The position numbers and the translations under genes are program-made. The notes under the pieces are model-generated. The model did not search any database. It was not told where the DNA came from and saw only the letters and a program-made list of their open reading frames with translations. Below are positions 1 through 37,237 of a DNA stretch of 37,237 bases, piece after piece (position 1 is the stretch's first letter; each line of letters starts with the position of its first letter). Origin of the DNA: Oscillospiraceae bacterium (lineage in GTDB: Bacteria; Bacillota; Clostridia; Oscillospirales; CAG-272); the NCBI GenBank assembly GCA_015064315.1, contig SVSL01000011.1, positions 1 to 37,237 on the forward strand, written 5' to 3'.

Positions 1-504
1 GGAGACATGGAATATGTTGCCGAGGTCGATCTTTTGGATAGCGGTGCCACACTTCAATCCACCCTTCTCAAGGTGGGACATCACGGAAGTGCTTCCTCTA
101 CCTCCTATCGCTTTTTGCGCGAGGTAGCGCCTCGGTATGCTGTGATCCCGGTGGGGAAGGACAACGATTACGGACATCCCACCGAAACCGTTCTTTCGCG
201 CCTGCGCGATGCAGACGTGACGGTTTTCCGCACCGATGAAAGAGGCGATATCATCTGCACCAGCAACGGAAAGACCCTTACCTTTACCACCTCCAAGGGC
301 GGTGCGGTGAATGAAGGCGGAACCAACGGCGAGCAAAGCACGGGTGCCGTTACCGAGTATGCCTGCATTGGAAATCTGAGCAGCAAGAAGTATCATCGTA
401 CCTACTGTTCCTCGCTTCCCGGGGAAGAAAATCGCATCTACTTCACCTCCAAAGCCGAAGCTGAAGAAAAAGGATATACCGCCTGCGGCGTTTGTAAGCC
501 GTGA
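1..504 (+). CDS. ComEC/Rec2-type metallo-beta-lactamase protein, 3' end
   Basis: This is the C-terminal 167 residues of a gene whose start lies before the window; the frame is open from base 1. The visible part resembles the C-terminal half of the ComEC-type metallo-beta-lactamase domain: a GDM...VDLL segment, the LKVGHHGS metal-binding motif, a YAVIPVGKDNDYGHPTE segment, and a closing FRTDERGDI strand. After a Gly/Thr/Asn-rich linker comes a small domain with four cysteines, YAC...HRTYC...TACGVCKP, ending at the stop codon. It looks like the Ada-type or zinc-ribbon domain often attached to secreted nucleases and ComEC-like hydrolases in Bacillota. These proteins are usually secreted or membrane-anchored and may act on nucleic acid, but the substrate is unknown. 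Whether the missing N-terminus carries the ComEC membrane channel or only a signal peptide cannot be seen; the tail arrangement favours a standalone hydrolase. Confidence 0.8.
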   Translation, partial: GDMEYVAEVDLLDSGATLQSTLLKVGHHGSASSTSYRFLREVAPRYAVIPVGKDNDYGHPTETVLSRLRDADVTVFRTDERGDIICTSNGKTLTFTTSKGGAVNEGGTNGEQSTGAVTEYACIGNLSSKKYHRTYCSSLPGEENRIYFTSKAEAEEKGYTACGVCKP

Positions 505-521
505 GTGCTTTTTGGATTTTT

Positions 522-567
522 GCAGGGGGAGGAGGCGCTTTTTGAAAAAAGCGCCTCCTCCCCCTGC
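522..567. repeat. Perfect 22-bp inverted repeat, GC-rich hairpin
   Basis: Arms 522-543 and 546-567 are exact reverse complements around a 2-nt centre. The arms are G/C-rich outside and end in a T5/A5 inner part. It sits 18 bp after the metallo-beta-lactamase stop codon, so it probably ends that transcript. No T-tract follows on either strand, so it is not a textbook intrinsic terminator. Confidence 0.7.
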
Positions 568-616
568 ACCCCCTCCTCCGCAAAAACTGCAAAAAAAGGA
601 ATGTGATGAACTATAA

Positions 617-649
617 AAAATCGCGTAGCCGAAATGGTTACGCGATTTT
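617..649. terminator. Bidirectional terminator with GCGTAGCC core
   Basis: A 14-bp stem with one G-U pair: arms AAAATCGCGTAGCC (617-630) and GGTTACGCGATTTT (636-649). On the minus strand the stem runs into a T6 tract just after the XRE gene; on the plus strand it is followed by GATTTTTTA. It separates the metallo-beta-lactamase gene from the convergent XRE gene. The core recurs in the terminators at 7918-7962 and 27633-27678. Confidence 0.8.
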
Positions 650-665
650 GATTTTTTATAAAATA

Positions 666-899
666 TTAATCTTCAATGTCATCAAAATAATCTCTGTCAA
701 AAAACTCTTTCAAAGTAATTCCGGCACCCTCGCAAAAGCGTTTGACGGTGATTACCTTGGAGCATTTTGTTCTGCCCTTGATCAAATCATAAATTGCGGA
801 CGGAGACATTCCGCCCTTGAGAGAGGCATCACAAACGTTGACTCCTTTTTCTTGGCAGATTTCATAGATGCGTTTTATAATTGCGTCATTCATTTTCAT
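666..899 (-). CDS. Small XRE-family helix-turn-helix regulator
   Basis: A 77-residue protein that is essentially one Cro/C1-type (XRE) DNA-binding domain. It starts MKMNDAIIKRIYEICQ, with the recognition region around MSPSAIYDLIKGR and an acidic end DRDYFDDIED. The ATG at 897-899 is chosen because an AAAGGAGAG ribosome binding site lies 9 nt upstream; the open frame extends much further, but that part overlaps the divergent gene and its operators. The gene is divergent from the SLOG-fold gene at 1051, and the shared intergenic region contains three copies of one operator-like palindrome. The simplest model is that this protein binds those sites and represses both genes. Domain family is clear; the ligand or signal and the regulon are inference. 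Confidence 0.85.
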   Translation of the reverse strand: MKMNDAIIKRIYEICQEKGVNVCDASLKGGMSPSAIYDLIKGRTKCSKVITVKRFCEGAGITLKEFFDRDYFDDIED

Positions 900-921
900 A
901 ATTGTTTTCTCTCCTTTGTTT

Positions 922-937
922 TCACGGAGTTCCACAA
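922..937. promoter_or_regulatory. Operator-like site O1 of the XRE/SLOG pair
   Basis: The 16-bp sequence TCACGGAGTTCCACAA is an imperfect copy of the perfect palindrome at 967-982. It lies between a TATAAT-like -10 for the XRE gene (940-945, minus strand) and its ribosome binding site, a position suited to autorepression. Confidence 0.6.
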
Positions 938-966
938 TTATTATAGATCGCTTGAAAAAAATTATC

Positions 967-982
967 TCGTGGAGTTCCACGA
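967..982. promoter_or_regulatory. Operator-like site O2, perfect palindrome
   Basis: TCGTGGAGTTCCACGA has 7-bp perfect arms around a 2-bp centre and ends 2 bp before the -35 box (985-990) of the divergent SLOG-gene promoter. It is the best of the three copies and probably the strongest site for the XRE protein. Confidence 0.7.
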
Positions 983-984
983 TA

Positions 985-1013
985 TTGACAAAAACAATCG
1001 CGTGATATATAAT
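985..1013 (+). promoter_or_regulatory. Consensus sigma-A promoter for the SLOG gene
   Basis: TTGACA at 985-990, a 17-bp spacer and TATAAT at 1008-1013 match the vegetative consensus exactly. Operators O2 and O3 flank it directly, so a bound repressor would block it. The gene's ATG is 37 bp downstream. Confidence 0.85.
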
Positions 1014-1016
1014 AAA

Positions 1017-1032
1017 TATCGGAATTCCACGA
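1017..1032. promoter_or_regulatory. Operator-like site O3
   Basis: TATCGGAATTCCACGA shares the GGAnTTCCAC core of O1 and O2. It lies 3 bp after the -10 box, over the expected transcription start of the SLOG gene. Confidence 0.6.
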
Positions 1033-1050
1033 TTTTGCAGGAGGGAGAAT

Positions 1051-1497
1051 ATGATAATTACGTTTTTGGGACATCGTTCTATCATAAACGGAGATGCTTG
1101 GTTTGAAAAAGTAAGATCGGTTATTTTGGAAAACATAAATTTCCGGGAGAAGACATTGTTTTATTGCGGTGGGTACGGCGACTTCGATTATCTGTGTGTC
1201 AGAGCTTGTCGTTCCATTCAAATGAACAATCCAAATTGTGAGATTGTTTTTGTAACGCCGTATATGATTTCATCAAAGCCGCCGAGAAACACAGATATCA
1301 CGTTTTACAATTCTATTTTATATCCCCCATTGGAACGGGTACCGCCTAAGGTTGCGATTCTTCGACGGAATGAGTGGATGATCGATCAATCGAATTTGAT
1401 CGTCGCTTACGTTGCATATTCGCATGGAGGCGCGTATAGGGGCTTACAGTACGCTGAAAAGAAGCAAAAAAGAATTGTCAATTTGGCAGAAAGTTGA
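1051..1497 (+). CDS. SLOG-fold (DUF1273/YpsA-like) protein
   Basis: A 148-residue protein beginning MIITFLGHRS, with a glycine-rich FYCGGYGDFDYLC loop near residues 37-50, an IVFVTPYM strand near 68-75, and a C-terminal segment containing YSHGGAYRGLQYAEKK. These are hallmarks of the small Rossmann-like SLOG superfamily (DUF1273/YpsA, related to LOG and DprA folds). Members bind nucleotides or nucleotide-derived ligands and are often tied to stress or defence signalling. The ATG has a GGAGGGAG ribosome binding site 5 nt upstream. It diverges from a single-domain XRE regulator, with an exact consensus promoter boxed in by operators, so it looks tightly repressed and inducible. No catalytic function can be assigned. 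The fold assignment is fairly secure; a sensor or effector role is inference. Confidence 0.75.
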   Translation: MIITFLGHRSIINGDAWFEKVRSVILENINFREKTLFYCGGYGDFDYLCVRACRSIQMNNPNCEIVFVTPYMISSKPPRNTDITFYNSILYPPLERVPPKVAILRRNEWMIDQSNLIVAYVAYSHGGAYRGLQYAEKKQKRIVNLAES

Positions 1498-1536
1498 TGA
1501 AAAAATCACAATTTTCACAAAAATCATCCAATCCTA

Positions 1537-1565
1537 TTGACAAACGAACGGTGTTCGTATATAAT
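1537..1565 (+). promoter_or_regulatory. Consensus promoter of the TetR-ABC operon
   Basis: TTGACA at 1537-1542, a 17-bp spacer and TATAAT at 1560-1565. The spacer itself contains the palindrome ACGAACGGTGTTCGT (1544-1558), and a second palindrome follows the -10 box. Confidence 0.85.
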
Positions 1566-1587
1566 ATTAACGAACACTGTTCGTTAA
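1544..1587. promoter_or_regulatory. Two TetR operator palindromes over the promoter
   Basis: Site A (1544-1558) is ACGAAC-GGT-GTTCGT, inside the promoter spacer. Site B (1567-1587) is a perfect 10-bp inverted repeat around one base, with the same CGAAC/GTTCG core, between the -10 box and the ribosome binding site. The core spacing is the same in both. Paired sites overlapping the promoter of a TetR-first operon are the normal layout for autorepression. Confidence 0.85.
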
Positions 1588-1598
1588 AGGAGAAGATC

Positions 1599-2201
1599 AT
1601 GAATAAAAAGGGTTTGACAAGTGAAGAAATCACCAAAGCCGCGTCGCAGATGATTGCCGAGGTGGGGTACGCAAATTTCTCGTTGCGGGACCTTGCGGCA
1701 AGGCTTGGGGTAAGACCTTCCTCATTGTACAATCACATTACCGGTATTGGAGAGATCAATACTGCGGTAGCGGTGGATGCTTCGCTTCAAATGAATCGCC
1801 GTATAGAGGAGGCAACGCGGGATCTGCCGCCCGAGGAAGCGTTTTTGAAGGGGCTTGCCGAATATCGAGCCTTTGCATCGGAGAATCCCGAGATTTATAA
1901 GGCATTGTTTCGTATGCCCGAACAAAGCAACGACGAAGAGCTTTTGCGCCGTGCCACGTTATATGCGGTTCGCGCCCTGCGATTGATCTGTCTGGATTTT
2001 GAGTTGGATGACGATGATATGATCCATTTTATGCGTTGCTTGCGCTCCACGCTGCACGGATTTGTATCGCTGACCGCCGAGGGCTTTCTCTTGCGCGGCG
2101 GCGTGCCACGGGATGAGAGCTTTGCGGTTTTGTCGCAAATGCTGTTGAATCAGTTGAAAAGCATGAGTCCCAAATATAAGAAAGGAGAGGAAGAGAAATG
2201 A
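1599..2201 (+). CDS. TetR/AcrR-family transcriptional regulator
   Basis: A 200-residue regulator. The N-terminal helix-turn-helix covers about residues 5-50 (TSEEITKAASQMIAEVGYANF, then SLRDLAARLGVRPSSLYNHI), which is the classic TetR recognition region. The rest is a helical ligand-binding domain of the TetR_C_33/WHG type (LAEYRAFASENPEIYKALF). The ATG at 1599 is preceded by AAAGGAG at a good distance; the frame is open further upstream but would run through the promoter and operators. The stop overlaps the ATG of the first ABC gene (ATGA), so the regulator is cotranscribed and translationally coupled with the exporter it presumably controls. It most likely represses its own promoter through the two GTTCG palindromes and is released by an exporter substrate; the inducer is unknown. 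Confidence 0.92.
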   Translation: MNKKGLTSEEITKAASQMIAEVGYANFSLRDLAARLGVRPSSLYNHITGIGEINTAVAVDASLQMNRRIEEATRDLPPEEAFLKGLAEYRAFASENPEIYKALFRMPEQSNDEELLRRATLYAVRALRLICLDFELDDDDMIHFMRCLRSTLHGFVSLTAEGFLLRGGVPRDESFAVLSQMLLNQLKSMSPKYKKGEEEK

Positions 2202-3931
2202 TTTCAAGATATTGGTCTTACATAAAAAAGCACTGGTACTTCTTCCTCTTTGGTCCCATATTCGTCATTCTTTCGGCAATCTTAGAGGTCACGCTGCCCA
2301 AAATCACGGCAAATCTGATCAACAACGGTATTGCCAACGGGGATATTTCTTACATCGTAAAGCAAAGTATTTTGATGATGGTCATTGCACTGGTGACCAT
2401 GGTCAGCAGCGTGCTGGGAGCGATTTTTGCGATCAATGCCTCAACACGCTTTGGTGCAAACCTGCGCCGTGATATTTTTGCCCGTGTGCAAAAGTATTCC
2501 TTTGCAAACCTTGATCATCTTACCACAGGCTCTCTGATTACCCGTATTACCAACGACGTCACCCAAATGCAAGCCTTTGTGCAAAACATGCTGCGCATGA
2601 TGCTTCGCGCTCCCACCATGATGATTGGTGCTATGATCATGGCATTCCAGCTCAATCTGAGTCTTGCTATGGTACTGTGTGTTGTCATTCCCGTTTTGAT
2701 GCTTAGCCTCATTTTGCTGATTCGCGGCTCTCTGTCACGTTATTCAGGAATGCAAGCGCAGTTGGATCTTTTGAATACGCAGATCGGAGAATCGATTGAA
2801 AACGAACGCGTGATCAAATCCTTTGCGCGCGAGGATTTTGAAAGAGAAAAATTTTATACCGTAAACGATACGCTTTACAAAAAAAGCATTCACGCCCTGA
2901 AGGTGATGCTTTGGATCGCGCCGATCTGCACCATTGCCATCAACGTTGCAACGATTGCAACCGTATGGATCGCGGGACGTCAGATCATGATCGGCAACAT
3001 GGAGCTGGGAACCTTAACGGCGTTTATTACCTACTTGAGTCAGATCTTAACGCAGGTCAGAGTCATGTCCATCGTATTTGAGCGGTGGTCGAGAGCAAAG
3101 GCCTCTGCCAACCGTATTCGCGAAATTTTTGATGAGGAGCTGGATCTGACCGATGAAGAAAGCGGGGATTGCAAGGTGGAGAAGGGCAGTATTGAATTTC
3201 AAAATGTTTCCTTCCGTTACTTCAAGAATCGCCGCGAGAAGGTTCTGAACAATATCAGCTTCCGCATTGAGGCGGGACAAACCGTGGGCATCATCGGATC
3301 CACGGGTAGCGGAAAGACCACCCTGATCTCCATGATCCCCCGTCTTTACGACGTGGATGAGGGAGCGGTTCTGGTGGATGGCGTGGACGTAAAGGCGTAT
3401 TCCTTTGAAAATCTGCGCAAGGGGATTGCCGTGGTTCTGCAAAAGAATATGCTCTTTTCGGGTACCGTGCGTGAAAATCTCTACTGGGGGAAGGAGGATG
3501 CGAACGAGGAAGAGCTGGACGAGGCCTCTCTGCATTCGCAATCCTCGGAATTCCTTTCCACCTTCAAGGATGGCTATGAGACTGAGCTGGGGCATGGAGG
3601 AATCAATCTCTCGGGCGGTCAGAAGCAACGTCTTTGCATCGCGCGAGCCCTTCTGCGCAAGCCCAAGATCTTGATTTTGGATGACTCCACAAGTGCTTTG
3701 GATACGGCAACCGATGCCAAGTTCCGCAAGGCGCTCCGCGAGGAGGCAAGCGATATTACCTGTCTGATCATTGCCCAGCGTATTTCCTCGGTGATGGATG
3801 CCGACCGTATTCTGGTAATGGATAACGGAAGAATCGTTGGAAACGGCACTCATGCTGAGCTGATGCGCTCCTGTCAGGTTTACCGTGAGATCTATTTGAC
3901 ACAAAAGGAAGGAGATGCCGCAAATGACTGA
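2198..3931 (+). CDS. Heterodimeric ABC exporter, degenerate-site half (TM287/BmrC-like)
   Basis: A 577-residue half-transporter in the cytoplasmic membrane: six transmembrane helices (about residues 15-310) followed by an ATPase domain. Walker A is GSTGSGKT (K373), the signature is LSGGQKQR and Walker B is ILILDD. Two catalytic positions are altered: the Walker B glutamate is Asp496 and the switch histidine is Gln527 (IIAQRISS). This Asp-plus-Gln pattern is known from the degenerate subunit of heterodimeric exporters such as TM287/288, so this protein should supply the non-hydrolysing site and the next gene the active one. The start overlaps the TetR stop by ATGA, and the end overlaps the start of the partner. 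Likely role is efflux of drugs, lipids or peptides, with TetR sensing the substrate. Confidence 0.93.
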   Translation: MISRYWSYIKKHWYFFLFGPIFVILSAILEVTLPKITANLINNGIANGDISYIVKQSILMMVIALVTMVSSVLGAIFAINASTRFGANLRRDIFARVQKYSFANLDHLTTGSLITRITNDVTQMQAFVQNMLRMMLRAPTMMIGAMIMAFQLNLSLAMVLCVVIPVLMLSLILLIRGSLSRYSGMQAQLDLLNTQIGESIENERVIKSFAREDFEREKFYTVNDTLYKKSIHALKVMLWIAPICTIAINVATIATVWIAGRQIMIGNMELGTLTAFITYLSQILTQVRVMSIVFERWSRAKASANRIREIFDEELDLTDEESGDCKVEKGSIEFQNVSFRYFKNRREKVLNNISFRIEAGQTVGIIGSTGSGKTTLISMIPRLYDVDEGAVLVDGVDVKAYSFENLRKGIAVVLQKNMLFSGTVRENLYWGKEDANEEELDEASLHSQSSEFLSTFKDGYETELGHGGINLSGGQKQRLCIARALLRKPKILILDDSTSALDTATDAKFRKALREEASDITCLIIAQRISSVMDADRILVMDNGRIVGNGTHAELMRSCQVYREIYLTQKEGDAAND

Positions 3932-5810
3932 AGATAGAAAACAGCGCTTGGCGCAAAAATACGCGGCTCTTTACGCTTCCAGCGGACGCGCGAATAAGAG
4001 AGAGGTCCGAATGGTCGGCGGCGGTGGACGCATGATGGGAATGGCGGCGCAGGGAAAGCCCAAGGATACTAAGAAAACCATCAAACGCTTGGTCTGGTAT
4101 CTGAGTCGCGAGTGGATCTTGATCATTGTGGGGATGACCTGTTTGTTGCTGACAACGCTGGGGACGCTGGCGACCACTTATATGCTTCGCCCTATCATCA
4201 ATGAAGGAATTGAGCAATACATCGGACGTGTTGACGAGGGAATGCGGAAGCTGACCCTTCGTGTGCTGGCACTTTTGGGAATGTATCTTTTGGTCAGCAT
4301 TATGCAGATTGTGCATAAGCACGTACTGCTGATAGCATCAAGGCGCTCTCTCAAGCGGCTTCGCAAGGATCTGTACGATAAGCTGCAAAAGCTGCCCGTA
4401 CGCTATTTTGATACCCACTCCACGGGCGACCTGATGAGCCGTTTTACCAACGACGTGGACACCATTGGCGATATGGTCAACAGCACCCTGGTTGCTATGA
4501 TCTCCGGCGTGATCACGCTGGTGGGTACGCTGGTGCTGATGCTTGTAACCAGCTTCTGGCTGGCAATGATCACCATTGTTTTCACGCCGGTTCTGACGCT
4601 TGTCAGCAAAACCATTGTCAAAAAGAGCCGTCCGCTCTTCTCCAAGCGACAAAGAGCCCTGGGTGCTCTCAACGGATTTTCCGAGGAGGTTATTTCGGGT
4701 CAGAAGGTGGTTAAGGTTTTTGGCAGAGAGGATGCCGTGGAGGAAGAATTTGAGTACCTCAACCAGGAGCTTTGCAAAACCCAGATCCGTGCCCAATCCC
4801 TGTCCATGCTCATGGGACCCATCAACCATAACATTTGTAACTTTATCTACGCCGTTACGGCTTGCGTGGGCGGTATTATGGTGGTGACGCAGGGCTTTGA
4901 CATCGGAGGACTTACCGTTCTTCTCGACTATACCCGAAAGTTTAACCAGCCCATCAACGAGATCTCTACGCAGATCAACGTGGTCTTTTCGGCACTTGCC
5001 GGAGCGGAGCGCATTTTTGAGGTTATGAACGCCGACGAGGAGGTGGAGGTGGCTGAGCTTTCGGAGGTGAAGACGCTCAAGGGACACATCGAGCTCAAGG
5101 ACGTTTCCTTTGGATATCTTCCCGGTGTAACGGTTCTGCACGATATCAATCTGACCGCCAAGCCCGGACAAAAGATCGCTTTTGTCGGTTCTACCGGTGC
5201 GGGCAAGACCACCGTGACCAATCTGCTTTCCCGATTCTATGAAATTGAAAAGGGTGAGCTTTTGGTGGATGGGATCCCGATTGAAAAAATCCCGCGCCCC
5301 GTCCTTCGCTCGCAGGTGGTCATGGTCTTGCAGGATACGCACCTCTTTACGGGAACGGTACGGGAGAATATTCGATACGGACGCCTCGATGCCACCGACG
5401 AGGAGGTGGAGGCTGCGGCAAAAGCCGTTGCGGCACACGATTTCATCGTTCATCTGGAAAACGGCTACGACACGCTTCTGGAGCATGACGGCGCCAATCT
5501 GTCCCAAGGGCAGAGGCAGCTGCTCAATATCGCCCGTGCTGCCGTCAGCCAAGCGCCGATTTTGGTATTGGATGAAGCCACCAGCTCGGTGGATACCCGA
5601 ACCGAGCGCAACATTGAAATGGGTATGGACGCGCTCATGGAAAACCGCACCACCTTTGTCATTGCCCACAGGCTTTCCACGGTTCGCAAGGCGGATTGCA
5701 TTATGGTGCTGGAGAAGGGACGCATTATTGAAAGAGGCAACCACGAGGAGCTTCTCGCCCTTGGCGGACGCTATTCCGACCTCTATCACGAGATCGTTAA
5801 GCTGGACTAA
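3924..5810 (+). CDS. Heterodimeric ABC exporter, catalytic half (TM288/BmrD-like)
   Basis: A 628-residue half-transporter, partner of the preceding gene. A ~50-residue basic cytoplasmic leader (rich in Gly, Met, Arg) precedes six membrane helices and an ATPase domain. Walker A is GSTGAGKT (K428), Walker B ILVLDE has the catalytic Glu551, and the switch histidine is His582 (VIAHRLST), so this subunit is catalytically complete. Its signature is LSQGQ (526-530) rather than LSGGQ; it would face the degenerate ATP site of the partner, which is the expected complementary change in TM288-like subunits. The start is taken as ATG 3924 because GGAAGGAG ends 9 nt before it, whereas ATG 3915 directly abuts that site. 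It overlaps the upstream gene by 8 bp. No clear terminator follows, so some read-through into the next operon is possible. Confidence 0.93.
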   Translation: MTEDRKQRLAQKYAALYASSGRANKREVRMVGGGGRMMGMAAQGKPKDTKKTIKRLVWYLSREWILIIVGMTCLLLTTLGTLATTYMLRPIINEGIEQYIGRVDEGMRKLTLRVLALLGMYLLVSIMQIVHKHVLLIASRRSLKRLRKDLYDKLQKLPVRYFDTHSTGDLMSRFTNDVDTIGDMVNSTLVAMISGVITLVGTLVLMLVTSFWLAMITIVFTPVLTLVSKTIVKKSRPLFSKRQRALGALNGFSEEVISGQKVVKVFGREDAVEEEFEYLNQELCKTQIRAQSLSMLMGPINHNICNFIYAVTACVGGIMVVTQGFDIGGLTVLLDYTRKFNQPINEISTQINVVFSALAGAERIFEVMNADEEVEVAELSEVKTLKGHIELKDVSFGYLPGVTVLHDINLTAKPGQKIAFVGSTGAGKTTVTNLLSRFYEIEKGELLVDGIPIEKIPRPVLRSQVVMVLQDTHLFTGTVRENIRYGRLDATDEEVEAAAKAVAAHDFIVHLENGYDTLLEHDGANLSQGQRQLLNIARAAVSQAPILVLDEATSSVDTRTERNIEMGMDALMENRTTFVIAHRLSTVRKADCIMVLEKGRIIERGNHEELLALGGRYSDLYHEIVKLD

Positions 5811-5826
5811 ATGTTTGTATTTTCTA

Positions 5827-5855
5827 TTGACAGCTCCTGTGGATTATGATATAAT
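5827..5855 (+). promoter_or_regulatory. Consensus promoter of the natAB-like operon
   Basis: TTGACA at 5827-5832, a 17-bp spacer and TATAAT at 5850-5855. The -35 box overlaps the left arm of a 9-bp inverted repeat. Confidence 0.85.
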
Positions 5856-5870
5856 TTTGTTGGAGCTGTC
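5829..5870. promoter_or_regulatory. Inverted repeat bracketing the natAB-like promoter
   Basis: GACAGCTCC (5829-5837) and GGAGCTGTC (5862-5870) are exact inverted 9-mers 33 bp apart centre to centre, about three helical turns. The left arm includes part of the -35 box and the right arm lies at the expected transcription start, so they cannot form a complete RNA hairpin in this transcript. A regulator bridging two half-sites is the more likely reading. Confidence 0.5.
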
Positions 5871-5953
5871 TTGTTAAAATGTACGGCATAAGAAAGGCTT
5901 TTTCTATCATCTTTAAACGTATTTTCAAATTTTTAGGTAAGGAGAAATCAATC

Positions 5954-6742
5954 ATGGATATTGCATTGCAAGCGATGGGGCTGAAAAAGACCTTTACGCT
6001 TTCTGCCAAGCAAAGGCAGATCGAAAAGACGACCGAAAAGAAAAAGGTCGCCGTAAACGGACTTTCCTTTGAAGCCTATCGCGGAGAAATATTTGGGCTG
6101 TTAGGACCCAACGGCGCGGGAAAGACCACGGCGCTTCGCATGATCTCCACCTTGATCCGTCCCGATGAGGGCGACGTTCTGGTGGATGGCGCCAGTGTGG
6201 TGAAGGATCCCGACGTGGTGCGCGGTCGCATTGGATTTTTAACGAGTGAGCTCAAGCTGGAGGATTTCTTTACCCCCGACTATTTGTACGATTTCTTTTC
6301 CGAGCTTCACGGAGTGGATCCTACGGTGGCATCGGCGCGCAAGAAATCGCTGTTTGAAAAATTCGGCATCGATCGCTTCGCAGGGGTTAAGGTGGCAAAT
6401 CTTTCCACGGGTATGAAGCAAAAGGCGTCCCTTGTGATCTCGGTGGCGCACGATCCCGATATCATCATCTTCGACGAGCCCACCAACGGTCTGGACGTGC
6501 TTACCGCCAAGGTGGTGACCGATTTTCTTTTGGAGCTGCGGGAAGAGGGAAAGACCGTGATCCTTTCCACCCATATTTTCAGCTTGGTAGAGAAGATCTG
6601 CGACCGCGTGGGCATCATCATTGACGGAAAGATGATCGCTTGTGATGCATTGGAGGCGGTATGTGACGGCAAGACGCTGGAGGATCGCTTCTTTGAGCTC
6701 TATCTGAACAACGAAAACGCGAAGGGAGGGGCAATGCTGTGA
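5954..6742 (+). CDS. ABC-2 exporter ATPase, NatA-like
   Basis: A 262-residue cytoplasmic ATPase of the NatA/drug-export type. Walker A is GPNGAGKTT (near residue 50), the signature is LSTGMKQK, Walker B is IIIFDEPTNGLD, and the switch is ILSTHIFS. An unusual ~18-residue stretch of Lys, Glu and Gln (KQRQIEKTTEKKK) lies before the first ATPase strand; similar charged inserts occur in NatA-type proteins. ATG 5954 is chosen for its TAAGGAG site 9 nt upstream. The frame extends 25 codons further, but that region overlaps the leader behind the promoter. The stop overlaps the GTG start of the permease, giving tight coupling. In Bacillus the NatAB pair exports sodium; here the substrate cannot be read from sequence. 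Confidence 0.9.
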   Translation: MDIALQAMGLKKTFTLSAKQRQIEKTTEKKKVAVNGLSFEAYRGEIFGLLGPNGAGKTTALRMISTLIRPDEGDVLVDGASVVKDPDVVRGRIGFLTSELKLEDFFTPDYLYDFFSELHGVDPTVASARKKSLFEKFGIDRFAGVKVANLSTGMKQKASLVISVAHDPDIIIFDEPTNGLDVLTAKVVTDFLLELREEGKTVILSTHIFSLVEKICDRVGIIIDGKMIACDALEAVCDGKTLEDRFFELYLNNENAKGGAML

Positions 6743-7911
6743 AACGCAAGAGTAATATCTTCACCATTATGAAAAAGGAGCTGGCTCGCTTTTTTGGTGA
6801 CCGCCGTATGGTGGCGTCCATCTTTTTGCCGGGTATTCTGATCTATCTGATCTACACTCTTATGGGAGATGCCCTGATGTCGGGCTTTGGAGGAGACGAG
6901 GATACCAAATATTATTTGCACGCAGAGAATCTTCCGGCATCTGTTGAGATGATTTTGGAGCAGGAAAACTCCCCCTTCATTGTGATGGAGAAGCAGGCAC
7001 CTGCCGATGCCGTGGAATCCAAAAGCTTGGATCTTTACGTCGTTTTCCCCGAGAATTTTGAAGAGGAGATTCTGAAAGAAAACAAGACCTCCTACCCGCA
7101 GGTGGAGATCTATTACAATTCAGCGTCCTCTACGTCGTCGAACGCTTACGCTATGTTTGTGACCATGCTGGATATCTATGAGTCGCAGCTTGCTAATTGC
7201 TTTGACGTGAATACCGATCCCGAAAAGACCTATGATCTGGCTTCCTCCGAGGATGCCACGGGCATGATCTTTTCCACGATGATGCCCATGCTGCTTCTCA
7301 TGCTCATGTTCTCGGGATGTATGGCGGTTGCCCCCGAGTCGATCGCGGGGGAGAAGGAAAGAGGCACCATTGCAACGCTCCTGGTCACGCCCTTGCGCCG
7401 CAGTGAGCTTGCCATTGGTAAGATCTCGGCGCTGAGTATCATTGCGTTGCTCAGCGGACTTTGCAGCTTTTTGGGCGTTTTCCTCGCGCTTCCAAAGCTT
7501 ATGGGAGACGGGGTTGACGGTGTGGAGATCAATGCCAATATCTATCAGATTACCGACTACGCGTGGATCCTTGGCGTGATCTTGACCACCATTCTTCTGT
7601 TCGTTTCCGTGATCGCGGTGATCTCGGCGCTGGCATCCTCTGTCAAGGAGGCTGCGGGATTCGTATCGCCCTTGATGATCCTTGTTACCATTGTTGGCGT
7701 TTCGGGAATGTTCGGCAGCAACGGCGGCGAGCTCTGGGCGTATTTCGTTCCCGTTTACAACAGCGTGCAGTGCATCAGCGGTGTCTTCTCGCTTTCTTAC
7801 GAGCCGATCCATATTCTCATCACCATGCTGGTGAATTGCACCGCCGCCGGCGTGTTTGCCTTCCTGCTCACCAAGCTGTTTAACAGCGAACGGGTGATGT
7901 TTAAGAAGTAA
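6739..7911 (+). CDS. ABC-2 exporter permease, NatB-like
   Basis: A 390-residue membrane protein of the ABC-2 family. It has one N-terminal membrane helix (about 22-45), a large extracytoplasmic domain (about 50-165), and a C-terminal bundle of about five helices. The MAVAPESIAGEKERGTIATL segment is the conserved ABC-2 permease motif that contacts the ATPase. It starts at GTG 6739, overlapping the ATPase stop codon by four bases, with GGGAGGGG upstream. It forms the export channel driven by the preceding ATPase. Sodium, drug or peptide export are all possible; the NatB-like layout favours the first but does not prove it. Confidence 0.9.
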   Translation: MKRKSNIFTIMKKELARFFGDRRMVASIFLPGILIYLIYTLMGDALMSGFGGDEDTKYYLHAENLPASVEMILEQENSPFIVMEKQAPADAVESKSLDLYVVFPENFEEEILKENKTSYPQVEIYYNSASSTSSNAYAMFVTMLDIYESQLANCFDVNTDPEKTYDLASSEDATGMIFSTMMPMLLLMLMFSGCMAVAPESIAGEKERGTIATLLVTPLRRSELAIGKISALSIIALLSGLCSFLGVFLALPKLMGDGVDGVEINANIYQITDYAWILGVILTTILLFVSVIAVISALASSVKEAAGFVSPLMILVTIVGVSGMFGSNGGELWAYFVPVYNSVQCISGVFSLSYEPIHILITMLVNCTAAGVFAFLLTKLFNSERVMFKK

Positions 7912-7917
7912 ATAATC

Positions 7918-7962
7918 AATCGCGTAGCCGTGAATTTTTATAGGATTCACGGCTACGCGATT
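7918..7962. terminator. Bidirectional terminator between convergent operons
   Basis: A perfect 17-bp stem, AATCGCGTAGCCGTGAA (7918-7934) with its reverse complement at 7946-7962, followed by T-rich TCTTTTGATTTTTT. It serves the natB-like gene and, on the other strand, the cytidylate kinase-like gene. The core and the adjoining TGAATTTTTA are shared with the terminator at 27633. Confidence 0.9.
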
Positions 7963-7974
7963 TCTTTTGATTTT

Positions 7975-8589
7975 TTACTCCATCCCCTTGATCATGCCTG
8001 CCAGCGCTTCGGCAAATTCCTTGACGGGCAGGGCGGAGGTGTTGATGCAAAGGTCGTAATTGGCGTGGTGTCCCCATTTTTGACCCGTGTAATAGGCGTA
8101 ATAATGGGCGCGGTTTTTGTCCACCTTCAGGATCATTTTTTTCATTTCCTTTTCGGAAAGATGCTCCTCCACCTCTGCCTTCTCGCGGCAACGCTTGATC
8201 TTGCTTTCCATGTCGGCATAAACGAAGATGCGCAGAGGATCGTGATCCTTGAGAATATAGTCGGCACAACGTCCTACAATGATGCAATCGGATTTTTCCG
8301 CCATTTCACGCAGTACGTTTGCCTGCTCGGCATAGACCGAGGTCTGCTGCTTGACCACGTAATCCGAATGGGTGGCGTGGAGGGTGCGTCCTATGGTAAT
8401 GGGGAAGTAAAAGTTGGGCTTTTGCTCCACGATCTGGTGGACGTACTCCTGGGCAAGACTGGTGCGGTTGGAAATCTCCTCAATGATCTCCTTGTCGTAG
8501 TAGGCAATGCCGAGATGATCGGCAAGGCGCTTGCCAAGCTCGCGTCCGCCGCTTCCGAATTCGCGTCCGATGGTAATGATCTTGTTCAT
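7975..8589 (-). CDS. Cytidylate kinase-like family protein
   Basis: A 204-residue protein starting MNKIITIGREFGSGGRELG, a P-loop variant typical of the cytidylate kinase-like family (Cytidylate_kin2). This is followed by the AYYDKEIIEEIS segment, a central IIVGRCADYIL strand corresponding to the nucleotide-binding core, and RIFVYAD...KIKRC. Members are related to CMP kinase, but most are uncharacterised and may phosphorylate other small molecules. The ATG has AGGAG 8 nt upstream. It lies 17 bp after the stop of the acyltransferase-like gene and is probably cotranscribed with it from the consensus promoter at 9520-9548. Family confidence is high; the actual substrate is unknown. Confidence 0.85.
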   Translation of the reverse strand: MNKIITIGREFGSGGRELGKRLADHLGIAYYDKEIIEEISNRTSLAQEYVHQIVEQKPNFYFPITIGRTLHATHSDYVVKQQTSVYAEQANVLREMAEKSDCIIVGRCADYILKDHDPLRIFVYADMESKIKRCREKAEVEEHLSEKEMKKMILKVDKNRAHYYAYYTGQKWGHHANYDLCINTSALPVKEFAEALAGMIKGME

Positions 8590-8606
8590 AGTAATATCTC
8601 CTGTCT

Positions 8607-9491
8607 TTATCGTTGTGTCAAAATATTTTTGCCGTCAAAAAGAATGATTCCCAAGCCTGCGCCAAGATGGTTTCCGGCTTGCAGGAAGGCTTTGATGCTT
8701 CTTTGCAGAGAGGAATTTTCGGGGGCGTTTTGCAGATTTTCCTCGGAGAAGGGCAGGTTGAAGATGCGCCAGAAATCGGAGTTGTGCTCCTGCACCTTGG
8801 TGTTCAGGATCTCAAAGATCTTATAAAACCAATCCAGATTGGAGCCTTTCTTGAACAGCTCCGCCACGGGGGGATAGAGCAGCCAGGAATTGCAGGTGAT
8901 GGGAAGAATGCCGTTTCTGCGGTACTGAGGGTAAAAGTCGTACGCCATTTTCAAGGATGCCAGCACGTCCTCCCCAAGAAGTGCTCCGCTGGAGGGAATA
9001 TGACAGTTGCATACGACGTCGCCTTGCTTCAAGAGATCGCCGTAGGCTTCCATGGGGAAGGGCTTGGTTTCGTATTGCAGACGCCCCAAGGCGAACGCCT
9101 CGGCACGCAGAAATCGCGGAAACCAGTTCTTGGTAAAGGAGCCGTAAGCTCCGTGAAGCTTTTTGCATTCGGTCAGCTTGTATTTCAGATCCGAGAGCGA
9201 TGCCCAATAAATGCTTTCGTCAATGCCTTTTTCATCATACAGCGCCCGCATTCTATCGGCGCAGGATAAGAAGAAGAGCATATCCAGCGTATAGCGGTTG
9301 ATTCCGGTTTCTTCCGCAATGGCGCTCAAGGTGTCCATATAAGTCAGATCAGCGGGGGTGAAGACTTGCTCCTTGGCAATGCCGAACAGCTTAGCGGCGT
9401 GCTCGTTGGTGTATAGAAGCTCCTTTGCCTTGATCAAACAGTCAATGGCGTCGGCCGGAAAATCCAATTTTTCTGCAATTTGACGAATCAT
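8607..9491 (-). CDS. Putative GNAT-like acyltransferase-domain protein
   Basis: A 294-residue soluble protein starting MIRQIAEKLDFPADA. It has an N-terminal helical part (about 1-120) and a C-terminal mixed part with the stretches VVNCHIPSSG-like (seen as VVCNCHIPSSGALLG), ITCNSWLLYPPV and a GLGIILFDGKNIL end. The layout, including HIP...G and SWLLYP, resembles the two-domain family annotated as acyltransferase domain-containing proteins (NAT_N plus GNAT-like C-terminal). I recognise the family rather than a function. ATG 9491 is used because GGAGGG stands 5 nt upstream; the longer frame would read through the promoter. It is first of a two-gene minus-strand operon with the cytidylate kinase-like gene. 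Confidence 0.6.
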   Translation of the reverse strand: MIRQIAEKLDFPADAIDCLIKAKELLYTNEHAAKLFGIAKEQVFTPADLTYMDTLSAIAEETGINRYTLDMLFFLSCADRMRALYDEKGIDESIYWASLSDLKYKLTECKKLHGAYGSFTKNWFPRFLRAEAFALGRLQYETKPFPMEAYGDLLKQGDVVCNCHIPSSGALLGEDVLASLKMAYDFYPQYRRNGILPITCNSWLLYPPVAELFKKGSNLDWFYKIFEILNTKVQEHNSDFWRIFNLPFSEENLQNAPENSSLQRSIKAFLQAGNHLGAGLGIILFDGKNILTQR

Positions 9492-9519
9492 AGAGCCCTC
9501 CGCAAGTGCGTTTTTCTTT

Positions 9520-9548
9520 ATTATATAGCTTTTTTTCTTTTTTGTCAA
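9520..9548 (-). promoter_or_regulatory. Consensus promoter for the minus-strand acyltransferase/kinase operon
   Basis: Read on the minus strand: TTGACA (9548-9543), 17 bp, TATAAT (9525-9520), an exact consensus. The operon's ATG is 29 bp downstream. Confidence 0.85.
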
Positions 9549-9576
9549 GATATCTTTGATTTTTCTGAAAAAACAC

Positions 9577-9605
9577 TTGCATTTTGTCTTTTTTTTTGAT
9601 ATAAT
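9577..9605 (+). promoter_or_regulatory. Promoter for the SCP2-like/aminotransferase operon
   Basis: TTGCAT (9577-9582), a 17-bp T-rich spacer and TATAAT (9600-9605). It is divergent from the minus-strand promoter at 9520-9548, with 28 bp between the two -35 boxes. Confidence 0.75.
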
Positions 9606-9664
9606 GAAAATGTAGATTTTTTCACTGCGAGGCGGTGAATTTTTAGAGAAAAGAGGTTTTGAAA

Positions 9665-10420
9665 ATGATGGACCAGAAAGTATTGGCACGGTGCAATTTG
9701 TTTGGTGTACTGGGATCCATTCCCTATTTGCTGGAGCTGGACCCCGAAATGAAAAAGCTGGTGAGACGTACAAAGCTTTCCATTGGCTTTATGATCAAGG
9801 ACGGTCCCAGCGCAACCCTGAGCTTTTTCAAGGGAACCGCAAAGATGGTTCCCGGATTGCAAAAGTGCAATATTAAGCTGAAGTTTGACACCTGTGAAAA
9901 ATTCAATCAGATGATAGAAGGAAAGGCAAAGCCCAAGATCGCCAAGGGCCTTTTGCGCGCAGGATTTCTGACCGGAAAGTTCACAAAGCTGACCGACCGT
10001 CTTACAAGCTATCTGCGTCCCGACGCAGGTTCGCTTGCATATCCCGCGTTCTTTGACGCTTCCACCACGCTGATGCTTCACGTCATCGTCGGCACCCTTG
10101 CGGAGATCGGAAACTACGATAAGGTGGGCAACTTCTCGGCATCCAATATTGTGGACGGTACCATCAAGCTTGGCGTGGTTGGCGGTCCCACGGTGGGTAT
10201 TGAGGTGAAGAACCACCGTCTGAAGGCTTTGCACACCGAGCCCGCAGAGAGCCTTTCCGAAATGACCTTTGATTCGATTTTCACCGCCCGCGATCTGTTT
10301 GACGGCAAGATCAACGCCATTGCGGCGGTTGGCCTGGGTAAGGTTCGTATTGGCGGTATGGTTTCTCAGGTTGACAATATCAACCGTATGCTGGACCGCG
10401 TTTCCCTGTATTTGGCATGA
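9665..10420 (+). CDS. SCP2-like conserved protein
   Basis: A 251-residue protein with no membrane segment or signal peptide. The first half has a lipid-carrier-like pattern, IKDGPSATLSFFKGTAKMV followed by IKLKFDTCEKFNQMIEGKAKP, which resembles the SCP2 sterol-carrier fold (a hydrophobic ligand-binding domain). The second half contains GTIKLGVVGGP and an ending GLGKVRIGGMVSQVDN, perhaps a repeat of the same fold. ATG 9665 follows AAGAGG by 8 nt. It is 14 bp before the aminotransferase gene and clearly cotranscribed with it, so it may carry or present a hydrophobic substrate or product for that enzyme. I cannot name an orthologue, and the SCP2 relation is a by-eye judgement. Confidence 0.55.
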   Translation: MMDQKVLARCNLFGVLGSIPYLLELDPEMKKLVRRTKLSIGFMIKDGPSATLSFFKGTAKMVPGLQKCNIKLKFDTCEKFNQMIEGKAKPKIAKGLLRAGFLTGKFTKLTDRLTSYLRPDAGSLAYPAFFDASTTLMLHVIVGTLAEIGNYDKVGNFSASNIVDGTIKLGVVGGPTVGIEVKNHRLKALHTEPAESLSEMTFDSIFTARDLFDGKINAIAAVGLGKVRIGGMVSQVDNINRMLDRVSLYLA

Positions 10421-10434
10421 GAGGAGATTGAAAA

Positions 10435-11895
10435 ATGCATAAGATCAATGATTATAAAAAGAGCCGCGAGGCGTTTGAAAGAGCGATCAAGGTAATTCCC
10501 TCGGGTATTTACGGACATCAGGGCCCTGCCGAGGGCTGCTACATCCCCGTGGAGGCATTCCCCTTCTTCTCGTCCCGTGCCGAGGGCTCCTATCTTTGGG
10601 ATCTGGACGGCAACCGCTTTATTGACTATATGTGCGCGTACGGTCCGAATATTCTCGGCTATCACGATCCCGACGTAGATGCCGCCGCAGCACGTCAGAG
10701 GGCGATTTCGGATTGCACCACGCTTCCCAATACCGTAATGATCGATTTTGCCGATCTGCTGGTGGATACGGTTGCAAGTGCCGATTGGGCTTTCTTTGCC
10801 AAGAACGGTAACGACGTGACCACCCTTGCCATGATGACGGCAAGAGCTTACACGCACCGCAAAAAGATCGTCTTCTTCAAGGGATACTATCACGGCGTTT
10901 CTCCTTGGACGCAAAAGCTCGATTACGCGGGCGTCATTGAGGAGGACGTTTCCAACAACATTTACGTGGAGTGGAACAATTTTGAACAGCTCCAGGAGGT
11001 GTTTGCGCGCTATAAGGGACAGATCGCCGCAGTGATCTCTCAGCCCTATATGCACGGAAACTTTATGGACAATGAGCTTCCCGCGCCCGGCTTCTGGCAG
11101 AACGTGCGCCAGCTTTGCACCGAAAACGGTACGGTGCTGATCGTGGATGACGTGCGCACCGGCTTCCGCTTGGATATGGCGGGCTCGGATCATTATTTTG
11201 GCTTTGAGGCGGATTTGATCTGCTTCTGCAAGGCGCTTGCAAACGGATACAACGTCAGTGCGCTTTGCGGTAAGGAATTTTTGAAGAACACAGTATCCTC
11301 CATCTCCTACACCGGCTCCTACTGGCTTTCCGCCGTTCCTTTTGCGGCAGGAATTGCTTGTATTGAGAAGATGAAAAAGCTGAACCTTCCCACGCTCCTT
11401 TTGGATAAGGGAACCAAGCTGAAGGAGGGCTTGATCGGGGTGGCTCAAAAATACGGATACGATCTTCACGTCAGCGGAGCACCCTCTCTGTTCTATTTGC
11501 GCATAGCAGACGATCCCTCCCTGCGCCTGCATCAGGCTTGGATCGCGGAGTGCGTAAAGCGCGGTGTCTTCTTTACCAATCACCATAATCACTTCATCAA
11601 CGCCGCTCTGACCGATGCGGATATCGCTGAGACGATTGAGATCGCCGAGGAGGCGTTCCGTGCGATTGCGTCCGAGGACGTACTGCGTGAAATAGACAAG
11701 GATGAAACTTTTGCGCAGCCTGAGGAGCAGCCCGTTGAGACGGTTGCGGAAGAGACCTTGGAAGAAACCACGGAAGAGACTGCGGAAGAGACCGCGGAAG
11801 AGACCGCGGAAGAGACTGCAGAAGAAGCTGCAGAAGAAGCTGCAGAAGAGATCGCGGAAGAAACTGAGGCGCAGAAAGAGGAGCAGCCGGAATGA
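10435..11895 (+). CDS. Class III PLP aminotransferase with repetitive Glu-rich tail
   Basis: A 486-residue PLP enzyme of fold type I, closest in pattern to glutamate-1-semialdehyde aminomutase-like and aspartate aminotransferase-family proteins. Visible features are the N-terminal DLDGNRFIDYMCAYG strand pair, the cofactor-binding IVDDVRTGFR segment (Asp238), and the Schiff-base lysine in CKALANGYN (Lys266). After the catalytic domain (about residue 425) comes a ~60-residue acidic tail made of EETAEETAEE-type repeats, encoded by a 12-bp tandem repeat. That tail is not part of the family fold. GAGGAG lies 8 nt before the ATG. The stop overlaps the DUF1294 gene by ATGA. A true haem-pathway HemL role is unlikely, because no other haem gene is present. 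The reaction is probably transamination or an amino shift on an unknown substrate. Confidence 0.85.
   Translation: MHKINDYKKSREAFERAIKVIPSGIYGHQGPAEGCYIPVEAFPFFSSRAEGSYLWDLDGNRFIDYMCAYGPNILGYHDPDVDAAAARQRAISDCTTLPNTVMIDFADLLVDTVASADWAFFAKNGNDVTTLAMMTARAYTHRKKIVFFKGYYHGVSPWTQKLDYAGVIEEDVSNNIYVEWNNFEQLQEVFARYKGQIAAVISQPYMHGNFMDNELPAPGFWQNVRQLCTENGTVLIVDDVRTGFRLDMAGSDHYFGFEADLICFCKALANGYNVSALCGKEFLKNTVSSISYTGSYWLSAVPFAAGIACIEKMKKLNLPTLLLDKGTKLKEGLIGVAQKYGYDLHVSGAPSLFYLRIADDPSLRLHQAWIAECVKRGVFFTNHHNHFINAALTDADIAETIEIAEEAFRAIASEDVLREIDKDETFAQPEEQPVETVAEETLEETTEETAEETAEETAEETAEEAAEEAAEEIAEETEAQKEEQPE
11750..11870 (+). repeat. 12-bp tandem repeat encoding EETA units
   Basis: About ten imperfect copies of a 12-bp unit of the form GCGGAAGAGACC run in frame through the 3' end of the aminotransferase gene, encoding EETAEETA, then EEAAEEAA. 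The central copies are nearly identical. Such a tract is prone to slippage in steps of four residues, so tail length may vary between strains. Confidence 0.85.
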
Positions 11896-12164
11896 TAGAA
11901 ACAGTGCTGATCGTTTTTGCCGCACTTTCGGTAATTGCATTCTTTCTCTATGCCTCCGATAAAAGAAAAGCAAAAAAGAAGCGCTGGAGGATCCCTGAGC
12001 GGATCCTCCTTGGCGTTGGTTTCATAGGAGGCGCGGTAGGCGCTCTGCTTGCCATGAATCTCTTTCGCCACAAGACCAAGCATTGGTACTTTTGGGCGGT
12101 GAATCTCGTGGGACTTCTCTGGCAGGCGGCATTGCTTGTTTTTCTGTATGTAAAAGGATTTTGA
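11892..12164 (+). CDS. DUF1294 small membrane protein
   Basis: A 90-residue protein with three probable membrane segments (about 3-21, 38-57 and 66-87). Between the first two is the family motif ASDKRKAKKKRWRIPE, and after the second comes FRHKTKHWYF; both are characteristic of DUF1294. The function of this family is unknown. The ATG overlaps the aminotransferase stop codon (ATGA), so it is the third gene of that operon and translationally coupled. No terminator is obvious before the next promoter at 12204. Confidence 0.85.
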   Translation: MIETVLIVFAALSVIAFFLYASDKRKAKKKRWRIPERILLGVGFIGGAVGALLAMNLFRHKTKHWYFWAVNLVGLLWQAALLVFLYVKGF

Positions 12165-12203
12165 TTCCGTTCATATGGTGCAAATATTAGCATGTTTTAT
12201 TCA

Positions 12204-12232
12204 TTGACAGTTGGAGTTTGATTTGCTATAAT
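12204..12232 (+). promoter_or_regulatory. Consensus promoter of the glycyl-radical enzyme operon
   Basis: TTGACA (12204-12209), a 17-bp spacer and TATAAT (12227-12232). The start codon follows 43 bp later. Confidence 0.85.
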
Positions 12233-12274
12233 CTATGAAATAAAAAATTGTTGAATCCTTTTTGGAGGTATACC

Positions 12275-14248
12275 ATGAATCAGGAATTATATCAATATTA
12301 CGTTGTGGAGCGCGCTCACAGGACGCTTCGCAAGAATTTAGACCGCGATTTCGGTGCTGAATTTTCCGCTCTGGGACTTTCTCCCGAGGAGCGGATGTGC
12401 CGCCGCTTTGAGATCGCGTGCGAGGCGGAAACGCCTGCTGTTATGCCCTTTGAAAGAATCGTCATGCGTCGCAGCATCGGAAAGCTTTCCACCGTGTTTA
12501 CCGAAGCGGAAATGGAAACACTCCGGGCGGAGTATACCGTTCCCGAGCTTGGCTACGTTTCCAATCTTTCTCCCAACTATGAAAAGATCATCCGCACGGG
12601 ACTTCTTGCGGTCTACGAGGATGCAACCCCCTATCAGAGGCGTTCCATTGACGCGCTCTTGAAGCTTTGCGATCGCTATCTTGCCGAGGCACAAAGGCAG
12701 GGGAGAGAGGACGTTGTCACGGCTTTGAAGCAGGTTCCAAGGTACGGCGCGCGCAATTTCTACGAGGCGTTGCAGTTCTTCCGCATCCTGCATTTCTCGC
12801 TTTGGTTGGAGGGCGAATACCACAACACGGTAGGTCGCTTTGACCAATATATGTATCCCTATTTCAAAAAGGATATGGATGCCGGTGTTTACACCCGCGA
12901 GGAGGCGCTGGAGCTGCTTGAGGACTTCTTTGTTTCCTTCAACAAGGACAGCGACCTTTATCACGGCATTCAGATGGGCGACAACGGACAGAGCATGGTG
13001 CTGGGCGGACTCACCGCAGACGGCACCGACGGCTTCAATCTGCTCTCCGAGCTTTGTCTGGAGGCAAGCTGTGCATTGAAGCTGATCGATCCCAAGATCA
13101 ATCTGCGCGTTTCCAAAAACACGCCCCTTTCAATCTACGAAAAGGGAACCGAGCTGACCCGTGCGGGTCTTGGATTCCCCCAGTATTCCAACGATGACGT
13201 GGTGATCTCCGGTCTTGAGCGCTGGGGATACAGTCATGAGGACGCCGTTAACTACGTGGTGGCGGCTTGCTGGGAGTTTATCATTCCGGGATGCGGAAAC
13301 GATATTCCCAATATCGGGGCTATCAATTTCCCCATGTCTGTGGATCGGGCGATTCGTTCCTATCTCCCCACCGGCGGTAGCTTTGAAGGGCTTCTGGAGG
13401 AAGCTCGTAAGGAGATCTTTGGCACTTGCGAAGAGGAAATGAAGAAGCGCCAAAAGATCTGGTTTGCGCCTTCGCCCTTGATGGATCTGCTCAGAGACGG
13501 AAAGAAATATAACAACTTTGGACTCCACGGATGTGGAATTGCCTCTGCCGCCGATGCGCTTGCGGCAGTCAAGACCTACGTCTACGATGAAAAATCGGTT
13601 TCCGCCGAGCGTTTGATCGCCGCGCTGGATACCAACTTTGAAAACGATCCCGAGCTGTTGCATCTGCTTCGCTTTGAGGCACCCAAGATGGGATGCGGAA
13701 AAGCCGTTGCCGACGATCTCGGATTTTGGATTTTGAATACCTTTGCCGATGCCTTGGAGGGCAAGAAGAACTGCTATGGCGGTATTTGGAGAGCCGGCAC
13801 GGGAACTGCCATGAATTATCTTTTGCAGGCGCAAGAGGTGGGGGCTACCGCCGATGGCAGACGGGCAGGGGAGCCCTATGGAACCAATTTCTCCCCCAGC
13901 TTGTTTGCTCCCGTTCCGGGACCTGTCACCGATATCGAATCCTTCACCGCTCACGATCTGACGCGATACATGAACGGAGGTCCTCTGACCTTGGAATTTG
14001 ACAATGCGGTGTTCCAAAATCCCGATACGCTTCAAAAGATCGCCATGCTGGTTAAGTATTTCATCGACCGCGGCGGTCATCAGCTCCAGCTCAACACTGT
14101 GGACATCAAGGCACTGGAGGAGGCCCAAAGGGATCCCGAGCGCTACCGTCAGCTGGTGGTGCGCATTTGGGGCTGGTCGGCTTACTTTGTGGAGCTGGAT
14201 CGGGAATATCAGAATCACGTCATGGCACGTCAGCGCTATTCCGTATAA
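12275..14248 (+). CDS. Glycyl-radical enzyme of unknown substrate (eliminase-like)
   Basis: A 657-residue member of the pyruvate formate-lyase/glycyl-radical superfamily. The C-terminal radical loop reads VRIWGWSAYF, placing the radical glycine at Gly633, 24 residues from the end; the usual motif is RVxGY, so Trp replaces the Tyr. The thiyl-radical cysteine is Cys332 in AACWEFIIPG. The Cys-x-Glu arrangement (Cys332, Glu334) is that of the eliminase-type enzymes (glycerol dehydratase, choline lyase, hydroxyproline dehydratase); PflB has Cys-Cys instead. It should cleave a C-O or C-N bond of a small polar metabolite; the substrate is not readable. ATG 12275 follows TTGGAGGT; an upstream TTG lacks such a site. 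Its activase starts 2 bp after the stop. It is shorter than known eliminases (about 780-850 residues). Confidence 0.88.
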   Translation: MNQELYQYYVVERAHRTLRKNLDRDFGAEFSALGLSPEERMCRRFEIACEAETPAVMPFERIVMRRSIGKLSTVFTEAEMETLRAEYTVPELGYVSNLSPNYEKIIRTGLLAVYEDATPYQRRSIDALLKLCDRYLAEAQRQGREDVVTALKQVPRYGARNFYEALQFFRILHFSLWLEGEYHNTVGRFDQYMYPYFKKDMDAGVYTREEALELLEDFFVSFNKDSDLYHGIQMGDNGQSMVLGGLTADGTDGFNLLSELCLEASCALKLIDPKINLRVSKNTPLSIYEKGTELTRAGLGFPQYSNDDVVISGLERWGYSHEDAVNYVVAACWEFIIPGCGNDIPNIGAINFPMSVDRAIRSYLPTGGSFEGLLEEARKEIFGTCEEEMKKRQKIWFAPSPLMDLLRDGKKYNNFGLHGCGIASAADALAAVKTYVYDEKSVSAERLIAALDTNFENDPELLHLLRFEAPKMGCGKAVADDLGFWILNTFADALEGKKNCYGGIWRAGTGTAMNYLLQAQEVGATADGRRAGEPYGTNFSPSLFAPVPGPVTDIESFTAHDLTRYMNGGPLTLEFDNAVFQNPDTLQKIAMLVKYFIDRGGHQLQLNTVDIKALEEAQRDPERYRQLVVRIWGWSAYFVELDREYQNHVMARQRYSV

Positions 14249-14250
14249 GC

Positions 14251-15075
14251 ATGAAGGGCTTGGTTTTTGATATCAAGGAATTTGCGCTTCACGACGGAGG
14301 CGGTATCCGCGATACGGTTTTTTTCAAGGGATGTCCTTTGCGTTGCGTGTGGTGTCACAATCCCGAAGGCTTGAACGCGGAACGGGAATTGTACGTTCGC
14401 AAGGCGAGATGCACGGATTGCGGTCTTTGTTGCCGTCCTTGTGACCACCCCGATTGCCAGCCTTTTGGAAGATGCCTTCACGTTTGTCCGCAAAATCTTG
14501 TCGGTGTTGCCGGCGAGGAGTGGGAGAGTGAGGCGCTTGCCGACCGCTTGCTTCGTCACAAATCGGTTTTTGATGCAACGGGCGGCGGGGTGACCCTTTC
14601 GGGGGGAGAGCCGCTTCTGCAGGCGGACTTCTGCGTAGCGCTTCTGTCGCGCCTTCACGGCAAGGTGCATACCGCCATTGAGACGAGCGGATACGCTTCC
14701 GCAGAAGCATTCGAGCGCGTTACGGCGCTTTGCGATCTGGTCATGATGGATCTCAAGATTGCCGATCCTGCGCGGCACAAGGAATTCACGGGGGTGGATA
14801 ACGCCCCCATTCTTGCCAACGCCAAACGGCTGCGGGCAAGCGGTAGGAAGCATTTGTTCCGTGTTCCGCTGATCCCATCCATTACCGATACCGAGGAAAA
14901 TCTTACCGCCATTGCTGAAATTGCGGGGGACAGTCCCGTGGAGCTTCTTCCGTACAACACCATGGCGGCGGCAAAATATCCCAACGTGGGAAGACGCTTT
15001 ACCGACCGTATTGGAGAAGCGGGCTATAAGGGAGATCCTACGGTTTTTTTCAAAAACGCCGTTTGCAGAAAATGA
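14251..15075 (+). CDS. Glycyl-radical enzyme activating protein (radical SAM)
   Basis: A 274-residue radical SAM enzyme that should install the glycyl radical on the preceding protein. The SAM-cluster motif is KGCPLRCVWCHNPEG (CX3CX2C, near residues 30-37), followed by the [15 protein letters not shown]-binding segment and MMDLKIADP. Between them is an insert with eight cysteines (CTDCGLCC...C...C...C...CP), as in activases of the eliminase class, which carry two extra iron-sulfur clusters. The insert here is short and its cysteine spacing is irregular compared with the usual paired CX2CX2CX3C motifs. The start is ATG 14251, two bases after the enzyme's stop. No strong ribosome binding site is present, so translation is probably coupled. 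The extra-cluster type agrees with a dehydratase or lyase partner rather than PFL. Confidence 0.9.
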   Translation: MKGLVFDIKEFALHDGGGIRDTVFFKGCPLRCVWCHNPEGLNAERELYVRKARCTDCGLCCRPCDHPDCQPFGRCLHVCPQNLVGVAGEEWESEALADRLLRHKSVFDATGGGVTLSGGEPLLQADFCVALLSRLHGKVHTAIETSGYASAEAFERVTALCDLVMMDLKIADPARHKEFTGVDNAPILANAKRLRASGRKHLFRVPLIPSITDTEENLTAIAEIAGDSPVELLPYNTMAAAKYPNVGRRFTDRIGEAGYKGDPTVFFKNAVCRK

Positions 15076-15152
15076 TGGGCAAATAAGAAATAAAACATAT
15101 GTTGTTTGCAATACTTTTTGATTTTTCGCAGGAAAGGAATTGATATTTAGGC

Positions 15153-15815
15153 ATGGAAGAAAGAATTTTTGAAGGACTAACCTATTTGATCTCTTATCCG
15201 GAAGGCTTTTGCCAAACCGAAAAATATCCCTTGGTGCTGTTTTTGCACGGCCGCGGCAGCCGCATCGAATCCACCGAAAGGCTACATAGAAACACTGCCT
15301 TGGCACATATTCGGGAACGTCAAACCGAGAGAGGATTTATTTTGATCGCGCCTCATTGCCCCCGAGGCGATTGGAACGAATGGATGATGCTTCTGATCCG
15401 CTTGGTGGAGTATACCCGCGAGCTTCCTTACGTTGATGAAACAAGGATCTATATCACCGGTAACAGTATGGGTGGATACGGCACGTGGGAATTCTCCCTG
15501 TTGCGCCCCGATTGGTTTGCGGCGGCTATGCCGATTTGCGGCGGCGGTCTTCCCGGTATGGCAAAGCAGCTGGTGGGACTTCCCATCCGCACCTTCCACG
15601 GTCTGCGTGATAAGACCGTAGACCCCATTGAGAGCCTGCAAATGGTAAAGGCGGTCAATTCGTCGGGAGGCTACGCCGAGCTGATCCTGTTCCCCGAGCT
15701 TGCTCACAACTGCTGGGACGCTGTCTACACCGATGAGAAGAACTACGATTGGATGTTCTCCTTTACCAACGAGCGTGACGTAAAGCCGGAATTCAGCTCC
15801 AAGGATGATAATTGA
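15153..15815 (+). CDS. Alpha/beta-hydrolase, esterase/peptidase type
   Basis: A 220-residue alpha/beta-hydrolase with the oxyanion segment LVLFLHGRGS (about 27-36), nucleophile elbow GNSMGGYGTW (serine near residue 109), and the probable remaining triad members Asp in GLRDKTVDP and His in LAHNCWD. The layout matches small dienelactone hydrolase/PHB-depolymerase-like esterases that act on acylated sugars or feruloyl esters in gut Clostridia. No signal peptide is seen, so it acts in the cytoplasm. It follows the activase by 77 bp and is probably in the same transcript. AGGAAAGG is 15 nt from the ATG, a long spacing, so the start is slightly uncertain. A strong terminator follows. Confidence 0.85.
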   Translation: MEERIFEGLTYLISYPEGFCQTEKYPLVLFLHGRGSRIESTERLHRNTALAHIRERQTERGFILIAPHCPRGDWNEWMMLLIRLVEYTRELPYVDETRIYITGNSMGGYGTWEFSLLRPDWFAAAMPICGGGLPGMAKQLVGLPIRTFHGLRDKTVDPIESLQMVKAVNSSGGYAELILFPELAHNCWDAVYTDEKNYDWMFSFTNERDVKPEFSSKDDN

Positions 15816-15816
15816 T

Positions 15817-15880
15817 AAAAAAGCGGTGCGGTTGGCGTGATGTCCTTAACGGACAATCACGCCAACCGCGCTGCTTTTTT
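15817..15880 (+). terminator. Strong intrinsic terminator
   Basis: A ~29-bp stem with a few mismatches, from AAAAAAGCGGTGCGG (15817) to its partner ending CTGCTTTTTT (15880), with a TTAAC loop at 15846-15850. It closes the glycyl-radical enzyme/hydrolase operon. Confidence 0.9.
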
Positions 15881-15961
15881 TATATGGCAGTATCAACAGG
15901 TCACTTTTCAATTTCCTATGTGAAATTCGCAAAAAAACAGAAAATCAGAATCGAAAATTTC

Positions 15962-15990
15962 TTGACATCAAGCCATCTTTGTGCTATAAT
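15962..15990 (+). promoter_or_regulatory. Consensus promoter of the sugar kinase gene
   Basis: TTGACA (15962-15967), a 17-bp spacer and TATAAT (15985-15990). The start codon is 45 bp downstream. Confidence 0.85.
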
Positions 15991-16034
15991 GATTACGTTA
16001 AAAAAGACTTATATTCAAAGGAGAATACAAAACT

Positions 16035-17057
16035 ATGAGCAGAGTTGTTACATTTGGTGAGCTGATGCTTCGTCTCGCTCCCAACGGCTATTACCGTTTC
16101 TTCCAAAATGATCAGATGCAAGCCACCTTTGGCGGCGGTGAGGCAAATGTTGCCGTATCCCTTGCCAACTACGGCATGGACAGCGTTTACGTAACCAAGC
16201 TTCCCAAGCACGCCATTGGACAGGCGGCTGTGGATTCCCTCCGTTACTTCGGCGTGGATACCTCCAAAATTGTTCGCGGCGGTGATCGCGTTGGTATTTA
16301 CTTCCTCGAAAAGGGCGCATCTCAAAGAGGATCGGTTTGCATTTACGACCGTGCGCATTCCGCCATTCAGGAGGCAAGCGCATCGGATTTTGATTGGGAC
16401 GCAATCTTTGAGGGCGCAGACTGGTTCCACTTTACCGGTATTACCCCCGCTCTGGGTGCAAATCTGGTGGCTATTTGCAAGGATGCTTGTATTGCCGCAA
16501 AGAAGAGAGGCGTTAAGATCTCCTGTGACCTGAACTACCGCGGAAAGCTCTGGACCCGTGAGGAGGCTCGCGCCGCTATGACCGAGCTTTGTCAGTACGT
16601 GGACGTTTGCATTTCCAATGAGGAGGATGCAAAGGACGTATTCGGCATTGAGGCAGAGGGAACCGATATTTACGGCGGTAAGCTGAATCATGAGGGCTAC
16701 AAGTCGGTGGCAAAGCAGCTGGCTGACAAGTTTGGCTTTGAGAAGGTGGCTATCACCCTTCGTACCTCGATCTCCGCAAACGATAACGACTGGGCAGGCA
16801 TGCTGTATGACGGCAAGGATTATTGCTTCTCCAAGACCTACCATCTGCACATTGTTGACCGCGTAGGCGGCGGCGACTCCTTTGGCGGCGGTCTGATCTA
16901 TTCGCTTCTGAACGGCAAGACCACCCAGCAGGCAATCGAATTTGCAGTTGCCGCATCGGCTCTCAAGCATACCGTTGAGGGTGACTACAACCGCGTATCG
17001 GTTTCCGAGGTGGAAAAGCTGGCAGGCGGCGACGGAAGCGGACGCGTACAGAGATAA
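16035..17057 (+). CDS. kdgK: PfkB-family sugar kinase, KdgK-like
   Basis: A 340-residue carbohydrate kinase of the PfkB/ribokinase fold. The N-terminal FGELMLRLAP and FGGGEANVAVSLA segments form the sugar site. ISCDLNYRGKLW fits the 2-keto-3-deoxygluconate kinase subgroup. The C-terminal DRVGGGDSFGGGLIY is a variant of the DTTGAGD anion-hole motif, and its Asp is the catalytic base. KdgK phosphorylates 2-dehydro-3-deoxygluconate, the common intermediate of hexuronate and pectin breakdown, which fits the plant-polysaccharide theme nearby. AAAGGAG sits 11 nt before the ATG. No aldolase (kdgA) is adjacent, so the exact sugar remains inferred. No terminator separates it from the following dehydrogenase gene. 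Confidence 0.82.
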   Translation: MSRVVTFGELMLRLAPNGYYRFFQNDQMQATFGGGEANVAVSLANYGMDSVYVTKLPKHAIGQAAVDSLRYFGVDTSKIVRGGDRVGIYFLEKGASQRGSVCIYDRAHSAIQEASASDFDWDAIFEGADWFHFTGITPALGANLVAICKDACIAAKKRGVKISCDLNYRGKLWTREEARAAMTELCQYVDVCISNEEDAKDVFGIEAEGTDIYGGKLNHEGYKSVAKQLADKFGFEKVAITLRTSISANDNDWAGMLYDGKDYCFSKTYHLHIVDRVGGGDSFGGGLIYSLLNGKTTQQAIEFAVAASALKHTVEGDYNRVSVSEVEKLAGGDGSGRVQR

Positions 17058-17115
17058 TCTTCCTTGGAGCGGCTGAACATTCTATATTCCCATGTAAATA
17101 AAGAGGATTTTACTT

Positions 17116-18102
17116 ATGAGTATTCGCATTGGCATTTACGGTTACGGAAACCTTGGCAGAGGCGTGGAGAACGCCATTCGCCAGAATCCCGATATGACGC
17201 TTCGCGCAGTGTTTACCCGTCGCGATCCGTCAACGCTTCATATTCAAACGCCTACGGCAGAGGTTCTGCACGTAGATCGCGCGCCCGAAATGGTGAACGA
17301 GATCGACGTTATGATCCTTTGTGGAGGAAGTGCCACCGATCTGCCCGAGCAGACGCCTGCCATGGCAAAGCTTTTTAACGTGGTGGACAGCTTTGATACC
17401 CACGCCAAGATTCCCACTCATTTTGCCAACGTCGATGCGGCGGCAAGGGAAGGCGGCAGAGTTGCGGCAATTTCGGTAGGCTGGGATCCCGGTCTCTTCT
17501 CGATTGCCCGTATGTATTCGGGGGCGATCTTGCCCGATGGAAAGGATTACACCTTTTGGGGCAGAGGCGTGAGCCAGGGACATTCCGACGCTATTCGCCG
17601 CATTGAGGGGGTTTTGGATGCCAAGCAGTACACGGTTCCCGTGGAAACGGCACTGGATGCCGTCAGAAGCGGCTCCAATCCCGATCTGACCACCCGTGAA
17701 AAGCACACCCGTGAATGCTACGTGGTGGCAAAGGAGGGCGCTGACCTTGCGCGCATTGAGCAGGAGATCAAAACCATGCCCAACTATTTTGCCGATTACG
17801 ATACCACGGTGCATTTTATCACCAAGGAGGAGCTGGATCGCGATCATGCGGGCATTCCTCACGGTGGCAAGGTGATCCGCTGCGGAAGGACCGGTGCTGA
17901 GCTGCAAAACAGCCACATCATCGAATATAGCTTGAAGCTCGATTCCAATCCCGAGTTTACCTCCTCGGTATTGGTGGCGTATGCCCGTGCCGTTGCCCGC
18001 TTGAATCAGGAGGGCGTAACGGGCTGTAAGACGGTTTTGGACATTCCTCCCGTATACCTCAGTCCTAAGTCGGCAGAGGAGCTGCGCAAGGAATTACTTT
18101 AA
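17116..18102 (+). CDS. ddh: meso-Diaminopimelate D-dehydrogenase
   Basis: A 328-residue NADP-dependent dehydrogenase; length and motifs fit the Ddh family. The N-terminus IRIGIYGYGNLGRGVE is the Rossmann loop. ILCGGSATDLPEQ, VVDSFDTHAKIP and AISVGWDPGLFSI are characteristic internal blocks, followed by FWGRGVSQGHSDAI at the substrate site. It reductively aminates tetrahydrodipicolinate directly to meso-diaminopimelate, supplying lysine and peptidoglycan in one step. GAGG lies about 9 nt before the ATG. It lies 58 bp after the kinase gene with no clear promoter of its own and may be cotranscribed, though the two functions are unrelated. A terminator follows at 18115. Confidence 0.94.
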   Translation: MSIRIGIYGYGNLGRGVENAIRQNPDMTLRAVFTRRDPSTLHIQTPTAEVLHVDRAPEMVNEIDVMILCGGSATDLPEQTPAMAKLFNVVDSFDTHAKIPTHFANVDAAAREGGRVAAISVGWDPGLFSIARMYSGAILPDGKDYTFWGRGVSQGHSDAIRRIEGVLDAKQYTVPVETALDAVRSGSNPDLTTREKHTRECYVVAKEGADLARIEQEIKTMPNYFADYDTTVHFITKEELDRDHAGIPHGGKVIRCGRTGAELQNSHIIEYSLKLDSNPEFTSSVLVAYARAVARLNQEGVTGCKTVLDIPPVYLSPKSAEELRKELL

Positions 18103-18114
18103 TTGAAAAATCAG

Positions 18115-18165
18115 AAAGGAGCAAGCCCCAAAGAGTTTTTCTCATCGAAGGGATTGCTCCTTTTT
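18115..18165 (+). terminator. Intrinsic terminator after ddh
   Basis: Arms AAAGGAGCAAGCCC and GGGATTGCTCCTTT pair with one mismatch around a ~20-nt loop, followed by TTTTTA. It ends the kdgK-ddh transcript. Confidence 0.85.
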
Positions 18166-18187
18166 ATCGCTGATAAAGGAGAGCAAC

Positions 18188-19699
18188 ATGATGATCAAAG
18201 CAACCGATGCTTTTTTGAAGGATATTGAGGAATGCACCGAGATTCACAAGCGGGAGATCTTAAATGCCAAGGATCTTTTGACCGTGAAGGGAACTGCCTA
18301 TTACGTTTCCAATGACGGCGATGATGCCAACGACGGAAAAAGTCCCGCCTCCGCTTGGAAGAGCCTTGCGAGAGTTACGGAAACAGTGCTTTGTGAGGGC
18401 GACGGCGTGTTCTTCCGCAGAGGCGATCTCTTCCGCGGCTTTATCAATGCACAGGCAGGCGTAACCTATGCCGCCTACGGTGAAGGGGAGAAGCCCAAGC
18501 TTTACGGCTGGGACAAATCCTTGGCGGATGAAGCCCTTTGGGAGCTCTATGATGCCGAGCATCACATCTGGAAGCTGAGGGAGAAGATCCTTGACTGCGG
18601 TACGCTGGTCTTTAACGAGGGAGAGGCACACAGTCGCAAGCTGATTCCTTCTTACCGTAATGGAAAATTCGTTTGCCGCGAGGATGAGGACCGTGATTTT
18701 GACATGGCAAGCGAAATGACAAAGGATCTGGATATCGTCTGCTTCTACACCGAGGTTATGAACACCACGCCATCCAAGGGAGAGGATTTTCCCGTTCCCG
18801 AAATTGGCTTCCATAGCCTTGGCGACCTCTATCTGCGCTGTGACGCAGGCAACCCCGCCAAGGTCTATTCTTTCATTGAGGCACTTCCCAAGCGCAATAT
18901 GTTCCGCGTGGGCAAGAGTCACAACGTAACCATTGACAATCTCTGCATCAAATACGTGGGTGCTCATGCCATTGGCGGCGGTGCGTCCTGCCTGGAGGGG
19001 CTTCACGTTACCAACTGTGAGATCGGTTGGATCGGCGGCAGTATTCAGAATTACTACGGTATCGATCCCAATTATCCGCAGGGACGCCGCGGAAGTGTTA
19101 CCCGTTACGGAAACGGCGTGGAGATCTACGGCGGCTGCAAGGATTATCTCGTTCAAAATTGCTACATCTATCAGGTATATGATGCCGGTATCACACATCA
19201 GGTCTCCACGCGCGGAAATTTCCGTGCTCTGACGGGGATCCGTTATCTGGATAACGTGGTGGAATATTGCGTGTATTCCATCGAATATTTCTTGGAAAAG
19301 CAGGACGGAGACACCGAGAGTTACATGGATGACATTGTGATCGCGGGAAACAGTCTGCGTTTTTCGGGCTACGGCTGGGGTCAGCAGAGACACAATTTCT
19401 ACACTCCCGCCCACATCAAGGGCTGGAGCTACGAGAATACGGCAAGCAATTTCAAGGTTCACGACAACATCTTTGACCGTGCCGCCTACCGTATGCTGCA
19501 TCTGGTGGCAAAGAAGGGCGAGAGCTGCCCTGAAATGGCGGAAAACACCTATATTCAAAGGCTGGGGCTTCCCTTGGGACAGTACGGCGCCAATGAAATC
19601 ACCGAGCCTGCCAACGAGGTGTTTGATGAGAACGCGGAAAAATGGATCGGATCGGTTCTTCAGGATACCGGAGCAAAGGTGTATTATATTGTTGATTGA
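18188..19699 (+). CDS. Parallel beta-helix (pectate lyase-like) protein
   Basis: A 503-residue protein without a visible signal peptide. The N-terminal YYVSNDGDDANDGKSPASAWKSL segment is the DUF1565-like start seen in right-handed beta-helix carbohydrate-active proteins. Repeated short strands follow (HNVTIDNLCIKYVGAHAI, LHVTNCEIGWIGG, YLVQNCYIYQVYDAGI), typical helix coils with stacked Asn. It may act on, or bind, plant or host polysaccharides in the cytoplasm after uptake; no specific lyase or hydrolase catalytic signature is recognisable. AAAGGAG lies 7 nt upstream of the first ATG, with a second ATG directly after. It sits between kdgK-ddh and a decayed phosphatase, and kdgK nearby fits pectin-type sugar-acid metabolism. 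Confidence 0.75.
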   Translation: MMIKATDAFLKDIEECTEIHKREILNAKDLLTVKGTAYYVSNDGDDANDGKSPASAWKSLARVTETVLCEGDGVFFRRGDLFRGFINAQAGVTYAAYGEGEKPKLYGWDKSLADEALWELYDAEHHIWKLREKILDCGTLVFNEGEAHSRKLIPSYRNGKFVCREDEDRDFDMASEMTKDLDIVCFYTEVMNTTPSKGEDFPVPEIGFHSLGDLYLRCDAGNPAKVYSFIEALPKRNMFRVGKSHNVTIDNLCIKYVGAHAIGGGASCLEGLHVTNCEIGWIGGSIQNYYGIDPNYPQGRRGSVTRYGNGVEIYGGCKDYLVQNCYIYQVYDAGITHQVSTRGNFRALTGIRYLDNVVEYCVYSIEYFLEKQDGDTESYMDDIVIAGNSLRFSGYGWGQQRHNFYTPAHIKGWSYENTASNFKVHDNIFDRAAYRMLHLVAKKGESCPEMAENTYIQRLGLPLGQYGANEITEPANEVFDENAEKWIGSVLQDTGAKVYYIVD

Positions 19700-19734
19700 T
19701 CAAGAAACCGTCTGTTAAAAAGGATCTGTTTATC

Positions 19735-20210
19735 ATGACCACGTTAATTTTTGTCCGTCACGGGCAAAGCGAAGGCAATTTGAAAAAGATATTTACAGGA
19801 CAACCGGACCTTCCCCTGACCGAGCTTGGCAGGGCGTATATTTTGAAGAGATTCCAAAACGGTTTCCAACCGAGCATTGGGCATGGCGGAATGATTTTGC
19901 ATCCTTTCATCCGCATGGCGGCGAGTCGGCAGATGAATTTTCTCAACGGATTTTTCAAACGGTGGATCGGATCGCCTCGGAAAACGAGGGGAAATGCGTT
20001 GCGATCTTCACCCATGCCACGCCGATCCGTTTGATGCGAGGGCGCGCGGAGGGGCTTCCCATGGGGGAGACGCACGGTATTCCTGCGGGACCCAATGCGG
20101 CGATTTCGATCATCGAATTTGACGAGGATCGAAATCCGGGACTCCTGCTTTACGGCTATGCCGAGCATCAGCAGGTGCAATCCGGCACCACGCCGACCGC
20201 GCTGGCGTGA
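19735..20210 (+). pseudogene. Histidine phosphatase (phosphoglycerate mutase-like), internally deleted
   Basis: The gene starts normally, with AAAAGGA upstream and MTTLIFVRHGQSEGNLKKIF (the RHG catalytic motif) to LTELGRA. There the reading frame breaks. A second frame, from about 19836, continues with FEEIPKRFPTEHWAWRNDF, HGGESADEFSQRI, the second catalytic histidine in AIFTHATPIR, and a normal C-terminus ending at 20210. The part between them, about 50 residues including the usual SPLxRAxQTA block, is missing. A deletion of that size that also shifts frame explains everything. The original frame stops after unrelated residues at 20034. The protein should be inactive unless the break is an assembly error. 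It lies 35 bp after the beta-helix gene and was probably cotranscribed. Confidence 0.85.
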
Positions 20211-20283
20211 GGGAAACACTCAATAGAGTCTTTCCGTCAAGATCGATCAGACCAAGACTTTCGCATGGAGAACAATGAAAACA

Positions 20284-20315
20284 AAAACCGCAACCGAAGC
20301 TTCGGTTGCGGTTTT
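20284..20315. terminator. Perfect-palindrome bidirectional terminator
   Basis: AAAACCGCAACCGAAG is followed directly by its exact reverse complement (16 bp each). T-runs follow on both strands (TTTTGCATTTT on plus, TTTTTGTTTT on minus). It separates the phosphatase remnant from the convergent putP gene. Confidence 0.9.
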
Positions 20316-20334
20316 GCATTTTATGAAATTTTGA

Positions 20335-21921
20335 TTACTTCTGTGCTGCCATCTCAAAATCCTCAACAACCTCTTTGGAGGGAGCGGGAGTGAGAAGGGA
20401 TACGACTACGATGCAGATCGAAGAGAAGATGAAGGCGGGGAGCAATTCATAAATGGTCAATGCGTTTCCAATTTCAATGCCTCTTTCGGCAAGACCTGCA
20501 CCAAAGGGATTGAGTACCAGCTTCCAAAGGAATACCATTCCGGCACCGCCCACCATGCCTGCAACGGCACCTGCGCGGGTGGTACGCTTCCAGAACAGGG
20601 AGAAGATCATCAGAGGTCCAAAGGTTGCGCCAAAGCCTGCCCATGCAAAGGAAACGATGCTGAAGATGACGCTGTTTTCATCCAATGCAATGACAATGGC
20701 GATAGCGGCAATGGCAAGGAGGGTGATTCTGGAAACCAGCATAACCTGCTTATCGGTTGCCTTCTTTTTCACAACGCCCTGGAAGATGTTCTTTGCAAAT
20801 GCCGATGCGGCAATGAGAAGATAGGAGTCGGAGGAGCTGATGGTTGCGGCAAGGATTCCCGCCATTACAAAGCCTGCCAGAATTGCGGGCAGGGAGGAGG
20901 TTGCCATGGTAATAAAGATGTTTTCGGATGCCGCCTTGGTGAGATGCGCGGTGGGATGAACCTGTCTTCCGATGATACCGATGAACACGGCAACCGCAAG
21001 GGAGATCACTACCCAAACCATAGCAATGCGACGGGATCTCTTGAGCTCATCCTCGCGACGGATCGCCATAAAGCGGAGCAGTACCTGAGGCATACCAAAG
21101 TAACCAAGACCCCATGCCATCATGGAGAGGATGGTGAGAATGCCGTAGGGCGTTGCTTCCCCAAACAGGGGCTTGCCGTTTTCCACGATCTGCTTGCCTG
21201 CATCATCCAGAGTGGGATTTGCCAGACCGAAGAAATCGAGGAAGCCGGGAATTTCCTTGGCATTATCAATCACCGCGCCAATGCCTCCGGCAGATACCAA
21301 ACCGATGATCACCACCGTGGAAAGGGCAATGATCATGACGATGCTCTGCATAAAGTCGGATGCGCTTTCTGCCAAAAATCCACCCAGAATGGTGTAGACC
21401 AGCACAAAGAGGGCACCCAGAAGCATCATGGGAATGTAGCTTGTTCCAAACAGGGTAGAGAAGAGCTTACCGCAGGTTACAAGGCAGCTTGCCGCGTAAA
21501 CCGTGAAGAAGATCAGAATAAACGCCGCGGCAATGGTCATAACCAGCTTCTTCTTTTCGCGGAAGCGATTGGAGAAGAACTCGGGGAGCGTAATGGAGTT
21601 GTTTGCCTGTACGCTGTAACGGCGCAAACGCTTGGAAACAATGAGCCAGTTGAAGTAGGTACCAACGGCAAGACCGAGCGCCGTCCAAAAGGCATCGGCA
21701 AGACCGAACCAGTAAGCAACGCCGGGCAGACCCATGAGCAGCCATCCGCTCATGTCGGACGCCTCTGCGCTCATTGCGGTTACCCAAGGTCCCAGGGAAC
21801 GACCGCCCAAGAAGTAGTTTTCGGAGCTCTTGTTTGCTCTTCTTGCAAACACGATACCAATTCCAACGACCACAGCCATGTAGACGATCATCGCAATTAA
21901 GTATAGGGTTTCATCTTTCAT
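20335..21921 (-). CDS. putP: Sodium/proline symporter
   Basis: A 528-residue inner-membrane carrier of the sodium:solute symporter family with about 13 membrane helices. The segment SAEASDMSGWLLMGLPG (about residues 50-66) is the strongly conserved PutP block that holds sodium- and proline-binding residues. GYFGMPQVLLRFMAIR and AGILAATISSSDSYLL are further family signatures. It imports proline with sodium for nutrition or osmoprotection. An AAAGGAGG site precedes the ATG by 7 nt. Its own promoter is at 21974-22002, and the upstream M20 peptidase on the same strand may supply amino acids. Confidence 0.94.
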   Translation of the reverse strand: MKDETLYLIAMIVYMAVVVGIGIVFARRANKSSENYFLGGRSLGPWVTAMSAEASDMSGWLLMGLPGVAYWFGLADAFWTALGLAVGTYFNWLIVSKRLRRYSVQANNSITLPEFFSNRFREKKKLVMTIAAAFILIFFTVYAASCLVTCGKLFSTLFGTSYIPMMLLGALFVLVYTILGGFLAESASDFMQSIVMIIALSTVVIIGLVSAGGIGAVIDNAKEIPGFLDFFGLANPTLDDAGKQIVENGKPLFGEATPYGILTILSMMAWGLGYFGMPQVLLRFMAIRREDELKRSRRIAMVWVVISLAVAVFIGIIGRQVHPTAHLTKAASENIFITMATSSLPAILAGFVMAGILAATISSSDSYLLIAASAFAKNIFQGVVKKKATDKQVMLVSRITLLAIAAIAIVIALDENSVIFSIVSFAWAGFGATFGPLMIFSLFWKRTTRAGAVAGMVGGAGMVFLWKLVLNPFGAGLAERGIEIGNALTIYELLPAFIFSSICIVVVSLLTPAPSKEVVEDFEMAAQK

Positions 21922-21973
21922 TTTGAAATCCTCCTTTTTCGTCTTTTTTGGGGTAAAGATAAAACTAATTCAT

Positions 21974-22002
21974 ATTTTACCATCTTTTCGTGTATTTGTA
22001 AA
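21974..22002 (-). promoter_or_regulatory. Promoter of putP
   Basis: On the minus strand: TTTACA (22002-21997), 17 bp, TAAAAT (21979-21974). One mismatch in each box relative to consensus. Confidence 0.7.
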
Positions 22003-22108
22003 GGGGTTTTAACAAAATAAAGTGAAAATGAACAAAAAATGAAGAAAACAGTAGGCTTTGAGATGATTGAAAGGGCTTTCCCTTAAATCTCGTTTTGAAT
22101 ATGTGATA

Positions 22109-23437
22109 TCAAATCCGGACCATTGCGCCGTCCTCTCTGTATTCGATGCGGTCACCTGCATCCCGGAGAGAATCGATGAAGCTGAGGTATTCTTTGGACG
22201 TTTGGAACATCGGTTGAAAGTCTGCCAATATCTGCTTTGCACGGCAGGCATCATTTTCAAGCAGGAGACGTAGCATGGCAAGCTGCCACTTGGCATTGTC
22301 CACACAAGCCTTTTGCGGATCGCTGATTGTATAGTTGTTTCCGTGACTGGTTCCCGTACTGCCCGCGCAATAAGGATGTATCACGGGCATAATACATCCA
22401 AGGTCTCCCATATCCGTGCTGCCCGTGCTCTTGCAGGGGGATTCGGTCATGGTTTCATTGGGCAGAATTTGTGCGAATGCATCTTTTGCGAGCGCGATCA
22501 TGCCGGGATCGTTGTTGAGAGGCGCGTAGCCGGGGATATCCACGATCTCTATATTGGCACCAATCGAGAGTGCTGCACCCACAAGCGCGCGGTTTACCTT
22601 TTTGTTGGCGGCAAGGATCGCATCAAAATCGGCTCCGCGCACGTAGCTTTCCAGGCGAACGTTTTCGGGAATGGCGTTGACCATGTCTCCGCCGGATGTA
22701 ACGATGGGGTGAACGCGGATCTGGTCCTTCTCTTGGAAGGTTTCACGAATCGCATTGATCGCGTTCAGCCCACAGTTGGCGGCATACAGCGCGTTGATGC
22801 CTGCGTGGGGAGCTCCGCCCGCGTGAGCCGACTTCCCTTTATAAGTAATGTTTTTCGCAACCATGCCAACCGCTCCCTGCCGTATGAGAAAGCTCGAAGC
22901 GGTGTGCACCATAAAGGCAATGTCTACTCCATCAAAATATCCGCGTGCGAGAAATTCGCATTTGCCTCCCAAATAACGAATTTTTCCAGCCTTGATCAGC
23001 TCACGGCGATATTCAATTTCCAAAAGCTCCTCTGCGGGAACGGCGCATAGACGGATTTTTCCGCAAAGACCGTCCAGCATGTGAGGCTCCTTGAGTGCCG
23101 CAGCAATTCCAAGCAGGGTAGCGCTTTGTGCATTGTGACCGCAGGAATGTACCGCACCGGTTTCGGGATCGGCGTCCTTGTGGGTAGGGCAGATGATGGA
23201 GTCCAGCTCGCCCAAAATCATGATCTCGGGCCCTTTGCGTCCGGTATCAATTACGGTGTAAAAGCCTGTGATCCCTTCTGCCATTACAAGTGTATAGCCC
23301 AAGGCTTTGTATTGCTCGGCAAGATATGCGGTGGTTTTCCATTCTTTATATCCTGTTTCGGGATTTTTCCAAAGATAACGCTCGGCATCCAAAATCAGTT
23401 GCTTGTGCTTTTCTACGGCCTGAATGATTGTTTGCAT
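22109..23437 (-). CDS. M20-family amidohydrolase (AbgB-like peptidase)
   Basis: A 442-residue zinc amidohydrolase of the M20/M20D group. Metal-site segments visible are ILGELDSI, HSCGHNAQSATLLG, VPAEELLEIE (catalytic Glu) and MVHTASS. The dimerisation domain (GKSAHAGGAPHAGINAL) is in the middle. CGHN rather than CGHD resembles the AbgB subgroup, which cleaves aminoacyl-aryl amides such as p-aminobenzoyl-glutamate; other N-acyl amino acids are possible. ATG 23437 follows AAAGGA by 9 nt, and longer starts would overlap the promoter. Gene order on the minus strand is this gene then putP, each with its own promoter. A weak hairpin at 22071-22084 may end the transcript. Confidence 0.85.
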   Translation of the reverse strand: MQTIIQAVEKHKQLILDAERYLWKNPETGYKEWKTTAYLAEQYKALGYTLVMAEGITGFYTVIDTGRKGPEIMILGELDSIICPTHKDADPETGAVHSCGHNAQSATLLGIAAALKEPHMLDGLCGKIRLCAVPAEELLEIEYRRELIKAGKIRYLGGKCEFLARGYFDGVDIAFMVHTASSFLIRQGAVGMVAKNITYKGKSAHAGGAPHAGINALYAANCGLNAINAIRETFQEKDQIRVHPIVTSGGDMVNAIPENVRLESYVRGADFDAILAANKKVNRALVGAALSIGANIEIVDIPGYAPLNNDPGMIALAKDAFAQILPNETMTESPCKSTGSTDMGDLGCIMPVIHPYCAGSTGTSHGNNYTISDPQKACVDNAKWQLAMLRLLLENDACRAKQILADFQPMFQTSKEYLSFIDSLRDAGDRIEYREDGAMVRI

Positions 23438-23474
23438 TTCGGTGTTGTCCTTTCGAAAATAATTTCTTGGTTTT

Positions 23475-23503
23475 ATTATACTATAAATCGTGATATTCGT
23501 CAA
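23475..23503 (-). promoter_or_regulatory. Promoter of the M20 amidohydrolase gene
   Basis: On the minus strand: TTGACG (23503-23498), 17 bp, TATAAT (23480-23475). One mismatch from consensus. Confidence 0.8.
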
Positions 23504-23552
23504 CATGCAATGCAATAAAATTTAATTGCGCAAAGCTCGGGCTGTCATTCAT

Positions 23553-23862
23553 TACCGCGTCGCTTCAAGTCCCTATTCAAACTAAAAAATCACGGCAAAG
23601 CCGTGAATGGAATCCGCAGCTTGCTGCGGTAGGTTTTCAAGTGAAATATTCGGCGTTGCCGAATGTGAAATAATTTCCTTTGGAAATTGTGAAATATTGC
23701 TCCTTCGTCGCAATGTGAAATGAAATTTGCCCACATTCGCGTCAGCGAATATTTCACATTTGCGGAGCAAATATTTCACAGCGAAGCTATTTCACTTGCC
23801 CGCAGGGCAAATTTCGTTGAAAAAAGCACACATTTGTCCGGTAGACAAATGTGTGCTTTTTT
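23553..23862. repeat. Hairpin-array repeat, copy 1 (310 bp)
   Basis: A non-coding unit built from consecutive small hairpins, each with a 6-7 bp stem and usually a 2-4 nt loop: 23590-23606, 23614-23629, 23648-23664, 23672-23688, 23696-23714 (a 5-bp stem with a longer loop), 23735-23750, 23758-23772 and 23796-23810, ending in a 19-bp stem at 23820-23862. In the first half the hairpins are separated by the heptamer GTGAAAT (23641, 23665, 23689, 23715); in the second half by its reverse complement ATTTCAC (23751, 23773, 23789). The whole unit can therefore fold as a branched cruciform. GAAATTTGCCC (about 23722) can also pair with GGGCAAATTTC (about 23805). Reading frames inside it are by-products of the palindromes. 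Confidence 0.9.
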
Positions 23863-24171
23863 TACCGCGTCGCTTCAAGCCCCTATTCAAACTAAAAAAT
23901 CACGGCAAAGCCGTGAATGGAATCCGCAGCTTGCTGCGGTAGGTTTTTAGTGAAATATTCGGCGTTGCCGAATGTGAAATAATTTCCTTTGGAAATTGTG
24001 AAATATTGCTCCTTCGTCGCAATGTGAAATGAAATTTGCCCACATTCGCGTCAGCGAATATTTCACATTTGCGGAGCAAATATTTCACAGCGAAGCTATT
24101 TCACTTGCCCGCAGGGCAAATTTCGTTGAAAAAAGCACACATTTGTCCGGTAGACAAATGTGTGCTTTTTT
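23863..24171. repeat. Hairpin-array repeat, copy 2 (309 bp)
   Basis: A direct tandem copy of the preceding unit, starting at the same TACCGCGTCGCTTCAAG. By eye it differs only by one substitution (AGTCCC to AGCCCC) and a short change with a 1-base deletion near the first GTGAAAT. Its final 19-bp hairpin (24129-24171) with T6 directly abuts the 3' end of tRNA-Leu and would act as the tRNA's terminator on the minus strand. Near identity of the copies points to recent duplication or gene conversion. Confidence 0.9.
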
Positions 24172-24172
24172 C

Positions 24173-24257
24173 TGGTGCGGGAAACGGGACTTGAACCCGT
24201 ACGGTGTGAACCACACGCCCCTCAAACGTGCGCGTCTGCCAGTTCCGCCACTCCCGC
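24173..24257 (-). tRNA. tRNA-Leu (anticodon GAG)
   Basis: An 85-nt class II tRNA on the minus strand. The acceptor stem GCGGGAG pairs with the 3' TCCCGC side, and the CCA end is encoded. The D-arm is TGGCGGAACTGGCAGACGCG, typical of leucine tRNAs. The anticodon stem CACGT/GCGTG closes the loop TTGAGGG, giving GAG (codons CUC/CUU). A variable arm follows, then the T-arm ACGGG-TTCAAGT-CCCGT. Its promoter is at 24289-24316, and transcription runs into the last hairpin of the repeat array. Confidence 0.96.
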
Positions 24258-24288
24258 GTATTGCACACTGTTGCGCGCAACGTAGTAT

Positions 24289-24316
24289 ATTATACACCTT
24301 TTTTTCAAAATGTCAA
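24289..24316 (-). promoter_or_regulatory. Promoter of tRNA-Leu
   Basis: On the minus strand: TTGACA (24316-24311), 16 bp, TATAAT (24294-24289). Mature tRNA begins about 31 bp after the -10 box, leaving a short 5' leader for RNase P. Confidence 0.8.
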
Positions 24317-24467
24317 TACCTTTTTTGAAAAAAATTGAAAAAACATCAAAATTTTTTGAGCCCCAAAAATTAAATTGCCTTTTTCAACGCGCACAACAAC
24401 ATTCGGATATCACTTTTTGTAATTCTCTACAAAATTCCTCGTTAAATTTTAAACTTTCCAAAAGCTC

Positions 24468-24496
24468 TTGCTTTTTCCGTTTGTCTATGTTATAAT
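24468..24496 (+). promoter_or_regulatory. Promoter of the riboswitch-pflB-pflA transcript
   Basis: TTGCTT (24468-24473), a 17-bp spacer and TATAAT (24491-24496). It lies directly before the pfl-motif leader. Confidence 0.75.
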
Positions 24497-24525
24497 AAAT
24501 GCGTAACCAAAAAGCTTTGGTTCAT

Positions 24526-24600
24526 ACAGCTTTTACATGACTGACGGATCATGCGGATTACCGCAGGGGAATGTATAAGTTCATAGCCGACCGTCTGGGC
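24526..24600 (+). ncRNA. ZTP/ZMP riboswitch (pfl motif)
   Basis: The leader has the two conserved parts of the pfl RNA motif. The 5' domain has P1 (TTTACAT with ATGTATAA), the conserved GACTGACGG and P2 (GCGG-atta-CCGC, near 24553-24564), followed by AGGGGAATG. The 3' domain is GCCGACCGTCTGGGC (24586-24600), matching the well-known Fusobacterium-type aptamer nearly base for base. CGG of GACGG can form the pseudoknot with the CCG of the 3' domain. The aptamer senses ZTP/ZMP, which builds up when 10-formyl-THF is short, and normally switches expression on. It precedes pflB, the gene class that gave the motif its name. The binding role is established for the family; here it is inferred from sequence. 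Confidence 0.93.
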
Positions 24601-24639
24601 GATTCAGTTTTTTTGAAAAAGCTGGTCTGCCCTTTTTTT
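24597..24639 (+). terminator. Riboswitch expression platform: competing terminator
   Basis: GGGC (24597-24600), the last bases of the aptamer's conserved 3' domain, can pair with GCCC (24629-24632). An inner CAG/CTG and T5/A5 helix completes the stem, and T7 (24633-24639) follows. The aptamer helix and this terminator are mutually exclusive, so ligand binding should prevent termination and turn pflBA on. Confidence 0.85.
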
Positions 24640-24672
24640 GTCGGCAGAATGGCGAACAAGGAGGAAAAACAG

Positions 24673-26904
24673 ATGGAAAACAGTTATTGGAACGGATTTG
24701 TTGGCGGCGCATGGCAAAACGAGATCAACGTGCGCGATTTTATTCAAGCCAACTATAAGGAATACAAGGGCGACGCTTCCTTTTTGGCAAAGGCTACGCC
24801 CAGAACCGAGAGTCTGATGAAAAAGGTGCAGGCGCTGTTTGCGCTGGAGCGTCAGTTTGGCGGCGTTCTGGATATCGATACGGCTACCGTATCCTCGCTC
24901 ACCAGCTATTCTCCCGGATATATTGATAAGGATAACGAGATCATTTTTGGTATGCAGACCAACCGCCCCTTAAAGAGAGGTGTCAATCCCTTTGGCGGTA
25001 TGCGTATGGCGCGCCAGGCGTGCGAGGCATACGGCTATAAGCTGAGCAGTAAGGTGGAGGAGGAATTCCGCTTCCGTACCACCCACAACGACGGCGTATT
25101 CCGCGCCTACACCGACGAGATGCGTATGGCAAGAAAATGCCACGTGATCACGGGCCTTCCCGATGCCTACGGTCGCGGAAGAATCATTGGTGACTACCGC
25201 CGTGTGGCTCTTTACGGCGTGGACCGTTTGATCGAGGAAAAGAAGAAGGACAAGGCGGCTCTCGCAAGCGGCGCCTTCAATACCGCTCAGATCCGTCTTG
25301 ACGAGGAGCTCTTCCGTCAGATCGCTTTCCTTGGATATCTGAAGGAAATGGCGGCAATGTACGGCTTTGACATCAGCCGCCCCGCAAAGAATGCCCGTGA
25401 GGCGGTTCAGTGGACCTATTTTGCATATCTTGGCGCCATCAAGGAGCAGAACGGCGCGGCAATGTCGCTGGGACGTGTCAGCACCTTCTTTGACATCTAT
25501 ATGGAGCGCGATATTGCCAACGGAACCCTGACAGAGGAGGGCGCGCAGGAGCTGATGGACGATTTTGTGATCAAGCTTCGCATTGCCCGTCATCTTCGTA
25601 CCCCCGAGTACAACGAGCTTTTTGGAGGCGATCCCATGTGGATCACCGAGGCGGTTGGCGGTATGGGTGAGGATGGCAGAACCCTGGTTACCAAGGGTAG
25701 CTTCCGTGTGCTCAACACCCTCTACACTCTGGGATCCTCTCCCGAGCCCAATCTGACGGTGCTTTGGTCGAACGCTCTGCCCGAGCATTTCAAAAAGTTC
25801 TGCGCAAAGGTATCTGCCGATACCGATTCGATTCAGTACGAGAACGATGACCTGATGCGTCCCATCTACGGTGACGACTATGCCATTGCTTGCTGCGTTT
25901 CCGCCATGAAGGTGGGCAAGCAGATGCAGTTCTTCGGTGCCCGTTGCAATCTTGCAAAGCTTCTTCTGATCGCGCTCAACGGCGGCTACGATGCAGATAG
26001 CGGTGTTCACATTGGCCCTCAGATGCCCGTGATGGATGCAGAGAAGCTGGACTTTGACGCGGTGATGGAGCGTTATCAGATCTACGTGGAATGGCTCAGC
26101 CATCTCTACGTAAACACCATGAACATCATCCACTATATGCACGATAAATACGCCTACGAAAAGATTCAGATGGCGCTTCACGATACCGACGTACATCGCT
26201 TTATGGCGTTTGGCGTGGCAGGACTTTCGGTGGTTGCCGATTCGCTCAGCGCCATCAAGTACGCAAGCGTTCGTCCCGTGAAGGATGCGAGCGGATTTAT
26301 CACCGACTTCGTTACCACGGGAGATTTTCCCAAGTTCGGAAACGACGACGACCGTGTGGATCTCATCGCCAAGGATATGACCCACCGTGTGATCACCGAG
26401 CTGAGAAAGACCCCCACCTATCGCGATGCCGAGCATACCCTGTCGGTTCTCACCATCACCTCCAACGTGATGTACGGAAAGAACACGGGTGCTACGCCCG
26501 ATGGCAGAAAGGCAGCCGCGCCCTTTGCGCCCGGAGCCAACCCCATGCACAACCGCGAGGAGAACGGCGCTCTGGCATCCCTCAACTCTGTGGCAAAGAT
26601 CAGCTATGACGATTGCCGCGACGGCATTTCCAACACCTTCTCCATCACTCCCGAAGCGTTGGGAAGAACCGAGGGCGAGCGCATCGACAATCTGGTTGCG
26701 ATCCTGGACGGCTATTTTGCCAAGATGGCACATCACATCAACGTCAACGTGCTCAACCGCGAGACGCTGATGAAGGCTTACGAGAATCCCGAGGCATATC
26801 CCAATCTGACCATTCGCGTGTCGGGCTATGCGGTGAACTTCAACAAGCTCTCCCGCGAGCAGCAGCGTGAGGTCATCAGCCGTACCTTCCACGAGTCGGT
26901 ATGA
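24673..26904 (+). CDS. pflB: Formate C-acetyltransferase (pyruvate formate-lyase)
   Basis: A 743-residue homodimeric glycyl-radical enzyme converting pyruvate and CoA to acetyl-CoA and formate. The active-site pair is Cys407-Cys408 in [11 protein letters not shown], and the radical glycine is Gly718 in RVSGYAVNF, 26 residues from the end. Length and both motifs match true PflB. ATG 24673 is chosen because AAGGAGG lies 8 nt upstream; a Met 24 bp earlier lacks that. It sits behind a ZTP riboswitch, so formate for 10-formyl-THF and purine synthesis is made on demand. The stop overlaps the activase start (ATGA). Cytoplasmic and oxygen-sensitive. Confidence 0.97.
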
Positions 26905-27629
26905 GTGAAATTTACAATCTGACGGGGCGCATCCACTCCATCCAAAGCCTTGCGGCGTCGGATGGTCCCGGGGTGCGCTTTGCCGTCTTTTTGCAGGGCT
27001 GTCCTCTGCGGTGCGGATGCTGCCACAATCCCGATACCTGGAATCCCGACGGCGGAAAAGTCATATCTGCTGGGGAGATCGTGGAAAAGGCAACGCGCTA
27101 TCGCACCTATTTTGGAAGTGCGGGCGGTGTGACGGTCTCGGGCGGTGAGCCGCTTTTGCAGGCAGAATTTGTCAAAACGGTATTCTCTTTGTGCAAGGAG
27201 CAGGGAATCAACACCTGTCTTGACACCTCGGGATGTATTTGGAATGAGGATGTTGAAAAGCTCTTGGGAGTGACCGACAGAGTTCTTCTGGATGTCAAAT
27301 ATACCGACGAAGAGAAATATCGAAAGTACGTGGGATGCAAAATGGAAAAGCCCTTGGAATTTTTGAGGCGTTTGAACGAAAAAAGAATCCCTACCACCCT
27401 GCGGCAGGTGATTATTCCAAGTCTTAACGATGATGAGGAAAATATCCGTGCCTTGAAGGAGATCGCCAATTCTCATCCTTGCGTGGATAAAATCGAGCTT
27501 TTGCCATTCCGCAAGATGTGTCAGATCAAATATGACAATTTGGGAATGGAGTTTCCGTTCGGAAACTTGCCCGAGCCGACACCCGAAAACCTCAAGCGTT
27601 TGGAAAGCATTTTGGCGGAATCCGTGTAG
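26901..27629 (+). CDS. pflA: Pyruvate formate-lyase activating enzyme (radical SAM)
   Basis: A 242-residue radical SAM protein that abstracts hydrogen from Gly718 of PflB. The N-terminal [19 protein letters not shown] and [18 protein letters not shown] (CX3CX2C cluster motif) are typical of PflA, and [13 protein letters not shown] and [12 protein letters not shown] follow. There is no extra cysteine-rich insert, in contrast to the activase at 14251, which agrees with a PFL-type partner. The ATG overlaps the pflB stop by four bases, and the two genes share the riboswitch-controlled transcript. A terminator follows immediately. Confidence 0.96.
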
Positions 27630-27632
27630 AAT

Positions 27633-27678
27633 AAAGAGAAAGCGTAGCCTTGAATTTTTACGGCTACGCTTTCTCTTT
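27633..27678 (+). terminator. Terminator of pflBA, GCGTAGCC family
   Basis: A perfect 17-bp stem AAAGAGAAAGCGTAGCC (27633-27649) with its complement at 27662-27678. The loop contains TTGAATTTTTA. It shares its core and loop with the terminator at 7918-7962. Confidence 0.85.
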
Positions 27679-27688
27679 GGCTTTCGAT

Positions 27689-27834
27689 TGTAGGGGGCGA
27701 CGTCCTCGACGCCCCGAGAACAAACAATTGGTTACCACAAAACAGAATGTGTTGATACGATTTTGATGTCCCGATCGTAACCATTAAAAAGCAAAAAACT
27801 CATAAACGAGGTGTAGGAGGCGTCGCCCTCTACA
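27689..27834. repeat. Small inverted-repeat element (MITE-like candidate)
   Basis: The ends TGTAGGGGGCGACGTCCTC (27689-27707) and, inverted, TGTAGAGGGCGACGCCTC (27834-27817) match except for one substitution and one extra base. The 146-bp stretch between lacks a convincing gene. It could be a non-autonomous mobile element or one of the GC-rich intergenic repeats common in Clostridia. No clear target-site duplication was seen. Confidence 0.45.
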
Positions 27835-27868
27835 TGGCTTGCGTATGTTTTGATTTGTTTGCCTCTTT

Positions 27869-28273
27869 TTATTTCATCGTGTTTGCCAGCTTGACCACCG
27901 AAACGCCGTTTGGAGTCATGACGAACAAGAGGGCATCGGCATTTTGGGGATTCATGGCGCAGAGCATTTTTCGGAATGTCCGGGAGGGAATGTCGATGCA
28001 ACCATCCTGCCACATACACAAAACATAGTCCAAAGTCGTGTCGTGATTGGCTTTCAGTTCTTCGAGCAAGGCTTTTTCTTCGGGGTGTTCCTCGGATAAT
28101 ACGTCTTTTATGACGGCGCTGTATTCTTTTTGGGTTGACGAAACCAAAACCAGTCCTTGAGTATATGGACTTTGCGCGGCGCTTTGCAATAGGCTCGATG
28201 CCGTTTTTTGCAGGCGTTCCAATAAGTCCGTATTAAATGGCAAATGGTTTTTTAATTCAAAAAGTGTTTTCAT
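27869..28273 (-). CDS. Conserved hypothetical protein, 134 aa
   Basis: I do not recognise this family. The 134-residue soluble protein has a helical N-terminus (LLERLQKTASSLLQ), a QGLVLVSSTQKEY strand, an acidic middle (SEEHPEEKALLEEL), and a C-terminal DALLFVMTPNGVSVVKLA strand pair. No signal peptide or membrane helix is seen. GAGGTGG lies 4 nt from the ATG and overlaps the stop region of the methyltransferase, only 9 bp away, so the two are cotranscribed and probably coupled. It is a real gene by its start signals and its spacing to the upstream gene. A role linked to the methyltransferase is possible but unsupported. Confidence 0.7.
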   Translation of the reverse strand: MKTLFELKNHLPFNTDLLERLQKTASSLLQSAAQSPYTQGLVLVSSTQKEYSAVIKDVLSEEHPEEKALLEELKANHDTTLDYVLCMWQDGCIDIPSRTFRKMLCAMNPQNADALLFVMTPNGVSVVKLANTMK

Positions 28274-28282
28274 AATACCACC

Positions 28283-29020
28283 TCATTTTTTGACCTTTAA
28301 AAGGAGAAAATCGGGCTTGTGGAACAGATCTTTGTGATCGGGATATCGCGCAAGCAATTCCTCGGTGGGCAGGGGCTCGATCATTTTTTCAATGGTGAAT
28401 CCAACCTCAGTCAGCGTGTTGATGATCTCGGAAAAGGTGCGGTGATAGATCTTCAGATCGTCCACGAACCACGTGGTGGTTCTTTCTCCCGAAATGCCGT
28501 AGTTGGAGAGATTTAAATGGATCTTTTCACCGTTTTTATCCTTTGTCCATCGGTTTCCTTGCCCATGGCAGGTGACCAAGGGATGCTCTTGGGAAAACAG
28601 GAAAATACCGTTTCGATCAAGCAGATGATAGATGCTCTTTACCACGCCGTAAAAATCCTCCACGTAATGAAGGGCGAGAGAGCTGACGGCAACGTCGAAG
28701 GTTTCGTTCAGGACGTTCAGATTTTCCATGGGCATGTTTCGGTATTCGATTTTGGGATCACTGTTTTCGGTTTTGGCGATCTCCAGCATCTTTTTGGAAA
28801 TATCGATGCCCACCACACGTTCCGCGCCGCGGTCAACGAACAGTTTGCAATGCTCCCCGTATCCGCATCCCAGATCCAATACCCGTTTGCCCTTCAAATC
28901 GGGCATCATGGAAAGCAGAGCAGGGATCTCAAACAGATCGTTGGCGTTGCTCTCCTTTTGACGGATCTTGCGGTAGCCTTCAAAAAAAATCTCGTTGTCG
29001 TAGACGTTTTGCTGTGCCAT
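28283..29020 (-). CDS. Class I SAM-dependent methyltransferase
   Basis: A 245-residue methyltransferase of the Methyltransf_11/25 type. Motif I is RVLDLGCGYGEH (about residues 46-57), VVGIDISKKML is the acidic-loop strand, and FDVAVSSLALHYVED is motif IV. The C-terminus (TLTEVGFTIEKMIEPLP) is the usual end of small-molecule methyltransferases. Substrate unknown; UbiE-like or tellurite/small-molecule methylation are possibilities. GGAAGGGAG precedes the ATG, and the promoter is at 29050-29078. The 134-residue unknown protein follows in the same operon. Confidence 0.88.
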   Translation of the reverse strand: MAQQNVYDNEIFFEGYRKIRQKESNANDLFEIPALLSMMPDLKGKRVLDLGCGYGEHCKLFVDRGAERVVGIDISKKMLEIAKTENSDPKIEYRNMPMENLNVLNETFDVAVSSLALHYVEDFYGVVKSIYHLLDRNGIFLFSQEHPLVTCHGQGNRWTKDKNGEKIHLNLSNYGISGERTTTWFVDDLKIYHRTFSEIINTLTEVGFTIEKMIEPLPTEELLARYPDHKDLFHKPDFLLLKVKK

Positions 29021-29049
29021 AAAAGCGCTCCCTTCCTTTCCTTTTCGTC

Positions 29050-29078
29050 ATTATACCACAAAACCTGCAAAGATGCAA
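29050..29078 (-). promoter_or_regulatory. Promoter of the methyltransferase operon
   Basis: On the minus strand: TTGCAT (29078-29073), 17 bp, TATAAT (29055-29050). Its -35 box lies in the loop of the upstream gene's terminator. Confidence 0.75.
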
Positions 29079-29096
29079 GTGTTCTTCGCAGGCTTT
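29060..29096 (-). terminator. Terminator of the GH127-like gene, overlapping the next promoter
   Basis: On the minus strand, AAAGCCTGCGAAG pairs with CTTTGCAGGTTTT (13 bp with two G-U pairs) around an 11-nt loop. It stands 18 bp after the GH127 stop. The T-run is inside the 3' arm, so strength is uncertain. Confidence 0.6.
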
Positions 29097-29114
29097 GTAT
29101 GTTCTATCGTTTTG

Positions 29115-31214
29115 TCAATCGGGAATGGCACCCTTGGGGGCGCCGCCGATGTAAGGATCGGGGTATCTGGGGGTACGGGTTGCCACCGTGGTGTGCAGGG
29201 GCGTGCGCTTCCATACGTTACCGCGTGCGGGATCGGTGGTGACCACGGGCAGACAGGACATACGCAGGCGCGCGCAGCCAAGGGGGATCATCTCGATCTC
29301 CTCCTCCTCAAAATCGGTAAAGGCGGGGGACTGCTGAAGCTTTCCTGCCATGTCGTCCTCAAGTCCCCATTCCGGAATGCGGCGTACGCGTGCTTTGAGC
29401 ACGATGGGAGCATCCTCTACCGTAAAGGGCTGGGGGGTAAGCTCTGCTTTGATCTCTTTGATCTCTACGCAGGAGGTAATATCGTCGCCCTCCATGCAAA
29501 GACCGTAGTTCCAATGGGTCTTGGGAAGCACCTCGTAGTTTTCAAAGAGGTGGGGCGTGGGATGATTGTAGATGCCCGCATCCTTGAGAAGTCTCCAGCA
29601 TTCGGGGATCTTGACCGAGTAGGTAAAGGGACCGTAGTCCACCGAAATACTGCCGTTGTCTCTCCACTTGGTGTGGGAAAGCACCGCCTTGAAGATCACG
29701 GTGATCTCATCCCCCTCGCAGAGGACGGCGTTGACGCAAACGAAGCCGTTTTTCTCCTCGTACGTTGCCAATTCCTTGCCGTTTTCCAGAATCGTTACGC
29801 CTGCGCTCCATGCGGGAATGCGGAAATAGAGGGGCAGGGCGGTTTCAAGCTCGCAGACTGCCGCGCGGATCTTGACGGTGGTGTCAAAGGGATAGTTGGT
29901 CTTCATTTCCAGCGCAACGCGCTTGCCGTTCAGCTTGGTGTCCACCGCACTGTCGGCGTACATCCAAGCCACAAGACCGTCGTCGGCAGATGCTTGCCAG
30001 AGATTCATGGCGTACCAAGGCCAGCCCATGCCCGTGTTGTGACCGCAGCAACGGTTGTTGGGGGTGAAGATCTCGTGGGATTTTCTGTCGATCCATGAGC
30101 CGTTGCAGGTGGGCTGATAGCGCCAATCGCTGAGGATGGGAAGATTGGAGGAGGTCAGATAGTGCATTTGCTGATAGTTGGGACTGAAGGAGGGGGCAAA
30201 ATGATTGAGCATCACGTCCTCCGCACGGTCACCGTAAAGGGTGTTGCCGCTGATGCGTCCCATTTCGTAGAAATTCTTGGCAAGCTCTACCATGCCGCAG
30301 GGCTCGTATCCCTCACGGGGGTCCACCTCACCCTCGCGGATCTGCTCGTCGGCGCAGAAGATGCCACGGGGTGTTTGTCCCCAGACATCCCGGAATTTCA
30401 GATATGCATCCTCGGATTTTTGGAAATCCTCTGCCTTGCCCGTTTGCTGGGAGTAGACGGCATCGTAGCCCACGCGCTGACCAAAGTCCACGGCGTGGTG
30501 GGCGATGTATTCCATATTGGATTTCCAGATCTTGTTGTAAAAGCGGGTGGCAAGATCAAGAAGCCACGCCTCACGGGTCTTGCGATAATACCAATAGATG
30601 GGGGAGAGCATATCGCCGCCGCGGATCTTTTGCCAACGCAGGCGGTCCTTTCTGGCAGGCAGGAAGAGCCGTTCGGGAATGTTTTTGCAGAAGGTGAAAA
30701 AGGCTTCCATGGTGTCAAGAACGCGCTCGTCTCCCGTGTTCTCGTAATAGAGTACCAGGGTGTCGAGAAGCATCATGGAGGGGAAGAGATCGCAAAGCTC
30801 GCTGCCGTCGGGGAGCACGTCATATTTTTTCAGATATGCGGGACCGAACCAGCCGTCCTCCTGACGGGATGCGAAGAGGGCTTCAAAGTAGGTCTGTGCC
30901 GTGGCAAGATGCTCCTTGTGATTCGTCAGCACCGCCATGGGATAAAAGCCGCGGATCCAGTAGGGGATCTCTTCCCAGCCGTAATCGGTCTCGGGATAAA
31001 GATAGCCGTTGCGGTCGGACTTGAAGAAGGGGCCAAAGTCGGGGAGTCTTCCCGTAATGCCCTCGCACATCAGCTCCAGCTGGGAGCGAAGCCAACCGCT
31101 TGGGACCGTGACCTCACCCAAGGGGAGCTTTTTCATGGGAAGCGAAAAGAGCTCCCCATCCTTGAGATTCTTTTTGGGAAGCTCTTTGACGTAGAGAGAA
31201 GCTGCGTTTTTCAT
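29115..31214 (-). CDS. GH127-type beta-L-arabinofuranosidase (DUF1680)
   Basis: A 699-residue cytoplasmic glycosidase with an (alpha/alpha)6 core (about 30-430) and beta-sandwich C-terminal domains. The zinc-cysteine site of this family is visible: Glu304-x-Cys306 in GYEPCGMVEL and Cys389-Cys390 in NNRCCGHNTG. These match the Glu338/Cys340/Cys417/Cys418 pattern of HypBA1, in which the first of the paired cysteines is the nucleophile. Glu290 (CADEQI) is the likely acid/base. It should remove beta-L-arabinofuranose or a related sugar from plant glycoconjugates; no signal peptide, so oligomers must be imported. GGAGGT lies 5 nt before the ATG. The divergent AraC gene is the likely activator. Confidence 0.85.
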   Translation of the reverse strand: MKNAASLYVKELPKKNLKDGELFSLPMKKLPLGEVTVPSGWLRSQLELMCEGITGRLPDFGPFFKSDRNGYLYPETDYGWEEIPYWIRGFYPMAVLTNHKEHLATAQTYFEALFASRQEDGWFGPAYLKKYDVLPDGSELCDLFPSMMLLDTLVLYYENTGDERVLDTMEAFFTFCKNIPERLFLPARKDRLRWQKIRGGDMLSPIYWYYRKTREAWLLDLATRFYNKIWKSNMEYIAHHAVDFGQRVGYDAVYSQQTGKAEDFQKSEDAYLKFRDVWGQTPRGIFCADEQIREGEVDPREGYEPCGMVELAKNFYEMGRISGNTLYGDRAEDVMLNHFAPSFSPNYQQMHYLTSSNLPILSDWRYQPTCNGSWIDRKSHEIFTPNNRCCGHNTGMGWPWYAMNLWQASADDGLVAWMYADSAVDTKLNGKRVALEMKTNYPFDTTVKIRAAVCELETALPLYFRIPAWSAGVTILENGKELATYEEKNGFVCVNAVLCEGDEITVIFKAVLSHTKWRDNGSISVDYGPFTYSVKIPECWRLLKDAGIYNHPTPHLFENYEVLPKTHWNYGLCMEGDDITSCVEIKEIKAELTPQPFTVEDAPIVLKARVRRIPEWGLEDDMAGKLQQSPAFTDFEEEEIEMIPLGCARLRMSCLPVVTTDPARGNVWKRTPLHTTVATRTPRYPDPYIGGAPKGAIPD

Positions 31215-31246
31215 AAGATACCTCCAAAGATAATTTGATTGATTTT

Positions 31247-31274
31247 ATTATAATCCATCCCGTATATTTTTCAA
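31247..31274 (-). promoter_or_regulatory. Promoter of the GH127-like gene
   Basis: On the minus strand: TTGAAA (31274-31269), 16 bp, TATAAT (31252-31247). The first AraC-type repeat (31274-31290) begins at its -35 box, a normal position for an activator. Confidence 0.7.
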
Positions 31275-31384
31275 TGGCAAAAAACGGCAAGGTTATTGCA
31301 AAAAACGATATTTTATGATATAATTGCTATGAGAAGCTATATTTTAGGGCGCTTTTCGATAAAAACATTGCAAAAAACGATATT
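31274..31384. promoter_or_regulatory. Three direct repeats, putative AraC binding sites
   Basis: The sequence attgcaaaaaacgatatt occurs exactly at 31295-31312 and 31367-31384, and a related atggcaaaaaacggcaa at 31274-31290. The first two sites are 21 bp apart (two helical turns), as for AraC-type half-sites. The second overlaps the -35 box of the araC-like gene itself, and the third precedes its ribosome binding site, allowing autoregulation. Confidence 0.75.
31296..31324 (+). promoter_or_regulatory. Promoter of the AraC-family gene
   Basis: TTGCAA (31296-31301), a 17-bp spacer and TATAAT (31319-31324). The -35 box is inside the second direct repeat. Confidence 0.75.
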
Positions 31385-31397
31385 CGGAGGTGAGAAT

Positions 31398-32159
31398 ATG
31401 CATCTCGATCTGAACTACATTCCCAGATATATCAATTCTTCCATTAAGCAATTTGCCCCCGATGAGCGGCACGTGTCGCGGTATAATCGGCAGAATATTC
31501 TGATCCTTGTATTTGAGGGGACGCTTGGCTTTGAGGAGGACGGGGAGGAGATCTGCCTTGGAGCGGGAGAATACTATATTCAAGCCATGGGCCATTGGCA
31601 AACGGGAAAGCTTCCCAGCTGCTCGCCGCGGTATTGCTTTATCAATTTTTCGGGACAGTTTACCGATCGCGCGGAGCGATCCTTGGCAATGCGCGGAGAT
31701 TTTGACGTTGCCGCATTGGAGCCGATCTGCCAAACGCTTTGTGATACGCAACGAACACTTACGAAAAGTACGGACGTTGGTATGGTGTTTGAGGTTCAAC
31801 GCCTGTTTTTTGACGTGCTGAACGGGCTTTACAAGGGAAGCATTGATCTGGCGCAAAAGAAATCTCTTGCCGAGCGGATCTATGATTACATCACGGAGCA
31901 TTTTGCAAGGGAGCTATCCCTCTCGGTTCTTGCCGAGCGGTTCAATTATTCGGAGGATCATATTACGCGCGTGTTTCGAAGTATGTATCGCATCACGCCG
32001 TATCAGTATCTGATCCAATGCCGCGTGTGCTATGCAAAGCTGCTTTTATCCTCGGAGGGGATGCGGGTTTCGGACGTGGCAACCGCGTGCGGTTTTTCCG
32101 ATGCGTCCACCTTTTACCGCGCTTTTATGAAGCTGGAGGGAGTTTCACCGGCGCAGTAA
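31398..32159 (+). CDS. AraC-family transcriptional regulator
   Basis: A 253-residue regulator. An N-terminal cupin-like sugar-binding part (about 1-130, with LVFEGTLGFEEDGEEICLGAGEYY-like strands) is followed by a C-terminal double helix-turn-helix (about 165-253: LSLSVLAERFNYSEDHITRVF and VSDVATACGFSDASTFYRAF). The protein stops after GVSPAQ, a few residues shorter than usual. ATG 31398 has GGAGGTGAG 5 nt upstream; the open frame starts earlier but covers the promoter and repeats. It diverges from the GH127-like gene and very probably activates it in response to an arabinose-containing sugar. Confidence 0.9.
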   Translation: MHLDLNYIPRYINSSIKQFAPDERHVSRYNRQNILILVFEGTLGFEEDGEEICLGAGEYYIQAMGHWQTGKLPSCSPRYCFINFSGQFTDRAERSLAMRGDFDVAALEPICQTLCDTQRTLTKSTDVGMVFEVQRLFFDVLNGLYKGSIDLAQKKSLAERIYDYITEHFARELSLSVLAERFNYSEDHITRVFRSMYRITPYQYLIQCRVCYAKLLLSSEGMRVSDVATACGFSDASTFYRAFMKLEGVSPAQ

Positions 32160-32174
32160 GAGTCTCGAAAAAAT

Positions 32175-32222
32175 AAAACAAACGGAGGCTTGAATCAACC
32201 GATTCAAGCCTCCGTTTGTTTT
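32175..32222. terminator. Bidirectional terminator, 22-bp stem
   Basis: AAAACAAACGGAGGCTTGAATC is not written out further here; it spans 32175-32196 and pairs perfectly with 32201-32222 around the loop AACC. T-runs exist on both strands. It ends the araC-like gene and the convergent endonuclease-fold gene. Confidence 0.9.
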
Positions 32223-32228
32223 TGTGTT

Positions 32229-33527
32229 TTAATCCAACCGATAGTCCACCACAATGGGTGTATGATCGGAGGTCTTTTTGGCAAAGGAGGTATCAAGGAT
32301 GTCAAAGGTTAAGGGTGTGACTCCGTTGCCGTATACGTAGGCGTGGTCAATGGAGGAGTCAAAGGTCTTGTTGTCAAGCCTTCCGAAGGTGGGGTAATAT
32401 CCAAGTGCCTCGTCATAGGTGGGATAGCCGCAATAGGCACCAATGCCATCGGAAAAGACGGTGGCGTGCTTTTGCACGTGCTTCATGCCGCACTCCTCCT
32501 CCAGCACGTCAAGGGCAATTCTGCCGTTTGCCGAGGCGATGAGAGAATCCAGCTTTTTGTTGTTGTAGGAGCAGTTCAGGTCACCTCCCCAAAGGATTGG
32601 CAGATCTGCATAGACGCCGTTGTGTTTGGTGTAGATCTCGTTTTGGATAAAGCCGAACATCTCCCTTGCGTTCTCAATGCGCGCCTTGTTGGACTCCACG
32701 CGGTTGGTCATATCGCTCGACGCATCGGGACTGTAATAAAAATGCACGCTGATGACAAGAAAGCGTTTTTTTGTTTTGTTCTCTTCAAAGGCTGCCCACG
32801 TAAAATTCTTGGTGTTGTGATTGTTGCAGACCAATTCAAAGACCTTGCTTTGATAGGTGAAGGGGAAAAAGCCGTGATCCATCAGCCTTACACGGGTGGG
32901 ATCGTAAAAGATGGGGGCGCAGTTTTTGGGGAAGCCCATCTGATCTGCCGGAACCTCCAAGAAGCCTTTTTCCTCCAACAACGGAGACAGATACTTCCGC
33001 GGACCGCCGTCATATTCCTGCAAGCAGAGAATATCGGCATCGTATTCGCGGTAGAGGATCGACTCAAAGAGATATCTTCTTTGGGGATTGATGGTAGGCT
33101 TTCGATCGTAGCCGAAAATGTTGTGGAAGAGGATGCGCAGATCTCCGTGACGCTTTCCCATGCTCTTGTCCGAGCAGGGCTTGAGGATCGGCTCTTGGGG
33201 AAGCTCCCCGTCCTTTTTCAGCACGTCAAGAAAATCTCTTAACAGATCGTCATATGCGGCGCTTGAGCCTGCGGAAAGCAGAATGGTGCCGTCGCTCTGC
33301 CCTTGCATAACGTATTCGGTGGGGGCAGGGGAAAGTCCCGTAATGCTTCCCAGAAGAATTGCTTTACTCTTTTGGGAGGATGCACTGTCAGCAATTACGG
33401 AGAGCATGAGCTCGCCGCTGTCGGCAAGCATTTTGCGGAGCATATGGGCAAATTCGTGCTCTAACTGTTCAAGCTCCGTGCCGGTGGCATACAAAATAGA
33501 AAAATCTCGGATCGATGCAAATGTCAT
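32229..33527 (-). CDS. Endonuclease/exonuclease/phosphatase-fold protein with N-terminal extension
   Basis: A 432-residue protein. Residues ~125-432 form an endonuclease/exonuclease/phosphatase domain: RILFHNIFGYD, ILCLQEYDGG (metal-binding Glu), GGDLNCSYNN and the terminal SDHTPIVVDY (catalytic Asp-His). Such domains cut phosphodiesters or phosphomonoesters (nucleic acid, inositol phosphates, sphingomyelin). The N-terminal ~110 residues (ILYATGTELEQLEHEF, KAILLGSITGLSP, DGTILLSAGSSAAYDDLL) resemble the accessory domain that precedes some glycosidases, such as GH67-N/DUF4838; that pairing is odd. No signal peptide. AAAGGA precedes the ATG by 9 nt. It is the second gene after the DeoR regulator, 27 bp apart, so a carbohydrate- or phosphate-ester role is possible. 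Confidence 0.82.
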   Translation of the reverse strand: MTFASIRDFSILYATGTELEQLEHEFAHMLRKMLADSGELMLSVIADSASSQKSKAILLGSITGLSPAPTEYVMQGQSDGTILLSAGSSAAYDDLLRDFLDVLKKDGELPQEPILKPCSDKSMGKRHGDLRILFHNIFGYDRKPTINPQRRYLFESILYREYDADILCLQEYDGGPRKYLSPLLEEKGFLEVPADQMGFPKNCAPIFYDPTRVRLMDHGFFPFTYQSKVFELVCNNHNTKNFTWAAFEENKTKKRFLVISVHFYYSPDASSDMTNRVESNKARIENAREMFGFIQNEIYTKHNGVYADLPILWGGDLNCSYNNKKLDSLIASANGRIALDVLEEECGMKHVQKHATVFSDGIGAYCGYPTYDEALGYYPTFGRLDNKTFDSSIDHAYVYGNGVTPLTFDILDTSFAKKTSDHTPIVVDYRLD

Positions 33528-33554
33528 GTTGGTATTCCTTTCGCGCTGAAATAA

Positions 33555-34310
33555 TTATTCCGCAAGAATGTATTTTTCGGGGGCAGGATCCTTAAAGAAC
33601 TGATTCAGATCCTTATCGCAAACAACGTAATCCACGTCCGCCACGTTGCACTGATAGAAGGTGGAGGGGCGATTCCACTTACTGCTGTCACAGAGCAGAA
33701 TCTTCTTACGGGCATTTTGAAGCATGGTTTTGCGCACCGCAACCTCCTCGGCGTAGCAGTCAAAGCAACCGCCGTCATCGCTGATGGATTGTACCGAAAA
33801 AATGGCGAGATCGGCACGGATGTCCGAGAGAAAGCGGGTGGTGTAGTCTCCCACCAGAACCGCCTCATTGTCCTTGGATTTTGCGCCGCCCGTGCAGTAG
33901 GCGCGCACGTTGTAATTGGAAAGACAGCTCATGACGTCAATGCCGTTGGTAATCACGGTAATGCCGCTGACAGATGCGAGAAGATCGGCAAGAAAGAGCA
34001 CCGTGCTGGAGCCGTCCAGAAAGATCACATCGCCTTCGTTGATCAGATGGAGCGCCGCCTTTGCGATCTGCTTCTTGAGCGCGCTGTTTTCCTGGCTGCG
34101 CAGAGAGAAGGGGATCCGCTTGCCGGTAGCGTTCGCAAGCTTCACGCCGCCGTAGCTTCGGTTTACCAATCCGCGCTCCTCCAGATTTTTCAGATCTCTG
34201 CGGATGCTGGAGGGACTGATATTCATTTTGCGTGACAAAAATTCTACCGTGGCGTATTCGTTTTCGGACAACAGTGCCATAATTTCGTCTTCACGTTCGC
34301 ACTTATACAT
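33555..34310 (-). CDS. DeoR/GlpR-family transcriptional regulator
   Basis: A 251-residue repressor. The N-terminal winged helix (about 1-55: EDEIMALLSENEYATVEFL, MNISPSSIRRDLKNLEERG) is followed by RSYGGVKL and a DeoRC sugar-phosphate sensor domain with GDVIFLDGSSTVLFLADLL and ILLCDSSKW. These regulators bind phosphorylated sugars and control sugar-catabolic operons. ATG 34310 is favoured, 9 nt after AAGAGGTG; a GTG 12 bp further upstream overlaps that site. It leads an operon with the endonuclease/phosphatase-fold gene. The promoter is at 34369-34397. Confidence 0.92.
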   Translation of the reverse strand: MYKCEREDEIMALLSENEYATVEFLSRKMNISPSSIRRDLKNLEERGLVNRSYGGVKLANATGKRIPFSLRSQENSALKKQIAKAALHLINEGDVIFLDGSSTVLFLADLLASVSGITVITNGIDVMSCLSNYNVRAYCTGGAKSKDNEAVLVGDYTTRFLSDIRADLAIFSVQSISDDGGCFDCYAEEVAVRKTMLQNARKKILLCDSSKWNRPSTFYQCNVADVDYVVCDKDLNQFFKDPAPEKYILAE

Positions 34311-34368
34311 AATATAAAACACCTCTTTCTTGGCTGATTTTGCTCATTGTTGCGTGTTTCTTGCTTTT

Positions 34369-34397
34369 ATTATACCTTGCGGTGGAAAAAAAGTAAA
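34369..34397 (-). promoter_or_regulatory. Promoter of the DeoR operon
   Basis: On the minus strand: TTTACT (34397-34392), 17 bp, TATAAT (34374-34369). The -10 is perfect and the -35 weak. Confidence 0.65.
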
Positions 34398-34447
34398 GAG
34401 CTTTTTTGCATTTTTTTGAAAAATATTGATTTGTTTACAGATTTTGC

Positions 34448-34476
34448 TTGAACTTTCCGCACGGATATGCTACAAT
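34448..34476 (+). promoter_or_regulatory. Promoter of the DnaQ-like gene
   Basis: TTGAAC (34448-34453), a 17-bp spacer and TACAAT (34471-34476). It covers two upstream in-frame start candidates, which rules them out and supports GTG 34508. Confidence 0.7.
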
Positions 34477-34507
34477 GGAGCGAAAAAATCAGAGAGGACC
34501 TGTTTTT

Positions 34508-35188
34508 GTGAAGCTTATATTTTTCGACATGGAATTTGCCGACGGCAAGGTGCCCGGCTCAATCTATTCCTTTGGCTATACGGTGACCGACGAAGACTTT
34601 GAGATCCTCGTTCCGCCCACCGACCTTTTGATCAATCCCGAATCTACCTGGAACGAGTACGTGGAAAAGAATATTTTGGCGTATCCCAAGGAGGAGGTGG
34701 AGGCATCCCCCTCCTTTGCGGCGCGTTACGAGGAGCTGAAGGCGTTGTTTGAGGGGGCGGATCTTGCCGTGGGATTTTCGCTCTCTAACGATATTCGTGC
34801 GTTGCGCAAGGATTGCGAGCGCTACGGCTTGCCCATGATTGAGTTTCCAACCTTTGATACCGAGCGGCTTTGCCGCATGCTGGAGGAGCACAAGGGGGCT
34901 CATGGCTTGGGCGGCTACGTGCAGGCATGGTGCGGCGAGGAGCCGGATCATAGGCACCGCAGTGACGGGGATGCTCTTGCCACCATGATGCTGTTCCGCG
35001 CGATCTGCAACGCCAAGCACGTCACCCCCGAGATGATGGCATTGGCGTATCCCGAATGCTCGGGAAGCTATAAAGAGCTCCAAAAGAAAAAGCCAAAGAA
35101 GGGAAAACGCATCCGCAGAAGACACGGCAAAAAGCATGAAAAAAAGAACGCTGAGGGTGCTTCCAAGGAGTCACCAAGCGCCGTCTGA
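34508..35188 (+). CDS. DnaQ-like 3'-5' exonuclease (DEDDh)
   Basis: A 226-residue exonuclease-fold protein starting at GTG (KLIFFDMEFADG). Exo I is FFDMEF (Asp, Glu), Exo II lies in GFSLSNDIRAL and Exo III in HRSDGDALAT, an HX4D arrangement, so all DEDDh metal ligands are present. The last ~40 residues are a Lys/Arg-rich tail (KKKPKKGKRIRRRHGKKH), probably for nucleic acid binding. It may trim RNA or DNA; an assignment to DNA polymerase proofreading or to RNase T/oligoribonuclease is not possible. GAGAGGA precedes the GTG by about 9 nt, and earlier starts fall in the promoter. Confidence 0.85.
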   Translation: MKLIFFDMEFADGKVPGSIYSFGYTVTDEDFEILVPPTDLLINPESTWNEYVEKNILAYPKEEVEASPSFAARYEELKALFEGADLAVGFSLSNDIRALRKDCERYGLPMIEFPTFDTERLCRMLEEHKGAHGLGGYVQAWCGEEPDHRHRSDGDALATMMLFRAICNAKHVTPEMMALAYPECSGSYKELQKKKPKKGKRIRRRHGKKHEKKNAEGASKESPSAV

Positions 35189-35208
35189 GCCCTTTTTTCG
35201 GAAAATGC

Positions 35209-35237
35209 TTGACAATCTGTTAATTATATGATATAAT
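35209..35237 (+). promoter_or_regulatory. Consensus promoter of the CvpA-like membrane protein gene
   Basis: TTGACA (35209-35214), a 17-bp spacer and TATAAT (35232-35237). A ~100-nt leader follows; no recognised riboswitch was seen in it. Confidence 0.85.
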
Positions 35238-35336
35238 GACAATGTGTGGGATGGTATATTTTCAAAAAATCATTTCCCAATCTTCATTCGCGTGTATCGT
35301 TCAATCAGATAATTTTGAAAAGGAGTGTGTAAGACA

Positions 35337-36941
35337 ATGTCATTTTCTAATACCCTGATATTTATTGTTCCGATTCTCGCTCTGTTTGTGATTACCTTTT
35401 TGTGGGGACTTCTCCGCGGATTGGCAAAAACGAGGTTCAGAGCCATTCTGATCATTGGCAGCGCGGTTGCCGCCGTGATCACCACCATTGCTCTTAAGAG
35501 CTACATTCAAACCGAATCCTTTGTGAACACCATGTTTCTCCCCTTCCTCTCCAAGACGGTTGGAAGCGGTGAGGTGGTAGATATGATCGCCTCCTTCCTT
35601 GGCGTATCTCCCACCATGAACGAGGTGCTTTTGGGTGTGATCGGCGCACTGCTTGCTCCCATGATCTGCCTTGTGTGCTTTTTGGTGTATTCCATTATCA
35701 CCTGGATCGTATTTGCCATTATTTCGCTCTGCCGTTCCGGTGCAATGAAGCGTAGCAACGCACTGAGCAGCTTTAAGCCCCTTCGTATTCTGGCATGGGC
35801 TTTGGTGCAGACCCTTGTTGTAATCGCAGTCTACATGATTCCCGTTTCCGTTTACTCTGAGGCACTTTCCACCGTGCTCAATGAGGTTGCCGATAACGGT
35901 ATGCTGAGCGAATCCTCCGAGGAGCTGGATCTTGTGGAGGAGGTTCTCCATCCCATTGATGAAAACATGGTGACCGCTACCTACCGCACTGTTGGCGGTA
36001 AGGCGCTTTGCAATCTGATCACCGATTTTGAAGCGAACGGAACCAAGACCCATTTGAATGATGAGGTTGGTGCCGTGACTCATTTCAGCTGTGACGTTTT
36101 CCGCTTGACCAAGACCAAGCTTGCCGATATGTCCGAAGAGGAATCGCAGATTTTGAAGGATATTGCGGATTCTACAAAGAACTCCGCCCTGCTTTCCACC
36201 ATTACCGGTGAGGTCATTTATTCGCTCGCCGATTGCTGGAAATCCGAGGAAGCCTTCCTTGGCGTGGCAAAGCCTCACGTAGACGATCTCTTCGATCCTC
36301 TGGTAGATACCCTGGTGGATATCTTCTATCAGGACGCAAAGAACGATGCGGCACTGCATGCTGATTTCCACACGCTGGCAGACGTTGTGACCTGCTTGGC
36401 AAGCCACGATATTCTGAAGGACCTTTCCAATCCCGATGCTTTGATCGAGAAGATGAACGGCGGTGACGCCATCAATGAAATGACTGCGATCCTCAACGCC
36501 AACGAGAGCATGAAGCCTCTGGTTCCCGAGGTGACCAACCTGGGTATGCGCGCGATTGCAAGCACCCTGGGACTTTCTCCCGAGGAAGCCAAGCTGCATG
36601 ATGAGTTCATGGGCAACGTAACGGGTGCCTTGAATGACGTGAAGGGCATGGAAAGAGAGCAGCAGGTAGCGGTTATGAATGATCGCCTTGAGGCTGAGTT
36701 CGTTAAATCCGGCGTTAACATCGAGCGTGAAAAGCTGGAGTCTTATTCCGGAAGCATGATCGATGACCTTTTGAACCGTCAGGAGGCAGGCGAGGAGCTT
36801 ACCGAATCCGATCTGCAGGCATTCTTCATTACCTACGCGCTGGATGAGATCCAGAAGCAGAAGGCAGCCGGCAACGAGGACTTCAAGGATATTGACGGCA
36901 TTGAGGATTTTGAGGGTAAGATTCCCAACGTTGGCGCATAA
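35337..36941 (+). CDS. CvpA-like membrane protein with long extracytoplasmic or cytoplasmic domain
   Basis: A 534-residue protein. The first ~170 residues hold about four membrane helices (near 4-24, 33-55, 98-125, 145-168), with an LWGLLRGLAKTRF link that recalls CvpA-family proteins. The remaining ~360 residues are soluble, helical and acidic, with no recognised domain and only a few cysteines. ATG 35337 follows AAAAGGAG with a rather long 10-12 nt gap; a GTG 12 bp upstream is less likely. It is a single gene between its own consensus promoter and a hairpin at 36986. Function unknown; a cell-envelope role is a guess based on the membrane anchor. Confidence 0.7.
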   Translation: MSFSNTLIFIVPILALFVITFLWGLLRGLAKTRFRAILIIGSAVAAVITTIALKSYIQTESFVNTMFLPFLSKTVGSGEVVDMIASFLGVSPTMNEVLLGVIGALLAPMICLVCFLVYSIITWIVFAIISLCRSGAMKRSNALSSFKPLRILAWALVQTLVVIAVYMIPVSVYSEALSTVLNEVADNGMLSESSEELDLVEEVLHPIDENMVTATYRTVGGKALCNLITDFEANGTKTHLNDEVGAVTHFSCDVFRLTKTKLADMSEEESQILKDIADSTKNSALLSTITGEVIYSLADCWKSEEAFLGVAKPHVDDLFDPLVDTLVDIFYQDAKNDAALHADFHTLADVVTCLASHDILKDLSNPDALIEKMNGGDAINEMTAILNANESMKPLVPEVTNLGMRAIASTLGLSPEEAKLHDEFMGNVTGALNDVKGMEREQQVAVMNDRLEAEFVKSGVNIEREKLESYSGSMIDDLLNRQEAGEELTESDLQAFFITYALDEIQKQKAAGNEDFKDIDGIEDFEGKIPNVGA

Positions 36942-36985
36942 TTTTCTCACCGTTGCATGAAAACGGGCAAAAAAACATAACATTC

Positions 36986-37027
36986 AAGGTGTCATGCAAG
37001 CGCGTTTCGGTGTTTGCATGACACCTT
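36986..37027 (+). terminator. Hairpin after the CvpA-like gene
   Basis: AAGGTGTCATGCAA (36986-36999) pairs perfectly with TTGCATGACACCTT (37014-37027). Only a weak T-tract (TGCTTCTT) follows, so it may be an attenuator-like or leaky terminator before the next gene. Confidence 0.6.
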
Positions 37028-37050
37028 TGCTTCTTCAAGAGGATACAACC

Positions 37051-37237
37051 ATGATCAATCAAAAATATTACGTGATCGACGCTCACTGCCATATTTATCC
37101 CGATAAGATCGCATCTCGCGCCGTAGCGGGCACCGACGTTTTTTACGGCACCAAGGCACTGTGCGAGGGGACGGTGGCGGATATGCTGAAGCACGCAGAG
37201 AAAGCGGGGATTGACCACACCTTTGTGCAATCGGTGG
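37051..37237 (+). CDS. Amidohydrolase-family protein, 5' end
   Basis: The first 62 residues of a gene running off the window. The start MINQKYYVIDAHCHIYPDKIA shows the His-x-His metal-binding pair (DAHCHIYP) of the amidohydrolase TIM-barrel superfamily, amidohydrolase_2/TatD-like. MLKHAEKAGIDHTFVQSV is the expected next helix and strand. Members hydrolyse or decarboxylate small cyclic or aromatic acids, or cleave DNA (TatD). AAGAGGAT lies 6 nt before the ATG. The specific reaction cannot be decided from this fragment. Confidence 0.8.
   Translation, partial: MINQKYYVIDAHCHIYPDKIASRAVAGTDVFYGTKALCEGTVADMLKHAEKAGIDHTFVQSV

Follow-up and report, generated by a model that had tools for sequence, protein, structure and literature searches.

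The DNA analysed here, a contig of 37,237 nt from an Oscillospiraceae bacterium (hereafter the window), carries what we read as a tandem pair of non-autonomous repeats, each an inverted, hairpin-spaced array of the heptamer GTGAAAT that appears to sit beside a tRNA gene, behind its terminator-like hairpin. Such arrays go with genes of S23/IVP four-helix-bundle proteins, with solitary arrays dispersed elsewhere. Our preferred explanation, to which we assign a probability of roughly 55%, is that the heptamers are recognition sites of the IVP protein and that the hairpins space them. The association between arrays and IVP genes is strong; binding and movement are what we infer.

Architecture of the tandem units

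As the first-pass annotation had described, the window holds two copies of about 310 bp. They span 23553-23862 and 23863-24171, are 309-310 bp long and match at 99% over the whole unit, with two large repeat blocks of 86 and 228 nt that are 99% identical. Each copy contains four GTGAAAT heptamers followed by three of the inverted form ATTTCAC, with palindromes between them, and the sequence bears out the accompanying claim that the spacer is constant while the stem sequences differ. The left ~74-88 bp of each unit lie outside the GTGAAAT array. A three-heptamer pattern gave six matches in the window and none in 100 dinucleotide shuffles. The genus set of 35 genomes, to which that of the window belongs, has the pattern in 16 and its reversal in none.

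Read on the plus strand, each unit starts with a 37 bp segment and two hairpins with an ATGGAAT spacer, followed by the P-half, GTGAAAT-hairpin-GTGAAAT-hairpin-GTGAAAT-hairpin-GTGAAAT. After this come the arm GAAATTTGCCC, a hairpin and the series ATTTCAC-hairpin-ATTTCAC-hairpin-ATTTCAC, and the unit closes with a last hairpin, ATTTCGTTG and a terminator-like hairpin. Long-range pairing of GAAATTTGCCC with GGGCAAATTTC of the last hairpin is possible. In unit 1 the left flanking segment, outside the heptamer array, occupies 23553-23589; when unit positions 1-74 were used as a query against the same genome, only the two window units matched at E ≤ 0.001. The hairpins at 23590-23606 and 23614-23629 enclose ATGGAAT at 23607-23613, and this pair (23590-23629) is likely the remnant of a different array, as is, by analogy, the corresponding stretch of unit 2 with its ATGGAAT spacer (23900-23939). 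By eye, the pair in unit 1 is similar to arrays of the TATGGAAT/ATATCAT class that adjoin IVP genes at three other loci (L309, L320 and L308).

The P-half of copy 1 lies on the plus strand at 23641-23721, with GTGAAAT at 23641, 23665, 23689 and 23715 and three hairpins between, and that of copy 2 at 23950-24030 on the same strand (heptamers at 23950, 23974, 23998 and 24024). GAAATTTGCCC at 23722-23732 (plus strand) is the 5' arm of an inverted repeat that forms the long-range stem with 23805-23815. The T-half, on the minus strand, occupies 23751-23795 in copy 1 (ATTTCAC at 23751, 23773 and 23789, two hairpins between) and 24060-24104 in copy 2 (24060, 24082 and 24098). The last hairpin (TTGCCC-GCA-GGGCAA in copy 1) and the right end ATTTCGTTG follow on the plus strand at 23796-23819 and 24105-24128, and the terminator-like hairpins at 23820-23862 and 24129-24172. 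The second of these is flush with a minus-strand tRNA-Leu gene (anticodon GAG, 24173-24257) whose 3' end points toward the element; the left neighbour of the units is a minus-strand M20 peptidase gene (22109-23515).

The near-identical pair is best read as the outcome of one recent local event that duplicated remnant, element and terminator in tandem, and since a single such event explains it, gene conversion need not be invoked. The pair may instead be an assembly artefact, against which it can be said that the two copies differ at a few positions and that other contigs carry further copies.

Relation to Gut-1 and copies in the genus

The first-pass annotation had called the design unlike the REP/BOX elements it knew. 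The design is not new, however: each half matches the Rfam family Gut-1 (RF01706): with the covariance model, the window gave four matches of 53.1-65.6 bits against a gathering threshold of 50, on the plus strand for the P-halves (23639-23726 and 23948-24035) and on the minus strand for the T-halves (23746-23819 and 24055-24128). Weinberg et al. (PMC2864571) describe Gut-1 as a motif of the human gut only, present in environmental sequences only, and most likely a noncoding RNA. The window halves share with it GUGAAAU between hairpins; the difference is that Gut-1 is here one half of an inverted, many-copy element, with sister families that use other heptamers. Each half is thus already known as an Rfam motif, and what goes beyond Gut-1 is the link to IVP genes and the lineage-specific heptamer.

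There were 22 Gut-1 matches in the window's genome, 13 of them over the cut-off, and 16 of the 22 formed eight inverted pairs. This is the layout of a repeat, and a dispersed element is accordingly the likelier identity than a gene for an sRNA. Within the genus, 31 of 35 genomes had any match and 24 of 35 one over the cut-off. Scanned de novo, 254 fetched loci yielded constant spacers including GTGAAAT, ATGATGT, GTGATAT, ATGAAAT and GTGAAGT, among others, and none in shuffled sequence; these loci overlap and were fetched for such arrays, so that their counts are not rates. The window's genome has about 11 GTGAAAT arrays, together with two further classes of solitary array for which no cognate IVP gene was found in an assembly that is 81.5% complete.

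Stem covariation

Many dispersed copies with compensatory stem changes, the outcome that the first-pass annotation had named in favour of a functional mobile or structured element, were indeed found: besides the 22 Gut-1 matches, the stems covary. From 120 array clusters, 38 elements could be oriented, of which 36 were used for the tRNA counts below and 21 complete elements for covariation. In these 21, all 152 cells of the two T-half hairpins were Watson-Crick pairs, and a position could show as many as four pair types. For the first two P-half hairpins the figure was 240 of 252 cells, and for the third, under simple end-inward pairing, 96 of 126. Changes in the long-range arm are matched in its partner and in the local arm, as in TTGCCC, TCGCC, AAATCC and ACGCC. 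The proposed branched folding is possible, both strands as RNA folding more stably than any of 200 shuffles (z -7.0 and -5.8).

Inserts between like heptamers, for eight spacer words, formed a hairpin in 386 of 546 distinct cases, compared with 397 of 5000 random sequences by the same lax test. Among 326 distinct GTGAAAT inserts, 31 were hairpin words that occur with several neighbours, which may reflect either shuffling or divergence. In one genome (G021), three hairpin words stand in differing orders between GTGATAT heptamers in four arrays (contigs C4, C9, C45 and C57), as if modules had been shuffled at the heptamers.

IVP genes beside arrays in the genus

The window's genome contains four matches to the 23S_rRNA_IVP family (PF05635, an S23-type four-helix bundle), on contigs C14, C27, C42 and C65, and none on the window's own contig (C40). 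Two of the four, on C27 and C42, adjoin sister copies of the GTGAAAT array. Across the genus we found 62 matches in 24 of 35 genomes, 56 of them over the cut-off. Setting aside three in the wrong frame (L276, L317 and L318) and four with less than 150 nt upstream leaves 55 loci, and at 48 of these an array, hairpin-spaced or tandem, lies upstream by a 6-mer or a period-7 criterion; the automatic test found no heptamer signal at the other seven. A 6-mer recurring at least five times within 300 nt upstream was present at 42 of 54 loci. For comparison, the criterion was satisfied in 1 of 56 cases by downstream flanks, in 1 of 43 and 2 of 51 by far flanks, in 1 of 1110 by shuffles and in 31 of 935 by control windows, the last figure including the window's own arrays and other array-holding loci.

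Among the loci listed, one arrangement often seen by eye runs from a tRNA through terminator, array and promoter to the IVP gene, and a tRNA gene lies on the same strand within 600 nt upstream of the IVP gene in 29 of 47 cases. A search for cargo genes between paired arrays covered three proteins, from C42 and from contig C24 of another genome (G020), and gave no Pfam match. The open-access literature matches listed contained no link of IVP proteins to heptamer or hairpin arrays or to a lineage-specific heptamer. At one locus (L045, 5966-6445), where the IVP gene adjoins a GTGAAAT array, the end of that gene is overlapped by an ORF that contains a WapI-like immunity domain (PF24716).

At five loci (L269, L280, L303, L305 and L314) the arrays upstream of IVP genes have the spacers GTGATATA, GCGATAT or TCGATAT and come, by eye, after the apparent 3' end of one conserved gene, which we take to encode an RlmCD-like methyltransferase. 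This suggests that the 3' end of that gene is a second preferred array site.

IVP loci beyond the genus

PF05635 was present in 25 of 119 genomes of the phylum, the window's own among the 25, and in 25 of 30 genomes behind loci with a GTGAAAT triple, a choice of genomes that is biased. Outside the genus, period-7 repeats adjoin about half of the IVP genes sampled, and many of these genes have tandem heptamers with no hairpins. Scoring a period as present at 16 or more of 21, and leaving out one of 30 loci of other named genomes that fell below the cut-off (L398) and one of a duplicate pair among 29 phylum loci, we found period 7 upstream at 13 of the 28 phylum loci and at 10 of the 29 named-genome loci, and downstream at 7 of 28 in either set. 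Other periods (14, the double of 7, aside) occurred upstream at 2 of 28 phylum loci, for period 11, and at no more than 2 of 29 named-genome loci. At L357 and L359 the repeats upstream of the IVP gene have period 11 instead of 7. IVP gene bodies showed period 7 in 0 of 27 phylum, 0 of 29 named-genome and 1 of 55 genus cases; far flanks in 2/28, 2/28, 0/28 and 0/28; shuffles in 1 of 1120; and windows from unrelated loci in 0 of 935. The automatic test saw a heptamer signal on neither side at 13 of the 28 phylum loci and at 13 of the 29 named-genome loci. Where a period-7 signal was two-sided, the flanks shared more 7-mers in inverted than in direct order at 11 of 15 loci.

Seven phylum loci were scanned with Rfam. 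The IVP gene lay inside a 23S rRNA gene in four, where the best upstream period was 7 and two loci reached 18/21, and in one further locus (L360, 1229-2003) within a gene for RNase P RNA of class A (RF00010), again with period-7 repeats upstream. By eye, hairpin-spaced arrays adjoin the IVP gene at two Akkermansia loci, and a Microcoleus genome has heptamer arrays on both sides of its IVP gene.

The heptamer follows the IVP lineage

An IVP tree was built from 52 of the 62 genus matches, 49 of which carry heptamer labels read by eye from the loci listed; its columns are few and its branches long. The 49 labelled proteins have 21 heptamers, which require 21 changes on the tree, compared with a mean of 38.9 and a minimum of 35 in 200 shuffles. 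Heptamer distance tracks protein distance (r 0.33, permutation p 0.0025), and close lineages differ by one letter (ATGATG/GTGATGT, GATGAAATC/GTGAAATC and TATGGAAT/TATGTAAT). Part of this match reflects common descent, since array and IVP gene are physically linked. The joint change of the heptamers within one array is beyond what linkage alone explains.

Position beside tRNA genes and dispersal

In 22 of 36 elements the 3' end of a tRNA points at the array from 56-71 nt past its last exact heptamer; at the opposite end this was seen in 0 of 32. The right end is flush with a hairpin of at least 7 bp in 28 of 36. The tRNAs next to solitary arrays cover 14 different amino acids.

Away from IVP genes, six genomes with a GTGAAAT-type IVP have 19, 5, 7, 4, 20 and 9 matches to the GTGAAAT pattern and the other 29 at most four each, counted after near-IVP matches had been subtracted by hand and with several matches possible per array (p 2.4e-5, a value that ignores kinship among genomes). 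The equivalent comparison for the GTGATAT pattern and its cognate IVP was not significant (p 0.066); two genomes to which no cognate IVP was assigned have 14 (G015) and 10 (G002) GTGATAT matches. In the window and at L308 and L213 the GTGAAAT element abuts, by eye, hairpins of another class, which suggests that GTGAAAT elements insert beside existing hairpins.

Alternative explanations

That the arrays encode a noncoding RNA (the Gut-1 sRNA), for instance a sponge displaying GUGAAAU between hairpins in the manner of CsrB, seems improbable on our analysis. CsrB is a sponge RNA whose displayed motif is GGA, and here the constant linker is GTGAAAT. Such an RNA would account for each half passing the Rfam threshold, for variable hairpins alternating with a constant motif and for the stable RNA folds. 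The copy number and inverted pairing described above speak against it, and because the halves are inverted a transcript of the whole element would hold both motif and anti-motif. The element, moreover, begins behind a terminator-like hairpin and often ends, by eye, at an apparent promoter. Selection on an RNA would favour G-U pairs, and the stems show no such excess on the heptamer (Gut-1) strand, with 2192 Watson-Crick, 10 G-T, 25 A-C and 107 other cells; read on the opposite strand, there would be a modest lean in its favour, of 25 G-T to 10 A-C. We regard it as doubtful, too, that the array is a cis-acting insulator or regulator of the adjoining IVP gene, acting in autoregulation, with solitary copies left as remnants after gene loss. 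The 48 of 55 upstream arrays agree with such a role, as do arrays that extend, by eye at the loci listed, nearly to the ribosome-binding site. The window's genome, however, has about 11 GTGAAAT arrays for its four IVP matches, two of which stand beside such arrays; solitary arrays lie next to tRNA genes of many specificities; and in other genomes repeats flank the IVP gene on both sides.

The tagged palindromes, their dispersal as inverted doublets and the modular arrays would also fit an element of the REP/REPIN kind that a RAYT (Y1 transposase) or a reverse transcriptase mobilises, with the IVP gene a mere passenger, and array-rich genomes do contain two Y1_Tnp matches (G020) and one RVT_1 match (G007). 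In diversity-generating retroelements the IVP-like protein Avd acts together with a reverse transcriptase. Partner genes of either kind are nevertheless not supported, as neither tracks the arrays, and we consider this explanation very unlikely. In counts that rest on incomplete genomes, Y1_Tnp is over the cut-off in 5 of 35 genus genomes and absent from array-rich G000 (the window's genome, 81.5% complete), G007, G011, G013 and G015; RVT_1 occurs in 8 of 35 and is absent from array-rich G011, G013, G015 and G020. In the window's genome the search for a reverse transcriptase yielded only a 50-position RVT_1 match, which is not on the window's contig, and this speaks against membership of the diversity-generating retroelements.

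Comparison with known repeats

REP/REPIN elements with RAYT, as described in PMC3733652 (see also PMC3116915), have tagged palindromes, inverted doublets and a partner gene at the repeats. The arrays resemble these in being dispersed tagged palindromes with inverted doublets and a partner gene beside them, but neither REP tag, GTAG or CGTC, was found at the palindrome foot, the spacer being GTGAAAT or a lineage variant; the stems are variable, and no Y1 transposase was found in the window's genome. The logic of the element is like that of REP/RAYT, yet it is outside that family.

With the intervening sequences of 23S rRNA the arrays beside IVP genes share the PF05635 protein family, complementary ends and heptamers next to the gene. 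The window element differs in lying by a tRNA gene, in having hairpins between the heptamers and in carrying no gene of its own, and Rfam gave no rRNA match within the window. STRRs of cyanobacteria are tandem heptamers; they have no hairpins, unlike the window arrays, but recall the Microcoleus IVP gene flanked by heptamer arrays and the same-phylum IVP gene inside RNase P RNA. In Coxiella, according to PMC4990558, tandem GACAGAT heptamers lie directly upstream of the S23p start in the intervening sequence. A title in the references of PMC2858038 reports STRR heptanucleotide repeats inside RNase P RNA genes.

A proposed role for IVP proteins

We return to the reading in which IVP proteins recognise the heptamers. 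A protein-binding role, which the first-pass annotation had listed among several, is made likely by the IVP link, the binding itself being deduced. The IVP protein most likely recognises single-stranded heptamers, as DNA or RNA, one per subunit, perhaps in a ring geometry comparable to that of the ring protein TRAP. The solved IVP relatives PDB 2rld and 2gsc have five chains each, and PMC4990558 describes the X. campestris protein as a toroidal homopentamer. The hairpins would be interchangeable spacers that keep the heptamers unpaired, and in other arrays nothing would stand between them. Recognition of the heptamers would allow the array to be copied or maintained, and insertion would be favoured next to terminator hairpins. 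Weighing against this reading are the GTGATAT comparison, which fell short of significance, the solitary arrays of two classes for which the window's genome yielded no cognate IVP gene, and the IVP loci at which the automatic test saw no heptamer signal.

More tentatively, at somewhat less than even odds, IVP proteins, a family long lacking an assigned function, may in general be sequence-specific binders of heptamer repeats with a lineage code, which drive or maintain widespread selfish repeats that include Gut-1 and perhaps the cyanobacterial STRRs. On the same reading, tandem heptamers, 23S rRNA and RNase P insertions and hairpin-spaced arrays would form one selfish class. If so, three orphans, namely Gut-1 RNA, the S23/IVP family and intergenic heptamer repeats, would become one testable system, and the existence of intervening sequences within 23S rRNA, and within RNase P RNA, would gain a possible rationale.

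The tRNA-Leu site in relatives

At the tRNA-Leu sites of 16 relatives, blastn found no copy of the M20 peptidase gene that lies left of the window element, a result that lends synteny no support, and arrays of other classes were nearby, by eye, in three (L413, L420 and L424). At L417, L419 and L420 the tRNA-Leu region seems, by eye, to be present in several degenerate copies in tandem, among which terminator-like hairpins recur. In the window itself, a ZMP/ZTP riboswitch (RF01750, 24527-24607) precedes a pyruvate formate-lyase-like gene (PF02901 and Gly_radical), a pairing that the family name 'pfl motif' suggests is ordinary.
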